Shown here: positions 1 through 32,188 of the stretch, in pieces
How positions within the stretch are numbered: position 1 is the first letter of the stretch
How the letters are laid out: each line of letters starts with the position of its first letter
Made by a program: the position numbers and the translations under genes
The notes under the pieces: generated by a model
Told to the model about the DNA's origin: nothing
The model's input: the letters and a program-made list of their open reading frames with translations, nothing else
Databases searched by the model: none
NCBI GenBank assembly: GCA_020249825.1
Contig: JADCEX010000174.1
Coordinates: 1-32,188 of the forward strand
Direction of reading: 5' to 3'
Source: Roseomonas sp.
GTDB lineage: Bacteria > Pseudomonadota > Alphaproteobacteria > Acetobacterales > Acetobacteraceae
DNA: 32,188 nt

Positions 1-288
1 GATTTGAAGGAACCGCAGCCGGATCGCGCGGCGCGGTCAGCCATCACCATCGGCGGCGCCTATGTGGTGGGCGGGTTATTGCCGCTGTCACCCTATATGC
101 TGCTGGACAGCACGCAACAGGCCTTGGTGATTTCCGCCTGCATTACCGGCGTGGCGCTGGCGGGGTTCGGCTGGCTGAAGGCAAAAGCGACTGGCCTGCC
201 CGCCACACGCGGTGCGGTGCAGACGCTGTTCATCGGCGGGCTGGCTGCGGGTGTTGCGTATACGGTGGCGAAGTTGGTTGGGGGTTGA
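1..288 (+). CDS. VIT1/CCC1-family membrane transporter, C-terminal part (5'-truncated by window edge)
   Basis: The reading frame is open from the first base, so the true start lies upstream. The visible C-terminal ~95 residues hold three hydrophobic segments with a glycine-rich 'GGLLPLSPYML' stretch near the start and a final 'IGGLAAGVAYTVAKLVGG' tail. Both resemble the last helices of vacuolar-iron-transporter-like (VIT1/CCC1) proteins, which move Fe2+ or Mn2+ across membranes. The metal-binding N-terminal half is outside the window, so substrate cannot be judged. The stop lies only 9 bp from the stop of the convergent M20 hydrolase, leaving no room for a separate terminator. Identification rests on a short C-terminal region and is family level. 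Confidence 0.72.
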   Translation, partial: DLKEPQPDRAARSAITIGGAYVVGGLLPLSPYMLLDSTQQALVISACITGVALAGFGWLKAKATGLPATRGAVQTLFIGGLAAGVAYTVAKLVGG

Positions 289-297
289 TACCCCCAT

Positions 298-1542
298 TCA
301 CAAGGCCCGATTGGCGCGCGCCACCACTGCTTCAAACAGCACCTGACAACCGGCTTCCGCTTCTTCCGGCATGATGCTTTCGGCTTCGTTATGTGAAAGC
401 CCATCCTTGCAGGGCGTGAAGATCATCGCGGTCGGCACGGAACGCGCGACATAAACCGCATCATGGCCCGCGCCTGAAATGATCTCACGCGAAGGCAAGC
501 CAAGGCGCTTGGTGGCCTGACGCACCAGATCAACGCAGGAAGCATCAAAGGGCTGTGCGGGGATGCGGAACAGCTCGGTCAATTCCAGCTTGCAGCCATT
601 CGCTTCCACCAGTTTGCGCGCTTCTTCCGGGAAGCTTTCGGCAAGGCCCTGGATTTGCGCATCCGATGGGTGGCGGAATTCCACGCTGAAGCGCACTTCG
701 CCCGGCACGACGTTACGGCTGGCCGGCAGCACTTGCAGGAAGCCGACGGTGCCGCGGCCATCCTCACCCCGCGCGCGCATCAGCTGATCCACGCGTTCAA
801 TCACGCGCGCCGCCGCCACCAGCGCATCGCGCCGCGCGGAAGGCGGGGTGGTGCCGGCGTGGCTATCCTGCCCGATGATCACGGCATCATACCAAACCTG
901 CGCCTGAGCACCGGTCACGACGCCAATCTGCTTGCCTTCACGTTCCAGGATGGGGCCTTGTTCGATATGGAGTTCGAAATAGGCATCCGCCGGAAAGGGT
1001 GCCGCCTTATGCGGACCCTTATAACCAATGGCATCAAGCGCATCACCCACGCTCACGCCATCCACATCGCGTAGCCCATAGGCTTTTTCCTGCGTGTAGA
1101 TGCCGGCCCAAACGCCGCTGCCCATCAGCGAATGGCCGAAGCGGCTGCCTTCCTCATCGGTCCAATTCACCAGCTCAATCGGTGCTTCGGTCACGATGTT
1201 CAGATCATTCAGGCTCCGCATCACCTCAAGCCCCGCGATCACACCAAGCGCGCCGTCAAACTTGCCGCCGGTGGGTTGGCTATCGAGATGGCTGCCGAGC
1301 AGCACGGGCAGGCGCGTGGGGTCACGGCCTTCGCGGCGGGCGAACATATTGCCGATGGAATCAACGCGCACGGTCAGGCCAAGCGCCTCGCACCAGCCGC
1401 GAAACCGGTCCCGCCCGGCCTTGTCCACATCGGTCAGCGTCAGGCGCTTCACGCCGCCCTTGGGGGTGGCGCCGATTTCGGCCATCGCCATCAGACTGTC
1501 CCAAAGCCGCTTGCCATCAATGCGCTGATTCGTGCCGCTCAT
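298..1542 (-). CDS. M20-family Zn-dependent amidohydrolase (N-carbamoyl-L-amino-acid hydrolase / allantoate amidohydrolase type)
   Basis: A 414-residue enzyme of the HyuC/AmaB/AllC group, which hydrolyses carbamoyl or ureido groups of N-carbamoyl amino acids, ureidopropionate or allantoate. The bimetal ligands are all visible: H85 in 'GSHLDS', D96 in 'KFDGALG', E130/E131 in 'TDEEGSRFG', H192 in 'LHIEQGP' and H384 in 'GLSHNEAE'. The 'SHAGTTP' lid-domain motif lies near residue 227. Length is normal for the family and no signal peptide is seen, so it should be cytoplasmic. It is transcribed away from the class II aldolase gene across a 172-bp divergent region that carries a perfect 12-bp inverted repeat. 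The exact substrate is not deducible. Its link to the hyuA/hyuB operon 7 kb away is only thematic (hydantoin/ureide chemistry). Confidence 0.9.
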   Translation of the reverse strand: MSGTNQRIDGKRLWDSLMAMAEIGATPKGGVKRLTLTDVDKAGRDRFRGWCEALGLTVRVDSIGNMFARREGRDPTRLPVLLGSHLDSQPTGGKFDGALGVIAGLEVMRSLNDLNIVTEAPIELVNWTDEEGSRFGHSLMGSGVWAGIYTQEKAYGLRDVDGVSVGDALDAIGYKGPHKAAPFPADAYFELHIEQGPILEREGKQIGVVTGAQAQVWYDAVIIGQDSHAGTTPPSARRDALVAAARVIERVDQLMRARGEDGRGTVGFLQVLPASRNVVPGEVRFSVEFRHPSDAQIQGLAESFPEEARKLVEANGCKLELTELFRIPAQPFDASCVDLVRQATKRLGLPSREIISGAGHDAVYVARSVPTAMIFTPCKDGLSHNEAESIMPEEAEAGCQVLFEAVVARANRAL

Positions 1543-1558
1543 GTTCCGCTACTTTCCC

Positions 1559-1690
1559 GGGTTAGGTTCGCCCTGCCTTTGGCGCGCGAAACGGCCCCTG
1601 TCCAGAGGTCAAGTGGAACCAGGGGCGCCGGACCAGCGGGCGTTGCATCTTCCTGGCCCCCATGTGCATCTTAGCGGCCGAACCTAACCC
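1559..1690. promoter_or_regulatory. Divergent promoter region with perfect 12-bp inverted repeat
   Basis: GGGTTAGGTTCG at 1559-1570 is matched exactly by its reverse complement CGAACCTAACCC at 1679-1690. Each copy lies just upstream of one divergent start codon (16 bp before the hydrolase ATG, 24 bp before the aldolase ATG), so the element has the same orientation relative to both genes. A second, smaller inverted repeat GCCCCTG/CAGGGGC (1594-1600 and 1620-1626) lies between them. The arrangement suggests a shared operator or core promoter element co-controlling the two genes. That is inference; no known regulator consensus was recognised. Confidence 0.5.
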
Positions 1691-1714
1691 TCGCCTGCCC
1701 CCGGGAGAAACCTC

Positions 1715-2500
1715 ATGGCCCATGCGCTTGAACCCTCCAGCCCCGCCATTTTGCGCAATTCCGAATTGGATGCGGAGGCCGTGCGCGCCGCGCGGGTGGA
1801 TTTGGCGGCCTGTTTCCGTATGGCCGCGCGGCTTGGCCTGCATGAGGGGATTTGCAACCACTTCTCCTTCGTGGTGCCGGGGCGCGATGATCTGTTTCTG
1901 GTAAACCCCTATGGCTGGGCCTTTTCGGAAATCACCGCCTCCCGCCTTCTGGTCTGTGACTTCAAGGGCAATGTGGTGGCGGGCGATGGCGTGCCGGAAG
2001 CGACCGCCTTTTACATCCATGCCCGCATGCATCTGAACAAGCCGCGCGCCAAGGCGGCCTTCCATACCCACATGCCAAACGCCACCGCCCTTGCCATGCT
2101 GGAAGGCCCGCCCTTGGTTTGGGCCGGGCAAAGCGCGCTGAAATTCTATGGTCGGACTCTCGTAGATGAGGATTACAATGGCCTCGCCCTGGATGAGAGT
2201 GAGGGGGATCGCATTGCCGCTTCCATCGGTGATGCCGATATTGTCTTCATGAAGAACCACGGCGTCATGGTGGTGGGCGCCAGCATCGCCGAAGCCTGGG
2301 ATGATCTTTACTATCTGGAACGTGCCGCCGAAGCTCAGCGTCTGGCGATGGGCACGGGGCGCAAGCTGAAGCCCGTGCCGGCCGAGATCGCCGCGCGTAC
2401 CTATGCGCAAATGCGCGAGGGCGATCGTGAAAATGCCAGGCTGCATCTGGAAAGCATCAAGCGTATCCTGACGCGTGAAGAGCCGGATTTCATGCATTGA
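1715..2500 (+). CDS. Class II aldolase/adducin-family protein
   Basis: A 261-residue cytoplasmic protein of the fuculose-phosphate aldolase/adducin fold. Zn-binding histidines are visible at H117 and H119 ('FHTHMPNA') and at about H182 in 'KNHGVMVVG'. The acidic residue E95 in 'VPEAT' matches the family's catalytic glutamate. Enzymes of this fold cleave or epimerise sugar phosphates or decarboxylate related hydroxy acids; the absence of clear phosphate-site motifs leaves the substrate open. The ATG has a purine-rich GGGAGA 5-10 nt upstream. The stop overlaps the TTG start of the following DMT exporter by 4 bp (TTGA), so the two are translationally coupled. The promoter region is shared with the divergent M20 hydrolase. 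Confidence 0.88.
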   Translation: MAHALEPSSPAILRNSELDAEAVRAARVDLAACFRMAARLGLHEGICNHFSFVVPGRDDLFLVNPYGWAFSEITASRLLVCDFKGNVVAGDGVPEATAFYIHARMHLNKPRAKAAFHTHMPNATALAMLEGPPLVWAGQSALKFYGRTLVDEDYNGLALDESEGDRIAASIGDADIVFMKNHGVMVVGASIAEAWDDLYYLERAAEAQRLAMGTGRKLKPVPAEIAARTYAQMREGDRENARLHLESIKRILTREEPDFMH

Positions 2501-3372
2501 ATTCTGCCGCCACCCAGCGCGGTATTTTATTGCTGGTGATCACAACCGTCGGCTGGGGGATGAATTGGCCGGCGATGAAGGTGCTGCTGGCGGAATTGCC
2601 GCCGCTCACCACGCGCGCCATTGGTGGCGGGCTTGGCTTTATCGTGCTGCTGGCGGTGGTGCTGGCACAAAAGCAAAGCCTTGTGGTGCCGCGCGCGATT
2701 TGGGGCAGGCTTACGCTGATTTCGCTGTTGAATGTCACGGCCTGGATGGGGCTCGCGAGCTTTTCCCTGCTGTGGCTCTCGGCATCGGAAGCGACCATTG
2801 TTTGTTACACCATGCCGGTCTGGGCGGCGGTTCTCGCTTGGCTAATACTGGGGGAAAAGCCAAGCTTGGCCCGCATTCTGGCGCTGGTACTGGCGCTATC
2901 GGGCCTGGTTTATCTGGTGCTGGGCAAGGGGCTTGATCTTGGCATCGCAAAGCTGCCTGGTGTTGCCTTGGGCTTGGGATCGGCCGTGTTGTTTGCCTTG
3001 GGCACAGTGTTGACCAAGCGCATGCCGCTTGGCCTGCCGCCATCAAGTTCGGTTGCCTGGCAGGTGGGGATTGGCGTGGCGCCGCTTTTCGTCGCCGCGA
3101 TGATTTTCGATCCGCTGGATTTCAGCCACGTCTCCGCGCTGGGTATTGGGCTGTTGGTATATGGCGGCGTCTTCGCGCTTGGCCTTTGCTACCTTTCCTG
3201 GTTTGCGGCGCTCAAGATGCTGCCGGCGTCCCTTGCATCGCTTGGCACGGTCATCACGCCTGTTGTGGGCGTTCTGGGTGCGGCGCTTTTCCTGGGTGAG
3301 CCCTTTGGCTTCCGCGAAATCCTGGCGTTGACCTTGGTCTTGTCAGGGGTGGTATTGGCGGTGCGCGGCTGA
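2497..3372 (+). CDS. DMT-superfamily (EamA) inner-membrane transporter
   Basis: A 291-residue protein made almost wholly of hydrophobic helices, about ten segments in two EamA repeats. The first begins 'GILLLVITTVGWGMNWPAMK' and the second ends in the typical 'LGEPFG' plus 'ALTLVLSGVVL' signature. EamA proteins usually export amino acids or other small metabolites. The TTG start at 2497 is preferred because it overlaps the upstream aldolase stop (TTGA) and gives the expected N-terminus directly before helix 1. The stop is 5 bp from the stop of the convergent binding-protein gene. Substrate unknown; a role connected to the aldolase product is inferred from coupling only. Confidence 0.9.
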   Translation: MNSAATQRGILLLVITTVGWGMNWPAMKVLLAELPPLTTRAIGGGLGFIVLLAVVLAQKQSLVVPRAIWGRLTLISLLNVTAWMGLASFSLLWLSASEATIVCYTMPVWAAVLAWLILGEKPSLARILALVLALSGLVYLVLGKGLDLGIAKLPGVALGLGSAVLFALGTVLTKRMPLGLPPSSSVAWQVGIGVAPLFVAAMIFDPLDFSHVSALGIGLLVYGGVFALGLCYLSWFAALKMLPASLASLGTVITPVVGVLGAALFLGEPFGFREILALTLVLSGVVLAVRG

Positions 3373-3377
3373 ACGCG

Positions 3378-4352
3378 TCAGTTGCGCGGCACGTTCAACT
3401 TGCTCAGGATTGGGCGCCATTGCGTATCGGACAGTCGAAGGAAATCGGCAAAATCCTCGGGCGAACCGCCGGCCAGGAATTGCCCTTCCGTGATCAGCCT
3501 TTCGCGAATGCGTTCATCTTTCAGCGCTTCATTTGCGGCGGCATTTACGCGCTGCACCATATCCGCCGGCGTGCGTGCGGGGGCGAGCAGGCCAAACCAG
3601 CTCAAGACATCAAGGCCAGGCGCAAATTCCGCGATGGAGGGTACATCCGGCGTCGAAGCAATGCGCCGCCCGCTGGTCCAGGCGATCAGCCTGCCGCGGC
3701 CATCACGATGCACGGGCTGGGCCGTGCCGCCTGACACCACCAGCACATCAAGATCACCCGCCATGAAGGCGGCAAGCTGCGCGGAATCGCCACGATAGGT
3801 GACATCCTGCATGGTAATGCCCAGCCGTTCCATCACCATCAGCATCGCGACATTCGTGAGCGTTGTCGGCCCATTGGTGCCATAGGTCATTTGCCCCGGC
3901 CGCGCCTTTGCCGCCGCAACCCAGCCCGGCACATCCACCGCGCCGCCACGCATTTGCGTAATGATGCCGAAGGGAAAGGTGGTGGCCAGCATCACCGGTG
4001 CGAAATCTTCAAGCTTATAGGGAAGATTGGGCACAATCACGGGATTGATCGTCAGCGTGGTTCCCGCAGCCATCAGCAGCGTATGGCCATCAGGCCGCGC
4101 ACGCGCCACGAATTCCGCGCCGATGATGGTATTGGCGCCAGCACGATTTTCCACCTGCACGGGCTGGCCCAACAGGGCTGTCATGCGTTCGGCCAAAAGG
4201 CGGCTCACGATATCCGTGCTGCCGCCGGGCGCGAAGGGAACGACAATAGTGATGGGTCTTTGCGCCGCCCCACCCTGCGCCAAGGCGGGGCGCGTCAGGC
4301 CAAGCGCGGCCATCCCGACGAGCAAGGGGCGACGTGCGATATGATGGGGCAT
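3378..4352 (-). CDS. Tripartite tricarboxylate transporter (TctC/Bug-family) substrate-binding protein
   Basis: A 324-residue periplasmic binding protein. It starts with a signal peptide of arginines, a hydrophobic core and an 'ALAQ' cleavage site at about residues 23-26, followed by the family hallmark 'RPITIVVPFAPGGSTDIVSR'. The 'ENRAGANTIIGAEFVA' and 'YGTNGP' motifs that line the Bug ligand site are present. Bug proteins bind carboxylates, often amino or aromatic acids. No TctA/TctB membrane genes are in this window, so it is an orphan binding protein, as is common in betaproteobacteria and some alphaproteobacteria. The start has GGGAGG about 12 nt upstream. It lies 60 bp downstream of panC on the same strand and could be read through from it; a functional link to pantothenate is not implied. 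Confidence 0.9.
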   Translation of the reverse strand: MPHHIARRPLLVGMAALGLTRPALAQGGAAQRPITIVVPFAPGGSTDIVSRLLAERMTALLGQPVQVENRAGANTIIGAEFVARARPDGHTLLMAAGTTLTINPVIVPNLPYKLEDFAPVMLATTFPFGIITQMRGGAVDVPGWVAAAKARPGQMTYGTNGPTTLTNVAMLMVMERLGITMQDVTYRGDSAQLAAFMAGDLDVLVVSGGTAQPVHRDGRGRLIAWTSGRRIASTPDVPSIAEFAPGLDVLSWFGLLAPARTPADMVQRVNAAANEALKDERIRERLITEGQFLAGGSPEDFADFLRLSDTQWRPILSKLNVPRN

Positions 4353-4412
4353 GAGCCTTTTCCTCCCGACAGGCCGGGGCTTTGATTACCACCGGCGTAA
4401 TTTCGAGAGTTT

Positions 4413-5258
4413 TTAAGCAGGTACGCCCATATTGTCGAGCAAGCGCACCGACCCAAGCCTGGCCGCTGCCAAAAGCCGCATCGGTGCGGTGGTTGTCTGC
4501 GCCAAGGGCTCCAGCGTTTCCGCCTCGACGAGTGCCAGGTAATCCGGCGCGAAACCTGTGGCAGTAAGCCGAGCCTCGCCTTCCGCCAGAACCTGCGTGA
4601 TGGGCGCATCTGCGGCAATCTTCCGCGCCACATCCTTGATGATTTGATAGAGCATCGGCGCCGTGGTGCGTTCAGCAGCGCTCAAGAAACGATTTCTCGA
4701 TGACATGGCAAACCCATCGGCTTCGCGAATCGTTGGCACCGCTTCGATGTGGATAGGGATGTCCAGATCACGCGCCATACGGCGGACCACCTGCAATTGC
4801 TGCCAATCCTTCTCCCCAAAGGCGACGATATCGGCGCCGGTTTGCAGGAAAAGCTTGGGGCAAACGGTCGCAACACCGCGGAAATGCCCGGGCCGCGCAC
4901 CGCCTTCAAAACCCTTGGATGGGCCGGCAACCTCAATCACGCTGGCGCTGCCGGGCGGATACATGGTTTCCACGGGCGGCAGCCAGACCAAATCACAGCC
5001 GGCGTCGCGGAGCTTGGCAAGGTCCCCATCCTCATCACGCGGGTAGCGCGCCAGATCATCACTGGCGTTGAATTGCAGCGGATTGACAAAGATGGAAGCG
5101 GCTATCGCATCGGCCCCGGCAGCGCGCGCTGCGTCCAGCAAGGCAAGATGGCCCTGATGCAGGGCACCCATGGTCGGCACCAGGCCCAGGCGGCGGCCAT
5201 TGCTGCGCAGCGCCGCGCAGGCAGACCGTAGCGAAGGGAGGTCTCGGCAGATCAGCAT
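4413..5258 (-). CDS. panC: Pantoate--beta-alanine ligase (pantothenate synthetase)
   Basis: A 281-residue cytoplasmic enzyme that joins pantoate and beta-alanine with ATP to make pantothenate, the precursor of CoA. The nucleotidyltransferase HIGH-type motif 'PTMGALHQGH' is at residues 28-37. 'FVNPLQF' (57-63) and 'FGEKDWQQL' (148-156) contact pantoate and ATP, and the KMSKS-like 'MSSRN' loop is at 185-189. Length and motif spacing are normal. It is divergent from the rRNA methyltransferase gene with only about 60 bp between the start codons. No panB is adjacent. The call is secure. Confidence 0.97.
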   Translation of the reverse strand: MLICRDLPSLRSACAALRSNGRRLGLVPTMGALHQGHLALLDAARAAGADAIAASIFVNPLQFNASDDLARYPRDEDGDLAKLRDAGCDLVWLPPVETMYPPGSASVIEVAGPSKGFEGGARPGHFRGVATVCPKLFLQTGADIVAFGEKDWQQLQVVRRMARDLDIPIHIEAVPTIREADGFAMSSRNRFLSAAERTTAPMLYQIIKDVARKIAADAPITQVLAEGEARLTATGFAPDYLALVEAETLEPLAQTTTAPMRLLAAARLGSVRLLDNMGVPA

Positions 5259-5317
5259 AAGCGCTTACTGGCGCTTTGCGCATTGCGGGACAAGCGTTGT
5301 GGCTTCATGGTCTGCCC

Positions 5318-6508
5318 ATGAATAACGCCCCACCGCCCCTGATCCGCTTGCTCCCTGGCCGAGACCGCCGCATTAAGTCCGGCCATCCTTGGGCCTTTTC
5401 CAATGAAATCGCGATGACCCCAGCGGCCAAGGCTTTGCCACCGGGCAGTGTGGTGCGGCTGGAAGGTGATGATGGCGTCAAGCATGGCGTTTGGCATTTC
5501 AACCCGCATTCGCTGATTGCCGCGCGCAAGCTGGACCGCAACCCCGATGCCGCCTGTGATGCCGCCTGGTTCAAGCAGCGTTTGCAGGAAGCGCTGAGCC
5601 TGCGCGACAAGCTTTTCGACCGGCCACATTACCGCCTGATCCATGCCGAAGCGGATGGCCTGCCGGGCCTCGTGATTGATCGCTACGGCGATGCGGTGAC
5701 GATCCAGGCCAATAGTGCCGGCATGGAAGCCGCGACACCGCTGATCCTGGAAGCGCTGCACGCGTTGATCGCGCCACGCATGGTGATTGCGCGTAATGAC
5801 AGCGCCGTGCGCACGCTGGAAGGCCTGGCCGAGGAAACCACGCTGCTGCATGGCGAAGCGGGCATGATCACCGTGGAAGAAAGCGGCCTGAGTTTCGCCG
5901 TTGATCCGCTCGGCGGGCAGAAAACCGGCTGGTTCTTCGATCAGCGCGAACATCGCGCCCGCGTTGCGCGGCTGGCGAAGGGAACGACCGTGCTGGACGC
6001 CTTCTGCCACACGGGCGGCTTTGGTATTTCTGCGGCCGTCGCGGGTGCCGCGCATGTCACGTTGCTGGACCGCAGTGAGGCAGCATTGGCATTGGCGGTG
6101 GAAGCGGCGCGGCGCAATAACGTTGCTGATCGTGTCGAGACACAAAAGGCCGAGGCTTTGGAAGCCTTGGAACGCATGGTGGGCGCGGGCAAGCGTTTTG
6201 GTGTGGTGATCACGGACCCGCCCGCCTTCGCCAAGGCGCGCAAGGATCAACCGGCGGCGCTGCGCGCCTATGGCAAGCTCGCGCGGCTGGGTGCGACTTT
6301 GGTGGAGAAGGGAGGCTTTTTCTTCATCGCATCCTGCAGCCATCATGTGGCACCAGGCGAATTCGCCGATGCCGTTGCCTGGGGCGTGCAGCGCGCCGGG
6401 CGGGAAGCGCGCATCCTGCATATGGGCGGCGCCGGGCCGGATCATCCGCTGCATCCCATGTTGCCTGAGAGCGCTTACCTCAAAGGCATGTTGCTCCAGT
6501 TGCGATGA
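5318..6508 (+). CDS. rlmI: Class I SAM-dependent rRNA methyltransferase, RlmI type (PUA domain plus Rossmann MTase)
   Basis: RlmI-family enzymes methylate a cytosine (C1962 in E. coli numbering) of 23S rRNA at carbon 5. The N-terminus has the PUA-like 'GRDRRIKSGHPWAFSNEI' segment. The middle carries 'DPLGGQKTGWFFDQREHR'. The SAM site 'DAFCHTGGFGISAAVAGA' is followed by acidic 'LLDRS', and the catalytic-side motifs 'ITDPPAFAK' and 'SCSHH' come later. A TTG at 5276 would add 14 residues that look non-native, so the ATG at 5318, placing the PUA motif right at the N-terminus as in the family, is chosen (396 aa). Its stop overlaps the next ATG (ATGA). The exact target base is assumed from the family. 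Confidence 0.85.
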   Translation: MNNAPPPLIRLLPGRDRRIKSGHPWAFSNEIAMTPAAKALPPGSVVRLEGDDGVKHGVWHFNPHSLIAARKLDRNPDAACDAAWFKQRLQEALSLRDKLFDRPHYRLIHAEADGLPGLVIDRYGDAVTIQANSAGMEAATPLILEALHALIAPRMVIARNDSAVRTLEGLAEETTLLHGEAGMITVEESGLSFAVDPLGGQKTGWFFDQREHRARVARLAKGTTVLDAFCHTGGFGISAAVAGAAHVTLLDRSEAALALAVEAARRNNVADRVETQKAEALEALERMVGAGKRFGVVITDPPAFAKARKDQPAALRAYGKLARLGATLVEKGGFFFIASCSHHVAPGEFADAVAWGVQRAGREARILHMGGAGPDHPLHPMLPESAYLKGMLLQLR

Positions 6509-6894
6509 AGCGGGCAGAGCAGCTTGCACGCGCCTATCGCGCTTCCTGCTATTTTGCGGGCGCGTATCTCGCGCGCATCGGTCAACGCGCGCCGGCTTTG
6601 GACGCGCTGCTGCGATGCTGGCGCGTGCCAGAGGGCGTGTTCATCGCCGCCGGCAATCCCCGCAGCCAGCGCATGCCTGCAGGCTGGAATGCGCGGCGCC
6701 ATGCGGCCTTGCGGGAGCGCTTGCGGGGTTTGCCTTACGCTGAGGGCAAGGGCGGCGCCAAGCGCTGGTGGGAAGCGCATTGCTTCATCGGCATCTGTGC
6801 TGCGCGTGGCAAGCGGCTGGCGCGACTGTTTCGACAAACCGCCATGGTGGCGCTGCGGCGCGGGGCGAAGGCGCGGCTGATATGGGTTTTCTGA
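6505..6894 (+). CDS. DUF3293-like small protein
   Basis: A 129-residue basic protein. The pattern 'YRASCYFAG ... IGQRAPALDALL ... GVFIAAGNPRSQRMP ... NARRHAALRERL ... RLFRQTAMV' fits the DUF3293 family: an N-terminal Tyr-Arg, an 'NPRS' turn in the middle, and a C-terminal 'FxQxA' with a final hydrophobic strand. DUF3293 has no established biochemical role. It is coupled on both sides: its ATG overlaps the rRNA methyltransferase stop by 4 bp, and its last codons overlap the MFS start by 13 bp. Its own translation is therefore likely. Family assignment is by motif pattern only. Confidence 0.65.
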   Translation: MKRAEQLARAYRASCYFAGAYLARIGQRAPALDALLRCWRVPEGVFIAAGNPRSQRMPAGWNARRHAALRERLRGLPYAEGKGGAKRWWEAHCFIGICAARGKRLARLFRQTAMVALRRGAKARLIWVF

Positions 6895-8051
6895 CGTCAG
6901 CCGCTGCGTTTTTGCTTGCGGTCTTCATCCTGCGCGCAGCGCTCGGCGCGATGTTCCAGGCACCCGGCGCCGCTGGCCCTGCCTTGGTGGAGGCCTTCGC
7001 ACTGGATTGGGCAGGCTTTGGCACGCTGGTTGGTCTATTCTGGTTGCCGGGGCTTTTCCTTGCCTATCCGCTGGGCCTGGTCGCGCGGCGCTTGGGCGAT
7101 AGGCGCGGCGTGCTGCTGGGACTTTTGCTGCTGATCCTGGGCGCGCTTGTTTCCGCCAGTGCGGAGGAAGTTGCGCGGCTAATCGCGGGGCGCTTGCTGA
7201 TGGGCCTTGGCACGCTGCTGGTGATCTTGCTGCTCACGAAAATGGTGCAGGATCGCTTTCTGGGCCGAGACCTTTTTCCCGCCATGGCGGTTTATGTGTT
7301 GGGCTGGCCGCTTGGCATTGCTGCGGCGCAGGCGGCGCTCCCCGGCTTTGTGCCTGATCATGGCTGGCAATTTCCCTATCAGGTCGCGGCCTTTGCCGCC
7401 GGTATCGCCTTCATTGCGGTGGCACTCGCCCGCGGGCCGGAACCGCGCGCCGTGCCGATCAGCGCCAGTACCGCAAGCGGACTGACGCGTGATGAGTTTC
7501 GCCGCATGTGCCTGGCCGGCGCCTGCTGGGCGCTGGTGAATGGCGCCTATATGGTGCTGGTGAGCTTCGCGCCGCCCATGCTGATGGCGCGCGGGCTTGG
7601 CCTGGCGGAGGCAAGCTTCGCTGTTTCGTTGATTTCCTGGTCCAATCTGCTGGCGGTGCCGGCGGGTGCCTGGCTTGCGCGCCGCGCGGGCGTTGCGGGG
7701 CCGATGACGATCACCGCGAGTTTGGCTGCGATGCTGGCGGCGCTTGCCTTGCCGATCACCGATGTCGCTTGGGCGCCGTTTCTCGGCCTGCTGCATGGCT
7801 TCTGCTACGCGCTGCCGATCACGGTGTTTTCCGCGCTCGCGGCCGAGGCTGTGGCGCCGGAACGCCGCGCGCGCGGCTTGGGCGTTTACTTCGTGTGGTT
7901 CTACGCTGGCTGCACGGGCTGCCCAGCCTTTGCCGGTTGGCTGCGCGATGTGACGGGCAGCGCGACAGCGCCGGTATTCTTTGCGGTGGCGGCACTTGGT
8001 GCGGCGCTGGCGCTTTATGTTTGTTTCCGGCGGGATTTGGCACGAGGGTAG
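6882..8051 (+). CDS. MFS transporter
   Basis: A 389-residue membrane protein with about 12 hydrophobic segments. The loop after helix 2, 'GLVARRLGDRRG', is the MFS motif-A signature (G-x3-D/R-R-x-G-R-R type). A weaker repeat, 'WLARRAGVAG', appears after the central loop. The ATG at 6882 is preferred over an upstream in-frame GTG/ATG-less extension because the N-terminal helix begins immediately after it and it overlaps the DUF3293 stop by 13 bp. It is probably a proton-coupled exporter or importer of a small solute; the substrate is unclear. It is the last gene of the rRNA methyltransferase/DUF3293/MFS unit; a hairpin (8071-8102) follows about 20 bp after the stop. Confidence 0.88.
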   Translation: MGFLTSAAAFLLAVFILRAALGAMFQAPGAAGPALVEAFALDWAGFGTLVGLFWLPGLFLAYPLGLVARRLGDRRGVLLGLLLLILGALVSASAEEVARLIAGRLLMGLGTLLVILLLTKMVQDRFLGRDLFPAMAVYVLGWPLGIAAAQAALPGFVPDHGWQFPYQVAAFAAGIAFIAVALARGPEPRAVPISASTASGLTRDEFRRMCLAGACWALVNGAYMVLVSFAPPMLMARGLGLAEASFAVSLISWSNLLAVPAGAWLARRAGVAGPMTITASLAAMLAALALPITDVAWAPFLGLLHGFCYALPITVFSALAAEAVAPERRARGLGVYFVWFYAGCTGCPAFAGWLRDVTGSATAPVFFAVAALGAALALYVCFRRDLARG

Positions 8052-8070
8052 TGCGGTTAGGTTGCGAAGC

Positions 8071-8102
8071 TCCCTGAAACTGAATCTTTTTGAGTTAAGG
8101 GA
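8071..8102 (+). terminator. Hairpin downstream of the MFS gene, possible terminator
   Basis: TCCCT (8071-8075) and AACT (8078-8081) can pair with AGTT (8093-8096) and AGGGA (8098-8102), around a loop that contains a T5 run. The stem has an internal bulge and there is no T-tract after it, so it is a weak candidate for an intrinsic terminator ending the rRNA methyltransferase/DUF3293/MFS transcript. Confidence 0.3.
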
Positions 8103-8163
8103 CCCTCGATTTAATCCCGCTCTCTTTGGCCTTTTATTGACTTTCTGATTCTATCTCGTTTCG

Positions 8164-8373
8164 ATGGTTCACGTATTAAGTACGATCCCTCTGCGGGAAG
8201 AAAACTTCTGCACCCTAGGCTTTGACCGCCCCCACAAGAAGATGCGGCGAGAGTGCTTCCTGGATGAGATGGACATCGTGGTTCCCTGGGCCGCACTCTC
8301 TGCACTGATTGAGCCTCATTACACCTCAAGGGAGCGAGTGCATAACCACCCGTCGAGTGCTACGGCTTTTTGA
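8164..8373 (+). pseudogene. IS5-family transposase, N-terminal relic
   Basis: The translated core (8212-8319), 'TLGFDRPHKKMRRECFLDEM' followed by 'DIVVPWAALSALIEPHY', matches the start of IS5-group transposases (DUF772 region), where E. coli IS5 has 'RKEIFLSRMEQILPW ... VIEPFYPKAG'. Similarity stops after 'IEPHY', just before the expected 'PKAGxGRxPY', and the frame ends about 20 residues later. The catalytic DDE domain is absent, so this is a dead fragment of roughly 36 recognisable residues from a ~330-residue protein. The upstream 16 residues are not family-like. It marks a past insertion beside the hyu operon. Confidence 0.7.
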
Positions 8374-8430
8374 TCTTCACATTGTGCTGTGCGCCATGTT
8401 TTGACGCTTTGCCAATTCCGGAGCAGAAAT

Positions 8431-8655
8431 TCATGAGTTTGCTGCTGCGGCATATCGGCAATATGGGCCTGACCCGGCCAGGATTTCCTCGGCGGCCGCA
8501 AGCGTGGTGGTCGCAGTAGCACCCTGGTGAAAGCCCATAATTCCCGGCCGATCAGCCTCGGCAAAAGGCCATGATTTACAATCGAAGTCTGCGGCAACAT
8601 AAGCCAACCCCAGGCTTTCCAGCATGCGGCGCAGAATGCGGGCGATGCTGTTCAC
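8431..8655 (-). pseudogene. Unrecognised minus-strand frame, possibly a gene remnant following hyuB
   Basis: A GTG-initiated 74-codon frame, open upstream in the same frame to about 8739, so it could begin as far back as the hyuB stop. The translation has a protein-like look ('ARILRRMLESLGLAYVAADF', then 'DRPGIMGFHQGATATTTL') but no family was recognised. No start codon with a good ribosome-binding site is present, and its 3' part runs toward the IS5 relic. The most economical view is a third gene of the aminotransferase-hyuA-hyuB operon truncated by mobile-element activity. It may equally be a chance frame. Confidence 0.3.
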
Positions 8656-8735
8656 ATAAATCGGCGGGCTTTCGCCACGCGGTTCTGCGGTGACAGCCCC
8701 ATCCGACGCGGCACCAACGCCGCAGACATCGTCAC

Positions 8736-10403
8736 TCAGTCAAGCATCACGCCGTAGTGCCGCGCGATGCCTTCGCGGCTGAGGAAGCCCTCCTTCAGAT
8801 CCTCGATCAGCGCGGCACGGTCGCGCAGCGCCGGGTCGCCATAGCCGCCGGCACCAGCAAGCCGAAAGCTGACGATGTCGCCGCGCTGCAGGCGCGCTAC
8901 CTCCTTGCTGCCGAGATCCGCTTCCTGCCCGCCGCGGATAAGGACGGTACGCGCCTTGGTGCCCTCACCGCCGCCAAAGACACCCCAAGGCGCCGTCCTG
9001 TGCCGGTCGCCGAGCAACACCACCGTCGCCCCATCGGTCAGCATCTCGATATCCTTGCGCATGCCACAGCCGCCACGGAAGCGCCCAGGCCCGGAGCTGT
9101 CCTGGATCAGCGAAAGGGTATGGATGCGCACCGGGTTATTGGTCTCATGCACCTCGATCGGGACATTGGCGCAGTTGAAGACGGGGCAAAGTGCCTCCGC
9201 CCCATCCTTCGTTGCACGCCCGCCGAAGCCGCCCAGGATCAGGTCGTAAAGGATCCAGCGCTTGCCGGTCTCCGGGTCGATACCGCCAAATTTTGGGTTG
9301 GCCCAATGCGTGAATGCGCCCATGGCGCGTTCGGGTACCACCTGCGCCATGGCGCCGTTGATGGCATCGAAGATGCGCACCTGCAGTGAGGCGCGGCCAC
9401 CGCCGGCCGCCGGGTAGCGCGGATCAAAGAAGCTCCCAGGCCGCGTCACCAGCTTGATCACGCGCTCGATACCGGCGTTGTTGGGCACGTCGATGCTGGC
9501 AAAGATGCGCATGGCAAAGCTGGCGTAGGCGCGGGTATAATTGATGAAGCTGTTGATTCCCGCAGGCACAGCATCGCTGCTGCGAGAGAAGTCCACGGTG
9601 GCCGTGCCGTCGCTTAGCGTGATGTCAACGCGCACATGGATGGGCGGCGTGCCTGGCCCGTAATCATCCATCTGGTCGTCAAAAGAATAGGTTCCCTCAG
9701 GCAGGGCGCGAATGAGCTCCTTCGCCCGTGCCTCGGAGCGGTCGAGGATTTCCTCGATCGCCTCCTCGATCAGCGCCTCACCATAGTCGGCGAAGATCCG
9801 GCGCAGCCGCTGGCTGCCGACATGGTTAGCATTGCGCTGCGCCATCAGGTCGCCGCGCACCTTCTCCGGCAGGCGGACATTGCCGAGCAGGATGCGCATA
9901 ATGTCCTGCTCGAACTCGCCGTTGCGCACAATCTTCACGGGCAAGATGCGGATGCCTTCGGCGAAGGCATCGAGCACGCCCTGAACCGCCTCTGAGCCTG
10001 GCTGGGCACCGCCGACATCGACATGATGGGCGGTGGTCACGACATAGCCGATCAGTGTCTCGCCCGCGAAGACTGGCGCGACCAGGAAGAAGTCCGGGAA
10101 GTGTCCGCCGCCGAGATAAGCGTCGTTGGTGACCAGCATATCGCCGGGGCGGAGCTGGTCGGGCGGGATATAGTCCAGGCAGTTCTTCACGGCGTAGGGC
10201 ATTGCGCCAAGATGTCCGGGGGTAAAGTTACCTTGGGCGATCAGGCGGCCGCGCCGGTCGAAGAGACCGGTGGAGAAGTCGGCGCCTTCGCGGACCGCCT
10301 CCGAGAAGGCGGTGCGCCGCAAGGCTTCGCCCATCTCATCGGCGATGGAGACAAGGGTGTTCCAGACCACCGTGAGGGTGATGGGATCAACCGCCATGCT
10401 CAT
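8736..10403 (-). CDS. hyuB: Hydantoinase B/oxoprolinase-family subunit
   Basis: A 555-residue HyuB-type subunit, partner of HyuA in ATP-dependent opening of cyclic amides (hydantoins, 5-oxoproline) or carboxylation-type reactions of the same superfamily. It starts 'DPITLTVVWNTLVSIADEMG' and carries family blocks 'ALRRTAFSEAVREGADFS', 'NDAYLGGGHFPDFFL' and 'AHHVDVGGAQPGS'. The C-terminal part has 'GPGRFRGGCGMRKDIE'. The frame is open upstream to 10529, but that extension is not family-like. The ATG at 10403 is chosen because AGGAGGTG lies 4-6 nt upstream. The gap to hyuA is 28 bp, so they form an operon. Substrate cannot be fixed from sequence. Confidence 0.93.
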   Translation of the reverse strand: MSMAVDPITLTVVWNTLVSIADEMGEALRRTAFSEAVREGADFSTGLFDRRGRLIAQGNFTPGHLGAMPYAVKNCLDYIPPDQLRPGDMLVTNDAYLGGGHFPDFFLVAPVFAGETLIGYVVTTAHHVDVGGAQPGSEAVQGVLDAFAEGIRILPVKIVRNGEFEQDIMRILLGNVRLPEKVRGDLMAQRNANHVGSQRLRRIFADYGEALIEEAIEEILDRSEARAKELIRALPEGTYSFDDQMDDYGPGTPPIHVRVDITLSDGTATVDFSRSSDAVPAGINSFINYTRAYASFAMRIFASIDVPNNAGIERVIKLVTRPGSFFDPRYPAAGGGRASLQVRIFDAINGAMAQVVPERAMGAFTHWANPKFGGIDPETGKRWILYDLILGGFGGRATKDGAEALCPVFNCANVPIEVHETNNPVRIHTLSLIQDSSGPGRFRGGCGMRKDIEMLTDGATVVLLGDRHRTAPWGVFGGGEGTKARTVLIRGGQEADLGSKEVARLQRGDIVSFRLAGAGGYGDPALRDRAALIEDLKEGFLSREGIARHYGVMLD

Positions 10404-10431
10404 TGCACCTCCTGCAGATGCCGCGCCATGC

Positions 10432-12510
10432 TCATCTCCCGGCCCGGATATCGATGATGAGGTTGCCCGCCGCGCTGAGCGAGAGCACATCGCCCGGAGG
10501 CACAACGGTCGTGGATTCCCGTTCCTCAACCAGGGCAGGGCCTTGAATGCGGTGTGCGATGGTCAGGGCGTAACGGTCAACGATACGGGTAGGAACCATC
10601 CCGCCGCCTTCAGGGAACCAGGCCAGGCGCGTACCAGTCACGGGATCGCTGCCCGTCTTCGTTGCCGGAAAGCGCAAGCCAGCGCCGGCGTGCAGGTTGG
10701 GCAGGGTGGCAACAACGAACCAGTCGCTCACCTCCACGGGGGCCTTCGGGTCGTTGTATCCGTATTCGCGCTTGTAAGCAGCGTGGAAATCAGCGAGCAC
10801 CGTCGCGGCGTAGTCGCCCTCAATCAGCCCGGCAGGTAGCGGGACGCGAATCTCGAAGCCCTGGCCGGCATAACGCATCGAGGCGCTGCGCTCGATCACA
10901 GGCGTCGCGCCTGGCTGCATGCGTTGGGCTTCCGCCGTGACCCGCGCCTCAAGCTCGGCAAAGATCGGCGCGATCTGCGCAGCCTCCGCCTCATTCAGGC
11001 GCATGACGCGGGTCAGGCCGAGATCGACCTTGCGGTCCGCGACCAACAGACCGATGGCCGAACCGACGCCCGCGCCGCGAGGGATGATGACGCGCGGGAC
11101 TTCCAACGCGCGGGCGAGCCGGCAGGCATGCAGCGGTCCGGCGCCGCCGAAGGCGACCAGGGCGTAGCGGCGCGGATCACGTCCCCTTTCGATGGAGACA
11201 ATGCGCATGGCGCGCTCCATATTCGCATTCGCCACCGAATGGATGCCCCAGGCCGCTTGCATGAGGTCTAGGCCGAGCGGCGCGCCGATTTCCCTTGCGA
11301 TGGCCGCTGCCGCTTCATCGCGCCGGAGCGCCATGGCGCCGCCATTGAAAAACGCTGGATTGAGGTAGCCGAGTATGAGGTTCGCATCGGTGATGGTCGG
11401 CTGCGTGCCGCCGCGGTTGTAGCAAATCGGTCCCGGCTCCGCCCCCGCGCTGTCCGGCCCAACGCGGATCAGGCCCATGCCGGTACGGGCGATACTGCCG
11501 CCGCCGGCGCCAATTTCCAGCAGGTCGATCGCCATGATGGACAGCGGCAGGCCACTACCCTTGCGGTAGTTTACCGCGTCAACCTCGAAGCTTGGCGTCA
11601 CCGCCGGGACGCCATCATCAATCGCGCCGAGCTTCGCCGTGGTGCCGCCCATGTCGAAGGTCATGACATGGGTGCAGCCCTCCTCTCTGCCGATCTCGGC
11701 ACACATCAGCACGCCGGCGGCGGGGCCTGACTCGATGATCCGTACGGGCCAGGTTCGGGCGAGCTCGGTTGTCACCATGCCGCCATTGGACTGCATGATG
11801 GACAGTTCCGCCTGCACACCAAGCGCATGCAGCGACCGGTCGAGGCTGTCGAGATAGCTTCTCACCAGCGGCGCGACATAGGCATTCGCGACGGTGGTGC
11901 TGGTGCGCTCATACTCTCGGTACTTGGGCGCAATGACAGAGGAGAGGCTGACGCTGCTGCCGGGCAAGTGTCGGCGCAGCGCTGGCTCCATCAGCCGTTC
12001 ATGCACCGGATTGGCATAGGCGTGCAGGAAGACGACAGCAACACTGTCATAGCCGCCGATGGCGACCTGTGCGGCAAGCGTGTCGGCCGCCGCTTCATCC
12101 AGGGGCGTCAGCACCGTCCCATTGGGCGCCAAGCGCTCCTGCACCTCGAAGACATCGGCGCGAGGGATCAGGGGCTTCGGCTTGTCGATATGCAGGTTGT
12201 TGGTGTCGTAGCGCTTCTGCCGGCCGATCAGCAGCACATCGCGGAAGCCGGCCGTTGTGATCAGCGCTGCGCGCGCGCCCTTGCGTTCCAGGATCGCATT
12301 GGTTGCGATCGTGGTGGCGTGCAGCGCATCGCCGATATCAGCCGGGCGAAGGTCTGGGTGGTGGAAGCGGGCCGCGAGCCCCTCCAGCACGGCGCGGGCT
12401 GACTCACGCGGCGTGGTTGGCACCTTCCAGATCTCGATCGCGCCTGTCGCCGGATCGCGCAGGACGAAATCAGTAAAAGTGCCGCCGATATCGAAGGCGA
12501 CCTGGATCAC
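10432..12510 (-). CDS. hyuA: Hydantoinase A/oxoprolinase-family ATPase subunit
   Basis: A 692-residue HyuA-type protein with the actin/acetate-kinase-fold nucleotide motif at the N-terminus ('FDIGGTFTDF', residues 6-15). A second phosphate-binding block, 'FDMGGTTAKLG', lies in the middle, 'GGGSIARTGMGLIRVGP' follows it, and 'AFGGAGPLHA' marks the ADP site. HyuA binds ATP and phosphorylates or activates the lactam/hydantoin substrate for HyuB. The start is GTG, 3 bp after the aminotransferase stop, so the genes are translationally linked in the order aminotransferase, hyuA, hyuB. Related acetone and acetophenone carboxylases share these domains and cannot be excluded, though no gamma subunit is present. 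Confidence 0.94.
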   Translation of the reverse strand: MIQVAFDIGGTFTDFVLRDPATGAIEIWKVPTTPRESARAVLEGLAARFHHPDLRPADIGDALHATTIATNAILERKGARAALITTAGFRDVLLIGRQKRYDTNNLHIDKPKPLIPRADVFEVQERLAPNGTVLTPLDEAAADTLAAQVAIGGYDSVAVVFLHAYANPVHERLMEPALRRHLPGSSVSLSSVIAPKYREYERTSTTVANAYVAPLVRSYLDSLDRSLHALGVQAELSIMQSNGGMVTTELARTWPVRIIESGPAAGVLMCAEIGREEGCTHVMTFDMGGTTAKLGAIDDGVPAVTPSFEVDAVNYRKGSGLPLSIMAIDLLEIGAGGGSIARTGMGLIRVGPDSAGAEPGPICYNRGGTQPTITDANLILGYLNPAFFNGGAMALRRDEAAAAIAREIGAPLGLDLMQAAWGIHSVANANMERAMRIVSIERGRDPRRYALVAFGGAGPLHACRLARALEVPRVIIPRGAGVGSAIGLLVADRKVDLGLTRVMRLNEAEAAQIAPIFAELEARVTAEAQRMQPGATPVIERSASMRYAGQGFEIRVPLPAGLIEGDYAATVLADFHAAYKREYGYNDPKAPVEVSDWFVVATLPNLHAGAGLRFPATKTGSDPVTGTRLAWFPEGGGMVPTRIVDRYALTIAHRIQGPALVEERESTTVVPPGDVLSLSAAGNLIIDIRAGR

Positions 12511-12513
12511 CGG

Positions 12514-13890
12514 TCAGAGCGCCAGCAGCTCGGCATGGGTCGCGTCCAGCGTGCGGCGCAGCCTGCGCGCGAGCTCGCGGATCTCCTCAGCCGTGATGAT
12601 CAGGGGCGGCGAGAAGGCGACGCGGTTGCCGGTGATGCGCAGGATCAGCCCATTGGCGCGCGCATGGGCATCGAGCCGTGCGGTGAGGTTCGCCCCCGCC
12701 GGCCAATCCTGCTTCGTTGCCTTGTCCTGCACGATCTCAATCCCGCCGATCAGGCCGATGCTGTTGAAATTGCCGACCATCGGATGATCAACCAGCGCGC
12801 CTATTTCCCGCCGAAAGAAAGGCTCAACCGAGGAGACGTGGCCGAGAAGGTCCATCTCCTCGTAGATCTTCAGCGTTTCCAGCGCGACAGATGCGGCGAC
12901 GGGGTGCCCGGCATAGGTATAGCCGTGGATGAAGGCGCCGTTCTTGTCTGACTGCGCCATGACTGACTCAAAAATCCTTTCGTTCATCAGTACGGCGGAG
13001 ATAGGCTGCATGGCAGCCGAAAGCGCCTTGGCGCAAGTGATCATGTCCGGTTGAATGTTGAAGGTCTCACAGCCCCACATGCGCCCAGTGCGGCCAAAGC
13101 CACAGATCACCTCGTCGGCCACCAGCAGCACATCGTACTTCTTCAGGACTGCTTGGATTTTCTCGAAATAGCCGCGCGGCGGCGGCAGCGCACCGGCGGT
13201 TCCCTGCACCGGATCGGCCCATAGCGCGGCAATAGTCTGTGGCCCTTCCCGCAGGATCAGGGCTTCAAGGTTGTCGGCCAGGCGTTGGCTGAATTGTTCT
13301 TCGGTCTCACCAGGCAGCGCATCGCGGTAATGATTCGGCCTGTCGGTGTAGAGGAAACCTTCAAAGGGCAATCCGAAACCGGCATGATAACTTGGATTAC
13401 CGGTGAGGCTGATGGCAACGCAGGTGGAACCGTGATAGCTGCCCATACGGGAAATGATCTTGCGCTTTTCTGGCTTGCCCTGCGCGCGCCAATGGTACCA
13501 GACAAGCTTGACCGCACTGTCATTCGCTTCCGAGCCTGAGCATTGCAGCAGTACCTTTGACATCGGCACGGGCGCGATGGAGAGCAGCTTTTCCGAGAGG
13601 TCAATCGCCGGGCCGTGCGAGGCATGGCGGAAGATCTGATAATAGCCAAGCGTCCTCATCGCCTCATAAGCGACCTTTGCCAGCCGCTCATTATTGTAGC
13701 CGAGTGAGCAGCACCAGAGCCCAGCGCCAGCATCGAGGTAGGAATTTCCGGCATCATCCTCGACGAAAATGCCGCGGGCGCCTGTCATGATGGTAGGGCC
13801 AACCTCAAGGTGCCTGCGCGCATTGGTCTGCGGATGCAGCACGGAGGCGATATCGCGTGCATGCGGGCTATTGGCGGTGAAGTGGTTCAT
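12514..13890 (-). CDS. Class III PLP-dependent aminotransferase (omega-transaminase type)
   Basis: A 458-residue fold-type I enzyme transferring amino groups from omega-amino acids or amines to keto acids such as pyruvate. The PLP phosphate cup 'SGSEAND' (118-124), ring-stacking 'SYHGST' (151-156), 'VADEVICGFGRTG' with D259, and the Schiff-base lysine K288 in 'CAKALSA' are all present. The usual 'EPVQG' is 'DPVQG' here (D226), a mild deviation. The ATG at 13890 is preferred over the TTG one codon earlier, since GGGGAGG lies about 8 nt upstream. It heads the hyuA/hyuB operon. The pairing suggests removal of an amino group before or after lactam/hydantoin chemistry, which is inference from context. 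Confidence 0.93.
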   Translation of the reverse strand: MNHFTANSPHARDIASVLHPQTNARRHLEVGPTIMTGARGIFVEDDAGNSYLDAGAGLWCCSLGYNNERLAKVAYEAMRTLGYYQIFRHASHGPAIDLSEKLLSIAPVPMSKVLLQCSGSEANDSAVKLVWYHWRAQGKPEKRKIISRMGSYHGSTCVAISLTGNPSYHAGFGLPFEGFLYTDRPNHYRDALPGETEEQFSQRLADNLEALILREGPQTIAALWADPVQGTAGALPPPRGYFEKIQAVLKKYDVLLVADEVICGFGRTGRMWGCETFNIQPDMITCAKALSAAMQPISAVLMNERIFESVMAQSDKNGAFIHGYTYAGHPVAASVALETLKIYEEMDLLGHVSSVEPFFRREIGALVDHPMVGNFNSIGLIGGIEIVQDKATKQDWPAGANLTARLDAHARANGLILRITGNRVAFSPPLIITAEEIRELARRLRRTLDATHAELLAL

Positions 13891-13918
13891 CAAACGGGCC
13901 TCCCCTGGACTTGCGATA

Positions 13919-13948
13919 AGGCTAGGGTCTTGATCTGCCCGTCGTCAA
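13919..13948 (-). promoter_or_regulatory. Putative sigma70-type promoter for the aminotransferase-hyuA-hyuB operon
   Basis: On the minus strand TTGACG (13943-13948) is followed after 18 bp by TAGCCT (13919-13924), and the ATG lies about 30 bp further. The -35 box is close to consensus and the -10 is weak. This lies in the 264-bp region divergent from the acyl-CoA synthetase gene. No equally good plus-strand promoter was seen there. Confidence 0.35.
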
Positions 13949-14154
13949 ATCCCTTGAAGGCAATTGGCGGTTTGGCTGGCGGTGTATCTTGCCAAGCTGC
14001 GGTTACCATCCGTTCTTGCTGACCGTTGCGGATGCTCCGCAAAGCCGCATCCCCAAGTGACCAATAGCGCTTGACGCCCCGTATCCACCCAATTAGCGTC
14101 CTTGACTACCAAGAAAGCCGGATAATTCCAGAACAAACAGATGGGCGGATCCAG

Positions 14155-15693
14155 ATGAATTTGGCCGAGATATTGGCCGTCAGTGCGCGGCGTTTGCCTA
14201 AGCACCCGGCTGTCACCTTTTCCGGCCAAACAGTAAGTTATGCGATCTTTACGGACCGCGCGCTGCGTCTTGGGAATGCGTTGCGTTCCAAGCCCTATAG
14301 CCTTTCTCCCGGTGATCGTGTCCTGCTATGTATGGAGAATTGCGGCGCCTTTCTGGAAGCATTGTTCGCCTGCTGGGCTGCCGGGCTTTGCGCTGTGCCA
14401 ACCAACGCCAAGTTGCACCCCAAGGAAGTCGCCTATATCGCCGCCGATGCACGCACAAGGGTCACCATTACCACCAAAGCTCTTCAGCATGCCTTGGCGC
14501 CAGCGCTGGACGGGGCTGGCCCGATCATTGCCGCTGACGATGAGGCCTGGCAAAGGCTACTCCTGACCGATCCGCTGCGTGTGTTGCACCCATCTGCGCC
14601 GGAAGATGAAGCCTGGATCTTCTACACCAGCGGCACCACGGGGCGTCCCAAAGGTGCCATATTGTCGCATCGCAATCTGCTTTTCATGGCTCATTGCTAC
14701 TATGCCGATATGGATCATGTTGACGAAAACCATACCCAGCTCCACGCAGCACCCCTTTCGCATGCATCAGGGCTTTATGGACTGCCGCATCTTTTCCGCG
14801 GCAGCCATCAAGTGATCCTGAAGGGCTTTGATCCTCAGGAAATACTCGACCATATCAACCATTATCCGAACGTTACGCTATTTGGGGCGCCTACCATGGT
14901 GACGCGGCTGGTGAATGCGGATGGTGTGGAAAACGCAGATACGCGTAATCTGCGCACGCTCTATTACGGTGGTGGGCCAATGTATCTCGCTGATCTTGAG
15001 CGCGCTCTTGCTATTTTTGGCCCCAAACTCATTCAGATTTTCGGCCAGGGCGAATCGCCCATGACCATTACCGCGCTTTCCAAAAGCCACCATGCCGAAA
15101 CCGCACATCCCCGCTATCTTGACCGCCTGGCGTCCTGCGGCGTTGCGCGCACGGGTGTCGCATTTCGTGTGGTGGACGAAAATGACCAGGAGCTTCCGGC
15201 CGGTGAAATGGGAGAGGTAATCACGCAAAGCGATTGCGTGATGAAAGGCTATCTTGGCAACCCTGAAGCAACGGCAAAGGCGCTGCGTGGTGGCTGGCTG
15301 CATACGGGCGATGTCGGCTTTGTGGATTCCGAGGGCTTTCTGACGCTGCGTGACCGTTCGAAGGATATGATCATCAGCGGCGGCAGCAATATCTATCCGC
15401 GCGAGATTGAGGAAGTGCTTCTGCGCGACCCGGCGGTTCTAGAATGTTCCGTCGTGGGCCGTCCGCATCCGGATTGGGGCGAAGAAGCGGTGGCCTTTGT
15501 GGTTCCCGCCACCGGCCGCGGCGTGGATGTCAAGGCGCTGGAGCAGCTCTGTCTTGACAATATGGCGCGCTTTAAACGGCCGAAGGAATGGAGGGTCGTC
15601 GCAGCCTTGCCAAAAAACAACTACGGCAAGGTACTGAAGACGGAACTACGCCACATGCTTGCTCAGGAAAGCAGTCAGGGTGAAAAGACATGA
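14155..15693 (+). CDS. AMP-dependent acyl-CoA synthetase (fatty/aryl-acid CoA ligase type)
   Basis: A 512-residue ANL-superfamily ligase activating a carboxylic acid to its CoA thioester via an acyl-adenylate. The AMP/P-loop motif 'YTSGTTGRPKGA' is at residues 157-168. The hinge region reads 'GWLHTGDVGFVDSEGFLTL' then 'DRSKDMIISGGSNIYP', and the C-terminal catalytic lysine is in 'NNYGKVLKTEL'. A TTG at 14071 would add 28 unlikely residues. The ATG at 14155 gives the family-like start 'MNLAEILAVSARRLPKHPAV'. Its stop overlaps the thiolase ATG. As the first gene of the CoA-catabolism/Liv cluster it probably activates the imported acid. The acid is not identifiable from sequence; short, branched or aromatic substrates are all possible. 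Confidence 0.93.
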   Translation: MNLAEILAVSARRLPKHPAVTFSGQTVSYAIFTDRALRLGNALRSKPYSLSPGDRVLLCMENCGAFLEALFACWAAGLCAVPTNAKLHPKEVAYIAADARTRVTITTKALQHALAPALDGAGPIIAADDEAWQRLLLTDPLRVLHPSAPEDEAWIFYTSGTTGRPKGAILSHRNLLFMAHCYYADMDHVDENHTQLHAAPLSHASGLYGLPHLFRGSHQVILKGFDPQEILDHINHYPNVTLFGAPTMVTRLVNADGVENADTRNLRTLYYGGGPMYLADLERALAIFGPKLIQIFGQGESPMTITALSKSHHAETAHPRYLDRLASCGVARTGVAFRVVDENDQELPAGEMGEVITQSDCVMKGYLGNPEATAKALRGGWLHTGDVGFVDSEGFLTLRDRSKDMIISGGSNIYPREIEEVLLRDPAVLECSVVGRPHPDWGEEAVAFVVPATGRGVDVKALEQLCLDNMARFKRPKEWRVVAALPKNNYGKVLKTELRHMLAQESSQGEKT

Positions 15694-16853
15694 GGCAGGT
15701 TTCAATCCTTGGCATTGGTTCCACGGCCTTTGGGCGCCATATCGGAACACCTATTGAAGCCCTTGCAGTACAGGCAGCAGCCCAAGCGCTGGCTGATGCC
15801 GATGTGGCGCGTACGGAAATTGGGGCACTTTACCTGGGCAATTTCATCTCTGGTCCACTGAATGGGCAGGAGGTATTGGCTGGCATGGTTGCGGACAGGC
15901 TGGGCCTGCCGAATATACCTTGCACCAAGGTGGAAGGTGCTTGCGCCTCTGGCGGCATTGCGTTTCGTCACGCCGCTCTGGCCATTGCCAGTGGTCAATG
16001 CGATGTTGCCTTGGTGGTCGGCGCAGAAACCATGACGCATGCCAGCGGCGCAGAGGTTACGGCCGCGCTGAATTGTGCCATGGACAATCGCAGTGATGGG
16101 GCGAGCGGCCTGACCTTCCCCGGTCTTTTTGGCATGGCATGGCGTATTCACGCTTCACGTTATGGCACGACGCGCCGCCAAGTCTCTGCTGTTGTCCGTA
16201 AGAACAAGTCAAATGGAACCCGAAATCCGCTGGCTCAGATGGGCGCGGAATTGACCGACGATATCATCGAACAATCACCCATGATTTGTGATCCCTTGCA
16301 GCTATATGATTGCTGCCCGGTCAGTGATGGTGCCGCGGCACTTCTGCTTGTGGCGCGTGATCGTGCGAAAGGCTCGGGGCGCATGCCTGTGGATGTGCTT
16401 GCGAGTGTTCAAACCCGCGGTGCCTCCCGCATCGCGGGCCATGCTGATCTGTGTTCCTTCGACGCGACCGTGAGCGCCGCAAGAAAGGCTTATGAGATCG
16501 CCGGCATCAAGCCACAGGATGTGGATTTGGTGGAACTGCATGATTGTTTTTCGATTGCAGAAATTGTGGATAGCGAGGACTTGGGCCTCATTCCACGCGG
16601 CCAAGGCGCGGCGTGGGCGGCTGAAGGCCGGACATCCATCAGTGGCGATATCCCGATCAATCCTTCAGGCGGGTTGCTTGCAAAGGGGCATCCGGTTGGC
16701 GCCACCGGCGTGGCGCAAATCCATGAAGCCGTCTTGCAACTGCGCGGCATGCATACAAACCAGGTGAGGGATGCAGAGATTGCGATGACCCATAACCTTG
16801 GCGGCACAGGCATTGCGTGCACGGTCAATATCCTGCGCAGAGGTGATGCATGA
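15690..16853 (+). CDS. Thiolase-family acetyl-CoA acetyltransferase (SCP-x / lipid-transfer-protein type)
   Basis: A 387-residue thiolase expected to cleave a 3-ketoacyl-CoA with free CoA. The nucleophile C85 is in 'VEGACASGG', with histidines at H284 ('ELHDCFSIAE') and H334 ('AKGHPVGATG'). The C-terminal motif is 'THNLGGTG' (367-374) instead of the classical CxGGG loop, which is the SCP-x/archaeal-type arrangement that usually works with a DUF35 partner. That partner is encoded next, with an ATGA overlap. Retention of C85 argues for true thiolysis, unlike the Ltp2 retro-aldolases, which have lost it. Also coupled to the upstream ligase by an ATGA overlap. Confidence 0.93.
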   Translation: MRQVSILGIGSTAFGRHIGTPIEALAVQAAAQALADADVARTEIGALYLGNFISGPLNGQEVLAGMVADRLGLPNIPCTKVEGACASGGIAFRHAALAIASGQCDVALVVGAETMTHASGAEVTAALNCAMDNRSDGASGLTFPGLFGMAWRIHASRYGTTRRQVSAVVRKNKSNGTRNPLAQMGAELTDDIIEQSPMICDPLQLYDCCPVSDGAAALLLVARDRAKGSGRMPVDVLASVQTRGASRIAGHADLCSFDATVSAARKAYEIAGIKPQDVDLVELHDCFSIAEIVDSEDLGLIPRGQGAAWAAEGRTSISGDIPINPSGGLLAKGHPVGATGVAQIHEAVLQLRGMHTNQVRDAEIAMTHNLGGTGIACTVNILRRGDA

Positions 16854-17188
16854 GCGATGCAAACACCATCCTGGCGCTGCGCTGCCGCGCCTGCGGCACC
16901 TTGGACCCTGGACCACGGGAAATCTGCACCGCATGCCTGTCGTCAGCGCTTGAGCCCGTTCACCTTCCAGGTGAAGGAAGGCTTGTTGCCTGGACCATAA
17001 TCCGCCGTGCACCAAAGAATTTTCGCACCGAAGCACCTTATGCCGTTTGTGTGGTGGAATTGGATACGGGAAGGCTACGCGTCACTGGGCGGCTGGCAGA
17101 TCCTGCGGTCGATCCGCCGCTTGGTATGCGGATGCGTGCCATTGAACGGTGCGATGGATACAGTGTTTTTGTGAGTGTGGCATCATGA
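16850..17188 (+). CDS. Zn-ribbon/OB-fold (DUF35) thiolase-partner protein
   Basis: A 112-residue protein. A rubredoxin-like zinc ribbon is formed by C12-x2-C15 and C26-x2-C29 ('CRACG ... CTACL'), followed by an OB-fold strand pattern 'GEGRLVAWTIIRRAP ... APYAVCVVELDTG'. DUF35 proteins such as ChsH2 form tight complexes with SCP-x-type thiolases or thiolase-like aldolases, positioning or channelling the acyl-CoA. Its place between thiolase and enoyl-CoA hydratase genes, with ATGA overlaps at both ends, strongly suggests such a complex here. It is somewhat shorter than typical ~130-140-residue members at the C-terminus. Confidence 0.87.
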   Translation: MSDANTILALRCRACGTLDPGPREICTACLSSALEPVHLPGEGRLVAWTIIRRAPKNFRTEAPYAVCVVELDTGRLRVTGRLADPAVDPPLGMRMRAIERCDGYSVFVSVAS

Positions 17189-17988
17189 ACGACAGATCCG
17201 ATATTCTGGTTGAACGACACGGCCAAGTCTGGCTGATTACCATCAATCGGCCAGAGAAAATGAATTCCCTTGATTTCACTGCCAATGATGACTTGCTGGC
17301 AGTCTGGCGCGAATTTGACGCCGATGAGGATGCGCGCGTTGCTGTGGTGACCGGCGCTGGTGATAAGGCCTTCTGCGCGGGCGCGGACCTCAAGACCTAT
17401 ACCATGGCCTTTGCGCGTACACCTGCGCCGGAATTTCGACGGCGCTACACGAATGGTCCCGGATTTGGTGGCATCACACGGGGCATGGAAATCCTGAAGC
17501 CCATCATCGCAGCAGTCAACGGATACGCCATGTCCGGCGGGTTTGAATTGGCACTCGCTTGCGATATTCGATTTTGCTCGCCGAATGCTGAATTTGCCCT
17601 GCAGGATTCGAAATGGGGTTTTCATGCGTGCGATGGCGGGTTGATCCGTCTACCCCAGATTGTTGGCCTTGGGCATGCCATGCATATGATCCTTTCGGGA
17701 GAACGCGTTGGCGCCGAGGAAGCGTATCGGATAGGCCTCGTGAATCGCGTACTGCCGCAATCAGACCTTCTGCCTCATGCGATGGATTATGCGGCGATGC
17801 TGGCGCGTCGCGCACCACTTGCGCACCGCTTGGCAAAGGAAGTGATGCGCCAGGCCGTTGGGATGCCGCTTGAGGAAGCGCTGCGTCTTGAATCGCGCTC
17901 TTTCCATGATCTTGGCCAGACCGAGGACCTTGCGGAGGGAACAGCAGCCTTCCGCGAACGTCGTGATGGAGAATTCAAGGGCCGTTGA
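17185..17988 (+). CDS. Enoyl-CoA hydratase/isomerase family protein
   Basis: A 267-residue crotonase-fold enzyme. The oxyanion-hole segments 'KAFCAGADLK' (61-70) and 'AVNGYAMSGGFELALACDI' (110-128) are clear. The first catalytic glutamate of hydratases is conserved as E121 ('GGFELA'). The second, normally Glu in a 'PE' pair, is aspartate D141 ('ALQDSKWGF'), so hydration versus isomerisation or hydrolysis is uncertain. The ATG at 17185 overlaps the DUF35 stop (ATGA) and is preferred to an upstream in-frame start at 17149 that would lie inside the DUF35 gene. The likely step is between acyl-CoA and 3-hydroxyacyl-CoA in the pathway of this cluster, but no hydroxyacyl-CoA dehydrogenase or acyl-CoA dehydrogenase is in the window. 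Confidence 0.92.
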   Translation: MNDRSDILVERHGQVWLITINRPEKMNSLDFTANDDLLAVWREFDADEDARVAVVTGAGDKAFCAGADLKTYTMAFARTPAPEFRRRYTNGPGFGGITRGMEILKPIIAAVNGYAMSGGFELALACDIRFCSPNAEFALQDSKWGFHACDGGLIRLPQIVGLGHAMHMILSGERVGAEEAYRIGLVNRVLPQSDLLPHAMDYAAMLARRAPLAHRLAKEVMRQAVGMPLEEALRLESRSFHDLGQTEDLAEGTAAFRERRDGEFKGR

Positions 17989-18027
17989 AGGCGGCCAAGG
18001 CAAGCAACAAAAGGAAGGAAACAAAAT

Positions 18028-19182
18028 ATGTTCAAAGCAAGAAGATTGATGGTGGCGGCAGGGGCGATCGCCGCGTTCCTGGCGGCGTCGCCTGTCGCCA
18101 CAAAGGCACAACAGCCAACCGTGCGCGTGGGTGTCATTCAGGGTTTGAGCGGCCCACCCGCAATCGTTGACTTTGGCGAGAGCTATCTTCAGGGGATTCG
18201 CCTTGCCCTGAAAGATTACGAAGCGCGCAATCCGCGCACACGTATCGAGCTGCTGGTCTATGATGATGAAGCCAATCCGCAACGTGCGGTTTCCCTGACA
18301 CAACGCCTGATACAGAATGACAATGTTGCTGCCGTGATCGGTACAGTCAGTAGTGGCAATGTGCTTGCCTTTGCACCCATTTTGCAGCGTGCGCGCATCC
18401 CGCTGGTTGCCGGCCCTTCAATTGCCACCGACATCACGCAGCGCTTTATCAATGAACGGCCCTCCTTCATTTTTCGTTGCTCAATGGTGGAGCAGTTTCA
18501 GATTGATGCCATGCTCGATTGGGGTGTGCGCAACTTCCGGCGTATTGGCCTCCTGCACTCCACGACCGGATACGGGAATTTCGCAGCACGTGAGATCCAG
18601 GAAGGGCTGCGGCGCCGTAATGTGACGCTGGTTGCCACCGAAGCTGCTGCACCTGGGGTCAATGATCTCACCGCACAGATGATTCGTCTGCGCGACGCTG
18701 GTGCTGAATTGGTGCTGAACTTCCACGAAAGCTTCGAACTTCTCTATCGGCCACTCCCAAGGATCAATTATCGGCCGGTCGTCGCAGGAAATTGGGGGCT
18801 TTCATCGCTTAAGGTGCTTGAGATTGTCGGTCGGGAGGCGATCGAAGGCACCGTCATGGGTCAGGCACTTGACCTAAATGATCCAAAAGCGCGCGCCTTC
18901 GACGAAAGGATGCGGGCTGAATATGGTAGCGCCTATCGCTGGCCGGTGGTTGGCGCGCTCGGGTATGATGCTGCTCAGATCATGTTTCGGGCCATTGAAA
19001 GGGTCGGGCGTTCTGATGCGGTTGCGATCCGCGATGCGCTTGAAACTTTAGATGGCGTTGAGGCCATTTCCGCAACGCCGGCGCGCCCCTTCAGCGCTGA
19101 TGATCATGAATGCCTTGACCGCGAGCATGTTTTCCTTGGCGTCTGGCGGAACGGCCAGGTTGTTCGGCTAGAGCAACGCTGA
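18028..19182 (+). CDS. ABC transporter periplasmic binding protein, branched-chain amino acid (LivJ/K) type
   Basis: A 384-residue type I periplasmic binding protein. It has a basic N-terminus, hydrophobic core and 'ATKAQQ' cleavage region at about residues 25-30, then the family start 'VRVGVIQGLSGPPAIVDFGE'. Further marks are 'LLVYDDEANPQRAVSLTQRL', 'AVIGTVSSGNVLAFAPI' and a C-lobe 'ALGYDAAQIMFRAIERVG'. Such proteins bind leucine-type amino acids or, commonly next to CoA ligases, aromatic or aliphatic carboxylates and amides. GGAAGGAAAC lies just upstream of the ATG. It is 39 bp after the enoyl-CoA hydratase, placing transporter and enzymes in one probable operon. Confidence 0.93.
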   Translation: MFKARRLMVAAGAIAAFLAASPVATKAQQPTVRVGVIQGLSGPPAIVDFGESYLQGIRLALKDYEARNPRTRIELLVYDDEANPQRAVSLTQRLIQNDNVAAVIGTVSSGNVLAFAPILQRARIPLVAGPSIATDITQRFINERPSFIFRCSMVEQFQIDAMLDWGVRNFRRIGLLHSTTGYGNFAAREIQEGLRRRNVTLVATEAAAPGVNDLTAQMIRLRDAGAELVLNFHESFELLYRPLPRINYRPVVAGNWGLSSLKVLEIVGREAIEGTVMGQALDLNDPKARAFDERMRAEYGSAYRWPVVGALGYDAAQIMFRAIERVGRSDAVAIRDALETLDGVEAISATPARPFSADDHECLDREHVFLGVWRNGQVVRLEQR

Positions 19183-19218
19183 GGCGACGCCGCGTGAGGC
19201 ATCGCGCAGACGGAAACG

Positions 19219-19235
19219 CATCCAGCACCTGGATG
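19219..19235 (+). terminator. Strong short hairpin between binding-protein and LivH genes
   Basis: CATCCAG and CTGGATG form a perfect 7-bp stem with a CAC loop, 37 bp after the binding-protein stop. There is no T-tract, so it is more likely a 3'-stabilising or attenuating hairpin that raises binding-protein mRNA over permease mRNA than a true terminator. It lies in an otherwise featureless 161-bp gap. Confidence 0.45.
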
Positions 19236-19343
19236 ACTGATGTCGGCGCGCGCCATCTGCACTGCCCCATTGGCTTGCCCAAAGAAGAATAGCCGGGTGC
19301 TTCAGCCTGGTTGGAAAAGACTTCAGCGAAGGACCATCGGGGA

Positions 19344-20246
19344 ATGACCCTGACGAATTTCATCCAGCTGCTTGTGACCGGCATGGCCATGGGCGCCATT
19401 TATACGCTGACGGCAAAGGGGCTCTTTATCGCTCACCTCACCACCAATCGGGTGAATTTCGGCCAGGGCGATTTTCTGATGGCAGCTTCCTTTCTGTCAC
19501 TTGCTGCGATTGGTGCCGGGCTTCCCCTGCCGGTTGCCATTGTGGCTGTTGTCATTGTCTTGTCCTTGATGGGCTGGGGCCTTGAGCGCTTCGCGGTGCG
19601 CCCGCTGGATCGTTTTGGTGCCGGCCGCGCCGGTGGTGCCTTAGCCTGGATTCTTACAACCGCGGGTGTGGCGCTTATTCTGCAGAATACCGTCGAACTC
19701 ATTTGGGGGAAATCTTCCCAATACTCGCCACCCTTGTTTTCTGATCGTCGCGATAACGTGATTATGATTGGGCAGATCGGTTTCTTTCTCGAGGAGTTGT
19801 TGATTATCCTTGCTGCCCTCGCGGCGGTCGGTGGTTTTTGGTGGGCATTGTTCAGGACCCGCTGGGGACGCGATGTCTACACAGTGGCTTTTAATCCGGA
19901 TGCCGCCGCCCTGTTCGGCATCGATGTACGTCGCACCGTGACATCGGTCTGGGTAATCGCTGCCATATTGGCGGCCATTTCTGGAATTCTGGTTGGGCCG
20001 CTTGTCACGGTTCATCCTCATATGGGACTGATTTTCACCATCAAGGCGCTTGCGGTCGCCTCACTTGGCGGCTTTGCCAATCCCCTTGGTATTCTTGTCG
20101 GCGGCATACTTTTTGGCGTCGCGGAAGCACTGGCCAATTATTGGGACTCAAAATACGGCGATCTCTATCCGCTTCTATTTGTCATGGCGATGCTGGTGCT
20201 CAAGCCAAGTGGTATCTTCGGCGAATCAAAGGCAGATGTCCGATGA
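19344..20246 (+). CDS. livH: LivH-type ABC transporter permease
   Basis: A 300-residue inner-membrane subunit with about eight hydrophobic helices. The family motifs are 'TGMAMGAIYTLTAKGLFI' near the N-terminus, 'NFGQGDFLMAASF', and the EAA-like cytoplasmic loop region 'AFNPDAAALFGIDVRRTV', then 'VASLGGFANPLGILVGGILF'. It pairs with the permease half of the next gene. The ATG at 19344 is preferred to the TTG at 19311, because the family N-terminus begins directly after it and a GAAGGA lies 10 nt upstream. Its stop overlaps the next ATG (ATGA). The role is uptake of the ligand carried by the upstream binding protein. Confidence 0.93.
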   Translation: MTLTNFIQLLVTGMAMGAIYTLTAKGLFIAHLTTNRVNFGQGDFLMAASFLSLAAIGAGLPLPVAIVAVVIVLSLMGWGLERFAVRPLDRFGAGRAGGALAWILTTAGVALILQNTVELIWGKSSQYSPPLFSDRRDNVIMIGQIGFFLEELLIILAALAAVGGFWWALFRTRWGRDVYTVAFNPDAAALFGIDVRRTVTSVWVIAAILAAISGILVGPLVTVHPHMGLIFTIKALAVASLGGFANPLGILVGGILFGVAEALANYWDSKYGDLYPLLFVMAMLVLKPSGIFGESKADVR

Positions 20247-22069
20247 GCGCACAAAACCCTCGCCGTCTGGCGCCTCTTGGCTGGCTACTCGCAATAATTC
20301 TAGTGGCGGCATGGCCATCTCTCGCCCCCAACCCATTTTTTGTACATCTCGGGCAAACCTTCGCCTATACGGCTATCGCGGTCATTGGCTTGAATATTCT
20401 GCTCGGGCTTTCCGGACAGATGTCGCTTGGCCAAGCAGGATTTTACGCCATCGGTGCCTATGGTTCAGCGATTACGGCCACCAGCTTTGGATGGCCGCTC
20501 TGGCTTTCCATGCCTTTTGGTCTGCTGGCCGCTGGTCTGGTGGGCGTTTTGCTCGGTCTCGTGGCATTGCGTACACGCGGCCTTTACCTTGCGATGGCGA
20601 CACTTGCTTTCGGCTTCATCGTGGAAATCTGGGCACAACGTGCCGTGGATCTCACAGGCGGCACCATGGGGCTTTTTGGTGTACCTCAGCTGGATTTCGG
20701 CGATTTTCGTAATGCCGCCGCCTATACCTTTTGGATTTGCGCAGCGGCACTGCTGCTGGTCCAACTCGGCAGCGATTGGGTTTTTTCTTCCGGTACCGGC
20801 CGTAAGCTACGGGCCATCAAGGAATCGGAGAGTTTCGCGCAGACAGTTGGCCTTAATGTATCGCTCTGGCGCACGGCGGTATTCACCGCAAGCGCGTTAC
20901 TGGCTGGATTGGCGGGCATATTGTTTGCGCATCAATCGGGCTTTGTTTCCTCTGACGCGTTTTCGATCCGCCTTTCCATAGCGCTGCTGATTGCGGCAGT
21001 GATTGGCGGCCTTGGTGACACCCGCGGTCCGCTTCTTGGCACTGCAATTTTGGTCGCCATCGCCGAAGTCATTGCGGGCTTTCATACTATCGGACTCATC
21101 ATTTATGGCGGCATCCTGCTTGCTGTCTTGCTGCTGGTGCCAGAAGGAGCGGTTGGAATGTTGCGTGCGGCCATAAGGCCGATGCGTCGCGCTGCCCATT
21201 CCAGCCCGATAGCCGAGGCCGGCATGCCCCAAGCCGTGGCAACGCGGCCTCCGCCACCTGGTACACGCCGAGGCGGTTCGCTTGAAGTTGTCGGTCTGTC
21301 GAAATCCTATGCAGGTGTCGTCGCGCTACGTGATGTGTCCTTTTCGGTCGCGCCGGGCACTATTCATGCCCTGATCGGCCCCAATGGTGCAGGCAAATCT
21401 ACCCTGATAAATTGTGTAGCGGGTCTTTATCGCGCGGATATGGGTTCAGTCCACCTTGGACAGAACGAGGTAACAAGCCTTTCCGCCCATCAACGTGCGC
21501 GGCTTGGTCTGGCCCGCAGCTTTCAAAATCTTCAATTGATCAGCGGGCTCACGGTGATTGAAAATGTGATGCTTGGCCTTCGGCCGCAGGCTGGCGAAGG
21601 TGGTATCCGTGCCATGATGCGATGGGTTGCCGGACTGCCTCATGAGGAGCAGGAGCGCGCTCGTGCGCTTGCGGTGCTTGATGCGCTTGCCATCGCGCAT
21701 CTTGCTGATCGCACCCCGGCTGAACTGCCCTACGGGCATAGAAAACTAGTTGAATTGGCACGGGCGCTTGCGCAGGACCCGTTGGTGATGCTGCTTGATG
21801 AACCTGTTGCCGGCCTCAATCCGCTGGAAGCACAGCAGATTGCCACAGCGCTGCGACGGCTGCGCGATTCGGGAAAGACCATCCTGCTGGTTGAGCACAA
21901 TATGGAATTCGTCATGGGCTTGAGCGATAGGGTAACCGTTCTCGATCATGGTGTTGTGATTGCCGATGATACGCCTTTGGCCGTCCAGGGGGACAAGAAG
22001 GTAATCGCAGCCTATTTGGGCGTTGAGGATACTGAAGCCCCCAATTCCGAAAAGGCGACAGCGCCGTGA
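20243..22069 (+). CDS. Fused LivM permease-LivG ATPase of a branched-chain-type ABC transporter
   Basis: A 608-residue fusion. Residues 1-310 are a LivM-type permease: hydrophobic helices, 'GLNILLGLSGQMSLGQAGFY' at 49-68, and 'AVIGGLGDTRGPLLGTAIL' at 252-270. A proline-rich linker spans about 320-345. Residues 347-595 are a LivG-type ATPase: Walker A 'GPNGAGKST' (379-387), signature 'LPYGHRKLVELARAL' (495-509), Walker B 'VMLLDE' (515-520) and switch histidine H552. The single frame is continuous, and both halves are full length, so this is a real fusion. The ATG at 20243 overlaps the livH stop. The last base pairs overlap the livF GTG. Confidence 0.95.
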   Translation: MSAQNPRRLAPLGWLLAIILVAAWPSLAPNPFFVHLGQTFAYTAIAVIGLNILLGLSGQMSLGQAGFYAIGAYGSAITATSFGWPLWLSMPFGLLAAGLVGVLLGLVALRTRGLYLAMATLAFGFIVEIWAQRAVDLTGGTMGLFGVPQLDFGDFRNAAAYTFWICAAALLLVQLGSDWVFSSGTGRKLRAIKESESFAQTVGLNVSLWRTAVFTASALLAGLAGILFAHQSGFVSSDAFSIRLSIALLIAAVIGGLGDTRGPLLGTAILVAIAEVIAGFHTIGLIIYGGILLAVLLLVPEGAVGMLRAAIRPMRRAAHSSPIAEAGMPQAVATRPPPPGTRRGGSLEVVGLSKSYAGVVALRDVSFSVAPGTIHALIGPNGAGKSTLINCVAGLYRADMGSVHLGQNEVTSLSAHQRARLGLARSFQNLQLISGLTVIENVMLGLRPQAGEGGIRAMMRWVAGLPHEEQERARALAVLDALAIAHLADRTPAELPYGHRKLVELARALAQDPLVMLLDEPVAGLNPLEAQQIATALRRLRDSGKTILLVEHNMEFVMGLSDRVTVLDHGVVIADDTPLAVQGDKKVIAAYLGVEDTEAPNSEKATAP

Positions 22070-22773
22070 TCGCGGTAGAGGCAGTTTCAGCGCGCATCGG
22101 CGCGGTTGAAGTCTTGAAGGATATATCCTTCAGCGTTGCGCCAGGCGCCTTGTTGGCCGTGCTCGGCGCCAATGGTGCTGGTAAGACAAGCCTGTTGCGT
22201 GCCGTTTCAAACCTTCTGCCCCGCAGTGGCGGCCGCGTTGCTTATGATGGGCAAGATACCTTGGGCATTGCACCACATATTCTGGCGCGTAAGGGTCTTG
22301 TCCATGTGCCACAGGGACGACAGATCGTTCCGATGCTGAGTGTATTGGACAATCTCCTCCTGGGTGCGGCGCATCTGCCACAAAACGATCCTGATGCGAT
22401 CCGAAAAAGCCTGGAGGACGAATTCACGCGCTTCCCGGTATTGCGCGAAAGGCAAAGTATCCCTGGCGGCTCCCTTTCAGGGGGTGAGCAGCAAATGCTT
22501 GCGGTATCGCGTGCTTTGATGATGCGCCCAAAGGTGCTGATGCTGGATGAACCATCCCTTGGCCTGGCACCACAGATTGCGCGCGCCATTTTGCGTGCAT
22601 TGCGAGACCTTACCCAGCAAGGGGTTGCGATTGTATTGGTCGAACAGATGGCGCTTGGGGCACTCAGGATTGCAGATTACGGCCTTGTGTTGCGCAATGG
22701 GCAGATAGCCCTTCAAGGGTCAGCGACCCAACTCTTGAACGACAAGGGACTTGTAGAGAGCTATCTCGGTTAG
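22066..22773 (+). CDS. livF: LivF-type ABC transporter ATP-binding protein
   Basis: A 235-residue cytoplasmic ATPase, the usual length for LivF. Walker A 'GANGAGKTS' is at residues 34-42, Q-loop region 'HVPQGRQIVPMLSVLDNL' at 80-97, signature 'LSGGEQQ' at 137-143 and Walker B 'VLMLDE' at 157-162. It starts with GTG overlapping the previous stop (GTGA). It should heterodimerise with the LivG half of the fused subunit to energise uptake. It is the last gene of the 14155-22773 cluster. A 270-bp gap follows before the lyase gene, with repeats but no clear terminator. Confidence 0.95.
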   Translation: MIAVEAVSARIGAVEVLKDISFSVAPGALLAVLGANGAGKTSLLRAVSNLLPRSGGRVAYDGQDTLGIAPHILARKGLVHVPQGRQIVPMLSVLDNLLLGAAHLPQNDPDAIRKSLEDEFTRFPVLRERQSIPGGSLSGGEQQMLAVSRALMMRPKVLMLDEPSLGLAPQIARAILRALRDLTQQGVAIVLVEQMALGALRIADYGLVLRNGQIALQGSATQLLNDKGLVESYLG

Positions 22774-22923
22774 TCCCTTGGTTGTTTGCCCCGCAATCCC
22801 GGTATTGTTCGAGCGGTTCTCGATTGCGCTGAAGCGAGCCCACCGGTCCTGACTGAGCCCTAACATCCCAGCCCGCAATCAGTATGGCGCCACCCCAAGG
22901 CAAGAATCTGGCGTCATCCTCAA

Positions 22924-22978
22924 TGGAAGATCAGCGCTTCCAACGACTGGTTTCCGTTGAAATGCTGACATCATTTCA
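22924..22978. promoter_or_regulatory. Two inverted repeats upstream of the lyase gene (candidate operators)
   Basis: TGGAAG-N7-CTTCCA (22924-22942) and TGAAATG-N7-CATTTCA (22958-22978) are both perfect inverted repeats with 7-nt spacers. Their centres are about 35 bp apart and they share a TGrAA...TTyCA outline. The second overlaps the -35 box of a candidate promoter. This is the layout expected for a dimeric repressor or activator binding twice. No regulator gene is in the window and no known consensus was recognised. Confidence 0.42.
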
Positions 22979-22986
22979 GATAGGAT
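22957..22986 (+). promoter_or_regulatory. Putative promoter for the lyase/leuCD unit
   Basis: TTGAAA (22957-22962) and TAGGAT (22981-22986) are separated by 18 bp. They lie about 58 bp before the chosen ATG of the isocitrate-lyase-family gene. The -35 overlaps an inverted repeat, and the -10 overlaps a direct repeat, which would suit tight control. Confidence 0.4.
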
Positions 22987-23020
22987 GTTTTTGATCATGG
23001 ACCCGCCATGTTCTTGATCA
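22985..23020 (+). repeat. 13-bp direct repeat, 23-bp period, in the lyase leader
   Basis: ATGTTTTTGATCA (22985-22997) recurs as ATGTTCTTGATCA (23008-23020), 12 of 13 bases identical, each ending in the palindrome TGATCA. The copies straddle the expected transcription start and lie just before the ribosome-binding site (AGGGAGA). They are most likely regulatory half-sites. The first ATG of copy two is in frame with the lyase but is not the preferred start. Confidence 0.45.
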
Positions 23021-23043
23021 CCACCAAAAGGGAGAAAACAACC

Positions 23044-24009
23044 ATGCGCCTCGGCCAGCCTTATCCCACACGCCCGACAACCCGGCTTCGTACATTGATA
23101 CGCGAAGCCGCACCACTCATCATTCCGGGTTGCTTCAATGCCATGTCAGCACGCGTGCTTGAACAGGCCGGTTTTGAGGCTGTCTATATGTCCGGCTACG
23201 GATCATCGCTCTCCGTTACTGGCCTGCCTGATGCCGGACTGATGACCTTGACGGAGATGTCGGAAAATGCGCGTCGCATCGCCGCCGCTGTTTCGGTTCC
23301 CGTCATTGCGGATGCCGATACCGGCTTCGGCAATGCAATCAATGTTGTCCGCACGGTGGAGGAGTATTGCCGTGCTGGTGTCGCTGGCATGCATCTTGAA
23401 GATCAGGTAGCGCCCAAACGTTGCGGGCATGTGGCTGGACGCGAGGTCATTGCGCGTGAGGAAGCCGTTCTAAAAATCCGTGCTGCCGCAAAGACGCGTG
23501 ACGCGATGGAGCCGGACTTTGTGCTGATAGCGCGCACCGACAGTCGCGGTGCCCATGGCGGCTCCCTTGATGAGGCGATCTGGCGTGCCAATGCTTTCCT
23601 AGACGCTGGCGCGGATCTTGCCTTCGTTGAAGGTCCGAAGGACATGGCGGAGGTCGAGTGGATTTGCCAGGAGGTAAAGGGGCCTGTCTTCTATAACATG
23701 ACCGGCATTTCCCCCCGCATGGACCGTGAAACCATGGCGCGGCTTGGCATCAAGATCACCATTCTACCAGGCGCCATCATGCGCGCAGCCTTACTCGCGA
23801 TGCATGACCTCGCTTCTGCCCTGCGTGAGAAAGGCCCCATGGCGGAGTCCGAACTTGACGCTCGCTCCAAGGGGCACCCATTGGGCAATACCCATGTCTT
23901 TGCCGGCTTCGATCGCATTCGCGCCATGGAAGAAAGTTTCCTGCCCGCAGAAAGTGCAAAAAAATATGATGGTACGCTGGGCCATATGCCGCGCGCCGCG
24001 GCTGAGTGA
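23044..24009 (+). CDS. Isocitrate lyase/PEP mutase-superfamily lyase (2-methylisocitrate or dimethylmalate lyase type)
   Basis: A 321-residue TIM-barrel enzyme. The Mg-site 'ADADTGFGN' (D90, D92), 'HLEDQ' (E119, D120) and the lyase loop 'KRCGH' with catalytic C127 (125-129) are all present. The Cys in the loop marks carbon-carbon lyases such as methylisocitrate and 2,3-dimethylmalate lyases. PEP mutases and phosphonopyruvate hydrolases lack it. The expected reaction is retro-Claisen cleavage of a substituted malate or isocitrate into pyruvate or glyoxylate plus a second acid. The ATG at 23044 follows GGGAGA by 8 nt; an earlier in-frame ATG at 23008 lacks a site. Its neighbours are LeuC/LeuD-type hydro-lyase genes. 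Confidence 0.9.
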   Translation: MRLGQPYPTRPTTRLRTLIREAAPLIIPGCFNAMSARVLEQAGFEAVYMSGYGSSLSVTGLPDAGLMTLTEMSENARRIAAAVSVPVIADADTGFGNAINVVRTVEEYCRAGVAGMHLEDQVAPKRCGHVAGREVIAREEAVLKIRAAAKTRDAMEPDFVLIARTDSRGAHGGSLDEAIWRANAFLDAGADLAFVEGPKDMAEVEWICQEVKGPVFYNMTGISPRMDRETMARLGIKITILPGAIMRAALLAMHDLASALREKGPMAESELDARSKGHPLGNTHVFAGFDRIRAMEESFLPAESAKKYDGTLGHMPRAAAE

Positions 24010-24024
24010 CCTGCAAGAATTCTT

Positions 24025-24107
24025 GACTCTCCCGCCAAGCCCTGATTACGCTTTTCAAAACGAAAAGTGATAGTGGAAACAGAGTGGCGGGAAAGCGACC
24101 GAGAGTC
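24025..24107 (+). repeat. Nested inverted repeats forming a long potential stem-loop
   Basis: From outside in: GACTCTC (24025-24031) pairs with GAGAGTC (24101-24107). TCCCGCCA (24030-24037) pairs with TGGCGGGA (24085-24092). CGCTTTTC (24049-24056) pairs with GAAAAGTG (24062-24069) with one G-U and a five-base loop. The two inner pairs share almost the same centre (24059-24061), which is hard to explain by chance. The first two stems overlap by two bases, so they compete at the edge. Confidence 0.42.
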
Positions 24108-24125
24108 TTTGTGGATGATGGGCAT

Positions 24126-24179
24126 TTGGTTAAGGTAGGCCTGGGCAGCTTGCCCGGGTTTGCCCCTGCCCTCAACCAA
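24126..24179 (+). terminator. Second stem-loop, terminator/attenuator-like, before leuC-like gene
   Basis: TTGGTT (24126-24131) pairs with AACCAA (24174-24179). Inside, CCTGGGCA (24140-24147) and TGCCCGGG (24151-24158) form an 8-bp GC-rich stem with a three-base loop, followed by TTT. The inner hairpin looks like an intrinsic terminator with a short T-tract, 75 bp before the leuC-like ATG. It could end the lyase message or act as an attenuator of leuCD. Confidence 0.4.
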
Positions 24180-24232
24180 CACTCTGGCGCGATGCTGTCA
24201 CATAACAGACTTCCAGGGGGGACTCCTGCGCC

Positions 24233-25642
24233 ATGGCCCAGCCTTCACTGACAATGTTCGAGAAAATCTGGCGTCGTCATGTGGTTGTTGACCGACCAGA
24301 TGGGTATACGCTGCTCTATATTGATCGCCATCTGATGCATGATGGATCTGCCGGCAGTTTCGCACGTTTGCGCGCGCGCGGCTTGTCGTTGCGCCGACCG
24401 GATCGTAGCTTCGCAACACCAGACCATTATGTTGCGACCGGCGGACGCGGCCTTGGCGCCATTGAAGACAGCCATCACCGCGGCATCGTGGCAGCGATGG
24501 CGGATAACCATGCGCGATACGGCTTCACCGTTTTTGATATTGGCGATGAAAGACAAGGTATAGCGCATGTTGTCGGCCCCGAGCAGGGAATCACGCAGCC
24601 CGGGCTGACCCTGGTCTGCGGCGATAGCCATACCTCCACCCATGGCGCGCTTGGGGCTTTGGCTTTTGGCATTGGCTCCTCTGAAGTTGTGCATGTCATG
24701 GCGACACAAAGCCTGTGGCAGCGCAAGCCCAAGGCTATGCGGATTGCGGTTGAAGGAAATCTGGGTTTTGGCGTCACGGCGAAGGATGTGATCCTGGCTA
24801 TCATTGCGCGCATCGGTGCCGGTGGCGCGATTGGTCATGTTGTCGAATATGCCGGCAGCGCCATTCGCAGCCTTTCCATCGAAGGGCGATTGACGCTCTG
24901 CAATATGTCCATTGAAGCCGGTGGGCGAGCGGGCATGGTGGCGCCGGATGATACAACTTTCGCCTATCTGCATGGGCGCGCCTTCGCCCCCAAGGGCGCC
25001 GCCTGGGACAAGGCGCTCGCCTATTGGCGCAATGTGCCAAGCGATGAGGGTGCCGTTTTCGACAAGGAAGTAACTCTGGATGCTGCGGCCATAGCGCCCA
25101 TGGTCACTTGGGGCACCAGCCCCGAAGATGCAGTGCCGATCACTGCGCGTATCCCTGATCCCGGCTCAGCGCCGGATGCATTGAAACGCGAAGGGATGGA
25201 ACGTGCCCTTGCCTATATGGGCTTGCAGCCAGGCACGCCGCTTGAAGATGTTCAGGTGGATCGTGTTTTCATCGGCTCCTGCACCAATAGCCGCATTGAG
25301 GATTTGCGGAGCGCAGCCGCCGTGGTGCGCGGACGCAAGGCAGTGGTGCCAAGCTGGGCGGTTGCCGGGTCGGGCGTGGTGAAACGGCAGGCGGAAGCCG
25401 AAGGCCTTGATCTCATCTTCAGGGAAGCAGGCTTTGAGTGGCGAGAACCAGGCTGTTCCATGTGCGTCGGTATGAATGGCGATACCGGTAAGCCCGGCCA
25501 GCGCATCGCCTCCACATCAAACCGTAATTTTGTCGGCAGACAAGGACAGGGTGTGCGTACCCACCTTGTGAGTCCGGCAATGGCGGCAGCGGCTGCCGTA
25601 ACAGGCCGCTTCACGGATGTCCGTAAACTGGCTTCAGCGTGA
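24233..25642 (+). CDS. leuC: LeuC-type hydro-lyase large subunit (aconitase superfamily), probably catabolic paralogue
   Basis: A 469-residue [4Fe-4S] dehydratase large subunit. Cluster cysteines are C350 ('GSCTNSR'), C408 and C411 ('[12 protein letters not shown]'). Other family blocks are '[20 protein letters not shown]' (129-148) and '[16 protein letters not shown]' (224-239). It isomerises or hydrates substituted malates or maleates. The segment after 'YIDRHL' reads 'MHDGSAGSF' rather than the 'VHEVTSPQAF' usual in leucine-biosynthetic LeuC, and the neighbours are a lyase and importers, not leuB or leuA. A catabolic role is therefore more likely: dimethylmaleate, citraconate or similar. 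The symbol denotes the family. It is 16 bp before the small-subunit gene. Confidence 0.9.
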
Positions 25643-25657
25643 GAGGAGATCAGCAGT

Positions 25658-26260
25658 ATGGAGGCTTTCACATCCCTCACAGCAATCGCGGTGCCGGTTG
25701 ATCTGCCGAATGTTGATACCGACCAGATCATCCCCGCGCGTTTCCTTGGTCGCGCGCGGGAGGAACAGGCCCCGGCCATGTTTCATGACATGCGACGCGC
25801 GCCTGGTGGAAATCTGCGCCCGGATTTTCCACTGAATCAACCAGGATTTGCGGGTGCGGGCATCATCGTGGCGGGAAGAAATTTCGCCTGTGGCTCATCC
25901 CGCGAAAATGCTGTGACAGTCATGGTGGATAATGGCTTTCGTGCCTTTATCGCGCCGTCCTTCGGCGATATCTTTTTCAATAACTGCTTTCAGAATGGCG
26001 CTTTGCCCATCATGCTGCCAGAAGCGCGTGTGGCTGAACTGCGTTCGGAACTCCATGCAAGACCAGGAGCGCGCATTACCGTCGATTTGGCGGCACAGAC
26101 AGTGACTGGGCCCGACGGAAAGATAGATCGTTTTGAAATCGATTCCTTCCGCAAGGATTGCCTGTTGCGTGGCGTAGACAGCGTCACGCTCACACTCAGC
26201 CATGAAGGAGAGATTGCGGCCTTCGAGGCCCGGCAGAAGGAGGAAGTTTCCTGGCTCTAG
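25658..26260 (+). CDS. leuD: LeuD-type hydro-lyase small subunit
   Basis: A 200-residue swivel-domain subunit that completes the active site of the LeuC-type protein. The family motifs 'PNVDTDQIIPARF' (17-29), 'GRNFACGSSREN' (about 73-84) and 'IAPSFGDIFFNNCFQNG' (97-113) are clear. The length is close to standard LeuD. AGGAG lies about 10 nt before the ATG. Its last codons, which spell Lys-Glu-Glu as AAGGAGGAA, coincide with a possible ribosome-binding site for the next gene, so the two are overlapped. The substrate is shared with the large subunit and is probably not isopropylmalate. Confidence 0.9.
   Translation: MEAFTSLTAIAVPVDLPNVDTDQIIPARFLGRAREEQAPAMFHDMRRAPGGNLRPDFPLNQPGFAGAGIIVAGRNFACGSSRENAVTVMVDNGFRAFIAPSFGDIFFNNCFQNGALPIMLPEARVAELRSELHARPGARITVDLAAQTVTGPDGKIDRFEIDSFRKDCLLRGVDSVTLTLSHEGEIAAFEARQKEEVSWL
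26237..26246 (+). promoter_or_regulatory. Ribosome-binding site implying a CTG start for the OppF-type gene
   Basis: AAGGAGGAAG inside the end of the leuD-like gene is followed, 7 nt after AGGAGG, by CTG at 26251, in frame with the ATPase gene. No ATG, GTG or TTG lies in that frame near this site. The next possible start is GTG at 26287, which has no Shine-Dalgarno sequence. Because the same bases encode Lys-Glu-Glu, coincidence cannot be excluded. Confidence 0.4.
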
Positions 26261-27315
26261 AATCCGCCTCCACCGCGCTTCTGGAAGTGGATGGTCTTGA
26301 GAAGCACTATCCTGTGCGTCAGGGCTTGCTTGCGGCGATGCTTGGTCGGCAACCCGCGCTGGTTCGGGCGGTGGATGGCGTCAGTTTCCGCATTGCACCA
26401 GGTGAGGTGCTTGGATTGGCTGGTGAATCCGGCTGCGGCAAATCCACCACGGGCATGGCCGTGCTCGACCTTGTGACGCGTACGGCCGGCAGTATTCGCG
26501 TTGCCGGCCGCGATGTTGACCTCAAGCGTGACCGCACCGCCCAGCTTGCATTTCGGCGTGATGTGCAGATTGTTTTCCAAAATCCCTTTGAGGCACTTAA
26601 TCCGCGATTTACGGCGCTGGAGAGCGTACTTGAACCCATCACCGTGCACTTCCCGGGCCGACGAGGGGAGCAGTTGGCGCGCGCACATCGCGCACTTGAA
26701 CGTGCCGGCCTTGCCCCCGTTGAAACTTATGCCTCACGCTACCCGCATGAGCTATCAGGCGGGCAGTTGCAACGCGTGGCCATCGCGCGGGCGATCGGTG
26801 TTGAACCACGCATCCTTGTAGCGGATGAGCCAGTGTCGATGCTCGATGTTTCTATCCGTGCCGGCATCCTGGCGCTATTCCGCAGCTTCGCACGTGATAT
26901 GGGAATGGCCATTCTGTATATCTCGCATGATCTATCGACCATGCGGTACCTTTGTCAGAACGTTGCGGTGATGTACCTCGGTCGTATTGTTGAATACGGT
27001 CCGGCAGGGGCGGTTCTCTCCCGTCCGGTTCATCCTTACGCCCAAGCGCTCATGGCGTCGGTGCCTGTGCGCGGTCGGCGTGGGCGCAAGCGTCTTCCCC
27101 TTTCCGGTCAGGTACCGAATGCCATGGCTATCCCCGCAGGCTGCCGTTTCCACCCGCGCTGCCCGGTAGCGATGCCGATCTGCAGCGCGGTTGATCCGCC
27201 AAAGGTGATGCTTGCCAGCGGCCAGGAAGTGGCCTGCCACCTTATGACAACAACAAATAGCCAGGAGGCCCAGGATGCATCAGACACCGGAACAAATCGC
27301 CTCGCCCTCCGTTGA
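26251..27315 (+). CDS. OppF/DppF-type ABC transporter ATP-binding protein
   Basis: About 354 residues if started at the CTG at 26251, or 342 from the GTG at 26287. The CTG start is favoured since the conserved strand 'ALLEVDGLEKHYPV' needs residues upstream of the GTG and a strong ribosome site lies 7 nt before it. Walker A 'GESGCGKST', signature 'LSGGQLQRVAIARAI' and Walker B 'ILVADEP' are present. The C-terminal Cys-containing OppF/OppD-type tail 'GCRFHPRCPVAMPIC' may bind an iron-sulfur cluster. It energises oligopeptide-type uptake, probably as a heterodimer with the DppD-type protein encoded convergently. It overlaps leuD by 10 bp and the next gene by 41 bp. Confidence 0.9.
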   Translation: MALESASTALLEVDGLEKHYPVRQGLLAAMLGRQPALVRAVDGVSFRIAPGEVLGLAGESGCGKSTTGMAVLDLVTRTAGSIRVAGRDVDLKRDRTAQLAFRRDVQIVFQNPFEALNPRFTALESVLEPITVHFPGRRGEQLARAHRALERAGLAPVETYASRYPHELSGGQLQRVAIARAIGVEPRILVADEPVSMLDVSIRAGILALFRSFARDMGMAILYISHDLSTMRYLCQNVAVMYLGRIVEYGPAGAVLSRPVHPYAQALMASVPVRGRRGRKRLPLSGQVPNAMAIPAGCRFHPRCPVAMPICSAVDPPKVMLASGQEVACHLMTTTNSQEAQDASDTGTNRLALR

Positions 27316-29176
27316 ACGGCGACAATTTCTGAAGCTTGCCGCGGTCACCGGCGGGCTAATGGCGGCGGAGGGATCGCAGGGATTGCTGCCGCGTGCCGCG
27401 GCGCAGGATGCGTCACAGATTCAGGTGGCCAATCCGGCATTCCGTCAACTTTATGCGGAACAACGCGGCTATTACATGCAGAATCCGGCCTGGGTCCGTG
27501 ATACGGTTGCGCGGCTCACCTGGCCGGCAGCGGGGACCAAGGTGCCGGAGCTCGGCGTACTGATTCCAACGACCCAGCCAGCCTGGCTCAATGCATTTCG
27601 TAAATGGTCGCGCGATGGTGGGCAGGTTGGGCTGCGCTACACGATGCAGCAAGTGTCGCAATCGCGCTGGCTTGAAGCGATCGTTACCCATATGCATGGC
27701 GACATTCAATTCCATCCTGCCGTGGCGCGACCGGAACGTGTTGATCCTTCCGAATGGCTCATCAGCCGCGCCTATGGCAAAGACCGTCGGAATTATGGGG
27801 AATGGGCGAATGAGGAATATGATCGGCTGATCGACCTTCAATCAGCCGAAAGTGATCCCAGCAAACGGCTTGAGCATGTGCGCGCGGCGCAAAGGGTGCT
27901 TGCCGAAGATCGCTACATCACCCAGCTTGGCTGGGGACCCGGCGTCATTGACCCCTATAATGCCGAACGTTGGGAAGGCGTAGTGCCAGTGACCGGCTTT
28001 GGCATTTGCTCCTTCGACATGTTCCAGACCTATCTGGGGCTGAAACCACGGCGTGCCAATCAGCGCCGGCGTGTCGTTGTTGGTACGCTTTCACTTGTCG
28101 AGACCCTGAATATCATCCAGGCGGCCAATCGTTTCCGTTCCATCGGACGCATGATCTATGATCGGCTTGCTTACCTTGACAAGGATTTGAATGTGATTCC
28201 CTGGGCCGCTGAGCGTTGGGAACGCCGCGATGAGCTGACCTATGATGTCACGCTGCGCGCCGGCATGAAGTTCCATGACGACCGCCCGGTTACGGTGCAT
28301 GATCTGAAATTCACGCTTGACTTCCTGACCCGCTATGACCGCGGCTTCTTTTGGACAGCGAATCAATACCTCGCCTCCACAGAAATCCTGAGTGAAGAAA
28401 ACCGCACTGTCAGGCTGCGCTTCAAGCAGCCCTATGGTCAGTTCGAAACCTACTTCCTGCTGCTGAATGTGATTTTTCCAAAGCATATTTGGGAAAACAT
28501 CCTACAGGAACAAAATGTGGGTGACGATCCGCGTGCCTTGCGTTTTGAACGCCCGATCGGCAGCGGCCCCTTTGCGATCGGCCGCTATCAAGCGGATACG
28601 CAGATGCAACTGATCGCACGGAAGGATCATTTCTCTCGTCCTTCGCTGGACGAAATTCAGGTCGTTGTGGTGCCGTCAACCGATGGTCTGCTTGGTCGGT
28701 TGCAGGGTGGCGATATTGATTTCGCAGAAGGCGTTGATTTCATGCCATCACAGATCGCGACCTTGCAGCGCGAAAGGCATATCCGGGTGGAAAGGACCAC
28801 CGACATCAATTGGATGCATGCGGTGAAGCGGATATCATGGCTGCCCTGGCGCGATGTTGAGTTTCGTCGTGCCTGGTCCCATACAATTGACCGAGAATTT
28901 CTGGTGCGTGTGGTATGGGAAGGCAATGGCCGCGTGCCGCGCGCAGATACTTTCCTGGTTGATGGCAATCCTTGGACCAATCCTGATCTTCCGGCCCCTG
29001 CCGGCTTCGATCTTGCGAAGGCGCGTGAAATCCTGGGCGATGCGGGCTATTCCTGGGCGGCGGATGATCAGCGCCTTGTCTATCCGCGACCCGATGATGC
29101 ACGGTGGCGGGAGCGTGTGGAGCGGGTCTGTGTACCTGGATTTACCTGGGGCGGGCTCAAGATGATCGGGAGCTGA
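27275..29176 (+). CDS. SBP family 5 (oligopeptide-type) binding protein with permuted domain order
   Basis: A 633-residue periplasmic protein with a Tat-type signal ('ERRQFLKLAA', cleavage near 'PRAAAQ', residue 44). Residues ~90-257 look like the C-terminal lobe of an SBP5 protein: 'NYGEWANEEYDRLIDL' and 'DPSKRLEHVRAAQRVLAEDRY' normally sit close to the C-terminus. Residues ~265-595 look like the N-terminal and middle part: 'IYDRLAYLDKDLNVIPWAAE' (294-313), 'LRAGMKFHDDRPVTVHDL' (327-344), 'GSGPFAIGRYQAD' (429-441), 'AKAREILGDAGY' (581-592). So the order is reversed while total length suits one protein. AGGAGG lies 7 nt before the ATG, inside the preceding ATPase gene. The partner permeases are probably the convergent DppBC genes. 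Confidence 0.88.
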   Translation: MHQTPEQIASPSVERRQFLKLAAVTGGLMAAEGSQGLLPRAAAQDASQIQVANPAFRQLYAEQRGYYMQNPAWVRDTVARLTWPAAGTKVPELGVLIPTTQPAWLNAFRKWSRDGGQVGLRYTMQQVSQSRWLEAIVTHMHGDIQFHPAVARPERVDPSEWLISRAYGKDRRNYGEWANEEYDRLIDLQSAESDPSKRLEHVRAAQRVLAEDRYITQLGWGPGVIDPYNAERWEGVVPVTGFGICSFDMFQTYLGLKPRRANQRRRVVVGTLSLVETLNIIQAANRFRSIGRMIYDRLAYLDKDLNVIPWAAERWERRDELTYDVTLRAGMKFHDDRPVTVHDLKFTLDFLTRYDRGFFWTANQYLASTEILSEENRTVRLRFKQPYGQFETYFLLLNVIFPKHIWENILQEQNVGDDPRALRFERPIGSGPFAIGRYQADTQMQLIARKDHFSRPSLDEIQVVVVPSTDGLLGRLQGGDIDFAEGVDFMPSQIATLQRERHIRVERTTDINWMHAVKRISWLPWRDVEFRRAWSHTIDREFLVRVVWEGNGRVPRADTFLVDGNPWTNPDLPAPAGFDLAKAREILGDAGYSWAADDQRLVYPRPDDARWRERVERVCVPGFTWGGLKMIGS

Positions 29177-29206
29177 TTTGCAGCGCTTGAGCATTTTCAA
29201 GCAAAT
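29176..29206. terminator. Imperfect hairpin between converging genes
   Basis: ATTTG (29176-29180) pairs with CAAAT (29202-29206), and CTTGA (29186-29190) with TCAAG (29197-29201), with a five-base bulge on one side and a six-base loop. It lies right after the binding-protein stop in the 96-bp gap between converging units. It may serve as a weak two-way terminator. The rest of the gap shows nothing recognisable. Confidence 0.35.
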
Positions 29207-29272
29207 ATGGAGGAAAGCCGCGCTACGGCAATGGGCGCTTTGCACGTGCCTTGCGTGACCAGCGCTGGCGCT

Positions 29273-30292
29273 TCAAACTCTCAGGCCCTTCGGTTGCCAT
29301 GTTGCCGGGTCAGTACCGCGGGCGCGGATTTCCACAATGTCTTCGGTGCGATGGCATGCGGCAAAATGGCCGGGCGCGACCTGCATAAGCTCCGGCTCTT
29401 GTTCGGCGCATAGCGGCATGACGAAGGGGCAGCGCGCGTGAAAGCGGCAACCCTTTGGCGGATTGAGCAAACTCGGCGGTGAGCCCGGTATCGAAATCAG
29501 TTCCCGCGCTTCACCATCCAGATCAGGGAAGGCGTTGATAAGGCCGACTGTATATGGATGAAACGGATTCTCCAGAACGGTATGACTGCCGCGTTCCATA
29601 ACACGGCCTGCATACATGACCACCACTTGGTCACAATTCTCGGAAACCACGGCGATATCATGCGTGATCAGCACCATCGCCTTGGCCATCTTCTCCTGTA
29701 TCTCCTTGATACGGAGCAAAATCTGATCCTGTACAATCACATCAAGCCCGGTGGTCGGCTCATCTGCCACAATCACATCGGGATCAAGCGCAAGAGCCAT
29801 GGCGATCATGGCACGCTGGCGCATGCCGCCGGAAAGCTGATGAGGATGATCGGCAAGGCGCGCTGTCGAGATGCCGACAAGGTCAAAAAGTGCGTCCAGG
29901 CGTTGACGAAGTTCAGCGCCATCCATCGGCTTATGCGCCAGAATTGCCTCGGCTATCTGGTCCCCAACACGATAGACAGGGTCAAGCGCATGCATGGCGC
30001 TTTGCGGCACCATCGCGATATGGCGCCAACGCACCTTGTTCAGCGCTTCCCGATCCAGCGCCAGGAGGTTGCTTCCCTCATATGAAATCGCGCCACCGGC
30101 ACGCGCATTTTCAGGAAGTATGCCCATGATCGCTTTTGCGATGGTGGATTTGCCACAACCGCTTTCCCCCACGATGCCGAGATATTGACCCGCTTGCAAG
30201 GCAAAGGATACCCGATCCACCGCGCGTGCCTCTCCCGCTGCCGTGCGATAGGTGACAGTCAGATCACGAATTTCGAGCACTGCCATGCTCAC
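29273..30292 (-). CDS. DppD/OppD-type ABC transporter ATP-binding protein
   Basis: A 339-residue ATPase. Walker A 'GESGCGKST' is at residues 42-50, followed by Q-loop '[20 protein letters not shown]', signature '[15 protein letters not shown]', Walker B '[13 protein letters not shown]' and switch histidine in 'LITHDIAVV'. The C-terminal oligopeptide-transporter tail '[15 protein letters not shown]' is present. The GTG start at 30292 overlaps the DppC-type stop by 4 bp (GTGA); an ATG two codons later is an alternative. It should pair with the OppF-type ATPase encoded on the other strand, since no second ATPase follows here. Confidence 0.95.
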
Positions 30293-31191
30293 CGCTTCCT
30301 GAGCCTTGGGTTGACCAATTCTTCATAGGCGCGGGTGACCATGAAGGTTGAGATCACCAGAATGGAAAGGCAGATGCCAGGTGGCAGCACCCACCACCAG
30401 GCGCTGCGCATAGCCCCTGCCCTGAAGGCATCGTTCAACATCAGCCCCCAGCTCATGACATTGGGGTCGCCAAAGCCAAGGAAGCTCAAGGCCGCCTCAG
30501 ACATCACACCCGCTTGTACGCCAATCGCAACATAAAGAAAGCTGAGCGGCAGGACATTGGGTGCGACGTGACGAAACAATATGGCAAATTCACTCAGGCC
30601 AGCCGCACGCGCGGCCAAGACAAATGGACGTTCGCGCAACGTGAGTACCTGAGAGCGTATGACCCGCGCTGTAGTGCGCCACAGGAAGGCGATGACCAGA
30701 ATAATGATCAGTCCGATACTTGGCTGGACGATCGCAATGACAACAAGCGCAAAGGGCAAAAATGGAATGCCATAGGCGATATCGGTGAGCCGCATGATGA
30801 TTTCATCCACCAAGCCACCGAAATACCCAGCCAGAAGCCCGATCAGCGTGCCGAGCAGCACGCTTCCGAGCGCTGAGAGAACCCCTACCACCAGGGCGAT
30901 ACGCGCGCCCCATAACAGCTGACTGAATACATCAACACCGTGATTGGTTGTGCCTAACCAGTGCTGCGCCGAAGGCCCGGCCAAGCGTACCGGCATCTCA
31001 TCCTGATCGTAAATCGTTTCAAAGGGGCCATAGGGTGCGGCCCAGGGACCGATGAGCGCCATGGCCAGGAAGACCAACAGAAAGGCAAGGGCCACGCTGC
31101 CCGACGGGTAGCGCATGATAGTGCGCAGCAACCGTTTCATCTGCCATCTTCGAGTGGCATCAAGTGTATGGTCACTCATGTCATGAGCCAT
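30289..31191 (-). CDS. DppC/OppC-type ABC transporter permease
   Basis: A 300-residue inner-membrane subunit with a short cytoplasmic N-terminus and about six helices. The conserved N-terminal loop 'PYGPFETIYDQDEMPVRLAG ... HWLGTTNHGVDVFSQLLWGA' precedes the transmembrane core. The EAA loop region reads 'LAARAAGLSEFAILFRHVAP', and the ending 'SFLGFGDPNVMSWGLML' is typical of DppC. It forms the channel with the DppB-type subunit. It is 21 bp downstream of that gene, and its stop overlaps the DppD-type GTG start. The start among two nearby ATGs (31191 or 31179) is uncertain; neither has a strong ribosome site. Confidence 0.95.
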   Translation of the reverse strand: MAHDMSDHTLDATRRWQMKRLLRTIMRYPSGSVALAFLLVFLAMALIGPWAAPYGPFETIYDQDEMPVRLAGPSAQHWLGTTNHGVDVFSQLLWGARIALVVGVLSALGSVLLGTLIGLLAGYFGGLVDEIIMRLTDIAYGIPFLPFALVVIAIVQPSIGLIIILVIAFLWRTTARVIRSQVLTLRERPFVLAARAAGLSEFAILFRHVAPNVLPLSFLYVAIGVQAGVMSEAALSFLGFGDPNVMSWGLMLNDAFRAGAMRSAWWWVLPPGICLSILVISTFMVTRAYEELVNPRLRKR

Positions 31192-31212
31192 GCTGGCGAG
31201 GTTCGTTTCGGG

Positions 31213-32181
31213 TCATGTATAGGTCACCCGTGGGTCAATAAGACCATAGAGAAGGTCGGCGATGAAGTTAAGAACCAGAATGGTAAGCGCCATAAGGAAG
31301 AAGCAGGCCTGGACGATTGGATAGTCAAGGTTGTTCAATGCAGTCACCATCTCACGCCCGATGCCGGGCCAGGCAAAGATGATTTCAAGCAAGACCTGAC
31401 CTTCAAAAAGCAGCGCGAGAGAGACCGCAACATCTGTGACAAGGGGTAGCATGGCGTTTCGCGCAGCGTGTGTGACCACCACCCGCTCCTTCAGCCCTTT
31501 TGCGCGCAAGATATCAACAAAGTCACTATTGCGGACCTCAAGCATGGTGCTGCGGAGCAAAAGCGCCGGGGTCGTGATTTCGCGCGACAGCAGCACAAGA
31601 CCGGGCAGAATCAGGTGATAAAGATAATCGAAGGTGAAAATCCGGGCCAGAAAGGTTTCCCCATCATTATCCAGTGAGACCATGCCGCCTGAGGGCAGCC
31701 AGCGTAGCTGATAGGCAAAAGTCATCAGCAGCAGAATGGCAACAAAGAATGATGGGGCTGAGCGCAGCGCGAGCAGCAAGGCAACCGAAGTACCCTCCCC
31801 CCTCGAACCGCGGCGCCAGCCCAGCATGGCGCCAAGTACGGCGCCAAGGGCAATCGCAAGTACAAGCGCCGGCAATACCATGGCCCAGGTATTCAGCAAT
31901 TTTTCGAATACGATCTCTCTGACAGGTACTGCTTGGAAGAAGGATTGGCCGAATTCAAAAGTCGCCATGTTCCAGATGTAGCGGGCGTATTGCACAAGAA
32001 TGGGGTCATCAAGGCCCCAGGCTGCGCGCTGCGCCGCGATCATCTCCGGTGCGAAATTGCTATCGACAAATATCGCCGTTGGGTCGCCAGGAAGGGTCTT
32101 GAGCACAATGAAAAGCAAAGTGAGGATGGCCCAGATAACGAAGACAAGCGTCAGTAGCCGCCTAAGGATATAGCGACGCAA
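31213..32181 (-). CDS. DppB/OppB-type ABC transporter permease (start near the window edge)
   Basis: A 322-residue permease with the DppB N-terminal signature 'RYILRRLLTLVFVIWAILTL', then 'LPGDPTAIFVDSNFAPEMI' and 'LDDPILVQYARYI'. The EAA loop 'DFVDILRAKGLKERVVVTHAARNAM' region is followed by 'EIIFAWPGIGREMVTALNNLDYP', and the gene ends 'DLLYGLIDPRVTYT', all typical. The start shown is a TTG at 32181 with a G-rich stretch immediately before it. The frame stays open to the window edge, so the true start may lie a few codons outside. Head of the minus-strand dppB-dppC-dppD unit visible here; no binding-protein gene precedes it within the window. Confidence 0.94.
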   Translation of the reverse strand: MRRYILRRLLTLVFVIWAILTLLFIVLKTLPGDPTAIFVDSNFAPEMIAAQRAAWGLDDPILVQYARYIWNMATFEFGQSFFQAVPVREIVFEKLLNTWAMVLPALVLAIALGAVLGAMLGWRRGSRGEGTSVALLLALRSAPSFFVAILLLMTFAYQLRWLPSGGMVSLDNDGETFLARIFTFDYLYHLILPGLVLLSREITTPALLLRSTMLEVRNSDFVDILRAKGLKERVVVTHAARNAMLPLVTDVAVSLALLFEGQVLLEIIFAWPGIGREMVTALNNLDYPIVQACFFLMALTILVLNFIADLLYGLIDPRVTYT

Positions 32182-32188
32182 CCCCTGC

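Follow-up and report, generated by a model that had tools for sequence, protein, structure and literature searches.

A probable natural circular permutation in a family-5 solute-binding protein encoded beside Opp/Dpp-type transporter genes in Roseomonas

Introduction

Circularly permuted binding proteins are, to our knowledge, familiar mainly as engineered sensors. A natural case is Tp0684 (TpMglB-2) of Treponema pallidum, assigned to "Cluster Bc", which is circularly permuted and still binds glucose and closes; its topology is also found in relatives, most of which are probably tethered (excerpts of PMC4990184). Outside the binding proteins, the cpRAS and YRG GTPases show that one fold can be permuted naturally at two cut points (excerpts of PMC2430557). 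Among the matches listed from the open-licence literature, none describes a permuted family-5 solute-binding protein (SBP5), in keeping with the remark of a first-pass annotation that no described example was known to it, and the excerpts of PMC2588589 and PMC2395249 contain nothing on permuted family-5 proteins.

Here we analyze a stretch of 32,188 nucleotides from a Roseomonas sp. assembly (GCA_020249825.1, contig JADCEX010000174.1), called the window throughout. The first-pass annotation, made from its letters, had read one of its genes as an SBP5 gene in which the C-terminal part of the protein precedes the N-terminal part.

Results

Swapped segment order in the window protein

The gene and its surroundings are laid out in Table 1. 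As the first-pass annotation had stated for a single frame with the length of one protein, the 633-aa ORF is open throughout. An export signal, as expected of SBP_bac_5 members, is recognized by the NCBIfam model TIGR01409 (19.6 bits against a cut-off of 16.7), while the Pfam model TAT_signal stays below its cut-off (17.4 against 22.7 bits); no lipobox was seen by eye.

Table 1. Coordinates of the window gene, its parts and its transporter neighbors
Feature	Position	Strand	Basis
Family-5 solute-binding protein, circularly permuted (predicted), 633 aa	27275..29176	+	open uninterrupted ORF and profile searches
Tat signal peptide region, residues 1-44	27275..27406	+	TIGR01409; signal end set by eye
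N-terminal extension, residues 45-87	27407..27535	+	alignments; in L006 and L007, missing in shorter relatives
C-segment, residues 88-258 (last in normal SBP5)	27536..28048	+	profiles; normal-only match 96-215, iE 3e-13
Joint of ancestral C and N termini, residues 259-263	28049..28063	+	segment limits
N-segment, residues 264-601 (first in normal SBP5)	28064..29077	+	Pfam and profiles
C-terminal tail, residues 602-633	29078..29173	+	alignment; common to L006 and L007, many relatives shorter
DppF/OppF-like ATP-binding subunit	26287..27315	+	below curated cut-offs among the matches listed; overlaps binding-protein ORF start by 41 bases
OppD-like ATP-binding subunit	29273..30292	-	below curated cut-offs among the matches listed
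OppC-like permease	30289..31191	-	BPD_transp_1 and OppC_N
OppB-like permease	31213..32181	-	BPD_transp_1 and BPD_transp_1_N

Pfam SBP_bac_5 matches the protein far above its cut-off (163.4 versus 32.4 bits) in one stretch, residues 307 to 601, which corresponds to positions 2 to 290 of the 368 in the profile. When the segments are restored to normal order (residues 263 to 600, then 89 to 262), a single stretch of 172.9 bits covers profile positions 2 to 341. In PDB, the best matches are family-5 chains whose aligned part begins close to their start and reaches about residue 345; the part of the query that they match starts at about residues 265 to 294. In 8 of 19 chains (e.g., DppA 1dpp, 32 to 468), the best stretch of the restored-order sequence extends past the N-segment into the C-segment; in the other 11, the top scorer included, it ends at or before the end of the N-segment. 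Among the best 60 of 109 PDB rows, no solved chain has a best stretch that begins before profile position 210, so none of these stretches spans the joint.

The C-segment alone has no Pfam match and only marginal matches in PDB, the best being to the C-terminal portion of DppE with an E of 0.019; with a first half so divergent, relatives had to decide. Profiles built from 63 normal-order proteins only, whose segment limits had been set with permuted-family profiles, place the C part at residues 96 to 215 (iE of 3e-13) and the N part at residues 284 to 592 (iE of 1e-62). A separate comparison of the two segments with the SBP5 model, as proposed in the first-pass annotation, thus succeeds in Pfam for the N-segment, whereas the C-segment is found by the normal-only profile and, on its own, not by Pfam. 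The segment limits given there (C at about 90 to 257, N at about 265 to 595) shift slightly, to about 88 to 258 and 264 to 601. In L008, which is 28% identical over residues 143 to 596, Pfam matches in two stretches (best at profile positions 2 to 286); its front segment alone reaches positions 288 to 366 with an E-value of 0.004, below the Pfam cut-off, and the re-ordered protein gives a single stretch from 2 to 366 with 210.5 bits.

Members of SBP_bac_5 carry the N-segment before the C-segment. The window protein has C before N, and we therefore file it as a permuted variant rather than as an ordinary member of the family. These comparisons, all of them between sequences, support the reading of the ORF as a single complete SBP5 protein whose chain is circularly permuted.

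The order recurs across ORFs, plasmids and genomes

Segment profiles matched 197 ORFs of at least 380 aa from the fetched loci, a set in which some genes appear as near-copies or as overlapping ORFs: 83 read C-N, 83 N-C and 12 N'-C-N'', none had another order, a regularity beyond chance, and 19 were incomplete or partial and left unclassed. We call the C-N order with the window-like cut CP1 and the N'-C-N'' order, which has another cut point, CP2; after thinning, 57 CP1, 63 N-C and 9 CP2 proteins were left. The normal-only profiles reproduced the C-N order in all 83 CP1 ORFs and the second permuted order in all 12 CP2 ORFs. Two plasmids served as an internal control: each has one permuted protein that scores more than 720 bits over the joint, and the 13 other SBP5 genes fetched from them comprise 12 in N-C order and one with an N-segment only. 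Pfam and NCBIfam match the tested permuted proteins only partly or in two stretches, and the 9 fetched annotated records name them plainly "ABC transporter substrate-binding protein", so that the rewiring is invisible in annotation.

Full-length matches at 97 to 100% identity are present in five of 59 genomes, the window's own counted in both numbers; full-length homologues at 57 to 59% identity occur in one genome of the same genus (G014) and one of the same class (G045), and G035 has a 536-aa protein of the same order with 28% identity over residues 143 to 596. Four near-copies with the same order (L031 to L034) come from MAG records named Roseomonas or Alphaproteobacteria. A tblastn search of plasmids gave single-piece matches across the joint at 22.7 to 30.5% identity in haloarchaea (Natrinema, Haladaptatus, Halalkalicoccus and others) and in alphaproteobacteria (Neorhizobium, Roseomonas, Ketogulonicigenium, Nitratireductor and Maritalea); all of the best 40 of 2353 matching records span the joint. 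An alignment of 13 members is collinear from signal to stop, the aligned plasmid copies being 21 to 28% identical. On the Neorhizobium galegae plasmid pNgVX (L053), the permuted gene is frameshifted in the C-segment and annotated as two genes.

The census counts that follow are lower bounds because the larger searches scored only a handful of candidates in each genome, and group names beyond the record titles are those that we take to apply. In the window's family, 36 of 299 genomes match at E ≤ 1e-75 and 34 of 299 span the joint; G1005 and G1052 match only behind it, and the copy of G1056 (L171) spans it with an inner stop. The phylum of a Methanosarcina record has matches at E ≤ 1e-70 in 32 of 294 genomes, all spanning the joint; three genomes there (G724, G730 and G762) have four matches each to the permuted profile, which indicates paralogues of the family. 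An even sample of the window's phylum yielded one match in 398 genomes, the window's own, and the phylum of a Bathyarchaeota record has the window's order in 4 of 200 genomes. Among viral contigs, one scan found 5 loci with the N-segment only and further scans found none; in 24 phage records with a match, coverage of the query stayed below 80%, and the best 5 of the 24 were all partial.

The window gene is thus not the lone oddity that it might seem: homologues of the same order, for which the first-pass annotation had suggested a search, were found in Roseomonas MAGs and on alphaproteobacterial and haloarchaeal plasmids. Its proposal of a circularly permuted SBP5 is borne out by the re-ordered Pfam matches, the normal-only profiles and the order kept in relatives.

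Between the window gene and two of its near-copies (L032 and L034), dN is 0.017 to 0.018 and dS is 0.77 to 0.84, with a dN/dS of about 0.02 in both segments. Residues 240 to 290, across the joint, hold 0 nonsynonymous differences against 14 (L032) and 17 (L034) synonymous ones, a pattern indicating that the joint is under purifying selection.

The cut lies within lobe 2

The N-segment ends directly after the AKAREILGDAGY helix. Its match to AppA ends at about residue 348, and that of the C-segment starts at about residue 360. In YejA, lobe 1 comprises residues 1 to 286 and 540 to 579, and lobe 2 is one continuous middle piece, residues 287 to 539 (excerpts of PMC10924461). In the model of the window protein, the rigid match to several SBPs ends about 97 residues sooner (e.g., 8ch1, model residues 219 to 465 at 3.2 Å, versus 1xoc, 211 to 562 at 6.5 Å). 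These match limits, the lobe limits of YejA and the end of the rigid match place the cut inside lobe 2 and not at a lobe boundary, where the first-pass annotation had put the new termini. The moved segment would carry ligand anchors: residues R383 and D436 of DppA hold the peptide (excerpts of PMC12136057) and, if precursor numbering is assumed, lie beyond residue 368 of 8z1y_F, where the match of the N-segment ends.

The AlphaFold model has a pLDDT of 59.5 and a pTM of 0.54, with the C-segment mostly below 60 and long stretches below 50, and is too weak to bear out a complete fold. It was computed from an alignment (A3) of the window protein, sequences from related loci and normal-order proteins split into their N and C parts, some of which had misplaced ends; alternative alignments (A2, A4 and A6) were set aside for misplaced pieces (nine C-pieces in A6). 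In the alignment used for the CP2 protein L040 (A5), some fragment ends strayed. Fold comparisons were made with sequential aligners throughout.

Gene neighborhood and hints at a ligand

The window gene sits between a DppF/OppF-like ATPase gene and a convergent OppD-OppC-OppB set, the four partner genes being split over two strands; the protein is thus encoded with permease and ATPase genes of the Opp/Dpp type. Such genes are close by in all nine annotated relatives (ten were fetched; L054 comes without annotation), and we infer a role as the binding subunit of an Opp/Dpp-type importer.

An arginine before a D/E-P pair (R155 in the window protein) is found in 41 of 57 CP1 rows versus 7 of 63 normal rows, in a gappy column, and gives a weak hint at an acidic ligand. 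Among the nine annotated relatives, an M28 peptidase gene is nearby in three (L049 from Roseomonas haemaphysalidis, L053 and L055) and hydantoinase/oxoprolinase genes in two (L049 and L055). From R155 and the nearby hydantoinase/oxoprolinase and M20/M28 hydrolase genes, that is, from one gappy column and a loose gene neighborhood, we would guess at an acidic or N-blocked amino-acid-like substrate.

Elsewhere in the window, translations suggest an N-carbamoyl amino-acid hydrolase (M20)-like gene and a hydantoinase/oxoprolinase A/B-like pair (298 to 1542 and 8736 to 12510); genes of the N-carbamoyl hydrolase/hydantoinase type also flank permuted SBPs on plasmids (L049 and L055). Ahead of the transporter genes (23008 to 26260) lie a gene of the PEP-mutase/isocitrate-lyase family and a LeuC/LeuD-like pair. 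By eye, the homologues at 57 to 59% identity (L006/L217 and L218) have such a lyase nearby, and one of them also a LeuD-like frame. The lyase and LeuC/LeuD-like genes may point to a branched dicarboxylate pathway.

A second cut point and a further group

Of 200 genomes from the phylum of a Bathyarchaeota record, 11 encode CP2 proteins, which are cut inside lobe 1 (loci L173 to L182, L092, L103 and L040). These proteins usually carry a C-terminal extension with a membrane helix; L176 has a dockerin-like end, by eye. A further CP1 group, the L140 type (L140/L213 and L214 to L216), occurs in 4 of 59 genomes of one archaeal class, and both profile sets read all four proteins as C-N. L140 itself has a PGF-CTERM sorting domain, above its cut-off, behind the permuted core at the new C terminus, while the remaining three have no PGF-CTERM and stop close to the cut (by eye).

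In a tree of 82 re-ordered proteins, whose bootstrap had not settled, CP2 forms one clade (100/94) and L140 groups with the normal-order proteins L018, L101 and L106 (100/98); unconstrained, the tree requires 4 changes for CP1 and 1 for CP2. A single origin of all CP1, with the window group and L140 held together, was rejected (AU p of 0.0075) in a test chosen after the tree was known. Neither the window group held together with the CP1 proteins of the Bathyarchaeota-record phylum (L086 and L095; p of 0.618) nor the window group as the sole constraint (p of 0.607) was rejected. Permutation of SBP5 would thus have at least two separate origins, and probably three.

Discussion

We give a probability of about 0.88 to the reading that the product of the window gene is a working SBP, with a circularly permuted chain, that serves an Opp/Dpp-type ABC importer. 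The ancestral C terminus would be linked through about five residues to the ancestral N terminus, the new termini would open inside lobe 2, between the helix ending in the AGY motif and the next strand, and a Tat signal would have been set ahead of the new start. The old ends should be easy to join, because the N and C termini of oligopeptide-binding proteins lie close together in domain I (excerpts of PMC10924461). With these ends joined and the chain opened within lobe 2, neither the lobes nor the hinge would be lost, and the protein would fold as a usual two-lobed SBP, close on its ligand as other SBPs (e.g., DppA) do and deliver it to the permease encoded alongside.

How could such a gene arise? 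Tandem duplication of one SBP gene followed by trimming at both ends would yield the order, and so would the fusion of complementary halves of two neighboring SBP genes. The latter, in which the C-half of one gene was joined to the N-half of a neighboring paralogue, would still produce a functional permuted SBP, built from two ancestral chains, and we regard it as a possible but less favored origin. SBP5 genes are abundant (60 Pfam places in one genome), and the top normal matches of the two segments differ in most of nine permuted proteins tested, L140 among the cases (L101 and L107 for N, L105 and L111 for C). However, rankings of the C-segments are noisy because these segments are very divergent, that of the window matching normal proteins at E-values of 6e-6 or worse, and N and C rankings do correlate, weakly for L140 (rho of 0.33, p of 0.014) and more strongly for L008 (rho of 0.70, 10 proteins).

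Other explanations deny that a working permuted protein exists. If two incomplete SBP remnants had fused into a decaying or structural protein with no binding role, one would understand why neither segment alone is a whole SBP, why the AlphaFold model is weak, and why the Neorhizobium copy is frameshifted and L171 of the window's family has an inner stop. Decay of this kind is very improbable given the dN/dS of about 0.02 in both segments, the joint free of nonsynonymous changes, the complementary coverage of the SBP5 profile with each part present once, and the ABC genes near all nine annotated relatives. An error of assembly or binning, or a rearrangement confined to a single strain, comes to mind since the window genome is fragmented (420 contigs) and has 7.8% contamination. 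The order recurs, however, in other assemblies and in plasmid records (mostly labelled complete), and the joint is under purifying selection; this rival is thus negligible, and an assembly error, named in the first-pass annotation as what would undo its proposal, can be set aside. We thus retain the reading as a working, circularly permuted SBP.

New here are also the second permutation, CP2, and the further separate group of the L140 type. We think it fairly probable that the family-5 fold has been permuted naturally at least three separate times, as CP1 in its window and L140 types and as CP2; the window type would comprise alphaproteobacteria and haloarchaea and perhaps the four copies of the Bathyarchaeota-record phylum. 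The fold would then be repeatedly rewirable in evolution, and permutation would also move the tether to another site of the protein in the anchored archaeal copies. Moving a membrane tether was considered as a general purpose of permutation and rejected: no anchor is visible in the window protein, which carries a Tat signal, and PGF-CTERM is missing from all but one of the four L140-type proteins.

In this large importer family, nature appears to offer permuted lineages that are conserved, have two cut points and can be compared with normal-order relatives, so that effects of chain order on folding, export, tethering and permease docking become testable. The natural cut sites would be selection-tested sites for sensor design.

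How does the window protein relate to the systems already described? Like TpMglB-2, it is read as an ABC-importer binding protein whose circular permutation arose naturally; however, TpMglB-2 is a Type I, cluster B protein permuted in strands of its N-lobe (excerpts of PMC4990184), and the window protein belongs with cluster C. Pfam finds only SBP_bac_5 and TAT_signal in it at E-values up to 1, with no cluster B (Type I) homology, so that the permuted order that it has in common with Cluster Bc is an analogy only. Most relatives of TpMglB-2 are probably tethered (excerpts of PMC4990184); in the window protein, which carries a Tat signal, no tether is visible. With cpRAS and YRG, the SBP5 proteins share two natural cut points, but those are GTPase domains of an unrelated fold (excerpts of PMC2430557). 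Closest are the SBP_bac_5/cluster C proteins DppA, OppA, AppA and NikA, to which both segments are homologous and which likewise go with permease and ATPase genes of the Opp/Dpp type; the window protein differs from them in the swapped order of its segments.
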